DNA from: Pseudorhodobacter sp. PARRP1
Lineage (GTDB): Bacteria > Pseudomonadota > Alphaproteobacteria > Rhodobacterales > Rhodobacteraceae
Length of the DNA: 64,000 nucleotides
Direction: 5' to 3'
NCBI GenBank assembly: GCA_002256245.1
Contig: NKIU01000001.1
Coordinates: forward strand, 486,232 to 550,231
The notes beneath the pieces are model-generated. The model was not told the origin of the DNA. It saw only the letters and a list, made by a program, of their open reading frames with translations, and ran no database searches. Every line of letters starts with the position of its first letter. The stretch's first letter is position 1. A program made the translations under genes and the position numbers. Positions 1 to 64,000 of this stretch are shown in pieces.

Positions 1-50
1 CCCCCCGCCCCCCCCCCCCCCCCCCCCCCCCCCCCTGCCCCCCCTGCCCC
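1..50. repeat. Homopolymeric C tract at window edge
   Basis: Almost pure C, with one G at position 7 and T/G interruptions near positions 36-46. It lies just beyond the stop codon of parC, so it is a G run on the parC strand. Nothing coding or structured can be read in it. It may be a true homopolymer or an assembly or sequencing artefact at a contig edge. Confidence 0.7.
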
Positions 51-75
51 AGCGTTACGTCGGCAAAAAGGCCGT

Positions 76-2379
<2,304 letters not shown>

Positions 2380-2536
2380 GGATGTGGTGTAGTGCCGGGC
2401 CGCGATCTGGTCCAGCGGGAAAAAGCACGCGCCGCGCTGACATCGCGCAGAATGGGGGGAAGAATCGCTGTTTTTTCCACTCTACAACGCGTAATATCAT
2501 GCTATGTGAGCAGCGCTTCAGTGGGGTGGCTGTGTG

Positions 2537-3046
2537 ATGTTTAAACTGACCTTTTTCCTGTGTGCCGGTCTTTATGCCGCCATGATTTTCGGCGGTGCCA
2601 ACCATGGGCAGCAACGATTTGGCTTGATGGAACAGCCGAAAGCCGCGCCGATCGTCGTGCGCAAGGCAATTCAGGTTGTGCCGGATCAGGTTGCGCCGGA
2701 AGTGGCCGCGACCCCTGCCGCACCCGTGGTTGCCAACCTGACAGAAGCGGCCTTTGTGCCCGATGCGCCGCTGATGGCAGCGGTCCCCGCCGTGGAAGCG
2801 ACCCCCAACGCACCGCAACCCGAAGCGACACCGGAATCGATCCCGGGCGTGGTGATGGTGGTGAACACAAAATCTGCCAATGTCCGCTCTGGCCCAGGTC
2901 AGGATTTTGACGTGGTGGGGCGTCTGGCGCGCGGCGAAACTGTGCTGGTCGTGGTGCAGGGCGAAGGTGCCGACGGCTGGTCGCTGATCCGGGTAGAGGG
3001 TGACGGGGTTGAGGGCTATATCGCCAGCCGCCTGCTTACGGAGTGA
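2537..3046 (+). CDS. SH3-domain protein with N-terminal membrane anchor
   Basis: The 169-residue product begins with a hydrophobic stretch at about residues 2-18 (signal peptide or anchor). A long Ala/Pro/Val-rich linker follows. The C-terminus, about residues 110-169, is a bacterial SH3 (SH3b) domain, shown by the segments SANVRSGPGQDFDVVGRLARG and GYIASRLL. SH3b domains usually bind peptidoglycan or other envelope ligands, so a periplasmic, cell-wall-associated role is inferred. I chose the ATG at 2537; an in-frame GTG three bases earlier is equally close to the weak GTGGGG ribosome site. The gene stands alone, divergent from parC and ahead of an SDR gene. The specific function is unknown. 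Confidence 0.8.
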   Translation: MFKLTFFLCAGLYAAMIFGGANHGQQRFGLMEQPKAAPIVVRKAIQVVPDQVAPEVAATPAAPVVANLTEAAFVPDAPLMAAVPAVEATPNAPQPEATPESIPGVVMVVNTKSANVRSGPGQDFDVVGRLARGETVLVVVQGEGADGWSLIRVEGDGVEGYIASRLLTE

Positions 3047-3134
3047 GCGTCGCCAACTGACGATCTGCAACTGAGAGATTGTCGAAACATGCCGCAGCCC
3101 TTACCAAGGGGAAAACCCAAAAAGGGCAGCAGGC

Positions 3135-3959
3135 ATGGAACGCACAATTTTGATCACCGGATGCTCGTCGGGCATCGGACTTGATGCCGCGCGCGGCCTG
3201 AAGGCGCGGGGCTGGCGGGTGTTTGCCACCTGCCGGCAAGAACCCGACTGCGAGCGCCTGCGCGCGGAGGGGCTTGAAAGTTTCGTTCTGGACTACGCCG
3301 ATGAGGCAAGCGTGGAAGCCGCTGTGGCCGAGGTGGTGGCGCGCACTGGCGGCAAGCTGGACGCGCTTTACAACAACGGCGCCTTCGCCTGCCCCGGCGC
3401 TGTCGAAGACCTGCCACGTGGTGCGCTGCGGGCGATTTTTGAGACCAATCTGTTTGGCTATCACGACCTGACGCGTCGGGTGATCCCGCTGATGCGCGCG
3501 CAGGGCGGCGGGCGGATTATCAATTGTTCTTCGGTGCTTGGACTGGTGGCACTGAAATGGCGCGGCGCCTATGTGGCGACCAAATTCGCCATGGAGGGGC
3601 TGACGGATGTGCTGCGCATCGAGATGGCGGATACCGGCATCAAGGTGATCTTGATCGAGCCGGGGCCGATCGGCACCGCGATCCGCGAAAAGGCTATCCC
3701 GCATTTTGAACGCTGGATTGATTGGCAAAACTCGGCGCGTTCGGCAGAATATGCCGCCTTGCGCGGGCGGCTTTACGAGGCTGGCCCGAAGGATCGGTGG
3801 GAGTTGCCAGCCTCGGCCGTCACCGAAAAGCTGATCCACGCGCTGGAATCGCCGCGCCCCAAACCGCGGTATTATGTCACCATGCCCACGCATCTGATGG
3901 GCCTTGCGCGGCGCATTCTGCCGACATGGGCGCTGGATTGGATGATCTCGAAAGGCTAG
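3135..3959 (+). CDS. Short-chain dehydrogenase/reductase family oxidoreductase
   Basis: A classical SDR of 274 residues. The nucleotide-binding motif TGCSSGIG is at residues 8-15, the NNG structural motif near 80-82, catalytic Ser at 132 or 133, and YVATK gives catalytic Tyr146 and Lys150. The post-motif sequence (GPIGTAIREK) and the extended C-terminus resemble the SDR subgroup that includes retinol-dehydrogenase-like and sterol-like enzymes, but the substrate cannot be read from sequence. The ATG at 3135 follows GGCAGCAGGC, a weak ribosome site. The gene appears monocistronic; a small membrane protein gene begins 68 bp downstream on the same strand. Confidence 0.88.
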   Translation: MERTILITGCSSGIGLDAARGLKARGWRVFATCRQEPDCERLRAEGLESFVLDYADEASVEAAVAEVVARTGGKLDALYNNGAFACPGAVEDLPRGALRAIFETNLFGYHDLTRRVIPLMRAQGGGRIINCSSVLGLVALKWRGAYVATKFAMEGLTDVLRIEMADTGIKVILIEPGPIGTAIREKAIPHFERWIDWQNSARSAEYAALRGRLYEAGPKDRWELPASAVTEKLIHALESPRPKPRYYVTMPTHLMGLARRILPTWALDWMISKG

Positions 3960-4027
3960 CCTTTCGTTTTCCGGTTCGCTTTTTTGCATCAAGCGCCTAA
4001 ATCAGAGCCAACGCGAAAGGAAACCGC

Positions 4028-4237
4028 ATGTTCAGCGACCCCATTTTCATCATTGGTGTGCTTGCCTGCTTTTTAGTGCTGATCATTCTCATGGTCGGCA
4101 TCGGCAGCTTTGCCAAAGGCGGCGAGTTCAACCGCAAACACTCTAACCGTTTGATGCGATACAGAATTATCGCCCAAGCCGCGGCGGTGATCATCATCGT
4201 GGGCTATGCCTATTATCGCAGCAAGGGTGGCAACTGA
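4028..4237 (+). CDS. HIG1-like twin-transmembrane protein
   Basis: A 69-residue protein with two hydrophobic helices (about residues 5-27 and 47-62) separated by a short basic loop. The loop and second helix carry N-x3-R-Y-R-x3-Q, close to the QRRQ signature of the hypoxia-induced HIG1/Rcf1 family, with Asn in place of the first Gln. Mitochondrial family members assist cytochrome c oxidase; a similar membrane role here is inference. The start has an upstream AAAGGAAA ribosome site. Its TGA stop shares one base with the ATG of the downstream cobalamin adenosyltransferase, so the two are translationally coupled, and etfBA follows. Confidence 0.75.
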   Translation: MFSDPIFIIGVLACFLVLIILMVGIGSFAKGGEFNRKHSNRLMRYRIIAQAAAVIIIVGYAYYRSKGGN

Positions 4238-4809
4238 TGGTCGTTCTGTCGAAGATCTACACCAAAACCGGTGACGCGGGCGAAACGGCCCTGGGCAATG
4301 GCGCTCGGGTGGCGAAAAACTCTGCCCGCGTCAGCGCCTATGGCACGGTGGATGAAACCAACGCCACGGTGGGGCTGGCCCGGCAGCACGCCAGCGGCGA
4401 GATGGATGCCTGCCTGCAACGGATTTCCAACGATCTGTTCGATCTGGGCGCTGATCTGTGCACCCCCGATATCGAGAATGATGCCACCGCCCCCTACCCG
4501 CGCCTGCGGATGATCGCAGGGCAAGTGGCGCGGCTTGAGACGGAAATTGATGCGATGAACGCCCGTCTGACACCGCTGCGCAGCTTTATCCTGCCCGGAG
4601 GCTCTGCCCTGGCTGCGCATTTGCATCTGTGCCGGACGGTGTGCCGTCGCGCCGAACGCCTGGTGGTGGAACTGGCCGCGTCCGAGGTGGTGAACCCCGA
4701 AGCGGTGAAATACCTGAACCGGCTGTCGGATTGGTTCTTTGTGGCGGGCCGGATCGCCAACAACGACGGGCACGACGATGTGCTGTGGGTGCCGGGGCTG
4801 ACGCGTTAG
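4237..4809 (+). CDS. Cob(I)yrinic acid a,c-diamide/cobalamin adenosyltransferase, PduO type
   Basis: Transfers the adenosyl group of ATP to reduced corrinoid to make adenosylcobalamin. The 190-residue length is typical of the PduO/MMAB family. The N-terminal ATP-binding segment KIYTKTGDAGETALGNG is at residues 6-22. The C-terminal conserved segments RAERLVVEL and YLNRLSDWFFVAGR are present. AdoCbl would serve the mutases of the ethylmalonyl-CoA pathway, whose methylsuccinyl-CoA dehydrogenase is also encoded in this window. The start codon overlaps the previous stop by one base. The gene ends 117 bp before etfB. Confidence 0.92.
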   Translation: MVVLSKIYTKTGDAGETALGNGARVAKNSARVSAYGTVDETNATVGLARQHASGEMDACLQRISNDLFDLGADLCTPDIENDATAPYPRLRMIAGQVARLETEIDAMNARLTPLRSFILPGGSALAAHLHLCRTVCRRAERLVVELAASEVVNPEAVKYLNRLSDWFFVAGRIANNDGHDDVLWVPGLTR

Positions 4810-4926
4810 ACGCGACGTAGCGCCGCAAATTTCTGTCGGTTTTGGTCTGTTGCCGCAGCCTTCAACGCGATATGACGGCTGCGAGAGCTTGGGCGGCCTT
4901 CGGGCCATTGAACGGAGATATACGCG

Positions 4927-5688
4927 ATGAAGGTTCTTGTGCCTGTCAAACGTGTGATCGACTACAACGTGAAGGTGCGCGTGAAAGCGGACGGTTCCGG
5001 GGTTGATCTGGCCAATGTGAAGATGTCGATGAACCCGTTTGACGAGATCGCGGTGGAAGAAGCGATCCGGCTGAAGGAAAAGGGCGTGGCAACCGAGGTT
5101 GTCGTGGTCTCTATCGGCGTGAAGCAAAGCCAGGAAACCCTGCGCACCGCTTTGGCGATGGGTGCAGATCGTGCGATCCTCATCGAGGCCACCGACAACG
5201 TGCACACCGATATCGAGCCGCTTTCGGTCGCCAAGCTGCTGGCCGCAGTTGTGCGCGAAGAAGCCCCCGGCATCGTGCTGTGCGGCAAGCAAGCCATTGA
5301 TAACGATATGAATGCCACCGGCCAGATGCTGTCGGCCCTGCTGGGCTGGAGCCAAGCCACCTTCGTGTCGGAACTGGCGATTGAGGGCGACAAAGCCGTG
5401 GTCACCCGTGAGGTGGACGGCGGTTTGCAGACGATTTCGGTGAAAATGCCGACCATCGTTTCGGTCGATCTGCGCTTGAACGAGCCGCGCTATGCAAGCC
5501 TGCCGAATATCATGAAAGCCAAGGCCAAGCCTTTGGCGATCAAGACGCCCGCTGATTTCGGCGTCGATGTGGCCCCGCGCCTGAGCATCTTGAAAACCGT
5601 TGAACCCGCAGGCCGCAAGGCTGGCGTCAAAGTGGGCTCGGTTGACGAGCTGATCGCGAAACTCAAAGACGAAGCGGGGGTGATCTGA
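4927..5688 (+). CDS. etfB: Electron transfer flavoprotein beta subunit
   Basis: Small subunit of the ETF heterodimer that accepts electrons from acyl-CoA dehydrogenases and passes them to ETF-ubiquinone oxidoreductase. The 253-residue protein starts [20 protein letters not shown] and carries the family segments [18 protein letters not shown] and [13 protein letters not shown], the latter in the AMP-binding region. The ribosome site is CGGAGATATACGCG before the ATG. It is coupled to etfA by a TGATG junction at 5686-5690. Likely dehydrogenase partners in this window include methylsuccinyl-CoA dehydrogenase at 17030-18682. Confidence 0.96.
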
Positions 5689-6614
5689 TGGCCGTTCTGC
5701 TGATTGCGGATGTAAACGAAGGCGCTTTGGCGACCGACGCCGTTGCAAAAACCCTGGCCGCGGTGGCTTCGCTTGGCGAAGTGCATGTGCTGGTGGCCGG
5801 CACGGGCGGTGATGCCGCTGCGGCCGAGGCTGCTAAATTGTCGGGCGTTTCCAAAGTCTTGTTCGCCGATGACCACGCCTATTGCCATGGCATGGCAGAA
5901 TCCACCGCCGCTTTGGTGGTTGGCTTGGCGGGCAGCTACAGCCACATCTGTGGTGCCGCGACCGCGTTCAACAAGAACGTGCTGCCGCGCGTGGCGGCAT
6001 TGCTCGACGTGATGGTGATCTCGGATGCGACCGCTGTTGTCGATGCCGACACGTTCGAGCGCCCGATCTACGCTGGCAACGCGGTGCAGACCGTGAAATC
6101 GGCGGATGCGAAAAAGGTGTTCACCGTCCGCACCGCCACCTTCACGGCGGTTGAGGCGAACGGTTCGGCTGCGGTTGAGAAAATCGGCGGGCCGGGCGAG
6201 GCCGGGCTTTCGGCTTGGGTCGAAGACAAGACCGCAACCTCTGACCGCCCTGAGCTGACCAGCGCTGGCATCGTGGTTTCGGGTGGCCGTGGTGTCGGCA
6301 GCAAGGAAAGCTTTGATCTGATCGAAAATCTGGCCGACAAACTGGGCGCGGCCGTAGGCGCTTCGCGCGCGGCGGTCGATTCGGGCTACGCGCCGAACGA
6401 TTGGCAAGTGGGTCAGACCGGCAAGGTCGTGGCACCGCAGCTTTATGTGGCCGTCGGGATTTCCGGCGCAATTCAGCACCTTGCCGGGATGAAGGACAGC
6501 AAAGTCATCGTCGCGATCAACAAGGATGAAGAGGCGCCAATCTTCCAGGTGGCCGATTATGGTCTGGTGGGCGATCTGTTCACCGTTGTGCCGGAACTGA
6601 TCGAAAAGCTGTAA
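5688..6614 (+). CDS. etfA: Electron transfer flavoprotein alpha subunit
   Basis: FAD-carrying large subunit of ETF, 308 residues, normal for the family. The N-terminal domain holds the AATAFNKNVLPRVAALLDV segment. The C-terminal FAD-binding domain has GASRAAVDSG, QVGQTGKVVAPQLYVAVGISG and the VIVAINKDEEAPIF loop. Its ATG overlaps the etfB stop by one base, fixing a 1:1 translationally coupled pair. Transcription should end at the strong hairpin plus T run immediately downstream (6634-6660). Confidence 0.97.
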   Translation: MAVLLIADVNEGALATDAVAKTLAAVASLGEVHVLVAGTGGDAAAAEAAKLSGVSKVLFADDHAYCHGMAESTAALVVGLAGSYSHICGAATAFNKNVLPRVAALLDVMVISDATAVVDADTFERPIYAGNAVQTVKSADAKKVFTVRTATFTAVEANGSAAVEKIGGPGEAGLSAWVEDKTATSDRPELTSAGIVVSGGRGVGSKESFDLIENLADKLGAAVGASRAAVDSGYAPNDWQVGQTGKVVAPQLYVAVGISGAIQHLAGMKDSKVIVAINKDEEAPIFQVADYGLVGDLFTVVPELIEKL

Positions 6615-6633
6615 CTGCGCGTGCATCGCACAG

Positions 6634-6660
6634 AAAAGGGCGCCTTACGGCGCCCTTTTT
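6634..6660 (+). terminator. Rho-independent terminator of etfBA
   Basis: AAAGGGCGCC and GGCGCCCTTT form a 10-bp stem around a TTAC loop, ending in a T run, 20 bp after the etfA stop. The stem is symmetrical with A and T tails, so it may also stop transcription of the minus-strand DUF6473 gene, whose stop codon abuts it. Confidence 0.9.
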
Positions 6661-7487
6661 CACATCAGTCGATGAATGGCGGGCAACAGCAGATCGGCCA
6701 CCTCTTGATGCGCCACAGGACCGGGCAGTGCGGCGGCAGCCGGCGCTTGCATAGGGGCAAATGCCATCCCCTCCACGCCCTGCGACAGAGCGGCGTGGCT
6801 GATCACAGCCTCGACATATTCTGCCACGGGCCCGCGTATGGCGGTGACCATTTCGCTGTCCACCAACAGTGGCTGATGCTCCAGATTGCCGCGGCGGGTG
6901 GGCGGCGGCGGCGGTTGGTCTGACACCCAGAGCAGAATCACCCGACGACCAAGGCGCGACAGCAGCAGCTTCATCCGCGTGACCCATGCCGCCCGAAGTT
7001 CCTCGGCAAGAACCTCAAACTTGTCTGCCGAAGCCGCTTGCAGCGCCATCAGCATGTGACGCGTAAAGTTAAACTCGGTAAAATCGACGCGCGGATAGAT
7101 CGCGCGCAGCAGCGGTGTCGCCCCCAAGAAGCGATCATTGCGGCGCGGATGCACGGCGTAGTATCGGTTTGACAGGTTTTGCGCCCCCAGAATCTGCACC
7201 ACCGTCACCGTCGCCTGTGCGGCAACCCGTGTGACCGAAACCTCGTTCAAAAACACATCCGGCCCTGCGTTCATGCAGCCCAGATTGGCAACTGGCAGCC
7301 CCAACTCCCGCTCTATCAGATCGGGAAATGGCACGGGGACGAATTTGCCATAAGTCTCTGTGCCCCCCAGCACCGCGACATAGGCCCGTTCGATATCCCG
7401 TCGCGGCCCACGGAACAAAACCCGCGAGTCGCCATAACGGCACGGAAAATAATCCAGCGACCCCTCGCCGGGAAACACATACGCCAT
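6660..7487 (-). CDS. DUF6473 family protein
   Basis: The product resembles the uncharacterised DUF6473 family common in Rhodobacteraceae. Characteristic pieces are the N-terminal YRYGDSRVLFRGPRR-like segment, VAVLGGTETYGKF and the Cys-containing LPVANLGCMNAGPD segment. The order (GGTETYG, then NLGxxNAG) looks like an SGNH-type fold, but I cannot place a catalytic triad with certainty. I chose the ATG at 7487 (MAYVFPGEG), preceded by GGGTGGG; an in-frame TTG at 7520 adds 11 residues. The C-terminal 60 residues are Ala/Pro rich. Family known, function unknown. Confidence 0.75.
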   Translation of the reverse strand: MAYVFPGEGSLDYFPCRYGDSRVLFRGPRRDIERAYVAVLGGTETYGKFVPVPFPDLIERELGLPVANLGCMNAGPDVFLNEVSVTRVAAQATVTVVQILGAQNLSNRYYAVHPRRNDRFLGATPLLRAIYPRVDFTEFNFTRHMLMALQAASADKFEVLAEELRAAWVTRMKLLLSRLGRRVILLWVSDQPPPPPTRRGNLEHQPLLVDSEMVTAIRGPVAEYVEAVISHAALSQGVEGMAFAPMQAPAAAALPGPVAHQEVADLLLPAIHRLM

Positions 7488-7648
7488 AGCCCACCCATTC
7501 GCCTTAACACCCAAGGCCAACTCTGCCCGAATCGCCTTTCCAAATCGCTAACGCCAGCATTTTTGAAGAATTGTTCTTAACCGCCACAGGGTTGCACCCG
7601 CCCGGTTAGGCTGCGTATTGTGCCGCGAGCAGTTTAGGGGGCTTTGGC

Positions 7649-8524
7649 ATGGAAATCCGGTCGGTGGGCATCGTGGGCGCGGGGCAGATGGGCAACGGGA
7701 TTGCGCATGTGTTCGCCATGGCCGGGTATGATGTGCTGCTGAACGACGTGAATCCCGAGATGCTGGCGAAGGCAATCTCGACCATCGACAAGAATATGGA
7801 GCGGCAGGTTTCGCGCGGCAAGCTTGCAGCCGAAGACAAGGCCGCGGCCTTGGCGCGGATCAAGACCACGGAAGTGCTGGCCGATCTGGGGCCGCTGGAT
7901 TTGGTGATTGAAGCTGCGACCGAGAAGGAAGCCATCAAGAACGCGATCTTTGACGGGCTGCTGCCGCATCTGGCGCCGCAGACGATCCTGACCTCGAACA
8001 CCTCGTCGATCTCGATCACCCGGCTGGCCAGCCGCACCGACCGCCCGGAAAAGTTCATGGGCTTCCACTTTATGAATCCGGTGCCGGTGATGCAACTGGT
8101 GGAACTGATCCGGGGCATCGCGACCGATAAAGAGACCTACGATACTTTGCTGGCTGTGGTGGGGAAGCTGGGCAAGACGGCGGCGAGTGCCGAGGATTTC
8201 CCGGCCTTCATCGTGAACCGCATCCTGATGCCGATGATAAATGAGGCGGTCTATACGCTGTATGAGGGCGTGGGCTCGGTGAAGTCGATTGATGAGAGTT
8301 TGAAGCTGGGGGCCAACCACCCGATGGGGCCGCTGGAGTTGGCGGATTTTATTGGCCTTGATACCTGCCTCGCGATCATGAACGTGCTGCATGATGGCTT
8401 GGGGGATACCAAATATCGGCCCTGCCCGCTGCTGTCGAAATATGTCGAGGCGGGGTGGCTGGGGCGGAAAACCCAGCGGGGGTTCTATGATTACCGGGGT
8501 GAGGTGCCTGTGCCCACGCGGTGA
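7649..8524 (+). CDS. hbd: 3-hydroxybutyryl-CoA dehydrogenase
   Basis: NAD(P)-dependent interconversion of 3-hydroxybutyryl-CoA and acetoacetyl-CoA, linking polyhydroxybutyrate, butyrate and ethylmalonyl-CoA metabolism. The 291-residue protein has the dinucleotide motif GAGQMG at residues 10-15. The catalytic-region segments are [23 protein letters not shown] (active-site His) and [18 protein letters not shown]. The C-terminal domain has [16 protein letters not shown]. The ribosome site AGGGGGC precedes the ATG by 7 bases. It is monocistronic, with its own terminator at 8526-8547. Confidence 0.95.
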
Positions 8525-8525
8525 T

Positions 8526-8547
8526 GGTCCCGCGTTGGGACCTTTTT
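8526..8547 (+). terminator. Rho-independent terminator of hbd
   Basis: GGTCCC and GGGACC form a 6-bp GC-rich stem around GCGTT, directly followed by TTTTT, two bases after the hbd stop. Confidence 0.88.
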
Positions 8548-8567
8548 ATAATGACCTGAAATCAACA

Positions 8568-8599
8568 GGTTAATCCGCGGTGTTCACCGCGCGTTAACC
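8568..8599. repeat. 32-bp quasi-palindrome between convergent genes
   Basis: Outer arms GGTTAA/TTAACC and inner arms CGCGGTG/CACCGCG are separated by a 2+2 base mismatch. The element lies 10 bp past the stop of the minus-strand acyltransferase gene and 20 bp past the hbd terminator. It could be the 3' hairpin of the minus-strand transcript, but no clean T run follows, or a protein-binding site. Confidence 0.6.
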
Positions 8600-8609
8600 T
8601 TGCTGCGCG

Positions 8610-9491
8610 TCAGGCCTTCTTGCCGAGACCCAGCGTATGCTCGCGCAGCCATGCAAGGAAGCCGCGCGGGTTGCCTTCCCATTTGTCCAACTCGGTCGCG
8701 GGGATCGGCGCACCAATGAACGGGCGCTGCGGTTTGAACAGGGCGCGCTTGATCTCATACAGCAGCAGGCCCTGCCGCAGCGTGTCCGAGAGCTTGTTGG
8801 CGATCAGAAACGCGCGCGAGTTCTGCCCGGTGAAGTGCATCGGCAGAATCGTCGCTCCCGAACGCTGGATCATCTTGTGGGTGAACACGTTCCACTCAGC
8901 CTCTATCGCCGGGCCAAAAAAGCCTTCCGACATCGCGACCTTGCCAGCCGGAAACACGATGATCGCGCCGCCCGCCTTCAGATGCGCCATGGTCTCTGTC
9001 CGCATCTGCAAACCCAGTTCGCGGGCGTTATCCTCGTGCGGGAACGGCACCGGAATCATGAATTCGGCCACTTCGGGAATGCCGGTCAGCAGGCTGCGGG
9101 TCAGAATCTTGAAATCAGAGCGCACCCGGTTGACCATTTCGGCCATGATCATGCCATCGACCAGACCATGCGGATGGTTTGCCACCACCACCAGCGCCCC
9201 CGTCGGCGGGATCAGCGCAATTTCCTCGGGCGGCGTGTCAATGCGGATGCCCATTTGCCGGATCGCTTTGGGCCAGAACGGTGAGCCAAACGGCGCGCCC
9301 GAGCGTTCAAAATCGCGGATCAGGCGCAGCAGCGTGATTTTCGCCGTCAGCCATTCAATCGCGCGAATCGTTCCGGCCTTGAACGGGTTGGTAAACGTGC
9401 CGGCATAGGACAGCCGTCGCATGTCATACTCGCGCTTACCGCTGGGCAGCGCGGCCGCGATGACGGTCTCTGTCTGTGGCGTATCTGTCAC
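8610..9491 (-). CDS. Lysophospholipid acyltransferase family protein (PlsC-like)
   Basis: A membrane-associated acyltransferase, probably acylating a lysophospholipid or lyso-ornithine lipid. The diagnostic block is VVVANHPHGLVDGM, an NHPHG-type variant of the NHxxxxD catalytic motif. It is followed by the PVPFPHEDNARELG and GAIIVFPAGKVAMSEG blocks that contact the acyl acceptor. This variant is seen in hemolysin/OlsA-like acyltransferases rather than classic PlsC. I placed the start at the GTG at 9491, with GGAAGG upstream, because an ATG further out would overlap the HPr gene. The mature length is 293 residues. It is the last gene of the carbon-signalling operon. Confidence 0.82.
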   Translation of the reverse strand: MTDTPQTETVIAAALPSGKREYDMRRLSYAGTFTNPFKAGTIRAIEWLTAKITLLRLIRDFERSGAPFGSPFWPKAIRQMGIRIDTPPEEIALIPPTGALVVVANHPHGLVDGMIMAEMVNRVRSDFKILTRSLLTGIPEVAEFMIPVPFPHEDNARELGLQMRTETMAHLKAGGAIIVFPAGKVAMSEGFFGPAIEAEWNVFTHKMIQRSGATILPMHFTGQNSRAFLIANKLSDTLRQGLLLYEIKRALFKPQRPFIGAPIPATELDKWEGNPRGFLAWLREHTLGLGKKA

Positions 9492-9519
9492 GAAGCCCAA
9501 GCCTTCCCCGTCGCGCGCC

Positions 9520-9789
9520 TCAGAACTCTTCTCCGAAGCGGTTGGCCACCAAATCCGCCAGCGCCGTGGCAAGCGCCGCAGCCGCAGGACCACTGGTAGA
9601 GACCTCAATAGAGGTTCCGCGAGAGGCTGCCAACATCAAAAGCCCCATGATGCTGTCACCCGACACTGTCATGCCGTCTTTGCTGACCTGTGCCGTTGCG
9701 TCAAACTCTTCGACCACCTCGACGAATTTGGCCGAAGCGCGGGCATGCAGGCCCTTTTCGTTGATGATTTGCAGCGTTTGCGCGGCCAT
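9520..9789 (-). CDS. ptsH: HPr family phosphocarrier protein
   Basis: Small phosphocarrier of 89 residues. His15 in GLHARAS is the PEP/Enzyme I-dependent phosphorylation site. Ser46 in DSIMGLLML matches the site used by HPr kinase, and a short HprK is encoded in the same operon. The gene sits 4 bp after the EIIA gene. No sugar-specific permease is present nearby, so this HPr most likely belongs to a regulatory, PTS-Ntr-like relay rather than sugar uptake. Confidence 0.95.
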   Translation of the reverse strand: MAAQTLQIINEKGLHARASAKFVEVVEEFDATAQVSKDGMTVSGDSIMGLLMLAASRGTSIEVSTSGPAAAALATALADLVANRFGEEF

Positions 9790-9793
9790 GTGT

Positions 9794-10189
9794 TCAGGCC
9801 CCCCCGCCCAGATCCAGCGAATTGATATATTTGCGCCCGGCTTCCAGCGCCGCAGCCACGGCTTCGGTCACGGGAAGTTCACGCGATTTTGCCAGTTTGA
9901 TCAACATCGGCAGATTGGCGCCGTAGATAATCCGCCGCTCAGATGCCGCGCAGGCCATCAGCGACAGATTCGATGGCGAGCCTCCGAACATATCGGTCAC
10001 CATCACCACGCCCTGCCCCTGATCCACCGCATCAGCGGCGTCACAAATCTCGCGCTGTTTGGCAACGCGGTCGTGATCATCCTCAATCGCAATCGCCCGC
10101 ATGGAGGTCTGCGGACCTACCACGTGTTCGACTGCGGAAAGATATTCCCGCGCCAAGCCGCCATGTGCCACGATCACGATACCGATCAC
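9794..10189 (-). CDS. PTS system mannose/fructose-type EIIA component
   Basis: 131-residue EIIA of the mannose (ManX-type) family. His9 in VAHGG is the phosphorylation site, and the DMFGGSPSN segment is the second family signature. It lacks fused EIIB or partner EIIC/EIID domains, as is usual for the alphaproteobacterial regulatory version, where EIIA reports on the phosphorylation state of HPr. It lies 7 bp after rapZ and 4 bp before ptsH. Confidence 0.94.
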   Translation of the reverse strand: MIGIVIVAHGGLAREYLSAVEHVVGPQTSMRAIAIEDDHDRVAKQREICDAADAVDQGQGVVMVTDMFGGSPSNLSLMACAASERRIIYGANLPMLIKLAKSRELPVTEAVAAALEAGRKYINSLDLGGGA

Positions 10190-10196
10190 GCGTGTC

Positions 10197-11120
10197 TTAC
10201 CTCGACCCTAGAGCAGGCGTTGTCGCTGCCCTGCGTTCCAATTCACGATGTCGTTTTGACACCGGCCAGCCCGCTTCTGCAAGCACCTTGCCCAGTTTTT
10301 CTGCAACTGCAACAGAGCGATGTTGCCCCCCGGTGCAGCCGAAGCCGATCGACAGATGCGCCTTACCCTCTGCAAGATGGGCTGGAAGTAGCATCAAGAC
10401 AAGACCCTGCAACCTTTGGAAGAAATCAGCGAAGCGCGGGTCGGTTTCAATATGGGCGGCCACGGCAGAATCGCGGCCATCCTTGTCGCGCAGATCGGCC
10501 TGCCAGTAGGGATTCGTCAGAAAACGGCAGTCAAACACCATATCCAACCCACGCGGCAGCCCGCGCTTATAGCTGAACGACTGCACCGAAACCGCCATAT
10601 GTGCCGTTGCGTCACGATCAAACCATTTGCCGATCTCGGCCTTAAGATCATGCGGCGACATCTCGGTGGTGTCGATCAGATGATCGGCGCGCACCCGCAC
10701 CGGGGCCAGCAGATCAATCTCGCGCGCGATGCCCTCGGTGGGGGTTTCCATCGGGGCCAACGGATGGCGGCGGCGGGTTTGCGAATAGCGCCGGATCAAC
10801 TCGGAAGGGTCGCAATCGAGATAGATCAGTTCCAGCCCAATGCGCGGATCGCGGGTCAGTGTGTCGATCAACTCGATCAGCGCGGTGGTGTTGAAATCGC
10901 GGTTGCGCACATCAAGGCCAAGGGCAATCGGGCGGCCAAGGCTGGGGCCATCGATCAGCCGCGGCACGAGGCTGAGGGGAAGGTTGTCGATCACCTCAAA
11001 CCCCAGATCTTCCAGCGCATGAATAGCCGTTGACCGGCCCGCACCCGAGGGGCCGGTGATCAGAACCAGTTGATGCTCTGGTCCAGGTTCGGGTTGCCCC
11101 GGTTCGGTTACACGCGTCAC
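10197..11120 (-). CDS. rapZ: RNase adapter protein RapZ
   Basis: P-loop protein of 307 residues. Walker A is GPSGAGRS near residues 23-30. The C-terminal domain carries the [12 protein letters not shown] signature that in Escherichia coli binds small RNA and glucosamine-6-phosphate. In enterobacteria RapZ targets GlmZ for RNase E; no such RNA is visible here, so the alphaproteobacterial role remains open. The operon position between hprK and the PTS genes is conserved. The start is GTG or ATG in a region overlapping no other gene, 7 bp from hprK. Confidence 0.93.
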
Positions 11121-11127
11121 GTCAGCC

Positions 11128-11547
11128 TCATTCCAGCCTTGCCCCTTTCAGATAGCACAAGACAGAAGCTGGAAAATGGGGGGTTTGCGCGCCAAGAACA
11201 AGGGGAAGCGACACGCCCAGCAAAGTTGTGATCCGGTGTGGCGGCAGACGCTCGGTTTCGGTTTGGTCCAGATCGACGACCAGCCGCAGCGTGGCCCTTG
11301 CGCAGGCGGGCGTATGCAGCAGGCCAAGGCCCCGCGCCTCGATCATGCCGGAAAGCGCAGGGGGGCAGGTGGCAATAAGCTGTTGATCCTGCGCGGTGAT
11401 CTGGGTTTGATCGTCGGCCACCAGATCTGCGCCATAGGCGATCAGTTGCAGCGCCAGCGCAGATTTGCCCGCACCTGCAGCACCAAGGATCAGCACCGCT
11501 TGCCCATTCATCGCCACGCAACTGGCGTGCAACAGCAGGCTGCTCAC
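11128..11547 (-). CDS. hprK: Short HPr kinase/phosphorylase (catalytic domain only)
   Basis: 139-residue HprK lacking the N-terminal regulatory domain found in Firmicutes (about 310 residues). This short form is typical of alphaproteobacteria. The P-loop GAAGAGKS occupies residues 22-29, and the [10 protein letters not shown] segment corresponds to the conserved region after the kinase signature. It should phosphorylate Ser46 of the HPr encoded downstream. It begins with GTG at 11547, overlapping the chvG stop in a GTGA junction, so HprK is coupled to the sensor kinase. Confidence 0.9.
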
Positions 11548-13235
11548 ACCGGCAGACCAACCACGAACCGCGCGCCCAGCGGATCAGAGGTAGGGTCGGC
11601 ATTGGTGGGGCGGATGTTCTCGGCCCAGATCACGCCGCCATGCGCCTCAACGATCTGCTTCGAGATCGACAAGCCGAGGCCGGAATTATTGCCGAAATGC
11701 GTTGGCGGGCGATCCGAGTAAAAGCGTTTGAACACCTTGGTCAGCGCCTGTTCGGGAATGCCCGGCCCGGTGTCTTCCACCACGATCAACACACGGTTTT
11801 CACGCCTGCGCGCCCAGACCCGCACCGCATCGCCATCGTCACAAAACGACACAGCGTTGGTAATCAGATTGACAAACACCTGCGCCAAGCGACCCTCAAG
11901 CCCATGGATCTTGATTGGTTCGGTCGGGAAATCGGTGATGAATTCAACGTTCTTCTCGCGCGCCTGATCGCCAAGATATTCGGTGAGGTTGGCGAGGGTC
12001 TTGATAAGGTTGAACTCTTCTTCCTCTTCCTTGACCAACTCGCTGTCAAGCCGAGAGGCGTTGGAGATATCGGAAACCAACCGATCCAGCCGCCGCACGT
12101 CATGTTCGATGACGTTCAAAAGCTTCTCGCGGTGTTCTTCTTTTTTCACCATCCGCATCGACCCCACGGCAGAGCGCAGGGATGCGAGGGGGTTCTTGAT
12201 CTCATGCGCGACATCGGCGGCGAACTGCTCATTCGCGTCGATCCGGTCGTAAAGCGCGGCCACCATGCCACGCATCGCCACCGACAGGCGGCCGATTTCA
12301 TCCGGGCGTGCCGCCAGATCGGGAATACGCACGCGGCCCGGTGACATTTTGCGCGCGTCGCGGTCCCGGCCCAGTTCTGCCGCAGCCGCCAGATCTGACA
12401 GCGGATTGGCGATGGTCGAGGCCAGCACCAGCGACAGACCGATCGAGACCAGCAAGGCGATAACGAACATCTGCAGGATTTGCTCGCGCTCGTAGCGCAC
12501 CAGACGGTCAATCTCGCCTTCAGCCGAGGTCAGAACGATGACGCCGATCGCAGCGCCGCCGTATTGCACCGGGCTTGCCACCGAAAACTGCGCGCCGCCA
12601 TCAGGCCCGCGCCCGGTGTTCACCGCAACCTCGCCCGTCAGCGCCCGCGCATAGAGATCGCGCGCCACAGCCTCGGCGTTGGCGGCGGCGGGTGCATTGT
12701 TGCCCATGCTGAGAAGGCCCGAAACAGCCTCCCAGATGCCGTTCAGAAAATCGGTGATGATGGTCTTGCGATCATCGCGCAACGCATCGCCGGGGCGCGC
12801 TTGCCCGGTGTCGTGCGACACCAGCACGCCTTTGGGATCAAACACAAAAACCTCAACCCCCGGTGCAATCGCCAGATCCGAAAGTTTGGTCGGCAGTGCG
12901 CCGTTGGTATTGGCCGCCACGGTTTCGACCACGTTGGAAATCAACTGCGCCTCGGTCACCAAGGCTTTCTCGCGCTGCAACACCAGACTGTCGCGGAACG
13001 GGTTCATGAACAGCACCCCGGCGACCAGAATCACCAGCGCCATGATGTTGAACACAATGATTTTGCGCGCCAAGGGCGAGCGGTTCAGCGATACAATGCC
13101 GCGCCGTCCCCGCCCCTCGGACAAGGCGCTGTCGGCCACAACCTCGGGCGAGACCCAGTCTTCGCCCAAAAGCAGCTCCCCCGGTTTTTTCGCCGGGGTT
13201 GCATCTTTCATGGATATGTTTTGCGCCGCTGTCAT
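11544..13235 (-). CDS. chvG: Sensor histidine kinase ChvG
   Basis: Inner-membrane stimulus-sensing kinase of the ChvG/ExoS family. From the ATG at 13235 the product is 563 residues. It has a cytoplasmic N-terminus, a transmembrane helix at about 59-77, a periplasmic sensor domain and a second helix near 285. A HAMP linker and HisKA follow, with phospho-acceptor His344 in VAHEIKNPLAS. The C-terminal ATPase domain has the DTGPGIPEQ motif. The longest frame extends 53 codons upstream into chvI, so I used the first ATG after the chvI stop. The ChvG/ChvI pair controls acid, envelope and host-associated genes in Rhizobiales. It is coupled to hprK downstream. Confidence 0.93.
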   Translation of the reverse strand: MTAAQNISMKDATPAKKPGELLLGEDWVSPEVVADSALSEGRGRRGIVSLNRSPLARKIIVFNIMALVILVAGVLFMNPFRDSLVLQREKALVTEAQLISNVVETVAANTNGALPTKLSDLAIAPGVEVFVFDPKGVLVSHDTGQARPGDALRDDRKTIITDFLNGIWEAVSGLLSMGNNAPAAANAEAVARDLYARALTGEVAVNTGRGPDGGAQFSVASPVQYGGAAIGVIVLTSAEGEIDRLVRYEREQILQMFVIALLVSIGLSLVLASTIANPLSDLAAAAELGRDRDARKMSPGRVRIPDLAARPDEIGRLSVAMRGMVAALYDRIDANEQFAADVAHEIKNPLASLRSAVGSMRMVKKEEHREKLLNVIEHDVRRLDRLVSDISNASRLDSELVKEEEEEFNLIKTLANLTEYLGDQAREKNVEFITDFPTEPIKIHGLEGRLAQVFVNLITNAVSFCDDGDAVRVWARRRENRVLIVVEDTGPGIPEQALTKVFKRFYSDRPPTHFGNNSGLGLSISKQIVEAHGGVIWAENIRPTNADPTSDPLGARFVVGLPV

Positions 13236-13245
13236 GGCCTGGCGG

Positions 13246-13947
13246 TCACTCTTCGTTGTAGCGGTAACCAATGCCATACAGCGTTTCAATCGCCGCGAAA
13301 TCATCGTCAACCGAGCGCATTTTCTTGCGCAAGCGCTTGATATGGCTGTCAATTGTGCGGTCATCGACATAGACCTGATCGTCGTAGGCCACATCCATCA
13401 ACTGATCGCGGCTTTTCACGAAACCGGGGCGCTGTGCCAGCGCTTGCAGCAGCATGAATTCAGTCACCGTCAGCGAGACATCGCGGCCCTTCCAAGCCAC
13501 AGAATGGCGCAGCGGGTCCATCCGCAGATGCCCACGCTCCATGATCTTGGTTTCTTCGGTCACGGCAACTTCGCCGGTGACAATCGCATCATTGCGGCGC
13601 AGCAGCGCGCGGATGCGTTCGACCAGAAGCCGCTGGCTGAACGGCTTTTTGACGTAATCGTCAGCGCCCATCCGCAGGCCGAGCACCTCGTCAATCTCAT
13701 CATCTTTCGAGGTCAGGAAGATCACCGGCATGGCCGATTTCTGCCGCAGGCGCTGCAACAGATCCATGCCATCCATCCGGGGCATCTTGATGTCGAGCAC
13801 GGCCATATCGGGCATGCGGCGGTTGAAGGCATCCAAGGCGGACTGACCGTCATTGAACGTCTCTACTTCAAAACCTTCAGCCTCAAGAGTCATCGACACA
13901 GACGTCAGGATATTCCTGTCGTCATCTACAAGGGCGATCCTTGCCAT
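13246..13947 (-). CDS. chvI: Response regulator ChvI
   Basis: OmpR/PhoB-class regulator of 233 residues. The receiver domain has Asp52 in [12 protein letters not shown] and Lys in DYVKKPF. The C-terminal winged helix spans roughly residues 130-233 and includes [23 protein letters not shown]. It is the first gene of the minus-strand operon chvI-chvG-hprK-rapZ-EIIA-ptsH-acyltransferase, and divergent from pckA, an arrangement also known in Agrobacterium and Sinorhizobium. A small inverted repeat 80 bp upstream may be part of its control region. Confidence 0.95.
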
Positions 13948-14026
13948 GTTTGGGCTTCCCTATACTGCTCGGCTTGCCTGAAATGCTTGCCTGATTTTTG
14001 ACACATCTTCCGTTTTCCTTGCCCGC

Positions 14027-14040
14027 TTAGCAACTGCTAA
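14027..14040. promoter_or_regulatory. Inverted repeat upstream of chvI
   Basis: TTAGC and GCTAA arms around AACT, 80 bp upstream of the chvI start. The size fits a dimeric repressor or LacI-like half sites (GCTAA also occurs in the pckA-side repeats). No direct evidence of binding. Confidence 0.4.
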
Positions 14041-14129
14041 CTGCGAATCACCCATCGCCTGAGACTCCATCAGGCGCTAAATTTCCAAATGAATGACTAA
14101 TTTGCCGCAGTTTTCCTATCTGCTCCATT

Positions 14130-14163
14130 TTGGTTGCGCTAACCCGAAATTGGTTGCGCTAAC
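14130..14163 (+). promoter_or_regulatory. Tandem direct repeat upstream of pckA
   Basis: TTGGTTGCGCTAAC occurs at 14130-14143 and again, identical, at 14150-14163, a start-to-start distance of 20 bp (two helical turns). Each copy has imperfect dyad symmetry (GGTT...AACC) around GCGCT, one base short of the GGTTAGCGCTAACC palindrome expected for LacI-family regulators. A carbon-flux regulator such as CceR is a plausible binder (inference). The copies lie 150-185 bp upstream of the pckA start. Confidence 0.5.
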
Positions 14164-14314
14164 TGTCGCGGCGCGTCCTATTCCCTGCAAAATCGGCATG
14201 TTATAGCAAAGTTACGCGGCCCGGATCACGGGTTTTCGCGGAAATGTCCGGATTTGGGGCATGTCGGGATGGAAATTATACCGCCCCAGATCGGCGGGAA
14301 CGGGAGCTTGCAGG

Positions 14315-15913
14315 ATGACGAACGGACGCGTGAACCCATCGCAAAGGTTGGAAGATCAGGGCATCAGCGGGCTGGGGCGCGTCTATTATAACTATATCGA
14401 GCCTGCGCTGGTCGAAGCTGCCGTCGGACGCGGTGAGGGAAAGTTGGGCAAGGGCGGGGCGTTCTTGTGCACCACCGGGCAGTTTACCGGGCGCTCGCCC
14501 AAGGATAAATTCGTGGTCCGCACCGCCGGGGTCGAAGATACAATCTGGTGGGAAAACAACGCCGCCATGGCACCAGATGCGTTTGACCGGCTTTATGCCG
14601 ATATGCTGGCGCATATGCAGGGGCGCGAGTATTTCGTGCAGGATCTGTTCGGCGGCGCTGATCCGGTTTACCGGCTGGACGTGCGGATGGTGACGGAACT
14701 GGCCTGGCATGGCCTGTTCATCCGCCACATGCTGCGCCGCCCCGCGCGGGCCGAGTTGGACAGCTTCGTGCCGGAATGGACGGTGATCAACTGCCCGTCG
14801 TTTGAGGCTGATCCGGCGCGGCATGGCTGCCGCACCTCGACCGTGATCGCGCTGAACTTTGAGCGCAAGATGATCCTGATTGGCGGCACGGCCTATGCGG
14901 GCGAGAACAAGAAAGCGGTTTTCACGCTGCTGAACTATCTGCTGCCGGAAAAGGGTGTGATGCCGATGCATTGCTCGGCCAACCATGCGATTGGCAATCC
15001 GGTGGATTCGGCGGTGTTCTTCGGGCTGTCAGGCACTGGCAAAACGACGCTGTCGGCGGACCCGTCACGCATCTTGATTGGCGATGATGAACACGGCTGG
15101 TCGGATCGCGGCACCTTCAACTTTGAGGGCGGCTGCTATGCCAAGACGATCAACCTGTCGGCAGAGGCCGAGCCAGAGATTTACGGCACCACCTCGCGCT
15201 TTGGCACGGTGGTCGAGAATATGGTGTTTGATCCGGAAACGCTGGAGTTGGATTTCACCGACAGCAGCCTGACCGAAAACATGCGCTGCGCCTATCCGCT
15301 GGAGTATATCTCGAACGCGTCGGATACCGGGATGGGTGGGCATCCGAAGAATGTGATCATGCTGACCTGCGATGCCTATGGGGTGCTGCCGCCGATTGCG
15401 CGGCTGACGCCGGCGCAGGCGATGTATCACTTTCTGTCGGGGTTCACCTCAAAAACGCCGGGAACCGAGCGCGGGATTGTCGAGCCGACGCCGACATTCT
15501 CGACCTGCTTCGGGGCCCCCTTCATGCCGCGGCGGCCCGAGGTGTATGGCAAGCTGTTGCAGGCGAAGATCGCGCAGTTTGGGGCGTCTTGCTGGCTGGT
15601 GAACACCGGCTGGACGGGGGGCAAGTTTGGCCAGGGCAAGCGGATGCCGATCAAGGCGACGCGGGCGCTGTTGACGGCGGCGCTGGATGGCTCGCTTTCG
15701 GCGGGCGCGTTCCGACGTGATCCGAACTTTGGCTTTGAGGTCCCCGTATCGGTGCCGGGGGTGGATGCGACCCTGCTGGACCCGCGCGCGACTTGGGGCG
15801 ACAAGGCGGCTTATGATGCGCAGGCGAAGAAGTTAGTGGGCATGTTTGCCGATAATTTTGCCCAGTATGTGCCGTTCATCGACGCCGATGTGAAAGCGGC
15901 TGCGATTGGCTGA
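14315..15913 (+). CDS. pckA: Phosphoenolpyruvate carboxykinase (ATP)
   Basis: Converts oxaloacetate and ATP to phosphoenolpyruvate, the entry step of gluconeogenesis. The 532-residue length is usual for the ATP-dependent enzyme. [17 protein letters not shown] is the oxaloacetate-binding region. [10 protein letters not shown] holds a metal-binding His, and GTGKTT at residues 240-245 is the kinase P-loop, followed by [11 protein letters not shown] selected the ATG at 14315 (GGGAG 8 bases upstream) over an ATG 54 bases earlier that adds an unconserved basic leader. It is divergent from chvI and has its own terminator. Confidence 0.97.
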
Positions 15914-15920
15914 AATGGGG

Positions 15921-15943
15921 TGGTCCCAACTCGGGACCATTTT
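15921..15943 (+). terminator. Rho-independent terminator of pckA
   Basis: TGGTCCC and GGGACCA pair around AACTC, followed by TTTT, seven bases past the stop codon. The stem core GGTCCC/GGGACC is the same as that of the hbd terminator. Confidence 0.88.
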
Positions 15944-16014
15944 GCGCCTTTTGATTTCAATGGCTTACGGGCGCGACTTTACGAAATGTTAATCTTTGGC
16001 TTGCAGCGGTAAGG

Positions 16015-16066
16015 CTGGGGGTTTCACACCCCCAGACCCCCGTGGGATATTTATGAACAGATGAAA
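16015..16066. repeat. Dispersed hairpin repeat, copy A
   Basis: CTGGGGGT and ACCCCCAG pair around TTCAC (16015-16035), followed by ACCCCCGT and then GGGATATTTATGAACAGATGAAA-type sequence (16044-16066). Read on the minus strand, it lies 25 bases past the stop of the TSUP permease gene, with the hairpin loop reading GTGAA. A second copy with a different stem but identical loop and tail occurs at 60126-60180. Confidence 0.8.
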
Positions 16067-16091
16067 GCAAATTTTAGATAAAGTTTAGGTA

Positions 16092-16862
16092 TTAAAGGCC
16101 TATCGCGCGACGCATCAGATTTAGTCCGGTGAGCACCAGCAAAATCTGTGTCCAGCGGCGGAATTTTGATTGATCGAGGCGGTCTTGAATCGCGACGCCA
16201 AGACTTTGGCCGATCATCGCGGGCAGCACGAGGGCGGCGGAAAACGCGGTGCGGCTGGGGGTCATCACGCCAGAGTGCAGATGCGCCGCCAGCAGCACGG
16301 CGGCACCGATCAGGAACACCACGCCCTGCACGCGGACGGTTTCCAGCTTGTCGGCCTTGATGGACAGCAAATAAACCAGCAGCGGCGGGCCCCAGACGCC
16401 CGAGACGCCGCCGTACAGCCCGCCAATTGCCCCCAGAATCCACTCGGCCCGGTTGCGGTGTTCCAAGCGCAGCGCCAAACCTACGCCTGCCAGTTGCAGG
16501 GCCGCAAACACGGTGATCGGCAGGCCCAGCATCAGCAGGAACAGGTCTTGCGGGATGACGCGGACGAATTGCGCCGAGATGACGATGAAGATCACGGTGG
16601 CGATCAGCAGGCGGCGGTAGGTGATGGCGGTTTGCCATGCCGGGGTCAGGCCGTGGCGGAAGGCTTGGGTCAGGTTGGAGATCAGCGTCGGCAGGATCAG
16701 GCCCGCGAGGGCGGTTTCGGGTGGCAAAAAGCTGGAGAAGGCCGAAATCATGATCATCGGCATGGCAAAGCCGACGGCACCTTTGACGAAGCCTGCGAAG
16801 GCGGTGATGGCGAGGGCTGCCGCGAAGGCTTGCGGCGTCAGGCCAGCCATAAGGTATTCCAT
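16092..16862 (-). CDS. TSUP (TauE/SafE) family membrane permease
   Basis: A 256-residue integral membrane protein with about eight hydrophobic segments in two repeats. Each repeat contains the family's glycine-rich helix (AGFVKGAVGFAMPMIMIS near the N-terminus and GAIGGLYGGVSGVWGPPLLVY in the second half). TSUP members export or import sulfite, sulfoacetate, taurine-derived or other small organic anions; the substrate here cannot be read. The ATG at 16862 is preceded by GGGAGGG at 6 bases, so I rejected the longer start at 16886. It is divergent from methylsuccinyl-CoA dehydrogenase. Confidence 0.87.
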   Translation of the reverse strand: MEYLMAGLTPQAFAAALAITAFAGFVKGAVGFAMPMIMISAFSSFLPPETALAGLILPTLISNLTQAFRHGLTPAWQTAITYRRLLIATVIFIVISAQFVRVIPQDLFLLMLGLPITVFAALQLAGVGLALRLEHRNRAEWILGAIGGLYGGVSGVWGPPLLVYLLSIKADKLETVRVQGVVFLIGAAVLLAAHLHSGVMTPSRTAFSAALVLPAMIGQSLGVAIQDRLDQSKFRRWTQILLVLTGLNLMRRAIGL

Positions 16863-16926
16863 CTGCACCCTCCCTTGCGTGTCCATGTCTAGGGCAGGCC
16901 GAAGCGGGGTGCATCTCGAAAATTCT

Positions 16927-16955
16927 ATGCGACACTTTCGGTCTTATCGTCGCAT
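16927..16955. promoter_or_regulatory. Inverted repeat in TSUP/mcd divergent region
   Basis: Arms ATGCGAC (16927-16933) and GTCGCAT (16949-16955) are separated by 15 bp, centred about 90 bp before the mcd start. A second near-palindrome GCATTTGCAGATGC lies at 16997-17010. Either could be an operator for mcd; neither matches a motif I can name securely. Confidence 0.4.
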
Positions 16956-17029
16956 CTGTGTGAATTATTGTTGCGCTGCGGATGCGAAGGGATTAGGCAT
17001 TTGCAGATGCAGCATAGGGTGAGGGCGCG

Positions 17030-18682
17030 ATGGCTTTGGATCAGAACTCTGGCGTGATGACCGACCTTTTGCGGTTGACCTCCGAGGCCTTGCCCGAGGT
17101 TGAGGCGCTGTTTGCGCGCGGGCGCGAGGCGTTGCGCGGGCGGGTTTCGGTGGGCGGTAAGGTCTCGGCCAGTGCTATGGAAGACCATCAGTTTGCCGCG
17201 CATAGCCTGTCGTGGCTGGCGACCTACGCGCAGGCCTTGCGGCAGTTGCGGGCCTGGGCGGGGCGGCTTTCGGATGACGGCAAGTTTGGCGAGATGGAGG
17301 GGCTGATCCTGCAGATCGGCTTTGGCGAGTATCTGGCCCAGATTTATGGCGGCATTCCGATGTCGCAGGGCGAGATGGCGCGGCTGGGCGATCTGGGGAT
17401 TGAGGCCTCTGCGGGGGCTGCGGCAAGCCTGCTTATGGCCGAGGGCAACACGTCTGCGGCGCGGATGCGGCTGGTGGCGCTGATGCAGGACAATCAGGGG
17501 CGCGCGACCTTTGGCGCCAGCGGTCTGGATGACGAGTTGGAGATGATCCGCGACCAGTTCCGCCGCTTTGCCGATGAAAAGGTGGCACCTTTTGCGCATG
17601 GCTGGCATTTGCGCGATGAATTGATCCCGATGGAGATCATCACGGCTTTGGCCGAAATGGGGGTGTTTGGGCTGACGATCCCCGAGGAGTTTGGCGGGTT
17701 TGGCTTGTCCAAGGCCTCGATGGTGGTGGTGTCTGAGGAGTTGTCGCGCGGGTATATTGGGGTCGGGTCTTTGGGGACTCGCAGCGAAATTGCCGCCGAG
17801 TTGATCCTGTGCGGTGGCACGGATGCGCAGAAGGCGCAGTGGTTGCCGAAGCTGGCATCGGGGGAGATTTTGCCGACCGCGGTGTTTACCGAGCCGAATA
17901 CCGGCAGCGATCTGGGGTCTTTGCGCACGCGGGCGGTTGAGGGGGAAAGCGGCTGGGAGATCACGGGGAACAAGACCTGGATCACCCATGCCGCGCGGAC
18001 GCATGTGATGACGCTGCTGGCGCGGACCGACCCGGAGACGAGCGATTACAAGGGCTTGTCGATGTTTCTGGCCGAGAAGGTGCCGGGGACGGATGCCGCG
18101 CCGTTTCCGACGCCGGGGATGACCGGGGGCGAGATTGAGGTTTTGGGCTATCGCGGCATGAAGGAATACGAGCTGGCGTTTGACGGCTTTCAGGTGAAGG
18201 CCGAGAATTTGTTGGGCGGCGTGCCGGGGCAAGGCTTCAAGCAGTTGATGCAGACGTTCGAGAGTGCGCGCATCCAGACGGCGGCGCGGGCGGTTGGGGT
18301 GGCGCAGAACGCTTTGGAAGTGGGGATGCAGTATGCTACGGACCGGCGGCAGTTCGGCAAACCGCTGATCGCGTTTCCGCGGGTGGCGGGGAAGCTTGCG
18401 ATGATGGCCGTTGAGGTGATGATCACGCGGCAGTTGACCTATTTCAGCGCCTGGCAGAAGGATCACGGCAAGCGCTGCGATCTGGAGGCGGGGATGGCCA
18501 AATTGCTGGGGGCGCGGGTGGCTTGGGCTGCGGCGGATAATGCGTTGCAGATCCACGGCGGCAACGGCTTTGCTTTGGAGTATCAGATTTCCCGCATCCT
18601 GTGCGATGCGCGGATTTTGAATATTTTTGAGGGGGCTGCCGAGATTCAGGCGCAGGTGATTGCACGGCGGCTGCTGGATTAG
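17030..18682 (+). CDS. mcd: (2S)-methylsuccinyl-CoA dehydrogenase
   Basis: FAD enzyme of the ethylmalonyl-CoA pathway, oxidising methylsuccinyl-CoA to mesaconyl-CoA during acetate or C1 assimilation. The 550-residue length, with an extra N-terminal domain of about 150 residues before the acyl-CoA dehydrogenase fold, distinguishes it from ordinary 380-residue acyl-CoA dehydrogenases. The FAD region FTEPNTGSDLGSLRTRA and the GNKTWITHAAR and RMKEYELAF-type blocks are present. IHGGNGFALEYQISR is near the C-terminus. GGTGAGGG precedes the ATG. Electrons would go to the ETF encoded at 4.9-6.6 kb. The assignment rests on architecture and remembered similarity to the Rhodobacter enzyme. Confidence 0.85.
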   Translation: MALDQNSGVMTDLLRLTSEALPEVEALFARGREALRGRVSVGGKVSASAMEDHQFAAHSLSWLATYAQALRQLRAWAGRLSDDGKFGEMEGLILQIGFGEYLAQIYGGIPMSQGEMARLGDLGIEASAGAAASLLMAEGNTSAARMRLVALMQDNQGRATFGASGLDDELEMIRDQFRRFADEKVAPFAHGWHLRDELIPMEIITALAEMGVFGLTIPEEFGGFGLSKASMVVVSEELSRGYIGVGSLGTRSEIAAELILCGGTDAQKAQWLPKLASGEILPTAVFTEPNTGSDLGSLRTRAVEGESGWEITGNKTWITHAARTHVMTLLARTDPETSDYKGLSMFLAEKVPGTDAAPFPTPGMTGGEIEVLGYRGMKEYELAFDGFQVKAENLLGGVPGQGFKQLMQTFESARIQTAARAVGVAQNALEVGMQYATDRRQFGKPLIAFPRVAGKLAMMAVEVMITRQLTYFSAWQKDHGKRCDLEAGMAKLLGARVAWAAADNALQIHGGNGFALEYQISRILCDARILNIFEGAAEIQAQVIARRLLD

Positions 18683-19034
18683 GGTGGGTCAATATCTACC
18701 TTGGGCCAGGTGGCAAAGGCCATTGCCTTTGCCATGCGGTGCAGATGTCGGGAGAACTGCCGGGCTTCTAAGGCCCGGCCAGCGCCCGCCCCGCCCTCGG
18801 CGGGCGCTTCTCGCCCGCCGGGTCGGGCGCTGGCCTCATGGGGTTTATCGTGGCAAGGTTTACAGGGGAAACCGCACACGCGGACGGGGAAACGCAATGC
18901 GTTTCCTGTTTCCGCCCGAAGGCAGGCGCGCGCCTGTAGATGCGGTCCGATGGTGCAAAATTTGCTTCCCCGCGGGGATTGGCTTGTGGAAATTGCCACC
19001 AATTTCGCCATTTTCCACAACATGTTCTGTTCAG
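18683..19034. repeat. Palindrome-rich intergenic region
   Basis: 352 bp between convergent mcd and an MFS gene, with no credible gene. It holds at least six inverted repeats: GGCAAAGGC/GCCTTTGCC (18712-18733), GCCGGGC/GCCCGGC (18759-18779), GGCCAGCGCCCG/CGGGCGCTGGCC (18777-18835) enclosing GGCGGGCG/CGCCCGCC (18799-18819), GGAAACGCA/TGCGTTTCC (18888-18906), the palindrome CAGGCGCGCGCCTG near 18923, and TTGTGGAAA/TTTCCACAA (18984-19020). Some may be bidirectional terminators, but none is followed by a clear T run. Confidence 0.75.
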
Positions 19035-20252
19035 CTATGGCCTGCCACGCGACGGGCGCAAGATTCCCAAGCGCGGATGCAACCCTCCGGCAATCACAAA
19101 GGCCGCCGCAAACGCCAGACCCGAGGCCGCAAAGATGAAGTTCAGGGGGGCGACCCACAGCACCAGCCACGCCATGCCGGGGGTGGCTATCCCTGACACA
19201 TCGCGGAAGCTGGAATAGACGGCGGCCATCTCGGCGCGCTCGGACGGCTTGACTGACATCATGAACGGCAGGCCCCCCGCGACATCCAGCATCACAAGGC
19301 CGAACGAGCCGAGGAACAGGCAGGCGATGGTGATCCATGGCACCGGGGCCGCGATTGTGGCGGCGCAGAACAGGATCGCGCAGTAGGCCAGTGCCAGCCG
19401 CAGCGCGATGCGGACCGAGCGTTTGCGCACCCATCCAGCCATGAACGGCGACAAGAGCAGCGTGGCATTGGAGACCGACAGCATGAAGCCGCCAAGTTTG
19501 TCGCCCAAGCCGGATTCAATACAGAACACCGGCACATAGACCACATAAACCCACCACCCACAGGAGCGGATCACCGCGAACAGCCAGCCCGCGATCAGCC
19601 TTGGTTGGCGGAAGAAGCGGCCCAGATAGGCCAGCGGATTGACGGCAGGGCCTTTGGCGCGGGTGATCTGCTTGCCCGACCCCAGGCGCAGATACCAGAA
19701 CACGCCGAACAGGATCACCGCAAACACCGCCGCCACGATGAACGGCAAGGGCGCCCAGAGTGCCCGCATGTAAACCCCGCTCATCGGGCCAATCGCCCAA
19801 GGCGCTGCGGCATAGACCATTTGCAGGCTTTGCGTGCGGCCCAGATCGGCGCGCGGCACATAATCCAGCACATAGGCGTTGAAGCAGACAAAGCAGGTCA
19901 CGGTGGCCATCGACATGATCAGGATGCCCAGTTGCACCGACCATTGCGTGCCCATCACAAACAACACCATTGCGATCAAATAGAATACGCAGCCCGCCGA
20001 ATAGACCCAGCGGCGCGGCCAGATTTGCGTCAGCCGCGGCACCATCAGGCCCCAGAACAGGGTGATGATGCCCGCTGTCAGGTAAACCGTGGACAGGTTC
20101 TGCGCCGAGCCGAACGCGTCATAGACCGCAATCGGAATGGTGGAAATCAGCGTGCCGCGCACCGCAGCCTCTAGCCCCGCAAGCAGGGCGAAATGCTGAA
20201 GTTTCGGGCTGGCGGAGTGTTTCAACTCCAAGGACTGATACCGCAGGGCCAT
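19035..20252 (-). CDS. MFS transporter
   Basis: A 405-residue major facilitator with about twelve hydrophobic helices. It starts MALRYQSLELKHSASPKLQHF and runs through LLAGLEAAVRGTLISTIPIAVYDAFGS. The ATG at 20252 gives a normal MFS length; the longer frame would start inside recO. No strong ribosome site is visible. The charged loop between helices 6 and 7 (SGKQITRAKGPA) is typical. The substrate is unknown. The stop sits at the edge of the palindrome-rich spacer, and recO lies 68 bp upstream on the same strand. Confidence 0.82.
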   Translation of the reverse strand: MALRYQSLELKHSASPKLQHFALLAGLEAAVRGTLISTIPIAVYDAFGSAQNLSTVYLTAGIITLFWGLMVPRLTQIWPRRWVYSAGCVFYLIAMVLFVMGTQWSVQLGILIMSMATVTCFVCFNAYVLDYVPRADLGRTQSLQMVYAAAPWAIGPMSGVYMRALWAPLPFIVAAVFAVILFGVFWYLRLGSGKQITRAKGPAVNPLAYLGRFFRQPRLIAGWLFAVIRSCGWWVYVVYVPVFCIESGLGDKLGGFMLSVSNATLLLSPFMAGWVRKRSVRIALRLALAYCAILFCAATIAAPVPWITIACLFLGSFGLVMLDVAGGLPFMMSVKPSERAEMAAVYSSFRDVSGIATPGMAWLVLWVAPLNFIFAASGLAFAAAFVIAGGLHPRLGILRPSRGRP

Positions 20253-20320
20253 GATGCCATTTGGCTTGGCTTGGGCGTTGGGGTCTGTGCCATGCGCGAC
20301 GGCAGTTGGGCTGTCCGCGA

Positions 20321-21052
20321 CTATTCTTGGTCTGCGCCGTTCTTCGCCAAAATGCCCAGCAATCGGGCACGTGCCTCGGGCAAGGGCTTGCCGTTCAGCG
20401 TGGGTTCCAGCGCGCGGTTCAGAAAATGGCCTGTGACGGCAAGGCCTTGCGCGATCTCGACAGGGCTGGCGGGCCCCTGCCCCAGCAAGACCGCAGGCAG
20501 CGGCAGCAACCGCCCCGCCCATTCCCCCGCCGCATCGCGGTTCACCGCGCGGCCTGTCTTGGGGCTGACATAGGCAAGGTCTTCACGGCTGCCGCTGATC
20601 GCGCATTGGGTCAGATCAAGCGCGAAGCCGAGTTCCTCCAGCAGGATCATCTCCCACCGCAGATAATCCGGCGGCCAGCCGGGGGTTTGCAAGGCATCCA
20701 GCAAGGCAATCGAGCGGGCATAGAGCGCCGGGTGCGGTTCGCGATCCGGCAAGGCTGTGTGCAGCATGGCGCAGATGGCGTTCAGGCCAGCAAGGTTCAG
20801 ACGGTTGTCCAGCACGCCCGCGCGGCTGCGCAAGGGTTCCACCTTGAAGTTGCCGATTTGTTCCGAAAGCCGCGCCCGCCAGACGACATCCACCTGACTG
20901 CCCGGCTGCAACATGGCCGCCATCTTGCGCGAGGCCCCCCCACGCACCACGCCCGCATGACGCCCATGCGCCTGCGTGAACACCTCGATGATCGCCGATG
21001 TCTCGCCCTGCGGGCGCACCGAAATCACCGCCCCCTGATCGCGCCATTCCAT
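20321..21052 (-). CDS. recO: DNA repair protein RecO
   Basis: Recombination mediator of the RecFOR pathway that loads RecA onto SSB-coated single-stranded DNA. The 243-residue protein has the N-terminal OB-fold (MEWRDQGAVISVRPQGETSAIIEVFTQ) and a helical C-terminal part with YLRWEMILLEELGFALDLTQCA. It lacks the four-Cys zinc motif, as in many alphaproteobacteria. The gene usually follows era; here a DUF1491 gene and an opposite-strand membrane protein gene lie between them. Confidence 0.93.
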   Translation of the reverse strand: MEWRDQGAVISVRPQGETSAIIEVFTQAHGRHAGVVRGGASRKMAAMLQPGSQVDVVWRARLSEQIGNFKVEPLRSRAGVLDNRLNLAGLNAICAMLHTALPDREPHPALYARSIALLDALQTPGWPPDYLRWEMILLEELGFALDLTQCAISGSREDLAYVSPKTGRAVNRDAAGEWAGRLLPLPAVLLGQGPASPVEIAQGLAVTGHFLNRALEPTLNGKPLPEARARLLGILAKNGADQE

Positions 21053-21124
21053 GCCCGCAGTATCGACGCAGCGTCACGGCAGAGCAAGGCTTGCTATCGC
21101 GCGGCGTTGCGGCAGATTGCGGGC

Positions 21125-21757
21125 ATGTTTGCCATTCCGATTCTTGCCCGCGCGACCGCCTTTGGTCTTGCGATTGTGGGCCTCGCCGCGTTGCGTGCGC
21201 AGTTTGATGCGCTGACCGGGGTCGCCTTGGCGGTGGACCGGATCTGGGCGATGGTTGGATATTTCACCATCCTGACCAATGCCGCGCTGGTGGTGCATCT
21301 GCTGGCGATCACCAAGGGCTGGCAGATCAGCGCGCGACGCGCAGGTGCCCTGATGGTAGCGATTGGCACGGTGGGGATTTTGTATCACGCGCTGCTGGCG
21401 AACCAATTCCCGACCGAGGGCTTGGGCTGGTGGGCCGATCTGGGCCTGCACACGGTGATGCCCGCAGGCTTTGCGCTGTGGTGGCTGGTGTTTGCACCCA
21501 AAGCCGTGCGCTGGACTGATGTGCCCTACTGGCTGATCTGGCTCGCGCTATACACAGGCTACGCGCTGGTCCGGGGCAGCTTGACCGGGTTCTGGCCCTA
21601 CAGCTTTCTGAATGTTGACAGCCTGGGCTGGGCGCATGTGGCGCGCAACATCGGCGCGCTGGTGGTGGCGGTGCTGCTGCTGAGCCTCACTGTGGCGGCA
21701 CTGGCGCGGATCATTCACTCGGCCAAGCCGGGCTGGTCTAACAGCGTGCGACCCTGA
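21125..21757 (+). CDS. Pr6Pr family membrane protein
   Basis: A 210-residue protein with six predicted membrane helices. It carries the family marks FTILTN after helix 2, HTVMPAGFALWWLVF around helix 4, and GYALVRGSLTGFWPYSFLNVDSLGW between helices 5 and 6. The family has no established function. The ATG at 21125 starts MFAIPILARATAFG; the longer in-frame extension upstream is antisense to recO and not credible. The 3' end overlaps the convergent DUF1491 gene by 43 bp. It interrupts the otherwise colinear era-DUF1491-recO strand. Confidence 0.82.
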   Translation: MFAIPILARATAFGLAIVGLAALRAQFDALTGVALAVDRIWAMVGYFTILTNAALVVHLLAITKGWQISARRAGALMVAIGTVGILYHALLANQFPTEGLGWWADLGLHTVMPAGFALWWLVFAPKAVRWTDVPYWLIWLALYTGYALVRGSLTGFWPYSFLNVDSLGWAHVARNIGALVVAVLLLSLTVAALARIIHSAKPGWSNSVRP

Positions 21758-22050
21758 CGGTCTTCCAACTCGATCACCCACAGATCGGGGTCGCGGCTGC
21801 GCTGACGGGTGATCAGGGCATCCACCTCGGCCTCTGGCCCCTCGGCCAGCACCACCCAAATGCGGGCATCGGCCAAAAGATCAAAGCTGCGCTGATAGGC
21901 GCGGGCCTGACCGTTCAGCAAAGCCACCTTCACCACCACCGCGCCAGCCGTCGCATCGCCCTTGGCGGTGACATAGGCCGGGATATCCGCCAGCCGCAGC
22001 CGCGTCAGATAAGCCGAAACCCAGATGTCCGAGGTAAGGCGCGCGACCAT
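21715..22050 (-). CDS. DUF1491 family protein
   Basis: A 111-residue cytoplasmic protein of the DUF1491 family found next to era/recO in Rhodobacterales and relatives. It has the characteristic WVSAYLTRL, GAVVVKVALLNG and DPDLWVIELEDRQGR segments. The start at 22050 is chosen because GAGAGG lies six bases upstream; an in-frame ATG two codons earlier overlaps that ribosome site. The upstream 30 bp is a variant of a repeat dispersed in this genome group. Function unknown. It ends inside the convergent Pr6Pr gene. Confidence 0.82.
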   Translation of the reverse strand: MVARLTSDIWVSAYLTRLRLADIPAYVTAKGDATAGAVVVKVALLNGQARAYQRSFDLLADARIWVVLAEGPEAEVDALITRQRSRDPDLWVIELEDRQGRTLLDQPGLAE

Positions 22051-22053
22051 GGT

Positions 22054-22086
22054 CATCCTCTCTGCCCAAATATCCCCGCCGGAGGC
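22054..22086. repeat. GGGATATTT-type repeat variant upstream of DUF1491 gene
   Basis: On the minus strand it reads CCTCCGGCGGGGATATTTGG followed by GCAGAGAGGATG, and supplies the ribosome site of the DUF1491 gene. The core GGGATATTT and the purine-rich tail resemble the tails of the hairpin repeats at 16044-16066 and 60158-60180, though the G-rich part upstream differs. Confidence 0.5.
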
Positions 22087-22177
22087 TTCGACGTCCCCAC
22101 CCAAGCCCACGGCGCAGAACCAGCCGAAATTTGACCCAAATTTCGTGCACGGAATTCGTATCGAATTCCGCTGCGCC

Positions 22178-23131
22178 TCAGGCCTCGCCGTCTTTGAAAT
22201 CCAGACCCATTTCCGAATACCGCTCTGGCTCGTCCTGCCAGTTTTCGCGCACTTTCACCTGTAGGAACAGATGCACGGTGCGGCCAAGGAATTCGGAAAT
22301 ATCCGCGCGCGAGGCCTGGCCGATCGACTTGATCGTCTCGCCCTTGTTGCCCAGCACGATGCCTTTGTGGCCATCGCGGGACACGTAAATGATCTGGTCG
22401 ATGCGGGTGCTGCCGTCGGGTTTGTCTTCCCATTTCTCGGTCTCAACCGTCAACTGATAGGGCAGTTCTTCGTGCAGCCGCAGGGTCAGCTTTTCGCGGG
22501 TCATCTCGGCGGCGATCATCCGCATCGGCAGATCGGCGATCTGATCCTCGGGGTAGAACCACGGGCCATCGGGCAACTGTTCGGCCAGCCATTCGCGCAA
22601 ATCTTTGACGCCGTAGCCTTTTTCTGCCGAGATCATGAAGGTTTTGGCGAACGCAAACGCCTCGTTCATCTTCTCGGTCAGCGCCAGCAACACCTCGGCC
22701 TTGACCTTGTCGATCTTGTTGATCGCCAAAGCCACTGGTTGGCCCTGCGGGATCTGATCTTTCATGCGGTCGATGATGGTCTGCACGCCTTCGGTCAGGC
22801 CACGGTTGGCCTCGATCAGCAGCACGATCAGATCGGCATCGGCAGCACCACCCCAGGCGGCTTTGACCATGGCGCGATCCAGTCGGCGGCGGGGGCGGAA
22901 CAGGCCGGGGGTATCAACGAAGACGATCTGCGCCACGCCCTCCATCGCGACACCGCGGATGCGGGTGCGGGTGGTCTGCACTTTGTGCGTGACGATGGAA
23001 ACCTTGGCCCCCACCATGCGGTTCAGCAGGGTGGATTTGCCAGCATTCGGCTCACCAATCAGCGCCACAAAGCCCGCGCGGGTGCCGGGGGCATCGGGCA
23101 TCCGGCCGGTGAGTTTGCTGTCTTCAGTCAT
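22178..23131 (-). CDS. era: GTPase Era
   Basis: Essential GTPase for 16S rRNA maturation and 30S assembly. The 317-residue product (ATG at 23131) has G1 [10 protein letters not shown]3 DTPG, G4 NKID and a C-terminal KH domain with the [11 protein letters not shown] loop. The start lies inside the last codons of rnc (8-bp overlap), so the two are coupled; the longer frame would extend into rnc without family similarity. RNase III and Era act on the same rRNA precursor. Confidence 0.97.
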
Positions 23132-23813
23132 CAGAATTCTCCATCCGGGCCAGAAGGGCGCGGGCTGCGGCTTGTTCGGCCACACGTTTCGATCCGGCGC
23201 GGGCGGAACAGGCCTCGCCACTTTCCAGCTTTACTTCAACGGTGAAGATCGGCTGGTGGTCTGGGCCTTCGCGGCCCTGTTCGGTGTAAATCGGCGGCGG
23301 CATGGCGCGGGCTTGCGCCCATTCTTGCAGTGAGGTTTTCGGATCGCGCGCGTCTTGCTCGACAGCACCAATGCGCGCGCCCCAAAGCCGCAGGATCAGC
23401 GCGCGGGCGGCGTCAAAACCGCCGTCCTGATAGACGGCGGCAATCACCGCTTCCATCGCATCACCCAAAAGCGCCTCTTTCCGGCGGCCACCTGACAGCA
23501 TTTCCGAGCGGCCCAGTTTCAGCACATCGCCCAAGCCCACTTCGCGGGCCACTTCGGCGCAGGTTTCCTTGCGCACAAGGGCGTTGAAACGGGGGGCGAG
23601 TTGGCCTTCGGAGGCGGCCATGTCGGCGCCCAGAAGCGCCTCGGCCATCACAAGGCCCAAGACCCGATCACCAAGGAATTCAAGACGCTGGTTGTCAGGC
23701 CGGGTGGTCGAGGAAATCGAGGCATGGGTGACGGCGCGCAACAGAAGTTCGGGCGTGCGAAACGGGTGCCCGATGCGCGCCTCGAAGGCCTTGAGATCGG
23801 CGGCGAGCCTCAC
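23124..23813 (-). CDS. rnc: Ribonuclease III
   Basis: Double-strand-specific endoribonuclease, 229 residues. The signature [14 protein letters not shown] is near residues 41-54 (metal ligands Glu45 and Asp49). LLGDAMEAV gives Asp118 and Glu121. The C-terminal double-stranded-RNA-binding domain spans about 158-225. The usual Ser after GD is Arg here, a tolerated variant. It overlaps lepB by 4 bp and era by 8 bp in a tight operon. Confidence 0.96.
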
Positions 23814-24589
23814 TCCACCGCCTTGAAGAAGCGGTCGGCGCGCCAGGTCCAGAAGTAGAGCATCGACGCACCAGCCGAGGAGAAGATCACCCGGTCGGCG
23901 CGGCCGATCAGGTTTTCGGCGGGCACGAAGCCGACGCCGCCCACGGCTTGCGAAAAGCGGCTGTCCTGGCTGTTGTCGCGGTTGTCGCCCATGAAGAAAT
24001 ACTCGCCCTCGGGCACGGTGAACACATCGGTGTTGTCGGCGTAGCCGTCGTTTTCGATGTTCATCACGTCATGCACCACGCCATTCGGCAGGGTCTCGCG
24101 GAAGCGTTCTTTCTGGCAGATCGCGCCATCACCGACCGCGCCGTTCGAACACCGCGGGCGGGATTTCATCGGGCCTTGCGGCTCCATCACTTCCTCAAAC
24201 GTGCCATCGGGCACTTGCGGCACCACGGCACCGTTGATGTAGAGCACGCCGTCTTTCATCTGAATCTTGTCGCCCGGAAGGCCAATCAGGCGCTTGACGA
24301 AATCGGAACCGTTGACGGGATGGCGGAACACCACCACGTCGCCGCGCTGGGGATCAGAGGCGAAGATGCGGCCCGAGATCGGGCAGAGGGCGAAGGGGCA
24401 GGAGTATTTCGAATAGCCATAGGCCATCTTGTTGACGAAAACGAAATCGCCGACCAGCAGCGTGTCTTTCATCGATTCCGACGGAATCCAGAACGGTTGG
24501 AAGAACAGGGTGCGGAATGCGCCTGCGATCAGCAGGGCATAGACCACGGTTTTCACCGTCTCGACAATGCCGCCTTCAGATTTCGCCAT
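23810..24589 (-). CDS. lepB: Signal peptidase I
   Basis: Membrane-bound leader peptidase that removes Sec and Tat signal peptides. The 259-residue protein has one N-terminal membrane helix (about residues 12-30). Catalytic Ser39 is in IPSESM and general base Lys99 in [12 protein letters not shown]. The [12 protein letters not shown] box lies near the C-terminus. A two-Cys loop ([11 protein letters not shown]) before the catalytic Lys box is a small insert. It is translationally coupled to rnc by a 4-bp overlap. Confidence 0.96.
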
Positions 24590-24642
24590 GGTGTTCGTCT
24601 TCCTTGAGATTTGCCGCTACATGCGCGCCGGGCGCTGCCGAG

Positions 24643-25056
24643 TCAAGTTGGCGCAGGGCCGGGGCGGGCTTCGATCACGACATAAGCCTGCGCCCAAGGG
24701 TGATCATCGGTCAAAGTCACGTGAATGATGGCGTGATGGTCGGACGGGGTCATCTGCGCAAGACGCTCGGCCGCCCAGCCGGTGAGGTGCATCACGGGCT
24801 GGCCAGTGCGCAGGTTCGACACCGCCATGTCTTTCCACGAAATGCCCATGCGCAGGCCGGTGCCAAGGGCCTTGGAGCACGCCTCTTTCGCGGCCCAGCG
24901 TTTGGCATAGGTGGCGGCAATGGCGCGGGGGCGGGATTCGGCCTTTTTCTGCTCGCGCTCGGTAAAGACGCGGGCTTTGAAACGGTCGCCGTGGCGGGCA
25001 AGCGTCGCCTCGATCCGCTCGATATTGCAGAGGTCAGAGCCGATGCCGAGGATCAT
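24643..25056 (-). CDS. acpS: Holo-[acyl-carrier-protein] synthase
   Basis: Transfers 4'-phosphopantetheine from CoA to the acyl carrier protein. The 137-residue protein starts [16 protein letters not shown], with metal-binding Asp8. The second signature is [16 protein letters not shown]. The ATG at 25056 is the conserved start; ten extra codons upstream are not conserved. In most relatives pdxJ directly precedes acpS. Here an unrelated membrane-protein gene lies between them. Confidence 0.95.
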
Positions 25057-25117
25057 GTCGCACAATCGGGGAATAAAACCACGCAAGCTGCCGAGGTATT
25101 TGCATCAGACCAACACA

Positions 25118-26110
25118 TTACCGGAAGAATCCTGTTGTCCAATCATATGCGGCATGTCCCGTTTCTGTGGCTGATTTCCAAGCAGCATCCGCAACCTCTT
25201 CGACGGTGGGAACCCTCATCCCGCAGACTTCGCGACTGTCAATCGCATGCTCCGGGTTGAAGGCCACATCCATCGCATGAAGGTCCTTCATCATTTCACA
25301 GGAGGCGTTCAGATCATAAGCGGTAACGCCAACAATGGCCGCCGTTCCAATGTATGGGATTGCCTGCCCGACCATGCCGCCAATATCTGACTTCATCATA
25401 GCAGCCATGCGGGTGTTAATCCTTTTGGCTGTATCGGCAACAATTTCGTTGATAAGTGTTTTCTCACCACGATAGAGCAAACGAGCCTCTGCCTTTGCGA
25501 ACAACTCGGCTTCTGAAGCGGCCAGCTTTTTCGCCAATCCAATCGATTTAACCTGCGCTATGGCCGCGCGCGTCGTCGCGGCATCCAGTTCTGCCGCAAC
25601 TTTCAAAGTTCCGTTCTCTGCTACTTTGCGTGCACTTCGCTCTGCCACAAGCGCCGTTTCACTGGCGACAAGTTTGGTCTCGATCTTTTGTGCGGCTTTG
25701 GTGGCTTGTTGGCGCGCTGCGCGTTCGGCGACAAGGGCTGCCTCTTTCTCGGCCAGTTTCGTTTCAGTTGTTACCGTCTTGCGTTTGAGCAGATCAGGCA
25801 CAGTCGTGATCAATCCCGCTATAGAACTAGCAAAATAAAATATGCCAGACGACAGCGTGGTTGCGATTGGAAGGGAGACCGAAAGCACAAAGAATATAAC
25901 GGCAATGACAGCAAGAAGTGGCTTGCTGAGGCGCATGGCCAGTTTGAACGGAACGGCGATGATGGCGACCAGAAGAACAACACAAGCGGCGAAGGATTGC
26001 CCGATCAGCGCCAGAGTGCGGCGGAGTTTAGATTTTGGCGGTGGCGGAGTCTCCGAAATTTCTGCGTCATGTTCAGCGTGTTGGATTTCCAATAGCGGAT
26101 CGCTTTGCAT
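25118..26110 (-). CDS. Coiled-coil membrane protein of unknown function
   Basis: I do not recognise a family. The 330-residue protein has an acidic, Pro-rich head (1-28), then hydrophobic segments at about 34-57, 64-84 and 86-106. An Ala/Glu/Lys-rich coiled coil (about 115-205) contains two copies of a roughly 27-residue unit, TKLAEKEAALVAERAARQQA and TKLVASETALVAERSARKVA. A second hydrophobic patch (GMVGQAIPYIGTAAIVGVTAYDL) and a tail with two Cys and RVPTVEEVADAAW follow. The ATG shares one base with the pdxJ stop (TGATG), so it is translationally coupled. The DNA is visibly AT-richer than its neighbours, suggesting acquisition into the pdxJ-acpS operon. Confidence 0.72.
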   Translation of the reverse strand: MQSDPLLEIQHAEHDAEISETPPPPKSKLRRTLALIGQSFAACVVLLVAIIAVPFKLAMRLSKPLLAVIAVIFFVLSVSLPIATTLSSGIFYFASSIAGLITTVPDLLKRKTVTTETKLAEKEAALVAERAARQQATKAAQKIETKLVASETALVAERSARKVAENGTLKVAAELDAATTRAAIAQVKSIGLAKKLAASEAELFAKAEARLLYRGEKTLINEIVADTAKRINTRMAAMMKSDIGGMVGQAIPYIGTAAIVGVTAYDLNASCEMMKDLHAMDVAFNPEHAIDSREVCGMRVPTVEEVADAAWKSATETGHAAYDWTTGFFR

Positions 26111-26868
26111 CACGCGGCGCTTTCGCGCGCCAGATCCATCAGGCGGCGCATTTCCTCGATGGCGGGGCCGAGGCCGCGATAGATCGCTTCGCCGATCAGG
26201 AAATGGCCGATGTTCAACTCGGCGATTTCGGGGATGGCGGCGATGGGGGTGACGTTGTCGTAGGTCAGGCCGTGGCCGGCGTGAACCTCTAGCCCAAGGC
26301 TATGGGCGAAGGCGGCACCTTTGCGCAGGGCGTCGAGTTCGGCCTCGGCCTCGGCCAGACGGCCTTCGGCGTGCAGGTCGGAGTAGTGGCCGGTGTGAAG
26401 TTCGACCACGGCGGCACCGATGCGGGCGCAGGCCTCTAGCTGGCGGGGGTCGTGGCCGACGAACATCGACACGCGGCAGCCCGCTTCGCGCAGCGGGGTG
26501 ATGAAATGGGTCAGGCGGTTGGCGTCGATGGCGACATCAAGGCCGCCTTCGGTGGTGCGCTCGGCCCGGTTTTCCGGCACGAGGCAGACGGCATGGGGTT
26601 TCAGGCGCAGAATGATCGCGGCCATCTCATCGGTGGCGGCGCATTCAAAGTTCAGGGGGATGCCGATGCCGGCGGCAATCGCCTCCATATCGCTGTCGCG
26701 GATGTGGCGGCGGTCTTCGCGCAGGTGGGCGGTGATGCCATCGGCCCCGGCGGCTTCGGCGATCAGGGCGGCGCGCAATGGATCGGGCCAGGCCGAGCCA
26801 CGGGCGTTGCGCACGGTTGCGACGTGATCAATGTTGATGCCAAGCCGTTGCCGCGCGAGATGTGCCAT
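26110..26868 (-). CDS. pdxJ: Pyridoxine 5'-phosphate synthase
   Basis: Condenses 1-deoxyxylulose 5-phosphate with aminoacetone 3-phosphate in de novo vitamin B6 synthesis. The 252-residue TIM barrel begins LGINIDHVATVRNARG. It carries GITAHLREDRRHI (substrate phosphate and catalytic residues), ELHTGHYSD and VHAGHGLTYDNV. Its stop overlaps the start of the unknown coiled-coil gene by one base. It lies 45 bp after the DUF2062 gene. Confidence 0.97.
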   Translation of the reverse strand: MAHLARQRLGINIDHVATVRNARGSAWPDPLRAALIAEAAGADGITAHLREDRRHIRDSDMEAIAAGIGIPLNFECAATDEMAAIILRLKPHAVCLVPENRAERTTEGGLDVAIDANRLTHFITPLREAGCRVSMFVGHDPRQLEACARIGAAVVELHTGHYSDLHAEGRLAEAEAELDALRKGAAFAHSLGLEVHAGHGLTYDNVTPIAAIPEIAELNIGHFLIGEAIYRGLGPAIEEMRRLMDLARESAA

Positions 26869-26913
26869 CGCCGTTGTCCTTTACCCGTTTGATCAGATTA
26901 TAGCGCGCAAACT

Positions 26914-27630
26914 TTAGTTTGCACCTGCGCTGCTGTCATCCCCGGCGGGGCGGCTTTCGCCGTCTTTGTCGGTGCGGTGCAGCAGGCGGTTTTTGGCATC
27001 GGCGACAGCGACTTTCAGGCGATGCCTGCGCTCGCGCCGATCATCGGCCTTGGCGGCGCGGGCCTTTTGATAGGTCTGCACCAAGGGGATGGTGACGTAA
27101 TAAGCGATGGCCGAAATCACCAGACCGGGCAGCAAAGCGCCAATGAAATAGGGCACATAGATTTCATGCCAGAAGCGGATCAGCCCGCCCCAATGCATCT
27201 GCGCCGGGGTGAACAGGGCGACGAAATTGCGCCACATGTTGGCACCGGCCACGCTGAAGGCGTCTATGATCGCATCAAAGCTAAGTTTTCCGGGCACGCC
27301 CATGATCCAATGGCCAAAGGACATCGCAAACACCGCGAAGAACGGCGTGGTGACGGGATTGGTGTTGAAGGTGCCCAGCAAAGCCGCCAGCAGATTGCCG
27401 CGCACGATACGCGCGGCGGCCCAAGCGGCGACGAATTGCAGACCCGGCAGCGGCAGGAAGCCCACAAGGAAGCCCGCGAACACGCCGCGCGCGATGCGGT
27501 GGGGATCGTCGGGCAGGCGGCTCATCCGGTGGATGACGTAGCGTGTGGCGCGTTTGAAGCCCCCTTTCGGGTAGATCATCTCGCGCATCCATGCGAGCCA
27601 TCCCAGCGGTTGCCGTCGTTTGAATACCAT
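26914..27630 (-). CDS. DUF2062 domain-containing membrane protein
   Basis: A 238-residue protein with a basic N-terminus and three to four hydrophobic segments. The DUF2062 block runs through ARGVFAGFLVGFLPLPGLQ and NLLAALLGTFNTNPVTTPF. The C-terminal 50 residues are highly charged. The family is common between rsh and pdxJ in Rhodobacteraceae and has no proven role. It follows rsh by 55 bp. Confidence 0.85.
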   Translation of the reverse strand: MVFKRRQPLGWLAWMREMIYPKGGFKRATRYVIHRMSRLPDDPHRIARGVFAGFLVGFLPLPGLQFVAAWAAARIVRGNLLAALLGTFNTNPVTTPFFAVFAMSFGHWIMGVPGKLSFDAIIDAFSVAGANMWRNFVALFTPAQMHWGGLIRFWHEIYVPYFIGALLPGLVISAIAYYVTIPLVQTYQKARAAKADDRRERRHRLKVAVADAKNRLLHRTDKDGESRPAGDDSSAGAN

Positions 27631-27685
27631 AAAGCGGCCCCGCTTCCTTTCTGCCCAGAAGGCGTGCTGCCCTGCGGATAATCCG

Positions 27686-29803
27686 TCAGGGCTTGCGTGT
27701 CATATCACGATGCCGCGACACTTGTGCGACATCGGTTTCGGCCTCGAGTGCCGTCATCACCATGTGCAAGTGTTCAACGTCGCGCAAGTCCACGTCAATG
27801 ATAAGTCTGTAAAAATCCGGTTTACGTTCTGTGAACCGCAGATCGGATATGTTGGCTTTCTGCTCGCCAATCAAGGTGCAGACCCGGCCCAAAACGCCCG
27901 CGTCGTTGGATATGGCAACATCCAGCGCAACGGTGTTGACGGGGGCGTGGCGGCCCGCGTGCCATTGCAGATCAACCCAGCGGTTGGGTTGTTCTTCAAA
28001 CTCCTCGAGCGCGGGGCAATCGATGGCGTGGATCAACACACCTTGGCCGCGATAGGTGATGCCGACGATGCGTTCGCCCGGCAAGGGCTGGCAGCAGGGG
28101 GCGCGGCGGAAGGTCTGATCATCGGGCATACCGATCACGGCGCGGGCGGATTCGACCTCATCCGGGCCGTGCTGGATCAGTTCGGGATAAAGGGTTTCGA
28201 CAACCTTGCGGGCGGTCAGTTCGGCAGCACCAAGGGCGGCGAGAAGTTCAACTTCATCCGGCATCCCCAGCATTTTGGCGGCGGTGCGCAGGGCCTTGTC
28301 TGTGGCCTTTTTGCCAACATGTTCAAAGGCCGCGCGGGCGAGTTCTTGGCCCAGACGCACGAAACGCCCGCGATCTTCTTCGCGCAGCGATTTGCGAATC
28401 GCCGCCTTGGCGCGGCCGGTGGTGACAATGTCGATCCAACTGGCCTGCGGGCGCTGGCCTTCGGCGGTGATAATCTCAACCGATTGGCCGTTCTTCAGCC
28501 GCGTCCACAGCGGCACGCGGATGCCGTCGATCTTGGCCGAGACGCAGGAATTGCCGATGCGGGTGTGGATCGAATAGGCGTAGTCCAAGGGCGTCGCCCC
28601 GCGCGGCAGTTGCACCACATCGCCCTTGGGGGTGAAGCAGAACACCTGATCGGAATACATTTCCAATTTGACGTTTTCGAGGAATTCGTCGTGGTCGCCC
28701 TCGTCCAGACGCTCGGTCATCGAGGCGATCCATTTGGCGGGATCGACGGCGAAGGGGTTCTTGGCGCGCACGCCTTCGCGGTAAGACCAGTGCGCGGCCA
28801 CGCCCGCTTCGGCGACCTCGTGCATCTCGCGCGTGCGTATCTGCACCTCGACCCGCTTGCCATCGCGGCCAGACACCGTGGTGTGGATTGAGCGGTAACC
28901 GTTGGATTTCGGCTGACTGAGGTAGTCTTTGAAACGGCCCGGCACCGCGCGCCAGCGTTGGTGGATCACGCCCAAGATGCGGTAGCAATCGGCGACCGAG
29001 GCGCAGATGACGCGGAAGCCGTAGATGTCGGACAGACGCGAAAACGCGAGGTCTTTTTCCTGCATTTTGCGCCAGATGGAGTAGGGTTTTTTGGCGCGAC
29101 CATACACATCGGCGTCGATCTGCACCTTTTCCAGCACGGTGCGGATGTCGGCGGTGATCTGATGCACCACGTCGCCGGATTCGCGTTGCAGGGTCAGAAA
29201 GCGGCGGATGATGGAATTGCGGGCTTCGGGGTTCAGCACGCGGAACGACAGGTCTTCAAGTTCCTCGCGCATCCACTGCATACCCATGCGACCGGCAAGC
29301 GGTGCATAGATTTCCATGGTCTCGCGGGCCTTTTGCGCCTGCTTTTCCGGCTTCATCGACTTGATGGTGCGCATGTTGTGCAGACGGTCAGCCAGCTTGA
29401 CCAGGATCACCCGCAGGTCTTTCGACATCGCCATGAACAGCTTGCGGAAGTTTTCCGCCTGCTGCGATTCGGTGTTGGAGAGTTGCAGGTTGGTCAGCTT
29501 GGTGACGCCATCGACCAGTTCCGCCACTTCCTCGCCAAACAGTTTGGCGACCTCGGCATAGGTGGATTTGGTGTCTTCGATGGTGTCGTGCAGCAGTGCC
29601 GTGATGATGGTGGCATCATCGAGTTGCTGTTCGGTCAGGATGGCTGCGACGGCGACGGGGTGGGTGAAATACGGCTCACCCGATTTGCGCATCTGGCCTT
29701 CGTGCATCGCCGCGCCATAGGCATAAGCCCGGCGGATCAGTTCGGAATTGCAGCGCGGATTGTAGTTTTTAACCAGGGCGATGAGGTCTTCAACGTCGAT
29801 CAT
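27686..29803 (-). CDS. rsh: Bifunctional (p)ppGpp synthetase/hydrolase (RelA/SpoT, Rsh)
   Basis: Single long RSH enzyme of alphaproteobacteria, making and degrading the stringent-response alarmone. The 705-residue protein has an HD hydrolase domain (LLHDTIEDT near residue 68), then a synthetase domain with GRAKKPYSIWRKM and EVQIRTREMHEVAE. TGS, helical and C-terminal ACT domains follow. Both catalytic halves look intact. I use the ATG at 29803; a GTG one codon earlier is possible. It lies 27 bp after rpoZ, an arrangement shared with spoT in many proteobacteria. Confidence 0.96.
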   Translation of the reverse strand: MIDVEDLIALVKNYNPRCNSELIRRAYAYGAAMHEGQMRKSGEPYFTHPVAVAAILTEQQLDDATIITALLHDTIEDTKSTYAEVAKLFGEEVAELVDGVTKLTNLQLSNTESQQAENFRKLFMAMSKDLRVILVKLADRLHNMRTIKSMKPEKQAQKARETMEIYAPLAGRMGMQWMREELEDLSFRVLNPEARNSIIRRFLTLQRESGDVVHQITADIRTVLEKVQIDADVYGRAKKPYSIWRKMQEKDLAFSRLSDIYGFRVICASVADCYRILGVIHQRWRAVPGRFKDYLSQPKSNGYRSIHTTVSGRDGKRVEVQIRTREMHEVAEAGVAAHWSYREGVRAKNPFAVDPAKWIASMTERLDEGDHDEFLENVKLEMYSDQVFCFTPKGDVVQLPRGATPLDYAYSIHTRIGNSCVSAKIDGIRVPLWTRLKNGQSVEIITAEGQRPQASWIDIVTTGRAKAAIRKSLREEDRGRFVRLGQELARAAFEHVGKKATDKALRTAAKMLGMPDEVELLAALGAAELTARKVVETLYPELIQHGPDEVESARAVIGMPDDQTFRRAPCCQPLPGERIVGITYRGQGVLIHAIDCPALEEFEEQPNRWVDLQWHAGRHAPVNTVALDVAISNDAGVLGRVCTLIGEQKANISDLRFTERKPDFYRLIIDVDLRDVEHLHMVMTALEAETDVAQVSRHRDMTRKP

Positions 29804-29830
29804 CACCGCCCCACAAGGCCAAATACAGGC

Positions 29831-30184
29831 TTAAAGCTCGCCCTGGGCTTCCATCAGCGCGCGCAGCAGCTTTTCTTCCGACATATCGTCCTGCATCGGG
29901 CGATCAATTTCGCCAGACATCAGCAAAGCCATCTGATCTTCTTCCGGCTCGTCCACTTCGATCTGGGTCTGGTGACCTTCGATCATGCGTTCGCGCAAGC
30001 TGTCTGCCAGTTGGGTTTCCTCGGCGATTTCGCGCAGGGCCACCACCGGGTTCTTGTCGTTGTCACGATCCACCGTCGCGGCAGAGCCGGACTGGATTTC
30101 GCGCGCCCGATGGGCCGCAAGCAGGACAAGTTCGAACCGGTTCGGAACTTTATCGACGCAATCTTCAACCGTCACGCGGGCCAT
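29831..30184 (-). CDS. rpoZ: RNA polymerase omega subunit
   Basis: 117-residue omega subunit with [30 protein letters not shown] at the N-terminus, the universal family core, and the [11 protein letters not shown] segment. The C-terminus is a charged tail typical of alphaproteobacteria. It is the first gene of the long minus-strand operon running to DUF1491. The 90-bp spacer toward folK presumably holds its promoter. Confidence 0.96.
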
Positions 30185-30274
30185 GAAAGACTCCAGTAGG
30201 GGAGGGGCTTTGAAGTGGTCTATCTAGGCGCGATGTTGGCGCTTGACAAGTGGATAATCAAAGCCATGCCCAGA

Positions 30275-30856
30275 TCAGTCTTGCGGCAGCGCCACCACTT
30301 CGGCGCGCTCGCGGGCGGGAAGTGCGGCCAGCATCTGCGCCACCGTCAGACCGCTGAGCGGATGGCGCCAATCGGGGGCCACATCGGCCAGCGGCACCAG
30401 CACGAAGGCGCGCTCGGCCAGACGCGGATGCGGCAGGATTAACTGATCGGGGGCAAGGCGGCGCTGATCGTCGGGGGGAAGATTTTTCCACAGAAGATAG
30501 GTTTCGGCATCAGGAAGCACTGATTCGCCCAGCGCCAACAGGTCGATATCAAGACTGCGCATCCCCCAGCGCTGCACCCGCTCGCGCCCGAATTTCGCCT
30601 CGACCGTATGCAAACAAGTTAATATGTCGGCAGCCGTATCAAAATGACGCAACGTAACCACCGCCGCCGCGTTCACGTAGTCGGGCCCGGCCCCGGCGGG
30701 AAAACATGGCGTTTGATACAGGTTGCTCAGCTTGTGGACGGGCAGGCCGACCCGGCCAAGTTCCGCTATAGCGGCAAGAATCGTTGATTTTGGCGACATC
30801 TCGCCGAAATTCAGGTTTGCGCCAAATGCAACCAGAGCGTGCTTTTGTGTTGGCAT
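30275..30856 (-). CDS. folK: 2-amino-4-hydroxy-6-hydroxymethyldihydropteridine diphosphokinase
   Basis: Folate pathway enzyme that pyrophosphorylates hydroxymethyldihydropterin. The 193-residue protein begins [18 protein letters not shown]. It has the substrate loop [21 protein letters not shown] and the Mg-binding signature [15 protein letters not shown], with [23 protein letters not shown] at the C-terminal side. I chose the ATG at 30856, as the longer frame is unconserved. It is divergent from the NYN gene across 142 bp. Confidence 0.95.
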
Positions 30857-30998
30857 GGTTGTTGGTATCCTCACAACAGATTGGCTTGCCCGTCGGCGCG
30901 CGACCCTGCTATTCACAATCACCGCTGCCGCCTTATCTACATTATGTGGACCACTCACGAAAGCGCGGCTGGCGAACAGATTTTTCGAGGGGATAACG

Positions 30999-31571
30999 AT
31001 GTTTTACAAGGACGAACGGCTTGCGCTGTTCATTGATGGATCGAACCTTTACGCGGCCGCAAAGGCACTGGGGTTTGACATCGACTATAAGTTGCTGCGT
31101 CAAGAGTTCATGCGTCGGGGCAAGTTGCTTCGGGCGTTCTATTACACCGCGCTGTTGGAAAACGACGAATACTCGCCGATCCGCCCGCTGGTCGATTGGC
31201 TGAACTACAACGGCTTCACCATGGTCACCAAACCGGCCAAGGAATACACCGACAGCCAGGGCCGCCGTAAGGTCAAGGGCAACATGGATATCGAGTTGAC
31301 GGTGGATGCGATGGAGTTGGCGCCGCGAGTCGATCATGTGGTGATCTTTTCGGGCGATGGCGACTTCCGCCCGCTGGTGGAAAGCTTGCAGCGTCAGGGC
31401 GTTCGGGTTTCGGTGGTCTCGACCATCCGCAGCCAACCGCCGATGATTGCCGACGAATTGCGCCGTCAGGCCGACAACTTCATCGAGTTGGACGAATTGC
31501 GCGACGTGATCGGTCGCCCGCCGCGCGAGCCCCGGCTTGAGCGCGACGAAATGGCGGTAGATGCACAGTAA
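30999..31571 (+). CDS. NYN domain (LabA/DUF88-like) protein
   Basis: A 190-residue PIN-like nuclease-fold protein. Acidic residues cluster in [28 protein letters not shown] and [14 protein letters not shown], matching the NYN metal site. The [13 protein letters not shown] segment near the end is typical of the LabA branch. A single-strand RNase role is known for NYN proteins in general but not shown for this branch. GAGGGG precedes the ATG at 30999 by 7 bases. It is followed directly by the next gene (stop and GTG adjacent). Confidence 0.88.
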
Positions 31572-32192
31572 GTGACGGAAGTTCCCCAGACTTCTGATCT
31601 GCATGAAAAGCCGGGGCGGGAAACTGCCTCGGCTTTCGCTTTGCGCCCAAGCCGCGATTTCGATGGCGGTCTGCTGGAGCGGTGGACCTATACGCTGAGC
31701 GCCGACGATGCGCTGGCCTATTTGCGCTTGCGGCGGGAATGGCCGGGTTGGGCGAAATGGGCGCTGGGGGCGTGGTTTGTCGCGGGCGGTGCGGTGTTCG
31801 GGCTGCTCCCGGATGCGGTGGCCGGGGATGCGGGGACGTGGCGCAACTGGGCGGTGTTTGGCGGCGTGATGGCGGTGCAATGGGCGCTGGTTTTGGCCGG
31901 ACTGAACCTGTGGCAACATGGGCGGGCGCGGCGGATGGTGCCCAGGCCGGTGCAGGCGGAGTTTGAGGAATGGGTGGATTGCGTCGCAGGCACCGATATT
32001 CTGTCGCTGGATTGCGCGTATCTGTCGCCCGAATTGATCGGACAGGTGGTGCAAACGCCGACGCATCTGTTTGTGCTGAACTTCGGCACCGCGATTGTGG
32101 TGCCTGTCCGGGTGTTCAGCGATGCCAGCGCGATGGCCCAGCATCTGCGTGAATTGGCCGCTGGCCCCTATTACTTTGACGCCCAAGACTAG
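31572..32192 (+). CDS. YcxB-like two-helix membrane protein
   Basis: A 206-residue protein starting with GTG immediately after the stop of the NYN gene. A polar N-terminus of about 30 residues and [15 protein letters not shown] lead to two hydrophobic helices (about 61-79 and 92-112). A C-terminal domain follows whose [23 protein letters not shown] strand resembles YcxB-like domains. No catalytic residues are recognisable. Membership of YcxB is a moderate-strength guess; the pairing with the NYN gene suggests cotranscription. Confidence 0.65.
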
Positions 32193-32241
32193 ACGAAACC
32201 CGCCCTTGGCCTTAGGTCTTGTGCGAAACATGAGAGCCGCC

Positions 32242-33207
32242 ATGACCCTGCCGCCCCCTGCCCTGCCGCCCTTGACGCTTTATCTGGCCGCCCCGCGCGG
32301 ATTTTGTGCGGGCGTGGACCGCGCCATCAAGATCGTTGAACTCGCGCTGCAAAAATGGGGCGCGCCGGTCTATGTGCGCCACGAGATCGTGCATAACAAA
32401 TTCGTCGTCGATGCCCTGCGCGCGCAGGGTGCGGTTTTTGTTGAAGAATTGGACGACTGCCCGGTGGACCGCCCGGTGATATTCTCGGCCCACGGCGTGC
32501 CGAAATCGGTGCCAGCGGCGGCAGAGGCGCGGGCGATGATCGCGGTGGATGCCACCTGCCCCTTGGTCACGAAAGTGCATAACGAGGCGCAGCGCCATTC
32601 CGAGGCGGGCTTGCAGATGGTGATGATCGGCCATCAGGGCCACCCCGAAACCATTGGCACCATGGGACAATTGCCTGAAGGCGAGGTCCTGCTGGTGGAA
32701 ACCGCCGAGGATGTGGCGGGGCTGGTGGTGCGTGATCCGGGCCGCTTGGCCTATATCACCCAGACCACTTTGTCGGTCGATGACACGGCGGGGATTGTGG
32801 CCGCGTTGCAGGCGCGGTTTCCGGCAATCGTTGGCCCGCACAAGGAAGACATTTGCTATGCCACCACCAACCGGCAGACGGCGGTGAAGGCGATTGCGGG
32901 CAAGATCGACGCGCTGCTGGTGATTGGTGCGCCGAATTCGTCGAACTCGCGCAGGCTGGTAGAGGTTGGCCGCTCGGCGGGTTGTGGCTATGCGCAGCTG
33001 GTGCAGCGGGCGTCCGAGATTGACTGGCGCGCGCTGGAGGGGGTGACGGCGGTGGGCGTAACGGCGGGGGCTTCGGCACCCGAAGTGCTGGTAAACGAGG
33101 TGATCGACGCCTTCCGCGCGCGGTTTGATACGCGGGTGGAACTGGTTGAAACCGCACAGGAAAACATCGAATTCAAGGTGCCGCGGATTTTGCGTGAGGC
33201 GGTATGA
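32242..33207 (+). CDS. ispH: 4-hydroxy-3-methylbut-2-enyl diphosphate reductase
   Basis: Last enzyme of the non-mevalonate isoprenoid pathway, converting HMBPP to IPP and DMAPP with a [4Fe-4S] cluster. Cluster cysteines are Cys22 (APRGFCAG), Cys106 (DATCPLV) and Cys205 ([10 protein letters not shown]). [11 protein letters not shown] and [13 protein letters not shown] are the conserved substrate segments. The ATG at 32242 gives 321 residues; an ATG four codons earlier is possible. It overlaps the next gene by 4 bp. Confidence 0.96.
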
Positions 33208-33635
33208 CGGCTGTTCCGCGCGCGGCTTTGTGGCTGGGTTTGGCCGGGCTGATCCCGTTTGTGGGCGCGGCCATTTCGGCGCTAACCGGACAGCCAGCGG
33301 TTCTGGCGGGGTTTGAGCAACGGCTGATGCTGCATTATGGCATCATCATTCTGGCGTTCATGTCGGGCGTGCTGTGGGGGTTCAGCACAAAAGCCGAAGG
33401 CACGCAGGCCGCTGTGGGCTATGGACTTTCGGTGCTGCCCGCACTTTGGGCGTTTTTCACCACGATGGGCGATGCGCAATCGGGGCTGCTGGCGCTGATG
33501 GTGGGGTTTGTGGGGCTGCTGGGCCTTGACTGGCAGTTCTGGCGCAGCGGTCTGGCACCGGCTTGGTGGATGCGTTTGCGGTTGATTTTGTCCGCCGGGG
33601 TGCTGGCATGTCTGGCCGTGGGGCTTTATGCGTAA
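33204..33635 (+). CDS. DUF3429 domain-containing membrane protein
   Basis: A 143-residue integral membrane protein with four to five hydrophobic helices. DUF3429 features are [17 protein letters not shown], the [16 protein letters not shown] block and [11 protein letters not shown]. The start codon overlaps the ispH stop (ATGA), so it is translationally coupled. Function is unknown. Confidence 0.85.
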
Positions 33636-33662
33636 AGCCGCCTTGATCTGAACGGACCCCCT

Positions 33663-34124
33663 ATGCCAGAGCTTTTTGCCTATACCGATGGTGCCTGTTC
33701 GGGCAACCCCGGCCCCGGTGGCTGGGGGGTGCTGATGCTGGCGCGCGAGGGTGGCGCGGTGGTGAAAGAGCGCACGCTGTCGGGCGGCGAGGCGCATACC
33801 ACCAACAACCGGATGGAACTGCTGGCCGCGATTTCCGCGCTGGAGGCTTTGACTCGGGCGTCCGAGTTGACCATCGTGACCGACAGCGCCTATGTGAAAA
33901 ACGGCGTAACCGAGTGGATTCACGGCTGGAAGCGTAACGGCTGGAAAACGTCCGGAAAAGATCCGGTGAAAAATGTTGATCTGTGGCAACGGCTTGACGC
34001 GGCACAGGCCAAGCACAAGGTGGTCTGGCGCTGGATCAAAGGCCACGCGGGTCACGCGGAAAATGAGCGCGCGGACGAGTTGGCGCGCGCCGGGATGGCC
34101 CCGTTCAAGCCAGCAAAGCTATAG
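33663..34124 (+). CDS. rnhA: Ribonuclease HI
   Basis: Cleaves RNA of RNA-DNA hybrids. The 153-residue protein has the catalytic acidic set: Asp in [16 protein letters not shown], Glu in TNNRMELLA, Asp in IVTDSAYV and Asp in NERADELAR. Length and motifs are those of the E. coli type. Its TAG stop abuts the stop of the convergent glycosyltransferase gene within CTATAG. Confidence 0.97.
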
Positions 34125-34934
34125 CTGCGGCAGATAGGGAAAGCGGGCGCGCACATCGGCGTCCTGCCGCCAATCGGGCACCGCGCGCCATTTCGCGCTG
34201 ACCTCAACGCGGGAATCGTTCGCCTCGTGCACCGAACGCACGAACATCGGCTGCCCCCCGACCAAGCGGTGCGGATATTCGAGCGGGGTTTTGCGGTGGC
34301 GGATTTGCAGGATATTGCGGCCGTCACGCGTGCCCGCCATCGCCAGACCAAGGTTGATGAACGGATAGCGGTGGTGGTAAAGCCCGTAGGTTTCGGCATC
34401 TTTCGATGACAAATCAAGACCATAGCCTCGGCTGAACGAGACAAAGCGCAGATCGTCGGAGCTATTGAGGGGCGGCAATTGTGCCATCTCGGCCCGCATC
34501 CTGGCGATCAGATCGGTGGAAAAGCCGTCGTCATCATCCAAGACCGTCTGCAGCACCGGCGCGTCATCCGGGTAGCGCGCGGTGATGAACTGCGCCAGAT
34601 GGCGATGCGCGATCCCGGCGCGGCGGGGCAGAATGGTGTAGCGCCCCTTGGGCAAAGCCTCGGCGCAGACATCGGCCAGACTGCGCTGCGCCCACCGCGG
34701 CATGGCATAGCTGGACAGGATCATCAGGTGAAAATTCTGATCGGTTTGTGCGCCAAGCGACGGCAACGGCAGGCTTTGCAGCAGGCCCAGACGCATGATC
34801 AGCCGATCCTGATCAAACAACAACGCCTGATCCTTTGAGAAATCGCTTTTCCAACCCGAGGTGCCGAAATAGGAAAACCGCAGCGCAATCAGCACTTCCT
34901 GGCGCGCCACGAAATCCTGCCACTGTGCTGTCAT
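34119..34934 (-). CDS. Putative rhamnosyltransferase-type glycosyltransferase
   Basis: A 271-residue protein resembling the putative rhamnosyl transferase family of Rhodobacteraceae. It has [11 protein letters not shown] near the N-terminus, then [28 protein letters not shown]-type segments, [17 protein letters not shown] (an acidic DDDD metal/nucleotide-sugar site) and a C-terminal HEANDSRV. No membrane helix is seen, so it is probably a cytoplasmic enzyme of surface-polysaccharide synthesis. It is the last gene of the minus-strand glycan cluster. The donor sugar is not determinable. Confidence 0.75.
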
Positions 34935-34973
34935 GTGGTTAGTGCGCTGAAATCATTACGAAACTCGGCTTGC

Positions 34974-35705
34974 TCATATCCAATCGAGATTGACCTTGCC
35001 CGTCGGATACTTGGCAGCCACGGTTTCACGCAGGGCTTTGTAGCGTTCGCGCAGGTCTTTGAATTTGCGCTCATGCGTCTCGGCAACCATGGCGCGGATA
35101 TTTGTGAACAAATCTTCACGATCGAGGGTTTCAAGGATAGCAAGCTCTGCCCCCTCAATATCCATCTTGATGAAAGCGATCTCTCCGCGCGCCGCGACGT
35201 GCTCTCGCACCAATGTCGGAAAATCGAGGAGTGTCACCTCGACCGCGTTTTCAGCGTCAATCCGGCGTCCGCCGTCAAGGATGGTGCTTTTGACCGAAGC
35301 GCCATCGGGATTGTCGCCAAAGTTATCCGCCCGCATCAGCCGGATACTGCCCGCCCCCACCCCGACGGCGGCATTGATCAGCGTGACATTCGGCGTGTTT
35401 GCGAACTTTTGTTCAAGAACAGAAAACGCATAGGGATCAGGCTCATACGCCAGCACATCCGCCCCGGTTGCCGCCAACACGGCGGTGACCACGCCCATGT
35501 TCGCCCCGCAATCCATCACCAGATCGCCGGGGCGCAACATCGCGGTGATCGCCGTCATGTAACCCTCCGCCCAAGCCTTGCGCTGGTTGCGCTTCTGGCG
35601 GCGGATCAGCGCCTCCACCTCATCGGGGGTCGAGGGTAAGGGCTTGGCGGCCTTGTCTTTTTTGGCCTTTTTGTCCTGCGGTTCGGCCTCGTCAGCGTCG
35701 TTCAT
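34974..35705 (-). CDS. FkbM family methyltransferase
   Basis: A 243-residue SAM-dependent methyltransferase. A Lys-rich N-terminal linker precedes motif I VMDCGANMGVVTAVLA, motif II LAYEPDPYAF and IAFIKMDIEGAELAILE, the hallmark FkbM segment. FkbM enzymes O-methylate sugars or other hydroxyls. It starts at 35705, overlapping the stop of the upstream glycosyltransferase (ATGA), which supports a shared glycan pathway. Confidence 0.88.
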   Translation of the reverse strand: MNDADEAEPQDKKAKKDKAAKPLPSTPDEVEALIRRQKRNQRKAWAEGYMTAITAMLRPGDLVMDCGANMGVVTAVLAATGADVLAYEPDPYAFSVLEQKFANTPNVTLINAAVGVGAGSIRLMRADNFGDNPDGASVKSTILDGGRRIDAENAVEVTLLDFPTLVREHVAARGEIAFIKMDIEGAELAILETLDREDLFTNIRAMVAETHERKFKDLRERYKALRETVAAKYPTGKVNLDWI

Positions 35706-36517
35706 TCCTCCAGCGCCTTGGATGCATCGACGCCAATCTGCGCGCACATTCTTGCGGCATAGGAATTCGGCAGCGGCGGATTTTTCCGCCAATAGGGCTT
35801 GGTGCCATTGGTATAAAGATGCACCGACAGCGTGTTGTCGGTGAAATGCCCCTCAACCCGGCCGTACGGGTCGTAGAACACATCGTTCAACTGGAACGGC
35901 ACCGGATAGAGGTAATCCGAGGTCAGCGCCTTTTCAAAATCGCCGGTCTGCTGCGCGAAATAGGTGAAGGCCTGCGGGCCAAAAGCCGTGCGCTCGGCGT
36001 TATAAATCCGCACGGCTTGCGGCAGGCTGGTGTCTTGCTTTTCGATCCGCTTGCGCTGCTGCTTGTTGAACCAAGCCGGCGCGTCGGGCAGATTTTCATA
36101 ATAGTCCAGCAGTTGCTTGATCAACGCGCCCTGTGGCGGGATATAGACCACGCCACAGTTCAGCGCGCCCCTAAAGCCATGGCCTGCATAGATATTTTGC
36201 ATCTCGTCGGGGAAGGGCTTGTGGCAGAAGGCATCGCAATCAATCCAGATCGCATCGGTTTTCTCGATCATCTTGTAGCGGAATACGTTTGAGAGAAAGC
36301 TTTCCGAGGTCTGCCGCACGATGTCCATGTCAATCGCCATGATGTCTGTGGCGGGTTTGACGATGATGCCATCGGGCACATTCGTCACCTTGTCAGTGCA
36401 ATAAAGCGTGGTCGGATGGCCATGTGCAACATGGCTAAGCAGGCAAAGCTGGTTCAGATAATGCAACCTCTCGCCAATCCAAAGCGAGGCGACGGGTCTG
36501 CGAACGGGGGTGGACAT
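35702..36517 (-). CDS. DXD-type glycosyltransferase
   Basis: A 271-residue protein with a GT-A-like fold, the acidic motif DAIWIDCDAFCHKPF acting as the DXD metal site. RGALNCGVVYIPPQGALIK follows. It resembles the Gb3-synthase/Lgt5-like alpha-galactosyltransferase group, though the sugar is not certain. It has no signal peptide. It is coupled to the FkbM gene and lies 73 bp after the large bifunctional glycosyltransferase. Confidence 0.75.
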   Translation of the reverse strand: MSTPVRRPVASLWIGERLHYLNQLCLLSHVAHGHPTTLYCTDKVTNVPDGIIVKPATDIMAIDMDIVRQTSESFLSNVFRYKMIEKTDAIWIDCDAFCHKPFPDEMQNIYAGHGFRGALNCGVVYIPPQGALIKQLLDYYENLPDAPAWFNKQQRKRIEKQDTSLPQAVRIYNAERTAFGPQAFTYFAQQTGDFEKALTSDYLYPVPFQLNDVFYDPYGRVEGHFTDNTLSVHLYTNGTKPYWRKNPPLPNSYAARMCAQIGVDASKALEE

Positions 36518-36590
36518 GGTTACTGCCTCGTTTGTTTCGTTTTGCTTGACAATGCCGCACCGCTGTCAGGCTGTCCAGCATCGGAAATGG

Positions 36591-38495
36591 TTAACTGTGG
36601 TGGTCAGGGTCGGGCGCGCGTTCCAGACGGAAACCGCGCGCGATATTGGCGTCAAATCCGAAATCGGGCACGTAGCCCAGCGTTGCCAGTAACGCCTCTA
36701 CCTCGGGCAGCGCGGCGTGGTGCTGCTCAAGCAGGCGGCCATAGAGAAAGATTTGGGCAGGCGCAGGCGCAAGCGGTGCTGAGAGCAGGCGCTGCAGGGT
36801 TTCGGGGCCAAGCAAAGGGTCTGCCAACAGCAACGCGTCGGGCTGCAGATCAGCAATCATGGCTTGGATTGCGGCGGCCGCGTCATCGCCAAGGCTTTGA
36901 TCCAGAACAAAAAATCTGTCGTTAAAGGCACGATGGCTCAGCGCACAGACCACCCCCATCATCTGCCGCAACGCGGGATTTTGTTCATGCAGATAAAAGC
37001 GCAGGTCGGGTCGGATATTGGCGCAGTGCCCGGCAAGAAAGCCAACGGCAGAGCCAATTTCCAACACCTTGGCCTGTTCGGCCAGCACCTGCGGCATCCG
37101 GCGCGCAAGGCCGCGTTCGAACTTGCCAGACTTGATCAGCGCCCGCGCCGCATCGGTGAAAATCCGGGCATCGAGCGGCAGTTTCATGCTGTGATTGGGG
37201 TAAACCTCGGCCGTGACATCCTGCAAAAGGTTAATCTCGCCCGATTGATACGACCCCATCGGCACGGCTTCGACAGGCTCTTTCGGAACCGCCTGACGTT
37301 CGGATTTGGCCTTTGCCCCGCGCCGCTTTTCCACATCCGACATCAAGGCCGCGATCTTTTCCTTGTCGCGGGCTTGCGGCGGCTTTGCGACGATCTGGGT
37401 TATTGGCACAGTGGAAGCCTTGGCAAGATCGGCCACAAGGTGATGATAGGCCTCGGTCTGACGCAACTCGGCCAAGCGGGCTTCGGCGCGGGCAATCGCG
37501 GCGTGATGCAGGCGATGCAGAACCGGATCTTGCAGCAGCTGCGCGATGATCTGATTGCGCTGATCGGTGTAGCGCAACATGGTATCATCGCGGACTTCGT
37601 TGCGATCTTGCAGCGACCAATAGTCGGAATTATACTTATCCGCCTTATTGTTCACATTGCCGCGCATCTTGCGGATGGCATAGCTGTCAACCGACTTCAC
37701 GGCATAGTGGTTAAGCTGCACCCAATCGTAGCCAACGGTTCGGGTGATGGAGCGCCAGCCGCGAAACTTGAAGTAGTCCTCCATCTCACGGCCCGAACCG
37801 TTCAGCCATTTCACCTGATCGGGAAAGTCGGTTTCATGCCATTTCGTCTTCATTTTTGGGCGATGAATGCCCAGTTTCCACTTGTCGGCGCTGAAGGTGA
37901 AAAGGGTCTTCACCCCCCATCCCTTGTTCCATTCCTGCGGCGCAGCCCATAGATATTGTTCCGTCACCGGCGCGCGCGACCAATCCACCACGCCACCAGA
38001 CCCGAAGATGCGCCAGGTGATCACAATACCATTCGCGCCTTGCGCAGTCGTGGCGTCAAGCAGGCTGTCAAGCGTGCCATCGCCGTAGCGGATCGATAGA
38101 AATTCGTCGGCATCGAACACCATCACCCAGTCGGATTGCTGCACGACAGGTTCTTCCTGCGCGTAGTTCAAGGCTGAAGGTTGCGGCCTGATCCCCTCGG
38201 GGATGACATTGCGGCGGTGGTGACACAGGCCCAGTTCTTCCAGCCGGATCAACATGTCATCGGTGCCATCCGAACAATCGTTCGTATAGACAACCAGATC
38301 TGTAAAGCCGACCGCCAGATGATGCGCGACCCATTCGATGACATAGGCGCCTTCGTCTTTCATCATAGAAACGGCGGTGACTTGGCCATGCGGGCTGGCA
38401 TGTCGTTTCAGTGGAAAATCGATCGTCCCCCACCGATCCGCCGCGCCGTGTGGGCGCGCGGCCTGCGCTGGCTTCATATCCTTGTTTGCTGTCAC
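36591..38495 (-). CDS. Family 2 glycosyltransferase with C-terminal methyltransferase-like domain
   Basis: A 634-residue two-domain protein. The N-terminal half is a GT2-like domain: AVSMMKDEGAYVIEWVAHHLAVG, TNDCSDGTDDM and the metal motif MVFDADEFLSI. A charged linker (RDKEKIAALMSDVEKRRGAKAKS) leads to a C-terminal region with AKVLEIGSAVGFLAGHCANI. That segment looks like SAM motif I of a class I methyltransferase but is otherwise weak. I used the GTG at 38495, preceded by AGGGCAGGG; an ATG at 38555 would add 20 residues. It is the first gene of the glycan operon and may couple sugar addition with methylation. Confidence 0.72.
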   Translation of the reverse strand: MTANKDMKPAQAARPHGAADRWGTIDFPLKRHASPHGQVTAVSMMKDEGAYVIEWVAHHLAVGFTDLVVYTNDCSDGTDDMLIRLEELGLCHHRRNVIPEGIRPQPSALNYAQEEPVVQQSDWVMVFDADEFLSIRYGDGTLDSLLDATTAQGANGIVITWRIFGSGGVVDWSRAPVTEQYLWAAPQEWNKGWGVKTLFTFSADKWKLGIHRPKMKTKWHETDFPDQVKWLNGSGREMEDYFKFRGWRSITRTVGYDWVQLNHYAVKSVDSYAIRKMRGNVNNKADKYNSDYWSLQDRNEVRDDTMLRYTDQRNQIIAQLLQDPVLHRLHHAAIARAEARLAELRQTEAYHHLVADLAKASTVPITQIVAKPPQARDKEKIAALMSDVEKRRGAKAKSERQAVPKEPVEAVPMGSYQSGEINLLQDVTAEVYPNHSMKLPLDARIFTDAARALIKSGKFERGLARRMPQVLAEQAKVLEIGSAVGFLAGHCANIRPDLRFYLHEQNPALRQMMGVVCALSHRAFNDRFFVLDQSLGDDAAAAIQAMIADLQPDALLLADPLLGPETLQRLLSAPLAPAPAQIFLYGRLLEQHHAALPEVEALLATLGYVPDFGFDANIARGFRLERAPDPDHHS

Positions 38496-38640
38496 GCCCT
38501 GCCCTGTCAATTTCACCCAGCCCTGCAAAAGCCGCGTTCGTTTTGCTGCAATCATAGGTCAAGCTGGATTCCCCCAGCAAGGCCAGCGCAAAAATCGACG
38601 CCGAACTGTGTCTTAGCAGACAACTGTTTCCGTTTTGGCA

Positions 38641-38660
38641 ACAAATAAGGGAGAATTTGT
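38641..38660. promoter_or_regulatory. Inverted repeat between divergent glycan genes
   Basis: ACAAAT and ATTTGT arms around AAGGGAGA, in the 253-bp spacer between the bifunctional glycosyltransferase and the divergent gene at 38749. Position fits a shared operator, but no known consensus is matched. Confidence 0.35.
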
Positions 38661-38748
38661 CGTAAAACATGCGGCGAGCGCGTGACTTTGCGCGCGGATG
38701 CAGATTAGTCTTCGACATCCGTCGCAACTTCCCTGACAGAGCAGGTTT

Positions 38749-39636
38749 ATGCCTCCGAAACTGACCGTGTTTTTTATTGTTGAGCCACCTGACTACGAGG
38801 TCATGGCCTGCTTTCTCGCCGCGTCGCTGCGTGAACAATTTGGCGATCAGGTGGCCTTGGTTGGCTATTGCCCTGATAGCAAACTGGATCAGGTCTCGCC
38901 AAATGTGACAGAAGTGCTGCGCCGGATGGGATGCGAGGTGCGCCCGTTCGCGGTGGCGGGGCGGTTCTCGCCCGCCTATCCCCACGGCAACAAGATTCTG
39001 GCCACGCTAGAGCCGCGCGATACGGAATTCTCGGCGTTTTTCGATAGCGATATCCTGTGCTTGCGTCCAAATCGCGTTGAAAACATCATCGCCGAGAACG
39101 CGGTTTCCCTGACGCCGGCGGCGTCGATGAACTGGGGGAAAAGCGATGATTGGACGCTGATCTATGACGTTTGCGGCATGGAAATTCCCGAAGAACGCAT
39201 AAAACTGATGCGGCAATCCGGTGAGCGTCGGCGCATACCTTACTTCAGTTCAGGTTTGTTCAGCTTTCCCGAAAAACACCGCAGCCCGGATGGTCGCAGC
39301 TTTCCTCAGGTGTGGATGGATGTGGCGCAAACGATCGACGCGCATCCCGATGTGCCGGGAAAACGCCCGTATCTTGACCAGATATCCCTGCCGCTGGCGA
39401 TACAGAAATCGGGGTTGAAGTGGAACATCTTGCCAGAGGAGCAGCACTTTATCTTGGGCGGCAAACTACGTGGAGACTCGTTGCCCGAGGATAGGGAAAT
39501 CTTCACGGTGCACTATCGGCAACTGAAAGTGCTGAAGGAAACCGGCTTGACCGCGATAAGCCGCAAGATGCTAAAGCGGCAGGCAGGCGTCAAGCGCATC
39601 GACAAGGCTGGGGAAGATTCCGACGATGATGAATAG
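38749..39636 (+). CDS. Putative nucleotide-diphospho-sugar transferase
   Basis: A 295-residue cytoplasmic protein with GT-A features: TVFFIVEPPDYEVMACFLAASL at the start, then EFSAFFDSDILCLRP, which supplies a DSD metal-binding motif. YFSSGLFSFP and a conserved HY near the C-terminus (FTVHYRQLK) follow. The tail is acidic. It resembles hypothetical glycosyltransferases of Rhodobacteraceae but I cannot assign a substrate. It is divergent from the main glycan operon and probably belongs to the same locus. Confidence 0.68.
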   Translation: MPPKLTVFFIVEPPDYEVMACFLAASLREQFGDQVALVGYCPDSKLDQVSPNVTEVLRRMGCEVRPFAVAGRFSPAYPHGNKILATLEPRDTEFSAFFDSDILCLRPNRVENIIAENAVSLTPAASMNWGKSDDWTLIYDVCGMEIPEERIKLMRQSGERRRIPYFSSGLFSFPEKHRSPDGRSFPQVWMDVAQTIDAHPDVPGKRPYLDQISLPLAIQKSGLKWNILPEEQHFILGGKLRGDSLPEDREIFTVHYRQLKVLKETGLTAISRKMLKRQAGVKRIDKAGEDSDDDE

Positions 39637-39685
39637 CCGTTCACCTATCACTTGCAATTATTGATCAAGCGGTCATATTGAGCAC

Positions 39686-40195
39686 ATGGCACGCACAAAG
39701 CTGATCTCGGATCGGGACGTCTTTCAGCAGGTTCTGGCTTTGCTGCTGCAAAGTGGCGAAAAGTCTGTGACCTTTTCGGCGGTTTCCACCGCAACAGGGC
39801 TTGCCCCCACGACATTGGTGCAACGGTTTTCCAGCTGCAACGCGATGATTTCGGCTGCAATCTCGCAGGCTTGGCACGATCTTGATGCGTTGGTCGAAGC
39901 CGCTTCTACCGATGCTGCGCTGAACAAAGGCGTGCCGGGGCTTTTGAAGATGCTGACCGGCCCGGTTGATGCAGGCGCGCTGCTGACGCTGAGTTTGCGT
40001 GACCCGGCACTGCTGGAGCAGGCAAAGGACTGGCGCGGCAAGGTCGAGCAGGCCATCGCCGCACGCCTTGAGGTAAGCGCCAAGGCGAAAGACACCGCCG
40101 CGCTGATCTTTGCCGCCTGGCAGGGACGCATGCTGTGGGGCGCGGGCGGCGGCAAGGGGTTTCGGTTGGGCGACGCGATCAAGCGGCTTGTCTGA
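39686..40195 (+). CDS. TetR/AcrR-type transcriptional regulator
   Basis: A 169-residue protein with an N-terminal TetR-like helix-turn-helix (about residues 10-57: KSVTFSAVSTATGLAPTTLVQRFSS) and a helical C-terminus of ligand-binding type. It is slightly short for the family. The 49-bp upstream spacer has TTGATCAA but no clear boxes. It is convergent with the hybrid histidine kinase gene. The target is unknown. Confidence 0.8.
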   Translation: MARTKLISDRDVFQQVLALLLQSGEKSVTFSAVSTATGLAPTTLVQRFSSCNAMISAAISQAWHDLDALVEAASTDAALNKGVPGLLKMLTGPVDAGALLTLSLRDPALLEQAKDWRGKVEQAIAARLEVSAKAKDTAALIFAAWQGRMLWGAGGGKGFRLGDAIKRLV

Positions 40196-40233
40196 AGTAG
40201 GCTGCGGTCAGACAAGCCCATGCTGTGGACAGT

Positions 40234-42777
40234 TCATGCAGCCTGTTCTGCAAGGCTGATCGGGCGGGCGATAGCCGGACAATACTGCGCCAGCGTTTCG
40301 GTAATTGCCCCCTTGCGCAGCGGTTTGGTCATGTAGCGGTCGATACCGGCGGCCAGAATCTCGGCGGCATCGCCATCCATCGCATGGGCCGTAAGCGCCA
40401 CAATCGGCACATGGGTCTTGCCAGCCTCAAGCGCGCGGATGGCGCGGGCGGCATCGCGGCCGTCCATCTCGGGCATGGAGATGTCCATGAAAATCAAATC
40501 CGGCTTGAAGCTTTGGAACATCGCCACCGCCTCGACACCGTTGTTGGCAAAGACAAGTTCGATGTCGATGTCGCGGACCATCTTTTGAAACACCAGTTGG
40601 TTGGTGCGGTTGTCTTCGGCGGTCAGCACCCGCATCTGGCGACGCTCGGTTTCCGGCGGCGGGGCTGCGACCGCGGCTGTTTCCACCACGGGGGCCACGA
40701 GGGATTGCAGGCGACGATAGAGATCGGCGCGCAGGATCGGCTTTTGCAAAGTGGCGGCGAGATACTGCGCGCCTTCGCCCTCGCGCGCGTTGGCAGGGCT
40801 GGAGGACAGCAGAAGAATCGGGGTCTCGATCCCCATTGCACGGATGCGGGTGGCGAGGGTCAGTCCATCCATGTCTGGCATTTCGTGATCGGTGATGATC
40901 GCATCAAAGTCAGCCTTATCAAGCGCGGCCAAGGCATCGGCCCCAGAGCGGCACAGGGTAACGGTGATGCCGCAGGGCACAAGTTGACGCTCCAGAATGG
41001 TGCGGTTGATGAATTGATCATCCACCACCAACACCCGCTTGACGGCGATGGGCAGGCGCAATTCCTCGGCGTCTTCGGCGATTGGCAGCGGCACGCGGAA
41101 GCCAAAGCAGGCGCCCTTGCCCAGATCGCTGTCAACCCAGACCTCACCCTGCATGCGTTCGACCAGGCGTTTGGTGATGGCAAGGCCAAGCCCGGTGCCT
41201 TCAAACTTGCGGTTAGACTGGCTTTCCACCTGATTGAATTCGCCAAAAATGTGGGCCAGATTTTCCGGAGCGATGCCGATGCCGGTATCTTCAACCGTGA
41301 TGTGCAGATCCTGACGGCCCGCCTCGCCCTCCAGCCCGACGACGCGGATCAGCACATGGCCCTTTTCGGTGAATTTCACCGCATTGCCGATCAGATTGGT
41401 CAGAATCTGCCGCAACCGCCCCGGATCGCCGATGTAGCGCGTGGGCAGGAACATGTCGAAGTCGATCATCAGATCAAGCCCCTTTTCACGCGCGCGCGGC
41501 TGCAACAGCATCGCGATTTCATGGATTGTGCGTTCCATGTCAAAGGGTTCGGGGTGCAGGGTCAGGCGTTCGGCCTCGATCTTCGAGAAGTCGAGAATAT
41601 CGTTGATGATCACCAACAACGCCTCACCCGAGGAGCGGATGGTTTCGGCAAACAGCCGCTGTTCTTCGGACAAGCTGGTATCGCACAGCAGTTCTGCCAT
41701 GCCGACAACGCCGTTCATCGGGGTGCGGATTTCATGGCTCATGTTGGCAAGGAAGGCCGATTTGGCGCGGCTGGCGGCTTCGGCGGCGATGCGCGCAGCC
41801 TCTAGCGCCTCTTGCTGAGCTTTCAGGTGGGTGATGTCCACGCGCAAACCGACGCGCCCGCCATCGGGTGTAAGATGATCTTGCGCCCTGATCCAGCGGC
41901 CATCGGCAAGCTGTTGCTCTACCGGGCCACCCGGATTGCGGTGCTGCGCCAGCCTCTCGGCAAGCCATGCGTCCTCTTGCCCCTTTGCCCCCACATGTTG
42001 CCCATGCGCCAGCCCATAGCGCAGGATATCCTCGAACTTCGCGCCCGGAACAATGGCCGGGGCCGAGACGGCATAGATGTCGCGGTAGCGTTGATTGCAG
42101 GTCAAAAGACGTTCCTCTCTGTCATAAAGCACAAAGCCATCGGGAATGGCTTCGATCGCCGCCCAAATCCGCATTTGTTCTGTGATATCAATGGCGAGCG
42201 TCACCATATCGCCATCACGGGCGCGCTGATCGACCATGCGCACCCACGCGCCGGACTTGAACTGCACGGTGATCGGTTCGATCACCTCGGCCTCCCATCG
42301 GGCGAGCATATCGGCGACCCAGACGTCGGGCGTCAGATCGCCAAGCTCGACCAAGCCCGCCTCTGAGATGATGCACAAAAGGTCGGCGTAGGGCAGACCC
42401 GGCACGATTTCGGGGTCATTGAAGGCGGCAAGGTAGGCGGCATTGGCGGCGATCAGGTGCTGGCTGGCGTCAAACACCGCAAAGCCATCCTGAATGGTGT
42501 TGATACTGTCCCAAAGTCGGCGCTCTGCCATCACGGCCTGGGTATGGGCGCGGTCAAGATCTTCGACGAAGCGCGATTGCTGGCCCTTCAACTGCTCGGC
42601 CTCGGTCAGGGCGGATTTCACCACCTGACGTTGTTCGACAATCTGATCGGACAGGGCGCGGGCGTGCAGGCCAAGCTTGGCATTGGCAGCAAACAACTCT
42701 CGGCTTTTCTGTTCAAGCAGACGCTCTGCCGCCAGTCGCGCGCGCCTTTCCTTTGCCAAACGTTCTGCGAAATCCAT
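40234..42777 (-). CDS. Hybrid sensor histidine kinase with two PAS and two receiver domains
   Basis: An 847-residue cytoplasmic kinase; no membrane segment is seen. Order: N-terminal coiled coil (1-90), a first PAS_7-like domain ([21 protein letters not shown]) and a second ([21 protein letters not shown]). HisKA follows with His348 in [12 protein letters not shown], then HATPase. Receiver 1 has Asp in [12 protein letters not shown] and receiver 2 Asp in [12 protein letters not shown], ending [12 protein letters not shown]. No HPt domain or partner regulator lies nearby. I placed the start at 42777 ([15 protein letters not shown]), since the longer frame overlaps the divergent gene. It is an orphan phosphorelay input of unknown signal. 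Confidence 0.88.
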
Positions 42778-42949
42778 GCCCGATCCGTCACATTCTGTGC
42801 CCCAGTGTCTTGGGGGGTCTTCGGCAATCTGGCGCAACAAAATGAATGATGGATTAAGATGACAAGTTTCGTTGTGCGCTTCACATCGCTTGCCAAGTCT
42901 GCGGCCCCCATGCGACAGTCCACACACTGTTTTCAGGAGGATTTTGGCG

Positions 42950-45900
42950 ATGCGCGTTTGGCTCGGTCGTGCCCTTATGGGCGCTGTTACAACGGTTTTT
43001 ATGGCTTCTGCGATGCCGGTTGCGGCGCAAGAGCTGATTCCCGCCAAGCGCCTTGTGCTCAGCGAAAACACCGACATGCCGGGCGGCGATATCGCCTCGA
43101 TCTTCGACACCACGCTAGAGGCCTGCCAGCGCGCCTGCCTGACCAACAAGCTGTGCAAGGCGTTCACCTTCAACACGCGCAATGGCTCGTGTTTTCCGAA
43201 ATCAAAGGTGGGCGAAGCGACGCCGTTTGACGGGGCCTATTCGGGCGAAGTGCTGCAAGCGGCCAGCGGTGCACAGGATGTTGCCAAAGCCCGCCGAACT
43301 GAGCTGAATTTTGTGCAGGATTGGGAGTTGGGCAGCATCACCCAGCAGGCCGAGCAACTGGCTAACACCCACACCACCAACGGATATTCTGCCGAAGATC
43401 ATCTGGGCGCTGCCGCCGATGCCGAAGCGAACGGCGATTACGTGCTGGCCAGCAATTACGCGGGTGCCGCTTTGAACCTGACCGATTCGGCCGATGGCTG
43501 GGCAGAATATGCGCGGTTGTTGCTGGCGGCGGGGCAGAAGGCGGGGGATCGCAGTTATCTCGACCGCGCCTATTACGCTTCGGTCAACGCCTATTTGCGC
43601 GCCGACAACAAGGCGCAGCAGCATTCGATTCTGCTGACCATGGGCACGGCGTTGGAAGCCACGGACCGCGGGCGGGATACGGTGCAGGCTTTGCGGTTGG
43701 CGCAGGCCTTGCAGCCACGCGACGATACTGCGGCGCTGCTGGATGACGCGATTGGTAAATATGGTTTCCGCATCGTTGATAACGTGGTGCAGACCGATAC
43801 GGCGCGGCCGCGCATTTGCGTGAATTTCTCGGAAAATCTGGCGAAATCGGGGGTGGATTACGCAAGCTATGTCCAGTTGGCCGATGCCGGTTTGACGGTG
43901 ACGACAGACGGCTGGCAACAGCTTTGCGTTGAGGGCGTGACGTTTGGCTCGCGCAACACCATCACCTTCCGCGAAGGCTTGCCTGCGGCGGATGGGCAGA
44001 CGCTGGCAAAGTCGATCAGCGTGACGGCCTATGTGCGTGACCGCAATCCCGGCGTGCGGTTTCCGGGCCGGGGTTACGTTCTGCCGCGCACGGGTGCGGC
44101 CTCGATCCCGGTGGAGACTGTGAACACCGAAAAGCTGGAGCTGTCGCTCTATCGCGTGACGGATCGTAACCTGTTGCGGTCGTTGCAGAATGGCTATTTT
44201 GGCACGCCGATGGCGGATTATCAGGAGTATGATTTCAGCAGCCAGATTGGTTCGGAAATCTGGAAAGGTGAAGGCAGCGTCAAGCAAGAGGTGAACGTCG
44301 ATATCACCACGCGCCTGCCGCTGGATGAGGCGCTGAAGGGTCAGCCTCCGGGTGTTTATGCGTTGCGCGCGGCGGTGCCGGGGGTTGATCCCTATGTGGT
44401 GCCGGCGGGGTGGCAGTGGTTTGTGGTGTCGGATCTGGGGCTGACCACGATGTCGGGTGTGGATGGGCTGCATGTGTTTGTGCGCAGCCTTGGCACGGCG
44501 GCGGCGGTGGTTGGCGTGACGGTTGATCTTTTGTCGAACACCAACGAGGTGCTGGGCAGCGCCAAGACCGATGCGCAGGGTTATGCCAAGTTTGATGCGG
44601 CATTGGCGTTGGGCACGGGCGGGCTTGCACCGGCGATGATCGTGGCGCGGGATGATACCGATCTGGCGTTTCTGTCGCTGACTGACCCCGAGTTTGATCT
44701 GTCGGATCGTGGCGTGGCGGGGCGCGAGGCCGCCCCCCCGGTGGATGTGTTCCTGACCACCGATCGCGGGGCGTATCGCGCGGGTGAGACGATTTATGCC
44801 ACCGCATTGGCGCGCGATGCCGAGACGGCGGCGATTGAAAACCTGCCGCTGACAGCTATCCTGAAGCGCCCGGATGGTGTGGAATACAGCCGCGCGCAGA
44901 TGGCGGATGCCGGGGCTGGCGGCCATGTGTTTGCGCTGCCGGTGGGTGGTTCTGCCCCGCGCGGGGTCTGGACTTTGGAGGTTTACGCCGATCTGGAGGC
45001 TGCCGCACTGACCAGCCAAACCGTTCTGGTGGAAGATTTCCTGCCCGAGCGCATCGACTTTACGCTGTCGTTGCCCGATCAACCGATCCGTCTGGGCGAT
45101 GTGCCGCAGGTGAGTGTGGACGCGAAGTATCTGTTCGGAGCACCCGGCGCGGACCTTGCGATTGAGGGCGAGGTTTTGCTGCGTGCCGCCAAAGAACTTG
45201 AGGCTTGGCCGGGCTATGTGTTTGGCCGCTACGACGCGCCGTTTGACGCGCAACTGACCTCGTTTGGCGATACCCGCACCGATGCCGATGGCAAGGCGGT
45301 GGTCGATCTGGCCCTGCCCGAAGTGGAAGACCCCGGACGCCCGCTGGAAATGCGCGCGACGGTGCGTGTGGCCGAAGGCTCGGGTCGCCCGGTGGAGCGC
45401 AAGATCAGCAAGCTGCTGGCGCCGTCGTCTGACCTGATCGGGGTGAAGCCGATGTTCACCGATGTGGTGCCGGAAGGCGCGGATGCTGCGTTCAGCCTGA
45501 TCGGGATTGGCGCTGACACCAAGCCCGCCGCGATGAAGGTAAAGTGGACCGTCACGCGTATTGAGGTGAATTATCAGTGGTATCAAAGCAATAGCTCGTG
45601 GAACTGGGAGCCTGTGACAACGCGCACCAAGGTTTCCGAGGGCACGGCCGATCTGGGGGCCGAGCCCACCAAAATCTCGGCCCCGGTGCAGTGGGGCGAG
45701 TATGAGGTGTTGGTGGAACGCACCGATGGCGCGCCTGCGGCGACCTCGACCAACTTCTATGCGGGTTGGTATGCGCCCGCCGATGCCACCGATTCGCCCG
45801 ATACGCTGGAGTTGTCGCTGGACAAGCCGAAGTATAAATCCGGCGATACCGCCAATCTGCGCATCGTGCCGCGTGCCGCTGGCACGGCTTTGATCACCGT

Positions 45901-48391
45901 GCTGTCGAACCGTCTGGTGTCGATGCAGGCGGTTGAGGTGAAGGAAGGCGAGAATGTAATCCCGCTGAGCGTTACCGATGAATGGGGTGCGGGCGTCTAT
46001 GTGACGGCTTCGGTGTTGCGCCCGATGGACGTGGCCGCTGGCCGCAATCCGGCGCGGGCACTGGGGCTGACCCATGCCACCATCGACCCCGGCGCGCGGG
46101 CGCTGACGGCAAAGGTGGAAACCGCGCCGGAAGCTGCCCCGCGTGGGCCGCTGGATGTGGCGGTGAAGGTCGATGGCGTGGCGGCGGGCGACACCGCTTA
46201 TGTCACCATCGCGGCGGTGGATCAGGGCATCTTGAACCTGACCGGGTTCCAGCCGCCAAACCCGCAAGACCACTACTTTGGCCAGCGCAAGCTGGGCGTT
46301 GGCATCCGCGACATCTATGGGCGCTTGATTGACGGGATGAACGGCGCCGAAGGCTCGGTCCGTTCGGGTGGCGACGCGGGGGCGCAGGCGCGGTTGCAAG
46401 CGCCGCCTCCGACAGAAGAGTTGGTGGCCTATTTCGCAGGCCCGGTGCAGGTGGGGGCGGATGGCTATGCGCGCACCTCGTTCACCCTGCCGTCGTTCAA
46501 CGGCACGGTGAAGGTGATGGCGGTGGCATGGTCGAAGAAGGGTGTCGGCCAAGCCAGCGCGGATGTGCTGGTGCGCGATCCGGTGGTGGTCACCGCTTCT
46601 TTGCCGCGCTTCATGCAGCCGGGCGATCAGTCGCGGCTGTTGTTGGAGATCGTGCATGCCACCGGGCCTTCGGGCCGGATGTCACTGGATGTATCCTCGG
46701 CAGGGTTGAAACTGGGCGACGTGCCGTCGGGCTTTGATCTGGCCGACAAGGCCAAGGCCACCTTTGCCATTCCAGTGACCGCGGATGCGATTGGAAATCA
46801 GAAGATTGAGGTCGCGTTGACCACGCCGGACGGCAAGGTTTTGAAGAAAACCCTGACGGTTCCGGTGCAGATCAACGATCCGGAAGTGGTGCGGGTATCG
46901 CGGCTTGATCTGAAGAAGGGGCAGGAATTTACCTTCGATTCCAACGCCTTCGCGGGGCTGATTGCGGGCTCGGGCAAGGCAACGATGGCCGTGGGCCCGA
47001 TTGCGCGGCTGAATGCGCCGGGGGTTCTGGCGGCGTTGGATGCCTATCCCTATGGCTGCACCGAGCAGATCACCTCGAAAGCCTTGCCGCTTTTGTATTT
47101 CGACCAAGTCGCGGTTGCGATGGATCTGCCGGGGTCGGACAACATCAAGCTGCGGGTTGAACAAGCGGTGGAAGAAGTGCTGACCAATCAATCCTCTAAT
47201 GGCTCTTTCGGGCTGTGGGGGCCGGTTGAGAATGGCGGCGATTTCTGGCTGGACGCGTTTGTGACCGACTTCCTCAGCCGGGCTAAAGCGCGCGGTTATG
47301 CGGTGCCGGATCAGGCCTTCCGCAGCGCCTTGGACAATCTGCGCAATCAGGTCAACTATCAGGCCGATTTCGACAGTGGAGGCGAGGCTTTGGCCTATGC
47401 GCTGATGGTGCTGGCGCGTGAAGGCGCGGCGGCGATTGGCGATCTGCGCTATTACGCCGATGTGAAGGGCGATGCGTTCAGCACGCCTGCCGCGATGGCG
47501 CAACTGGGGGCGGCGCTGGCAAGTTATGGCGACCAACCGCGCGCCGATGCGATGTTCCGCCGTGCCGGGGGGGCATTGGAAGCGCTGAAAGGGCCGGAGA
47601 AAGAGCAGATCTTCCGCGCGGATTACGGCACCAACTACCGCGATGCGGCGGCGGTGCTGGCCTTGGCGGCAGAGGCAGGCTCGAAAGCGGTGGATCAAGA
47701 GGCGCTGACCTCGCGCATCGCCACGACCTCGGCGCTTTCGACGCAGGAAGCCACTTGGGCGCTGCTGGCGGCCAATGCGCTGATTGACCGCAAGGGCGCG
47801 GATGGCATCCTGATCGACGGCGCACCGGCTTCCGGGCCGCTGGTCAAGGTGCTGGATGCGGCGAATACCGCGCCGGTGGTGGTGAAGAACGAAAGCGACA
47901 GCGACACCACGCTGACCGTGACCACCTATGGCGTGCCGTCCGAGCCGGAACCGGCAGGCGGCAGCGGCTATGCGATCACCCGCACCTACTACACGATGGA
48001 CGGACAGCCGACGACGCTGGACGGGCTGAAGGTGGGAAGCCGTTTGATCACCGTGCTGGAAATCACCCCGTTCGGGCGGGGCGAGGCGCGGTTGATGGTG
48101 GCCGATCCGCTGCCTGCCGGGTTTGAGATCGACAACCCCAACCTGATGTCCTCGGGAACCGAGGCACTGTCGGCGTTGAACCTGGAAACCGAAGTGGCGC
48201 ATAGCGAATTCCGGCAGGACCGTTTCCTGACCGCGATTGACCGCTATGATAACGCGACGTTCCGGCTGGCCTATGTGGTGCGCGCGATCTCTCCGGGGAC
48301 GTTCCACCAGCCTGCGGCCTCGGTCGAGGACATGTATCGGCCTGACCTGACGGGCCGGACCGATGCGGGCACCATCACCATTTCCGAGTGA
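42950..48391 (+). CDS. Alpha-2-macroglobulin family protein with PAN domain
   Basis: A very large periplasmic protein (1813 residues) of the YfhM type, thought to trap proteases that breach the outer membrane. A signal peptide (to about residue 25) is followed by a PAN/apple-like domain (about 45-90; Cys residues in ACQRACLTNKLCKAFTFN) and then macroglobulin domains. The thioester motif Cys1370-Thr-Glu-Gln lies in YPYGCTEQITSK, and the bait region precedes it. AGGAGG nine bases upstream selects the ATG at 42950 over a frame that begins 26 codons earlier. It overlaps pbpC by one base (TGATG); this pairing with a peptidoglycan synthase is conserved. Confidence 0.92.
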   Translation: MRVWLGRALMGAVTTVFMASAMPVAAQELIPAKRLVLSENTDMPGGDIASIFDTTLEACQRACLTNKLCKAFTFNTRNGSCFPKSKVGEATPFDGAYSGEVLQAASGAQDVAKARRTELNFVQDWELGSITQQAEQLANTHTTNGYSAEDHLGAAADAEANGDYVLASNYAGAALNLTDSADGWAEYARLLLAAGQKAGDRSYLDRAYYASVNAYLRADNKAQQHSILLTMGTALEATDRGRDTVQALRLAQALQPRDDTAALLDDAIGKYGFRIVDNVVQTDTARPRICVNFSENLAKSGVDYASYVQLADAGLTVTTDGWQQLCVEGVTFGSRNTITFREGLPAADGQTLAKSISVTAYVRDRNPGVRFPGRGYVLPRTGAASIPVETVNTEKLELSLYRVTDRNLLRSLQNGYFGTPMADYQEYDFSSQIGSEIWKGEGSVKQEVNVDITTRLPLDEALKGQPPGVYALRAAVPGVDPYVVPAGWQWFVVSDLGLTTMSGVDGLHVFVRSLGTAAAVVGVTVDLLSNTNEVLGSAKTDAQGYAKFDAALALGTGGLAPAMIVARDDTDLAFLSLTDPEFDLSDRGVAGREAAPPVDVFLTTDRGAYRAGETIYATALARDAETAAIENLPLTAILKRPDGVEYSRAQMADAGAGGHVFALPVGGSAPRGVWTLEVYADLEAAALTSQTVLVEDFLPERIDFTLSLPDQPIRLGDVPQVSVDAKYLFGAPGADLAIEGEVLLRAAKELEAWPGYVFGRYDAPFDAQLTSFGDTRTDADGKAVVDLALPEVEDPGRPLEMRATVRVAEGSGRPVERKISKLLAPSSDLIGVKPMFTDVVPEGADAAFSLIGIGADTKPAAMKVKWTVTRIEVNYQWYQSNSSWNWEPVTTRTKVSEGTADLGAEPTKISAPVQWGEYEVLVERTDGAPAATSTNFYAGWYAPADATDSPDTLELSLDKPKYKSGDTANLRIVPRAAGTALITVLSNRLVSMQAVEVKEGENVIPLSVTDEWGAGVYVTASVLRPMDVAAGRNPARALGLTHATIDPGARALTAKVETAPEAAPRGPLDVAVKVDGVAAGDTAYVTIAAVDQGILNLTGFQPPNPQDHYFGQRKLGVGIRDIYGRLIDGMNGAEGSVRSGGDAGAQARLQAPPPTEELVAYFAGPVQVGADGYARTSFTLPSFNGTVKVMAVAWSKKGVGQASADVLVRDPVVVTASLPRFMQPGDQSRLLLEIVHATGPSGRMSLDVSSAGLKLGDVPSGFDLADKAKATFAIPVTADAIGNQKIEVALTTPDGKVLKKTLTVPVQINDPEVVRVSRLDLKKGQEFTFDSNAFAGLIAGSGKATMAVGPIARLNAPGVLAALDAYPYGCTEQITSKALPLLYFDQVAVAMDLPGSDNIKLRVEQAVEEVLTNQSSNGSFGLWGPVENGGDFWLDAFVTDFLSRAKARGYAVPDQAFRSALDNLRNQVNYQADFDSGGEALAYALMVLAREGAAAIGDLRYYADVKGDAFSTPAAMAQLGAALASYGDQPRADAMFRRAGGALEALKGPEKEQIFRADYGTNYRDAAAVLALAAEAGSKAVDQEALTSRIATTSALSTQEATWALLAANALIDRKGADGILIDGAPASGPLVKVLDAANTAPVVVKNESDSDTTLTVTTYGVPSEPEPAGGSGYAITRTYYTMDGQPTTLDGLKVGSRLITVLEITPFGRGEARLMVADPLPAGFEIDNPNLMSSGTEALSALNLETEVAHSEFRQDRFLTAIDRYDNATFRLAYVVRAISPGTFHQPAASVEDMYRPDLTGRTDAGTITISE

Positions 48392-50430
48392 TGGGCGCGC
48401 GGTTTCTGTTTGTGCTGGCGGCGGGCCTTGGGCTTGCCGCCTTTTCACATGACCGTTTTGATCAGTGGGTCGATGCGACGGTTTTGCCGCCGTTGCAGGT
48501 GGAAACGTCCGTAGAGGTGTTGGACCGGGACGGCGCGTTGTTGCGCGCCTATACGGTGGCGGATGGGCGTTGGCGACTGGCGGTGGCGCTGTCGGATGTG
48601 GACGCAGGCTATGTGGCCGCGCTGCTGGCTTATGAGGACAAGCGGTTTTATCAGCACGGCGGGGTTGATCCACAGGCGCTGGCGCGGGCGGCTTTGCAGG
48701 CGGTTTGGAACGGGCATGTGGTGTCGGGTGGCTCGACCCTGACGATGCAGGTGGCGCGACTGCTGGAGGAAGGCACCACCGGGCAGATCGACGGCAAGCT
48801 GCGGCAGATGCGGGTGGCCTTGGCGCTGGAGCGGCGGCTGTCGAAGGCGCAAATTCTGGCGCTGTATCTGCATCTGGCCCCCTATGGCGGCAATCTGGAG
48901 GGCATCCGGGCGGCAACGCTTTCGTATTTCGGCAAAGAGCCGTTGCGGCTGACACCAGCCGAGGCGGCCTTGCTGGTGGCGATCCCGCAAAGCCCCGAGA
49001 CGCGCAGGCCGGATCGGTCCGTCGCGCGCGCAACGGATGCGCGGGATCGCGTGCTGGCGCGGGCGCTGCGGGATGGACTGATCGACGCCGAGCAGATGGC
49101 TGCTGCGCGCACCGAAGTTGTGCCGCGGATGCGCCGCCCCTTCCCCGCGCTGGCGCCGCATATGTCGGACCGCATCATTGCCGAGGAACCGGGGCAACAG
49201 CGGCATCAGTTGACGCTGGACAAGACGCTGCAAACCAAGCTTGAACGCTTGGCGGCGGATGTGGTGGCCAGCCGGGGCGACCGGTTGCAGGTGGCGATTG
49301 TGGTGGCGGATCATGCCTCGGGCGAGGTGCTGGCCTCGGTCGGCTCGGCCGCGTTTCAGGCAGATCGGCGGGCGGGGTTTGTCGATATGACACGGGCGAT
49401 CCGCAGCCCCGGATCGACGCTGAAACCGCTGATCTACGGGCTGGCGTTTGACGATGGTCTGGCACATCCCGAGACGCTGATCGACGACAAACCCACCGAT
49501 TTCAACGGCTATCGTCCGCAGAATTTTGACCGCCAGTTTCGCGGCACCATCCGTATCCGCGAGGCATTGCAGGAATCGTTGAACATCCCCGTCGTGGCGC
49601 TGACCGATGCGCTGGGGCCTGCCAAGCTGTTGGCGGCACTGGATAAAGCAGGCGTGCGCTATCATTTGCCGGGGGGGCAGGCGGGGCTTGCTATTGCTTT
49701 GGGCGGCATTGGTGTCAGCCTTGAGGACATGGTGCAGCTTTACGCCGCCATCGCACGCGGCGGCGTGGCATTGCCGTTGACGCACCGCATCACTGGTGAC
49801 CGGCCCGAGGGGCAACGGGTATTGTCTGCCTCATCGGCCTGGCAGGTGGGGGATATTCTGGCGGGCCTTGCGCCACCACCGGGCGCGCCGGAAAACCGGT
49901 TGGCCTACAAAACCGGCACCAGCTATGGCCACCGCGATGCCTGGGCCATCGGCTTTGACGGCAGGCATGTGATTGGCGTGTGGATGGGCAGGCCGGATGG
50001 CACCCCGGTTCCGGGGGCGTTTGGGGCTGATCTGGCGGCACCGATCCTGTTTCAGGCCTTCGCACGGCTGAAGCGCAACCTTGATCCGCAGCCCGATCCG
50101 CCGCCCGCGACGCTGCTGGTGTCGAATGCCGAGTTGCCGCAACCGTTGCAGCGCTTCCGCAACCGCAACGCGGCGTTCCAGCCCGACAAGGATGCGCCCA
50201 GCGTGGCCTTCCCGCCCGATGGGGCAGAGGTAGAAATGCTGCCCGAAGGCCTGCTCGTGCGGGTATCGGGCGGCAAGGCGCCCTACACTTGGCTGGCCAA
50301 TGGCGTGCCTGTGGCGATCTCGTTGGGTGGGCGCGAGACGATGCTGAACAGCCTTGGGCGCGGGTTTATCACGCTGTCGGTGATCGACGCGATGGGGCGA
50401 TCTGCGCGCGCGAAGGTGCGGCTGCGCTAA
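48391..50430 (+). CDS. pbpC: Penicillin-binding protein 1C
   Basis: A bifunctional inner-membrane protein of 679 residues that polymerises glycan strands and may cross-link peptides. It has an N-terminal anchor (about 2-18). The GT51 domain has Glu82 in YEDKRFYQHGG and SGGSTLTMQVARLLEE. The transpeptidase has Ser342 in SPGSTLKPL, SLN and YKTGTSYG. The C-terminal BiPBP_C domain covers about 590-679. The start codon shares a base with the stop of the alpha-2-macroglobulin gene, so the pair probably acts in envelope repair and defence. Confidence 0.94.
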   Translation: MGARFLFVLAAGLGLAAFSHDRFDQWVDATVLPPLQVETSVEVLDRDGALLRAYTVADGRWRLAVALSDVDAGYVAALLAYEDKRFYQHGGVDPQALARAALQAVWNGHVVSGGSTLTMQVARLLEEGTTGQIDGKLRQMRVALALERRLSKAQILALYLHLAPYGGNLEGIRAATLSYFGKEPLRLTPAEAALLVAIPQSPETRRPDRSVARATDARDRVLARALRDGLIDAEQMAAARTEVVPRMRRPFPALAPHMSDRIIAEEPGQQRHQLTLDKTLQTKLERLAADVVASRGDRLQVAIVVADHASGEVLASVGSAAFQADRRAGFVDMTRAIRSPGSTLKPLIYGLAFDDGLAHPETLIDDKPTDFNGYRPQNFDRQFRGTIRIREALQESLNIPVVALTDALGPAKLLAALDKAGVRYHLPGGQAGLAIALGGIGVSLEDMVQLYAAIARGGVALPLTHRITGDRPEGQRVLSASSAWQVGDILAGLAPPPGAPENRLAYKTGTSYGHRDAWAIGFDGRHVIGVWMGRPDGTPVPGAFGADLAAPILFQAFARLKRNLDPQPDPPPATLLVSNAELPQPLQRFRNRNAAFQPDKDAPSVAFPPDGAEVEMLPEGLLVRVSGGKAPYTWLANGVPVAISLGGRETMLNSLGRGFITLSVIDAMGRSARAKVRLR

Positions 50431-50436
50431 GCCGGA

Positions 50437-51597
50437 TCAGACCCTTTCCAGCGCCAGCGCGATGCCCTGCCCGCCACCGATACACATGGTGACAAGGGCT
50501 GTCTTGCCGCCTGCACGCTCTAACTCGGCCAATGCCTTGGCGACAAGAATTGCGCCGGTGGCCCCGACCGGATGGCCCAAGGCAATCGCGCCGCCGTTGG
50601 GGTTCACCTTTGCCGGGTCAAGGCCCAAGGCCCGACTGACGGCAAGCGCCTGCGCCGCGAACGCCTCGTTTGATTCGACGACATCGAAGCTGTCAGGCGT
50701 CACCCCAAGTTTGGCGCAGAGCGCCTGCACCGCCGGGATCGGCCCCAGACCCATCACTTTCGGATCAACTCCGGCCACCGCATAGCCCATGATGCGCGCC
50801 TTGGCGTTGCCCGGATTGCCGCGTGACAGGATCACCGCCGCCGCACCATCGTTGATGCCCGAGGCATTGCCGGCCGTCACCGTACCATCCTTGGCAAAGG
50901 CTGGGCGCAGGCCAGCGAGGGCCGCAAGTGTCGTGGCTTTCGGATGTTCATCCTGCGCAAAGATGGTGTGGCCCTTGCGGCCCGAAAGCTCAACCGGGGT
51001 GATCTGCGATGCAAAGCGCCCCTCGGCAATCGCTTGCGCGGCGCGGTTTTGCGACAGAAGTGCGAAGGCGTCCTGATCCGCGCGGGTGATGCCATATTGG
51101 GCGGCGACATTCTCGGCGGTGATGCCCATATGCCCGGTGCCAAACGGGCAGGTCAGCGCGCCAGTCATCATGTCGATGAGCTTGGTATCGCCCATCTTCT
51201 GGCCAAAACGCGCCGATTGCACGGCATAGGGCGCGCGGCTCATACACTCTGCCCCGCCCGCCAAGGCGATTTCGGCGTCGCCCAGCATCAGCATCTGCAT
51301 CGCCGAGACGATGGCCTGCGCGCCCGATCCACACAGGCGGTTGACGTTCATCGCCGGGGTGGTTTCCGGCACGCCCGCCTGCATCGCCGCCACCCGCGCA
51401 AGATACATGTCGCGCGGCTCGGTGTTGATGACATGGCCGAAAACCACAGTGCCAACCTGCGCCGGCTCAATGCCAGCCCGCTCAATCGCGGCCTTTGCGG
51501 CATGGGTGGCAATGTCAATCGGCGGCATTGCCGACAGCGCCCCGCCAAAGCCGCCGATGGCGGTGCGGGCGGTCGAGAGAATGTAAATATCGGACAT
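50437..51597 (-). CDS. Acetyl-CoA C-acyltransferase (beta-ketothiolase)
   Basis: 386-residue thiolase with nucleophile Cys in NVNRLCGSGAQ, GGAECMSRAPY, the catalytic His in ALGHPVGATG and Cys in TMCIGGGQG. It lies 9 bp after maiA in the marR-maiA-thiolase operon, so cleavage of acetoacetyl-CoA, derived from the acetoacetate released by fumarylacetoacetase, is the likely task. A CoA-transferase or synthetase to activate acetoacetate is not in the window. PHB or BktB-like thiolase identity is an alternative. Confidence 0.92.
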   Translation of the reverse strand: MSDIYILSTARTAIGGFGGALSAMPPIDIATHAAKAAIERAGIEPAQVGTVVFGHVINTEPRDMYLARVAAMQAGVPETTPAMNVNRLCGSGAQAIVSAMQMLMLGDAEIALAGGAECMSRAPYAVQSARFGQKMGDTKLIDMMTGALTCPFGTGHMGITAENVAAQYGITRADQDAFALLSQNRAAQAIAEGRFASQITPVELSGRKGHTIFAQDEHPKATTLAALAGLRPAFAKDGTVTAGNASGINDGAAAVILSRGNPGNAKARIMGYAVAGVDPKVMGLGPIPAVQALCAKLGVTPDSFDVVESNEAFAAQALAVSRALGLDPAKVNPNGGAIALGHPVGATGAILVAKALAELERAGGKTALVTMCIGGGQGIALALERV

Positions 51598-51606
51598 GGG
51601 CTGGCC

Positions 51607-52218
51607 TCAGGGTTTGACGCGATCCGGGTGGGCGGCGGCGATCGCGGGGATTTCGCGCAAGTTAGCCACAATCTGCATGGTTTTGGGCAACGACGTCACG
51701 TCAACGCCCACACGTTCTGCGTTGTAAATTTGCGGCACCAAGCACAGGTCAGCCATCGTCACCTGATCGCCGTGGCAGTAGCGCCCCGCGCCCGTCAACA
51801 TCGCCTCGAACGCGGTCAATCCTTTGGTGATGTAGTGGCGCGTCCACGCCTCGCTGGTCATTGCGCCCATCGTGCCCACATGATCGCGCACCGACAGATT
51901 GCAGATCGGGGCGATTTCCATTGCGATGGCGTAGGAAAGTGCGCGCACCTGCGCCCGCGGCTTTGGGTCTTTGGGCAGCAAGCCGCCACAGGTTTCGTCA
52001 AGATATTCGATGATCGCCAAGGATTGTGTCAGCCGCAGACCGTCGATTTCCAGCGTGGGCACAAGGCCTTGCGGGTTGCGCGCGACGTTGTCGGCCCCGC
52101 GCTGCTCGCCCTTCACCAGATCAACCGGGTGGCGATCGTAGGGCAGGTTCAACAGGTTCAGCGCCATGCGCACACGATACGCCGCAGACGAGCGCCAGTA
52201 ATCGTAAAGCCTGATCAT
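51607..52218 (-). CDS. maiA: Maleylacetoacetate isomerase
   Basis: A zeta-class glutathione transferase of 203 residues that isomerises maleylacetoacetate to fumarylacetoacetate. YDYWRSSAAYRVRMALNL gives the SSxxxRVR active-site motif, and QSLAIIEYLDE the glutathione-binding segment. The start overlaps the marR stop by 4 bp. It completes the pathway with hmgA and fahA on the opposite strand. Confidence 0.93.
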   Translation of the reverse strand: MIRLYDYWRSSAAYRVRMALNLLNLPYDRHPVDLVKGEQRGADNVARNPQGLVPTLEIDGLRLTQSLAIIEYLDETCGGLLPKDPKPRAQVRALSYAIAMEIAPICNLSVRDHVGTMGAMTSEAWTRHYITKGLTAFEAMLTGAGRYCHGDQVTMADLCLVPQIYNAERVGVDVTSLPKTMQIVANLREIPAIAAAHPDRVKP

Positions 52219-52640
52219 TTTTCCTCCAACAGTCGCAGCAATACGGTGCGAAACAGGGCGGCATCCGTGCCAATCTGGGCCAGCACCTGTGCCTGATACG
52301 CATCGGCAATCGGCACGATCCGGGCGATCAGATCGCGGCCCTTGGCGGTCAGCCGCATATCCAGCAGGCGGCGATCTTCGAGGTTTTCGCGCTTCTCGAT
52401 CAACCCCTGCGCCTCAAGCCGGGCGGCAGCGCGGCTGACCTTGGACTTGTCCATATCAACCTTGGCATGAATTTCGCGCACCGAAACCTGATCGGACTGC
52501 GCAAGATGCGCCAGCACGCGCCACTCGGGGATCGTCAGGCCAAATTCTGCCCGGTAAAGCTCGGAGAACCCTTTCGAGACGCGGCTGGCGGCGACCGCCA
52601 ACTGGTAAGGCAAGAAAGCGGAAAGATCGAAACGCGTCAT
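52215..52640 (-). CDS. MarR family transcriptional regulator
   Basis: A 141-residue winged-helix regulator: EWRVLAHLAQSDQVSVREIH is the recognition helix region, and SRAAARLEAQGLIEKRENLEDRR forms the wing. It is the first gene of the operon with maiA and thiolase, and divergent from an MFS gene. The likely target is the palindrome in the hmgA promoter at 53909-53928 (inference), with an aromatic intermediate such as homogentisate as inducer. Confidence 0.9.
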   Translation of the reverse strand: MTRFDLSAFLPYQLAVAASRVSKGFSELYRAEFGLTIPEWRVLAHLAQSDQVSVREIHAKVDMDKSKVSRAAARLEAQGLIEKRENLEDRRLLDMRLTAKGRDLIARIVPIADAYQAQVLAQIGTDAALFRTVLLRLLEEK

Positions 52641-52754
52641 CTGTGGCCCTCGTTTTTATGCAAGCCTGCCCGTTGGCCGCAGAATTCGCAAGCGGGGGCA
52701 GTTGACAGTGCGGTGGCCGCAAGGGACACCGGGTGCTGCAACCCGGAGAGTGAT

Positions 52755-53858
52755 GTGCGCGACCTGATCAAGTCTAACCTTGCGTTGCTGACGATCAGCA
52801 TTGCCAGCTTCATCCTGATGGGCGCCGGGACGGCACTTTATGGCCCTGCCCTGCCGGTGTTCGCGCGCAGCTTTGATATCCAGATCGGCACCGCTGGGCT
52901 GTTGATCTCGGCGCATTGGATCGGCTGTTCCATCGGTGTGGCAGCGATGTTTGCGGTAGGGCCGCGTGCCACGCCGCAATGGGTGGTTGCCCTGATGACG
53001 CTTGGCGTGGCGCTGATGGCGGTGGGCTTGAGCTGGGCGCTTACCCTGCTGGGTGCTGTGCTGTTTGGCGCGGGCTATGGCTGCGCCACGGTGGTTTTCA
53101 ACCCGCGCATGTTGCGGGCGTTTGGCGCGCGCGGGCCTGCGATGCTTAGCCTGCTGAACGCAACCTTCGGCATCGGCGCGATTGGCGCGCCGCTGGTGTT
53201 TGTGGCGCTTGGCAATGATCCGGTGCTGAGTTTTGCGATCTGCGCGGTGATCGGGGTGGCGATCACCGCCTGCGCAGGGCCTGCGGGCCGCACGGCAAAC
53301 GTGGCCGCAACCACATCCACCCTGCCCTTCAGGTTGCACATCCCGATGCTGGTGTTCGGCGCCGTTGCGATCAGTGTCGAGGCCTGCCTGACCGGGCTTG
53401 GCCCCACGGCGCTGATCAAGGCGGGGCTGTCGGAAACCGCGGCGGCGCAACTGCTGTCGGCGTTTTTCCTGGCTTTTCTGGCCGCGCGCCTTTGCCTGAT
53501 GGTGGTGGCCACCTGGCTTCCGGCGTTCACGCTGTTCACTTTGGCGCTGCTCGGGGCCTGTGCCTCGGCACTGATCGCGGGGCTTTGGTCGCCGGGCGCA
53601 GGGTTTGTCGCTTTGGGCTTTTTTGCGGGTATGTTCTTTCCGACCGAATATGTCACCGCCACGCGCAAGATGGGCGACAACCCCAAGGTTGCCCCCACGA
53701 TCATTGCCTCAGGTCTGGTCGGCGGCGTCTGTGCGCCGCTGATGATGTCGCCGTTTCTGGGCGCGATGGGGCCGCATGGCTTTTTTTGGGTGACGGCCTG
53801 CGTCACCGGCTTGCTTGGTTTGGCCGCATTGGCCAGCCTGCGGGCGATGAACCGCTAA
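52755..53858 (+). CDS. MFS transporter
   Basis: A 367-residue permease with about twelve helices, of the fucose/glucose permease-like branch (TALYGPALPVFARSFD, LISAHWIGCSIGVAAMF). The start is GTG at 52755, seven bases after GGAGAG; a longer frame upstream lacks support. It is divergent from marR and just before hmgA, so uptake of an aromatic acid or efflux of an intermediate is plausible, but not shown by sequence. Confidence 0.82.
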   Translation: MRDLIKSNLALLTISIASFILMGAGTALYGPALPVFARSFDIQIGTAGLLISAHWIGCSIGVAAMFAVGPRATPQWVVALMTLGVALMAVGLSWALTLLGAVLFGAGYGCATVVFNPRMLRAFGARGPAMLSLLNATFGIGAIGAPLVFVALGNDPVLSFAICAVIGVAITACAGPAGRTANVAATTSTLPFRLHIPMLVFGAVAISVEACLTGLGPTALIKAGLSETAAAQLLSAFFLAFLAARLCLMVVATWLPAFTLFTLALLGACASALIAGLWSPGAGFVALGFFAGMFFPTEYVTATRKMGDNPKVAPTIIASGLVGGVCAPLMMSPFLGAMGPHGFFWVTACVTGLLGLAALASLRAMNR

Positions 53859-53903
53859 CACCCCAAATTCTGACGCTGTTCGGCTGCGGCTGTGACAATC
53901 ATG

Positions 53904-53933
53904 TTGACATCGTTGCACTTGCAACGATATTTT
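53904..53933 (+). promoter_or_regulatory. hmgA promoter with embedded operator palindrome
   Basis: -35 TTGACA at 53904-53909 and a -10-like TATTTT at 53928-53933 are separated by 18 bp. The spacer plus flanks is a perfect dyad, ATCGTTGCA-CT-TGCAACGAT (53909-53928). A dimeric regulator binding there would block RNA polymerase. The MarR protein encoded at 52215-52640 is the nearest candidate. Confidence 0.75.
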
Positions 53934-53981
53934 CCAGACATACGTTTAACGCTGCCCCGAATCCTGCTGCACGAGGCTGAC

Positions 53982-55343
53982 ATGAATACGCAAAGCCTGC
54001 CCTCTGGCCTGCACCGCGCCGCCACAACCCTTGGCACCCACGCCCACTACATGCCCGGCTTCGGCAATGATTTTGAGACCGAGGCGCTGCCCGGTGCCCT
54101 GCCGCAGGGCATGAATTCACCACAGAAATGCAACTACGGGCTTTATGGCGAACAGCTTTCCGGCACGGCCTTTACCGCGCCCAGCCACCAGAACGAACGG
54201 ACATGGTGCTATCGCATCCGACCTTCGGTGAAGCACACGCATCGCTTTGAAAAGATTGATATTCCCTACTGGAAGTCAGCGCCGCATATCGACCCGGATG
54301 TGATCTCGCTGGGCCAATACCGCTGGGACCCGGTGCCGCACAGCGATGCCGCGCTGACCTGGATCACCGGGATGCGCACGATGACGACGGCGGGCGATGT
54401 AAATACCCAAGTCGGCATGGCAAGCCATATCTATCTGGTCACGCAATCCATGCAGGATGAGTATTTCTTCAGCGCCGACAGTGAGTTGCTGATCGTGCCG
54501 CAACAGGGCCGCCTGCGGTTCTGCACCGAACTCGGCATCATTGACCTAGAGCCGCAGGAAATCGCGGTGATGCCGCGTGGGCTGGTTTATCGGGTTGAAG
54601 TGTTGGAAGGCCCGGCGCGTGGCTTTGTCTGCGAGAATTACGGACAAAAGTTCACATTGCCGGGGCGCGGCCCGATCGGTGCCAATTGCATGGCCAATCC
54701 ACGCGACTTCAAAACTCCTGTCGCGGCATTTGAAGACCGCGAGGTGCCGTCCTCGGTGGTGGTGAAATGGTGCGGGCAGTTCCACCGCACCCGTATCGGC
54801 CACAGCCCGCTTGATGTGGTGGCGTGGCACGGCAATTACGCGCCGGTGAAATATGATCTGCGCACCTATTGCCCGGTTGGCGCGATCTTGTTCGATCATC
54901 CGGACCCGTCGATTTTTACGGTTCTGACCGCACCCTCCGGCGTGGAAGGCACCGCGAACATCGACTTCGTGCTGTTCCGCGAGCGTTGGATGGTGGCCGA
55001 AAACACCTTCCGCCCGCCGTGGTATCACAAGAACATCATGTCGGAACTGATGGGCAACATTTATGGCATTTACGATGCAAAGCCCAAAGGATTTGTGCCC
55101 GGCGGCATGAGCCTGCACAACATGATGTTGCCACATGGCCCCGACAAGCAGGCGTTTGAGGGGGCATCAAACGCTGTGCTGAAGGCGGAAAAGCTGGATG
55201 AAACCATGTCCTTCATGTTTGAAACCCGCTTTCCCCAGCATTTGACCGCCTTCGCCGCGAAAGAGGCGCCACTTCAGGACGACTACATTGATTGCTGGGA
55301 GAGTTTGGTGAAGAAGTTCGACGGCACGCCGGGGCTGAAATGA
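53982..55343 (+). CDS. hmgA: Homogentisate 1,2-dioxygenase
   Basis: Fe(II) ring-cleaving dioxygenase converting homogentisate to maleylacetoacetate. 453 residues, normal for the family. The N-terminal signature [19 protein letters not shown] is followed by [15 protein letters not shown]. The C-terminal cupin carries the Fe ligands around [14 protein letters not shown] and the [10 protein letters not shown] segment. The ATG at 53982 follows GAGG; the longer frame upstream covers the promoter. It is the first gene of the operon hmgA-fahA-MBL-monooxygenase-DUF2783. Confidence 0.97.
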
Positions 55344-55416
55344 TCCCCAATACCTCACAGCTCGCATTGACAGCGCCACAGGCTTGCGCCTCCCTCGGGC
55401 TTTTGGAGGATGCGCG

Positions 55417-56682
55417 ATGAAACTGCAGAAATCATGGGTCGAAAGTGCCAATTCCGCGACGACCGACTTTCCCTTGAATAACCTGCCGTGCGGGGTGTTC
55501 TCGGTCGGTGATGAGCCAGCCCGCTGCGGTGTGGCGATTGGCGATTTTGTGCTGGATCTTGGCGCGTTAGAGGCCGAAGGCCTGCTGACATTGGCCGACC
55601 ACCCGCTGTTTGATGTGCCGTTCTGGAACGAATTCATGGAGGCTGGCCCAACCGTCTGGGCAGAGTATCGCAGCCAGATCACCGCGATGCTGGCGGAAGG
55701 GGCCAGCAAGCGCTGGATCATCGAAGATCACCTGGTGCCGCGCGACAAAGTAACCCTGCATCTGCCGTTTGTTGTGGCCGAATACACCGATTTCTATGCC
55801 GGTCGGCATCACGCCACCAATGTCGGCACCATGTTTCGCGGCGCAGAAAACGCGTTGCCCCCAAACTGGCTCCATATGCCGATCGGCTATAACGGCCGCG
55901 CCTCGTCCGTGGTGGTTTCGGGCACCGAAATCCGCCGCCCATGGGGCCAGTTGAAGGGCCCCGAGTTTGATCACCCTATCTTTGCGCCATCCCGGCGCTT
56001 CGATATCGAGCTGGAACTCGGCGCGGTTGTGGGGCAAGCCTCCACTCACGGCCAACCGGTGACGGTCGCCGAAGCTGATGCAATGATCTTTGGCTATGTG
56101 TTGCTAAATGATTGGTCTGCCAGAGATATTCAGGCATGGGAGTATCAACCCCTCGGCCCGTTTCAGGCGAAGGCGACGGCCACCAGCATTGGCGGATGGA
56201 TCGTGATGAAAGCGGCTCTGCAGCCGTTCCGCATCGCGACCCCACCGCGCGAAGCGCCACTTTTGCCGCATTTGGTAGAACCGGAACCGATGCTTTACAA
56301 TGTGGCGCTTGAGGTTGGATTGAAACCGAACGATGGTTCGGAAACCGTGATCAGCCGCACCAACTACGCGGAAATGTATTACTCGGCAGCGCAGCAACTG
56401 GCACACCACACAACCTCGGGCTGTGCGATGAACATCGGTGATTTGCTGGGGTCGGGCACAATCTCGGGTGCTGCCAAAGAAAGCCGGGGCAGCCTGCTGG
56501 AGTTGTCCTGGGGCGGCAAAGAGCCGTTTGCGATTGCCGGTGGCAGCCGCAGTTTCATCGAGGACAACGACACCCTGACGCTGCGCGGAGCGGCCTTGGG
56601 CAACGGATATCGGATCGGGTTTGGTGCGTGTTCGGGCAAGGTCATCCCCGCCCTCGCAGACCCTTATGCAAGGAAAAACTGA
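55417..56682 (+). CDS. fahA: Fumarylacetoacetase
   Basis: Hydrolyses fumarylacetoacetate to fumarate and acetoacetate, ending the homogentisate pathway. 421 residues. It has an N-terminal SH3-like domain (to about 115), then the catalytic domain with YTDFYAGRHHATNVG (metal and catalytic His), RFDIELELGAVVG, LLNDWSARDIQAWEYQPLGPF and SGTISG. GGAGG seven bases before the ATG at 55417 fixes the start, 73 bp after hmgA. The downstream gene begins right after its stop. Confidence 0.96.
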   Translation: MKLQKSWVESANSATTDFPLNNLPCGVFSVGDEPARCGVAIGDFVLDLGALEAEGLLTLADHPLFDVPFWNEFMEAGPTVWAEYRSQITAMLAEGASKRWIIEDHLVPRDKVTLHLPFVVAEYTDFYAGRHHATNVGTMFRGAENALPPNWLHMPIGYNGRASSVVVSGTEIRRPWGQLKGPEFDHPIFAPSRRFDIELELGAVVGQASTHGQPVTVAEADAMIFGYVLLNDWSARDIQAWEYQPLGPFQAKATATSIGGWIVMKAALQPFRIATPPREAPLLPHLVEPEPMLYNVALEVGLKPNDGSETVISRTNYAEMYYSAAQQLAHHTTSGCAMNIGDLLGSGTISGAAKESRGSLLELSWGGKEPFAIAGGSRSFIEDNDTLTLRGAALGNGYRIGFGACSGKVIPALADPYARKN

Positions 56683-57633
56683 ATGAGCAAGGCGTTCGCA
56701 TCGCAGGCGGATCTGACAGAAAAGCGCACCTCTTTCGTCGAAATCGGCGATGGCATCTACGCATTCACCGCCGAGGGCGACCCGAATTCGGGCGTGATCA
56801 TCGGCGACAATTCGGTGATGGTGATCGAAGCCCAAGCCACGCCGCGACTTGCGCGCAAAGTGGTCGAATGTATCCGCACGGTCACCGACAAGCCGATCAG
56901 CCATCTGGTGCTGACGCATTATCACGCTGTGCGGGTGCTTGGCGCAAGTGCTTACGGCGCAAGGGAAATCATCATGTCTGATGCCGCGCGCGGCATGGTG
57001 ATGGAGCGTGGGCAAGAAGATTGGGACAGCGAATTTGGCCGCTTTCCCCGCCTGTTTCATGGACACGAAGAGATCCCCGGCCTGACGCTGCCCACCACCA
57101 CGTTCAGCGATCAGATGACGGTGTATCTTGGCAATCGCCGGGTGGACATCATGCATCTGGGGCGCGCACATACCGCAGGTGACGCCGTGGTTTGGGTTCC
57201 GGATTCCGAAGTGATGTTCACCGGCGATATCGTGGAGTATCACTCCGCATGTTACTGCGGCGATGGCCATTTCGCCGATTGGACCGACACTTTGGCGAAC
57301 ATCGCAGCGTTTGATCCGGTGGCGATTGCGCCCGGGCGCGGCGATGCGCTGGTTGGCCGCGACATGGTTAGCAAAGCCATCGCATCGACGGCCGATTTCG
57401 TGCAAAGCACCTATCGTCCGGCGGCAAAGGTGGCCGCACGCGGCGGCAGCTTGAAAGAGGCTTGGAACGCGGTGCGTGCCGAATGTGACGCTAAGTTCGG
57501 TAATTTTGCGATCTACGAGCATTGCCTGCCTTTCAACGTTGTCCGTGCATATGACGAAGCACGCGGCATCGAAAACCCGCGCGTCTGGACTGCCGAGCGA
57601 GACCGTGAAATGTGGGCGGCGCTGCAGGGATGA
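56683..57633 (+). CDS. MBL-fold protein with incomplete metal-binding motif
   Basis: A 316-residue metallo-beta-lactamase-fold protein, beginning directly after the fahA stop. The first metal motif, normally HxHxDH, reads His79-Tyr80-His81-Ala82-Val83-Arg84: the Asp and second His of the motif are missing. Later ligands are present (His in GRAHTAGD, Asp in FTGDIV). It may bind one metal or act non-hydrolytically. Its position among homogentisate genes suggests a lactone- or thioester-hydrolysing, detoxifying or accessory role in this pathway, but no reaction can be assigned. Confidence 0.85.
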   Translation: MSKAFASQADLTEKRTSFVEIGDGIYAFTAEGDPNSGVIIGDNSVMVIEAQATPRLARKVVECIRTVTDKPISHLVLTHYHAVRVLGASAYGAREIIMSDAARGMVMERGQEDWDSEFGRFPRLFHGHEEIPGLTLPTTTFSDQMTVYLGNRRVDIMHLGRAHTAGDAVVWVPDSEVMFTGDIVEYHSACYCGDGHFADWTDTLANIAAFDPVAIAPGRGDALVGRDMVSKAIASTADFVQSTYRPAAKVAARGGSLKEAWNAVRAECDAKFGNFAIYEHCLPFNVVRAYDEARGIENPRVWTAERDREMWAALQG

Positions 57634-57637
57634 TGCA

Positions 57638-59182
57638 ATGAGCTATGCCTATCAACCCTTTGATTATGTTGCCCCACTCGGCCTTTCATCGCCAGAGGCG
57701 CGCCACAAGGTGATCATTGTCGGCGCGGGCCCGATCGGGTTGGCGATGGCGGTTGAACTGGCCAACCACGGTGTGCACGCCACGGTGCTGGACGACAATA
57801 ATGTGGTCTCGGTAGGGTCGCGCGCGATTTGCTGGAGCAAACGCTCTCTGGAAATCCTGGATCGTCTTGGCATAGCTGAACGCTGCGTCACAAAAGGCGT
57901 CACTTGGAAAGTGGGCCGCACTTTTCACCGAGACAGGGAAGTGTTCTGCTTTGATCTGTTGCCCGAAGACGGCCACAAGATGCCTGCTTTCGTGAACCTG
58001 CAGCAATACTTTGTCGAAGAATTTCTGGTGCAGCGCGCGCAGGAACTTGGCGTTGATCTGCGCTGGAAAAACCGGGTGACGGCAATTGAGCAACACAGCG
58101 ACTTCGCAACGCTCACCGTTGAAACCCCTGACGGCAGCTATCAGTTAGAGGCCGATTGGGTGATTGCCTGCGACGGTGCGCGCAGCCCGATCCGCGAGAT
58201 GATGCGGCTGGAGTTTGAGGGTGAGTTGTTTGAAGAGCGATTTCTAATCGCCGACATCGAAATGCAGTCCGATTTCGCAAGCGAGCGTTGGTTCTGGTTC
58301 GAGCCCAACTTTCATGGCGGCCAGTCGGCTTTGTTGCACAAACAGCCCGACAACATTTACCGCATCGACCTTCAGCTTGGCTGGGATACCGACCCCGAAG
58401 TTGAAAAGCGCCCCGAAAATGTCATCCCGCGCATCGAGAAAGTTGTTGGCCATAGCGATTTCAAACTGGATTGGGTCAGCATCTACACCTTCCAGTGCCG
58501 ACGTTTACGAAGCTTTGTTCACAATCGCATCCTGTTTGTGGGCGATAGTGCGCATATCGTCTCGCCATTTGGCGCGCGTGGCGGCAATGGCGGTTTGGGC
58601 GACGTGGATGCGCTGGGATGGCGCTTGGCTGCGGTGGTGAATGGCGCGGCTGAAGCGGCCATTCTGCAGGGCTACGATCGGGAACGTTGCTTCGGTGCCG
58701 ATGAAAATTTGCTCAACTCCAGCCGTTCGACCCGCTTCATGTCTCCCGAATCCGGCGTGGAGCGCCTGTTCCGTGACGCCGTTTTGCATCTGGCCGCCCA
58801 TGCTGATTTCGCCCGCCCGATGGTGAATTCTGGTCGTCTGTCGCGCCCTTGCGTCTATCCGTTGCAGGCTCCCGATGCGGCGCTGCCGACAGCCGCGCGA
58901 CCCGGAGCCGTTGCTCCAGATGCCCCATTGGACGGCGGCTGGATGACCGAAGCCTTGGGGCGTGATTTCATGGTTCTGGCTTTGGGATGTGACGCGCCGC
59001 ACACCAATTTGCTGACGCTGAAGCCAAAACTGAATGACACTTTGCGACGCCGCTATCTGGGGGATCAGCCGCAGGCGGTCTATCTGATCCGGCCCGATCA
59101 AGTGGTGGCTGCGCGGTGGTTGTCAGCCACATCACGCGACATCGAGGAAGCCTTGGCGCAAAGCTGGAGCGGGCTAGTATGA
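57638..59182 (+). CDS. FAD-dependent aromatic hydroxylase, MhaA-like
   Basis: Group A flavoprotein monooxygenase of 514 residues. GxGxxG motif VGAGPIGLAMAVELANHG near 31-48; ACDGARSPIR (DG motif); and FVGDSAHIVSPFGARGGNGGLGD (GD motif and FAD contact). A thioredoxin-like C-terminal part follows. Together with the 63-residue DUF2783 protein coupled to it, it matches the architecture of 3-hydroxyphenylacetate 6-hydroxylase MhaA with coupling protein MhaB of Pseudomonas putida, which makes homogentisate. Substrate is inferred from context; phenylacetate- or benzoate-type phenols are alternatives. The ATG at 57638 is four bases after the MBL gene's stop. Confidence 0.85.
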   Translation: MSYAYQPFDYVAPLGLSSPEARHKVIIVGAGPIGLAMAVELANHGVHATVLDDNNVVSVGSRAICWSKRSLEILDRLGIAERCVTKGVTWKVGRTFHRDREVFCFDLLPEDGHKMPAFVNLQQYFVEEFLVQRAQELGVDLRWKNRVTAIEQHSDFATLTVETPDGSYQLEADWVIACDGARSPIREMMRLEFEGELFEERFLIADIEMQSDFASERWFWFEPNFHGGQSALLHKQPDNIYRIDLQLGWDTDPEVEKRPENVIPRIEKVVGHSDFKLDWVSIYTFQCRRLRSFVHNRILFVGDSAHIVSPFGARGGNGGLGDVDALGWRLAAVVNGAAEAAILQGYDRERCFGADENLLNSSRSTRFMSPESGVERLFRDAVLHLAAHADFARPMVNSGRLSRPCVYPLQAPDAALPTAARPGAVAPDAPLDGGWMTEALGRDFMVLALGCDAPHTNLLTLKPKLNDTLRRRYLGDQPQAVYLIRPDQVVAARWLSATSRDIEEALAQSWSGLV

Positions 59183-59370
59183 TATTGAAATCACACGCGA
59201 ATATTGTTGATGCCGATGGATTTTACGCCGATCTGCTGGCCGCGCATCGCGGCTTGAGCGAAGCTGAAAGCCACGCATTGAACGCGCGGTTGGTATTGGT
59301 CTTGGCCAATCACATCGGCGATGCAGGGGTATTGGCGCAGGCTCTGACTTTGGCACGAGAAGGTAGTTAA
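59179..59370 (+). CDS. DUF2783 small protein, likely hydroxylase coupling partner (MhaB-like)
   Basis: A 63-residue, mostly helical protein (ANIVDADGFYADLLAAHRGL, ESHALNARLVLVLANHIGD). Its ATG overlaps the stop of the FAD hydroxylase (ATGA), as expected for a subunit made in stoichiometric amounts. Size and position match the roughly 6-kDa coupling protein of the MhaAB hydroxylase. Its TAA stop nests with that of the convergent phosphoesterase gene in the shared TTAA at 59367-59370. Confidence 0.85.
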   Translation: MILKSHANIVDADGFYADLLAAHRGLSEAESHALNARLVLVLANHIGDAGVLAQALTLAREGS

Positions 59371-60104
59371 TCTTTAGCAGGCAACAGAGGTTCGCGCCAT
59401 GGCCCGAGCAGTCGGAAAACTTCACGGCCTTCAAGGACCACGGCGCTCAGCGGGCCCCCATAAGCAGCGCTCGAGTCGATATTGACCCGGTTGCCGTAAT
59501 GCGTGGGCAGGTCGAGCGCGGTGTGGCCATGAACGATCAGCGCCCCATGATCCGAGGTGTCTTCAAGCCAGCCTTTGCGAATCCAGACCAGATCATCCTC
59601 GGTCTGGCTGCCGATGATCACGCCGGGGCGGATGCCTGCGTGGACATAGATCACCTCGCCGCGCTGGAAGTAACTGGGACGCGCGTTCAGAAAGTCGAGA
59701 TGTGATTGCGGCACAGCAGCAACTGCTTCAGCATGCACCGCCGCCAATGGACGGTCGGCGGCATTTTTCACGCCGTAGGAAGCCAATGTGGCTGCGCCGC
59801 CGATCTTTGGGTGCAGGTAGGACAGGTCGGTGCGCAGGCAAGGATCGTGGTAATCAAAGTCAGCGATATAGTTTGTGAACATCCGGTCATGATTGCCTTT
59901 CAGCACGACCCAGTCCTTGCCCGCAGCGATGCCTGCGCGCAGATATTCGACCACGCCGCGACAATCGGGGCCGCGGTCCACCAGATCGCCGACATGCACA
60001 ACCGGCGCTGCCCCATGTTTGGCCTGATCGGCGTCGATCCATGCGTGGACTTCGCGAAGCAGTTCGATATGGCCGTGGATATCGCCGATGGCATAGGTTC
60101 TCAT
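59367..60104 (-). CDS. Metallophosphoesterase (serine/threonine phosphatase-like)
   Basis: A 245-residue calcineurin-like phosphoesterase with the full metal set: GDIHG at residues 7-11, GDLVDRGPD near 43-51, GNHDRM near 73-78, and later His in VHAGIRPG and IVHGHTALD. It resembles bacterial PrpA/PrpB-type protein phosphatases and ApaH relatives; Ser/Thr phosphoprotein or dinucleotide substrates are both possible. It is last before the convergent catabolic operon. A hairpin repeat separates it from serA upstream. Confidence 0.88.
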   Translation of the reverse strand: MRTYAIGDIHGHIELLREVHAWIDADQAKHGAAPVVHVGDLVDRGPDCRGVVEYLRAGIAAGKDWVVLKGNHDRMFTNYIADFDYHDPCLRTDLSYLHPKIGGAATLASYGVKNAADRPLAAVHAEAVAAVPQSHLDFLNARPSYFQRGEVIYVHAGIRPGVIIGSQTEDDLVWIRKGWLEDTSDHGALIVHGHTALDLPTHYGNRVNIDSSAAYGGPLSAVVLEGREVFRLLGPWREPLLPAKD

Positions 60105-60125
60105 GCGTGCCTCATGCAGAAAAGG

Positions 60126-60180
60126 CCGGGGGGCTTCACGCCCCCCGGACCCCCTGTGGGATATTTATGAACAGATGAAA
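60126..60180. repeat. Dispersed hairpin repeat, copy B
   Basis: CCGGGGGGC and GCCCCCCGG pair around TTCAC (60126-60148), followed by ACCCCCTGT and GGGATATTTATGAACAGATGAAA-type tail (60158-60180). On the minus strand it begins 12 bases past the serA stop. Compared with copy A (16015-16066), the stem differs by compensating base changes while loop and tail are the same. Confidence 0.8.
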
Positions 60181-60192
60181 TGGCAAGGCGGC

Positions 60193-61788
60193 TTATGCCA
60201 CCTCGAACTGCAGCGCCTTCACCTGCTGGAACATGCCGGTGGATTCCAACGTTTCCAGCACTTTCGGATCAATTGCCTGATCGAGATAGAGGATCGCGAT
60301 CGCCTGTTTGCCGACACCTTCGCGGCCAAGGGTAAAGTTGGCGATGTTGACGTTGTTTTTCGACATCGTCATGCCCAGCAGGCCGATGATGCCCGGCACG
60401 TCTTCGTTGGTGGTGTAAAGCATATGCGCGCCGATTTCGGCATCAATGTTGATGCCTTTGATCTGGATGAAGCGCGGTTTGCCATCGCTGAAGCAGGTGC
60501 CTGCGACAGAGCGTTCGCGTTTTTCCGTCACCATCGTCACCTTGATATAGGCGTCGAAGGTGCCGGTTTTGTCTTGGCGCGTGGTCGAGATTTGGATGCC
60601 CTTGTCTTTCGCGACAATCGGGGCCGAGACAAGGTTCACATCGGGGTTCTGGGTTTTCAAAACACCCGCGATCACTGCCGAGTTCAGTGCGGCAAGGTTC
60701 ATCCCCGCGACGGTGCCATCGTAAAGGATATTGATCGCCTTGATCGGCTCATCCGTCATCTGGCCGATGAAAGCACCCAAATGCGACGCGAGTTTGATCC
60801 ACGGCCCCATCACGGCAGCTTCTTCGGCGGTGACGTTGGGCATGTTCAGCGCGTTGGAAACCGCGCCGGTCAGCAGGTAATCTGACATCTGTTCAGCCAC
60901 TTGCAGCGCGACGTTTTCCTGCGCCTCGGTCGTGGATGCACCCAAATGCGGGGTGCAGACGACGTTGGGCAGGTTGAAAAGCGGGCTTTCGGTGGCGGGT
61001 TCCACCTCGAACACGTCCAGGGCGGCCCCTGCGACATGGCCGGATTTCAGGGCTGCGGCCAAGGCGACTTCATCGACCAGACCACCACGGGCGCAGTTGA
61101 TGATACGCACGCCTTTCTTGGTTTTCGCGAGGTTTTCCGCCGACAAAATGTTGCGGGTCTTGTCGGTCAGAGGCACATGCAGGGTGATGAAATCGGCGCG
61201 GGCCAGCAGTTCATCCAATTCAACCTTGGTGACGCCCAACTGCTTGGCGCGCTCATCCGACAGGAAGGGGTCGAACGCCACGACCTTCATATGCAGGCCC
61301 ACGGCGCGGTTGCAGACGATGCCGCCGATGTTGCCCGCACCAATCACGCCCAAGGTTTTGTTGAACAATTCCACACCCATGAAGCGAGATTTCTCCCACT
61401 TGCCAGCTTGGGTGCTGGCGTTGGCTTCGGGCAATTGCCGCGCCACGGCGAACATCATTGCTATGGCGTGTTCGGCGGTGGTGATCGAGTTGCCGAACGG
61501 CGTGTTCATCACGATCACGCCTTTTTTCGACGCCGCCGGAATGTCGACGTTATCGACGCCGATGCCTGCGCGGCCGATCACCTTCAGTTTGGTGGCGACG
61601 CTGAGCAGTTTCTCAGTGGCTTTGGTGGCGGAGCGGATGGCTAGGCCATCATATTGGTCGATGATCGCGGCAAGCGCGTCTTTGTCTTTGCCAAGTTTTG
61701 GCATGTAATCCACCTCAACCCCACGGTCGCGGAAGATTTGCACGGCGGTTTCAGAGAGTTCGTCGGATACGAGAACGCGGGGGGCCAT
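60193..61788 (-). CDS. serA: D-3-phosphoglycerate dehydrogenase
   Basis: First enzyme of serine synthesis. 531 residues, the long alphaproteobacterial form. GAGNIG (NAD motif) near residue 152, RGGLVDEVALAAAL, and the catalytic His in CTPHLGAST. The intervening ASB domain precedes a C-terminal ACT domain with DVPGIIGLLGMTMSKNNVNIANF for serine feedback. I used the ATG at 61788, with GGAG 8 bases upstream; the longer frame overlaps unlikely sequence. It follows serC by 53 bp. Confidence 0.96.
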   Translation of the reverse strand: MAPRVLVSDELSETAVQIFRDRGVEVDYMPKLGKDKDALAAIIDQYDGLAIRSATKATEKLLSVATKLKVIGRAGIGVDNVDIPAASKKGVIVMNTPFGNSITTAEHAIAMMFAVARQLPEANASTQAGKWEKSRFMGVELFNKTLGVIGAGNIGGIVCNRAVGLHMKVVAFDPFLSDERAKQLGVTKVELDELLARADFITLHVPLTDKTRNILSAENLAKTKKGVRIINCARGGLVDEVALAAALKSGHVAGAALDVFEVEPATESPLFNLPNVVCTPHLGASTTEAQENVALQVAEQMSDYLLTGAVSNALNMPNVTAEEAAVMGPWIKLASHLGAFIGQMTDEPIKAINILYDGTVAGMNLAALNSAVIAGVLKTQNPDVNLVSAPIVAKDKGIQISTTRQDKTGTFDAYIKVTMVTEKRERSVAGTCFSDGKPRFIQIKGINIDAEIGAHMLYTTNEDVPGIIGLLGMTMSKNNVNIANFTLGREGVGKQAIAILYLDQAIDPKVLETLESTGMFQQVKALQFEVA

Positions 61789-61841
61789 GATGGACTCCAT
61801 ATGAAATGAGGGGATGGGTGGGCCTGACGCCCACCGCGATT

Positions 61842-62990
61842 TCAAGCCTGAGCGGCGATTTCCGCATGAAAGGCATGTGCGATCCACGGCATCAGCGCGG
61901 CGACATCGGCGGTTTCCACCGTGCTGCCGCACCAGATCCGCAGGCCTGCGGGCGCGTCACGATAAGCGCCAATGTCATAGGCCACTTTGGCTTGTTCCAG
62001 CCGCTTGGCGACGGCCTTGGCGAACGCCTCGCCATCCTTGATGCGCGGATCGTTGAACTTCAGGCAAACAGAGGTGGTCGAGGCAATCTCCGGGGTTTCC
62101 GCCAGATTTTGCAGCCACGGATTGGCCGCGCAGAAATCCCAAACCACTTGGGCGTTGGCTTTGGCGCGGCCAACCAGCCCGGCAAGCCCACCCACCGATT
62201 GCGCCCATTTCAGCGACACAAGGTAGTCTTCCACCGCCAGCATCGACGGCGTGTTGATCGTCTCGCCGACGAAAATCCCCTCGATGACCTTGCCTTTGCT
62301 GGTCATGCGGAAAATCTTCGGCAAGGGCCAAGCCGGGGTGTAGCTTTCCAGCCGTTCCACCGAGCGGGGCGACAGGATGATCATGCCATGCGCGCCCTCG
62401 CCGCCCAGCACTTTCTGCCAGCTGAAGGTGGTTACATCCAGCTTGGCCCAATCCAGATCCATCGCGAACGCCGCCGAGGTCGCATCGCAAATCGTCAGCC
62501 CCTGACGATCCGCCGGGATCGCATCGGCATTGGGCAGGCGGCAACCCGAGGTGGTGCCGTTCCAGGTAAACACCACGTCGGAATTGAAATCGACGGTCGC
62601 CAGATCAACGATCTGACCGTAAGGCGCGATTTTCACTTTCGCATCCAGCTTCAACTGCTTGACCACGTCGGTCACCCAGCCTTCGCCAAAGCTTTCCCAC
62701 GCCAGCATCTCAACCGGGCGCGCACCCAGCAGCGACCACATTGCCATCTCGACAGCACCCGTGTCAGAACCGGGGACGATGCCAATGCGATAATCGGCGG
62801 GAACGTTCAGAATCTCACGGGTCAGGTCAATCGCCTGTTTCAGCTTGGCCTTGCCAACGCTTGCACGGTGAGAGCGGCCCAAGGGCGCATCATCAAGCAT
62901 ATCAAGGGTATAGCCGGGGATTTTGGCACAAGGGCCAGAAGAAAAACGCGGGTTTGCCGGACGCGTCGCCGGGGCGGGTAGATCAGCCAT
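61842..62990 (-). CDS. serC: Phosphoserine aminotransferase
   Basis: PLP enzyme converting 3-phosphohydroxypyruvate to phosphoserine. 382 residues, resembling the longer serC type ([22 protein letters not shown] at the start). PLP Lys lies in [31 protein letters not shown] and [15 protein letters not shown] supply the cofactor pocket. The ATG at 62990 with GAGG upstream is clear; the longer frame is antisense to serB. It is the first gene of the serC-serA operon, divergent from serB. Confidence 0.94.
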
Positions 62991-63010
62991 GGTATCCTCG
63001 CAGATATAAG

Positions 63011-63028
63011 CCCTTCGTTGGGGAAGGG
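63011..63028 (-). promoter_or_regulatory. Leader hairpin upstream of serC
   Basis: On the minus strand CCCTTC and GAAGGG pair around CCCAAC, ending about 20 bases before the serC start and just ahead of its ribosome site. A leader element called the serC RNA motif is known upstream of serC in alphaproteobacteria; this hairpin occupies the expected place, but I could not check its consensus. Confidence 0.4.
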
Positions 63029-63140
63029 TGTCCCGCCGCCAGCCATATTGGCCGCGCCGGGGTGGCGCAAGCCGGAAAAGCGCGCTATTGCGGCGCATCA
63101 TCTGCAAAAACCGACACAAAACTCCACTATCGGAAACATC

Positions 63141-64000
63141 ATGTTCATAGCCACCCTGCTGACCAACCCCGACCGCCCCGTGCTTGACCGCGTGACGGTC
63201 GAGTCGCTGCGCAATGCCTGGGGCGGTGGTGATGCGATCTGGCTGGAGCCTGGCGTGGCGGCGGAGTTTGCCGTTGAGGCGATGCCCGCGAACCGCTGGG
63301 ATGTCTGGCAGGGCTTGCAGGGCATCGGCATTGATCTGGTGTTGCAGGCGGCGGTGGGGCGGCGGAAAAAGCTGCTGATCGCCGATATGGACAGCACGAT
63401 GATCCAGCAGGAATGTATCGACGAATTGGCCGATGAGGCGGGCGTCGGCGCGCATGTGGCGGGCATCACCGCGCGGGCGATGAATGGCGAATTGGACTTT
63501 GAGGATGCGCTGCGCGAGCGGGTGGGGTTGCTCGCGGGTCTGCCCGAGACGGTGATCGCAGGTGTGATCCGCGACCGGATCACCCTGATGCCGGGGGGGC
63601 CGGTGTTGCTGGCGACGATGAAGGCGAACGGGGCCTATGCGGCGCTGGTCTCGGGTGGGTTCACGGCGTTTACCGGGGCAATTGCTGAACGGCTGGGGTT
63701 TGATGAAAACCGCGCCAATACGCTGCTGGTCGCGGATGGCGTGCTGACCGGCAAGGTCGCTAATCCGATTTTGGGGCGGGCGGCGAAGGTCTCGGCGCTG
63801 GAGGAAATCTCGGCACGGCTGGGGATCTCGGTGGCCGAGGCGATGGCAGTGGGCGACGGCGCGAATGATCTGGGCATGCTGGGTCTGGCAGGCGCCGGAG
63901 TGGCGCTGCATGCCAAGCCCGCGGTTGCGGCGCAATGCGATTTGCGGGTGAACCATGGTGATCTGACCGCACTTTTGTATATGCAGGGCTACACCCGAGA
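63141..64000 (+). CDS. serB: Phosphoserine phosphatase (3' end outside window)
   Basis: HAD-family phosphatase releasing serine from phosphoserine. 286 complete codons are visible; only a few are missing. N-terminal ACT-like segment; HAD motif [17 protein letters not shown], motif II Ser/Thr in [10 protein letters not shown], Lys in [13 protein letters not shown] and DGANDLGML. The start ATG at 63141 is divergent from serC, so all three serine synthesis genes lie together. Confidence 0.95.

Follow-up and report, generated by a model that had tools for sequence, protein, structure and literature searches.

The 64,000-nt stretch of Pseudorhodobacter sp. PARRP1 DNA analyzed here (the window) carries a gene island that we read, with moderate confidence, as a homogentisate operon endowed with its own hydroxylating entry. 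An MhaAB-like pair, in which a DUF2783 protein is the near-obligate partner of a flavoprotein, would make homogentisate, probably from 3-hydroxyphenylacetate (3-HPA), with a MarR regulator acting at a palindrome. Open reading frame (ORF) coordinates and profile scans bore out the gene content, order, and strands that a first-pass annotation had proposed for positions 50437 to 59370, as follows.

50437-51597, minus strand: thiolase of the BktB/acetoacetyl-CoA type (NF006552, 611.7 bits; cut-off 565)
51607-52218, minus strand: maiA, maleylacetoacetate isomerase (TIGR01262, 241.2 bits; cut-off 171.05)
52215-52640, minus strand: MarR family regulator (PF12802, 57.5 bits; cut-off 27)
about 52755 to 53858, plus strand: MFS transporter (PF07690, 29.6 bits, below the Pfam cut-off of 33.4; the scan began at 52770)
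53909-53928, no strand assigned: perfect palindrome ATCGTTGCA-CT-TGCAACGAT, candidate MarR operator, 53 bases ahead of the hmgA start codon
53982-55343, plus strand: hmgA, homogentisate 1,2-dioxygenase (TIGR01015, 650.7 bits; cut-off 510.75)
55417-56682, plus strand: fahA, fumarylacetoacetase (TIGR01266, 469.8 bits; cut-off 375.3)
56683-57633, plus strand: metallo-beta-lactamase (MBL)-fold protein of the HYHAVR type (PF00753, 38 bits; cut-off 22.7)
57638-59182, plus strand: MhaA-like FAD aromatic hydroxylase of the group A type, 514 aa (PF01494, 205.6 bits; NF006002/PRK08132, 720 bits; cut-off 416)
59179-59370, plus strand: DUF2783 protein, MhaB-like, 63 aa (PF10932, 92.5 bits; cut-off 25; positions 1-59 of 59)

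Membership of the homogentisate pathway is indicated by hmgA, fahA, and maiA, each scoring above its curated cut-off. In the proposed route, the flavoprotein would para-hydroxylate a hydroxyphenylacetate, most likely 3-HPA at C6, with homogentisate as the putative product; ring opening by HmgA, isomerization by MaiA, and the FahA reaction would then deliver fumarate and acetoacetate. It is plausible that the thiolase serves the final step once fumarylacetoacetate has been hydrolyzed, completing the acetoacetyl-CoA step; of two named relatives, one has an acetoacetate-CoA ligase in the same cluster and the other has CoA transferase genes there. The MFS transporter, with relatives 54-84% identical encoded by ORFs in loci L003, L004, L006, and L011, is probably the uptake route for the aromatic substrate.

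To the PF01494 domain of the hydroxylase are added GxGxxG, DG, and GD residues that were invariant in 15 aligned rows (G29/G31/G34, D179-G180, and G302-D303) and that, together with this FAD_binding_3 domain, we take to be the motifs of group A flavin monooxygenases. The window enzyme thus shares the domain and all three motifs with that group, and the solved chains nearest to it are flavin oxygenases and hydroxylases. In group A aromatic hydroxylases, reduction by NAD(P)H takes place on the hydroxylating chain itself. Whereas they are described as single-component enzymes in the available text of PMC10696468, a small partner gene accompanied the hydroxylase here in every genome of the order that encodes it. 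Indeed, the comparative survey of DUF2783 next to FAD hydroxylases that the first-pass annotation had called for yielded, among 292 genomes of the order, 190 with the hydroxylase (orthologue threshold E<=1e-80) and 192 with DUF2783; 190/190 of the former carry DUF2783, and the converse holds for 190/192. Of the 133 DUF2783 domains in the loci retrieved, 131 follow a FAD hydroxylase ORF immediately on its 3' side and on the same strand, and in the window the two genes overlap by the sequence ATGA. Both domains occur in one ORF in four cases (L181, L103, L120, and L121), and since L120 and L121 belong to one genus, these fusions come from three lineages. Other long stop-to-stop frames were dropped as fusion evidence, being open by chance. 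DUF2783 is absent from locus L013, where the hydroxylase is present along with hmg genes, and in L192, a further exception, no FAD ORF precedes the DUF2783-like domain. A second DUF2783 of L187, beside a short C-terminal FAD remnant, and a match in genome G765, below the cut-off and antisense to another ORF, were set aside. By these sequence patterns, DUF2783 is a near-obligate companion of this branch of flavoproteins.

The pair and its hmg neighborhood also fit the design known as MhaAB, as the first-pass annotation had suggested. As described in the accessible parts of PMC3053370, the MhaAB systems of P. putida U and P. xenovorans LB400 consist of a flavoprotein of ~560 aa and a coupling protein of ~60 aa, encoded side by side; in LB400 they adjoin hmg genes, and mhaA-mhaB-hmgA1 correspond to Bxe_A2727-2726-2725 (PMC3053370, PMC10983741, both in part). 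MhaA, accession AAY16572 in P. putida U, and MhaB were compared with the window proteins by description only. The window differs in its shorter hydroxylase (514 versus about 560 aa), in the MBL-fold gene that precedes it, and in its MarR gene and palindrome. Locus L087 provides an indirect link between the two systems, with an LB400-like gene order, a PF10932 partner scoring 95.4 bits, and a FAD protein 48% identical to that of the window. By analogy with MhaB, DUF2783 would have no redox role of its own; it would bind the flavoprotein and, most likely, tie flavin reduction and oxygen consumption to hydroxylation. It is possible, if doubtful, that DUF2783 is instead a folding, stability, or dimer-contact subunit; pairing and fusion show partnership, not mechanism, and are predicted by both readings. 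The one point favoring coupling is the report on MhaB, given second-hand in PMC3053370.

Regarding the supply of homogentisate, the first-pass annotation had noted that no 4-hydroxyphenylpyruvate dioxygenase (hpd) is present, which holds for the window. It fails for the genome, where a single hpd match (362.6 bits; cut-off 277) lies on another contig (G000, C7:364578-365585), and the absence of hpd was therefore dropped as an argument. The accompanying suggestion that homogentisate may not derive from tyrosine here is likewise unsupported: the window copy is the genome's sole hmgA match, and tyrosine-derived homogentisate would have to pass through it. In the order survey, with co-occurrence tallies compiled by hand from per-gene genome lists, DUF2783 was present in 189/220 hmgA-positive versus 3/72 hmgA-negative genomes, hmgA in 189 of the 192 genomes with DUF2783, and hpd in 193/220 hmgA-positive genomes. 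A looser hpd search in the 27 hpd-less hmgA-positive genomes gave nothing above the cut-off in any of them, and 24 of these 27 carry DUF2783, as expected if the pair supplies homogentisate. Within hmgA-positive genomes, DUF2783 was not significantly commoner without hpd (24/27 vs 165/193, p 0.78), and no hmgA was found in the fetched flank of 36/130 loci, some of these flanks being short. The presence of hpd in this genome and in most hmgA-positive genomes of the order would suit an island devoted solely to tyrosine and phenylalanine, with the FAD/DUF2783 pair as a passenger acting on an unrelated substrate, as would the fact that some pairs lie in clusters lacking hmg genes but containing a VOC gene. 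We nevertheless deem such a passenger unlikely, given the retention of the pair in hpd-less genomes, the near-constant company of hmgA, and the 4-kb hpd locus (L002), which contained no copy of the island palindrome at up to four mismatches. In the favored reading, of an island with its own hydroxylating entry, homogentisate made from tyrosine via this operator-free hpd would drain through the window hmgA as well.

At up to three mismatches the palindrome matched the window once, against 0.05 matches expected, and its 18-base core is the genome's only site at up to two mismatches. Among hmgA upstream regions of other loci, 34/95 contained it at up to three mismatches versus 0/95 shuffled counterparts, each region having been shuffled once and one record standing in the set twice. 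A MarR-like ORF was present in 85/130 relative loci. The MarR regulator is a likely repressor of the island, which would work by binding the single palindrome ahead of hmgA.

The MBL-fold neighbor bears on the identity of the substrate. In 109/132 DUF2783-linked rows, the window counted, an MBL gene is no more than 600 bases away from the FAD ORF; none is mentioned for MhaAB in the available text, so the window enzyme may differ in substrate. Literature searches returned no homogentisate cluster with an MBL protein and no relevant paper on PDB 8d2z, the solved chain to which the window protein is related (369.7 bits). Dinuclear hydrolases of the metallo-beta-lactamase fold carry an HxHxDH motif and the histidine of PGHG. 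Rows of BcII show ADH and PGHG at the matching positions, whereas HYHAVR appears in 116/116 aligned MBL rows and arginine 219 in all 115 having a letter there; the usual second-metal ligands are absent, and the window protein thus lacks the dinuclear signature. This protein might free 2-hydroxyphenylacetate, which leaks from the phenylacetyl-CoA pathway, from its CoA thioester, and the pair would then make homogentisate by para-hydroxylation at C5. Linkage to paa genes (3/130 loci, D. shibae among them) and the presence of paaA in 18/24 hpd-less FAD-positive versus 3/27 FAD-negative genomes point that way, the latter being a non-random set of 27/102 taken from printed lists and compared with hpd-less genomes only on the FAD-positive side. 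Such linkage is rare, however, and paaA found no match in the genome of the window. The consulted part of PMC3053370 moreover reports high specificity for 3-HPA in MhaAB, the closest system to have been tested, rendering this substrate fairly unlikely. Conversion of 4-hydroxyphenylacetate (4-HPA) to homogentisate by 1-hydroxylation and side-chain shift seems very unlikely. LB400 MhaA was raised on both 3-HPA and 4-HPA, without statistical significance (PMC3053370, PMC10983741, available sections), and action of MhaAB on 4-HPA with more reactive oxygen is hypothesized in the same excerpts of PMC10983741, which yet describe 4-HPA as not recognized by MhaAB of P. putida; the sequence evidence gathered here does not separate substrates. 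A literature search for 3-HPA with Rhodobacteraceae returned no paper.

A two-gene hydroxylase recalls group D enzymes of the HpaBC type, among which a 2018 review, as far as its accessible part goes, tabulates 3-HPA 6-hydroxylase (PMC6165268). This label would not fit the window pair: the large protein belongs to PF01494, the 63-aa partner matches only DUF2783 and no reductase family, and no flavin reductase match was found among the ten proteins scanned. In the searched literature, DUF2783 was named only in an expression table of PMC6710368, consulted in part, where bll2330-bll2329-bsl2328 of Bradyrhizobium diazoefficiens likewise place a DUF2783 gene after a FAD oxidoreductase; that operon differs in being preceded by a VOC gene, its values in the nnrR mutant table are negative, and the text consulted gives it no function.

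Farther afield, DUF2783 scored above the cut-off in 9/293 genomes of the order of G341 (taken as the Halomonas/Pseudomonas order), none of them shown to be Pseudomonas. Flavoproteins 34-40% identical to that of the window have a small neighbor gene in 8/9 plasmid records, and these divergent neighbors match an iterated DUF2783 profile though missed by Pfam. A search of plasmids for named Burkholderia or Pseudomonas copies yielded a Paraburkholderia sprentiae match to one half of the query, and the annotation of that stretch lists neither DUF2783 nor an hmg gene. Single-linkage clustering of neighbor genes proved too coarse and was discarded. We give even chances to a broader picture in which an entire branch of group A hydroxylases has DUF2783 or its unannotated divergent sister group as small subunit, to which the homogentisate branch adds a rewired MBL-fold protein (HYHAVR...PGRG) as third member.

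Collectively, genome-scale pairing and natural fusions turn DUF2783, a family of unknown function, into a testable subunit, and the pairing points to another origin of homogentisate, likewise widespread, in hpd-less genomes. A removable 63-aa protein may also offer a handle on the means by which group A enzymes keep NADH from being lost to peroxide. If this holds for the whole branch, the combination of a group A hydroxylase and its own coupling subunit would stand as a separate architecture, one that the review, in its accessible part, places under Group D (PMC6165268), and, if L087 is a true guide to MhaA, MhaAB-type enzymes should not count as reductase-dependent Group D.

The homogentisate island (50437..59370) carries the nine genes of the first-pass annotation in the order and on the strands it had given: thiolase, MaiA and MarR genes on the minus strand, and those for an MFS protein, HmgA, FahA, an MBL-fold protein, a FAD monooxygenase and DUF2783 on the plus strand. 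Profile scans of the window proteins placed HmgA, FahA, MaiA and DUF2783 over their curated cut-offs, while the FAD protein belongs to PF01494, matches NF006002 best (720 bits against a cut-off of 416) and has the GxGxxG, DG and GD residues that are invariant in 15 aligned rows. The stop codon of the FAD gene overlaps the DUF2783 start as ATGA (59179-59182). The end of the DUF2783 gene overlaps by 4 bases a metallophosphoesterase gene on the opposite strand (59367-60104).

Four markers (DUF2783, hpd, hmgA and the FAD orthologue) were each sought in one set of 292 genomes from the window's order. DUF2783 was found in 192 and the FAD orthologue (E ≤ 1e-80) in 190, all of which also encode DUF2783 (190/190), as a near-obligate partner would; G030 and G040 have DUF2783 yet no FAD match at this threshold. 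A set of 133 loci was then defined by 111 stretches fetched around DUF2783 matches (69 within the order, roughly one for each genus in the matches listed, and 42 outside it), 15 loci found via the FAD protein and 7 plasmid loci, with one record counted twice (L012 and L178). The iterated profile detected 133 DUF2783 domains in these 133 loci. For 131 of these domains, the FAD hydroxylase is encoded either in the same ORF or by a same-strand ORF that ends no more than 400 bases ahead. Of the remaining two, that in L187 lies beside a FAD remnant, and the DUF2783-like domain at 8974-9240 of L192 (genome G564), without a preceding FAD ORF, is an exception in a genome with a normal pair elsewhere. 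With starts chosen by rule, the stop-to-start gap is at most 30 bases in 119 of 127 unfused pairs, 31 of which show the exact 4-base overlap. In L013 (FAD protein 62% identical, from about 10537 onwards) neither a DUF2783 match nor a small ORF was seen. DUF2783 scored over the cut-off in 9 of 293 genomes of a further order, that of G341; a FAD ORF stands directly upstream in 7/7 short loci examined from this survey, and the other two genomes, G341 and G375, were already within the earlier locus set. In L016 and in the Peteryoungia plasmid L075, the FAD gene is broken up over at least two frames.

Four ORFs hold both domains, namely those of L181 (604 codons, where an internal methionine could still provide a separate start), L103 (736 codons, with a proline-rich linker devoid of methionine), L120 (651 codons) and L121 (333 codons, cut by the contig end). 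Because L120 and L121 share one genus, the fusions represent three lineages. As read from the assemblies, these natural fusions argue strongly that the unfused proteins work together, and we regard it as nearly certain from the genomic evidence that DUF2783 pairs with the hydroxylase.

Fifteen plasmid records encode a FAD protein 34-40% identical to that of the window, and nine were examined. A small neighbour flanks the FAD gene in eight of them: annotated as DUF2783 in the Variovorax and Bosea records, as a hypothetical protein of 59-75 aa in those of Leisingera, Agrobacterium, Acinetobacter and Diaphorobacter, and present as an unannotated ORF, judged by eye, in those of Rhizobium and Comamonadaceae. 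In the ninth record, Rhodococcus pNit, the FAD gene is paired with an MBL gene, and neither the annotation nor a reading of three frames showed a small gene. The four hypothetical neighbours matched the iterated profile at 1.3e-8 to 1.6e-12 (seven-sequence set, filters off), the Leisingera protein having helped to build this profile and the other three not; Pfam gave them at most 17.9 bits (cut-off 25), or nothing. The Achromobacter locus L017 (FAD protein 36-40%) yielded no DUF2783 match in the locus survey; its 73-aa ORF overlaps the FAD end and scores weakly with the iterated profile. Small proteins that resemble DUF2783, not annotated so, lie behind distant FAD hydroxylases as follows:
L080, 8506-8685: DUF2783-resembling small protein
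L215, 6614-6808: DUF2783-resembling small protein
L216, 4674-4859: DUF2783-resembling small protein
L217, 4665-4892: DUF2783-resembling small protein
L017, from 10620: DUF2783-resembling small protein

The 3-hydroxyphenylacetate (3-HPA) 6-hydroxylase of Pseudomonas putida U is described, in a passage citing Arias-Barrau 2005, as a flavoprotein, MhaA (566 aa), with a coupling protein, MhaB (60 aa); the homologues in LB400 stand at 47% and 35% (PMC3053370). A further LB400 study reports that Bxe_A2727, the MhaA homologue, increased on both 3-HPA and 4-HPA, but not to a statistically significant degree, and that MhaB was not detected (PMC10983741). Locus L087 has the LB400 gene order, FAD-DUF2783-HmgA-FahA; its small protein scores 95.4 bits against PF10932, and its FAD protein falls with that of the window within one 125-row fork (SH-aLRT 92; quick tree, midpoint root). 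Seven compared FAD proteins from this fork are 47-70% identical, and eight from outside reach at most 49% identity to these seven, mostly <42%. The published 47% is consistent with membership of the fork but is no proof of it. The 3-HPA 6-hydroxylase was put under Group D in Table 1 of a 2018 review (PMC6165268) and named alongside HPAH-type hydroxylases in one of 2023 (PMC10696468). Unlike Group D, the MhaAB-like pair of the island combines a group A flavoprotein (PF01494) with a 63-aa partner, so that the Group D label would not fit it. By analogy with MhaB, we lean towards coupling, as first proposed, rather than stability as the role of DUF2783.

By precedent only, 3-HPA is the favoured and somewhat likelier substrate. 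The presence of paa genes near the pair in 3/130 loci, and of paaA in 18/24 hpd-lacking genomes with FAD versus 3/27 listed genomes without it in the order survey, keeps 2-hydroxyphenylacetate as a possible substrate; against it, a search of the PARRP1 genome returned no paaA match. A VOC-family gene occurs near the pair in 25/130 loci (e.g., L077 6291-6842 and L195 9806-10363), that is, in 13/36 loci without hmgA in the flank versus 12/94 with it, and may mark a variant route.

Third in conservation is the MBL-fold protein (56683-57633): 113/130 loci contain an MBL ORF, and in 109/132 rows, window included, such an ORF is no more than 600 bases away from the FAD ORF. HYHAVR, in place of HxHxDH, is invariant in 116/116 aligned rows. 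The final three positions of this motif are A-D-H in BcII, so the second-metal Asp and His correspond to Val and Arg in the MBL protein; the PGHG histidine is replaced by arginine (PGRG) in 115/115 rows with a residue at that position. Histidines 79 and 81 are kept in 116/116 rows, and histidine 163 and Asp182 in 115. The protein probably holds one metal. Its solved relative, 8d2z, carries no name beyond that of a superfamily protein. The same MBL type also stands beside the FAD gene of Rhodococcus pNit.

The first-pass annotation found no hpd and supposed that homogentisate may not derive from tyrosine here. The absence holds within the window and fails genome-wide: PARRP1 (4.35 Mb, 28 contigs, completeness rated 100%) has a single hpd, on contig 7, accompanied on the other strand by an ORF whose sequence we take to be that of an Lrp/AsnC regulator. 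Given that the window's hmgA is the one match in the genome, any homogentisate from tyrosine that this route degrades has to go through the island. A perfect palindrome precedes hmgA (53909-53928), and its core is the sole genome site at up to 2 mismatches (reversed control, none). At up to 3 mismatches, the core occurs in 34/95 hmgA upstream regions of other loci (33/94 with the doubled record counted once), is missing from the other 61, and was found in 0/95 after one shuffle each. The 4-kb hpd locus has no core at up to 4 mismatches. This single site and the core-free hpd locus point to the island as what seems a one-operator regulon, separate from hpd, and we infer that MarR binds the candidate operator.

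Across the order, hpd (E ≤ 1e-60) was found in 201/292 genomes, 195 of them over the cut-off, and hmgA in 220/292, with DUF2783 present in 189/220 genomes with hmgA versus 3/72 without. DUF2783 occurs in 24 of the 27 hpd-lacking genomes with hmgA, spread over 22 genera by genome labels, or in 26/29 counting only hpd over the cut-off. A looser hpd search of these 27 returned nothing at E ≤ 1e-5 in 22; the other five gave only a 169-197-bit hpd-like match, below the cut-off, in open frames of 631-708 codons, presumably of the bifunctional dehydroshikimate dehydratase type. Among hmgA-carrying genomes, the pair is about equally common with hpd (165/193) and without it (24/27; Fisher p 0.78, kinship ignored), which counts against an exclusive role. 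Homogentisate is probably the product of the hydroxylase, and the pair appears to offer a second way into homogentisate, one that stands without hpd in about one in nine genomes that carry hmgA.
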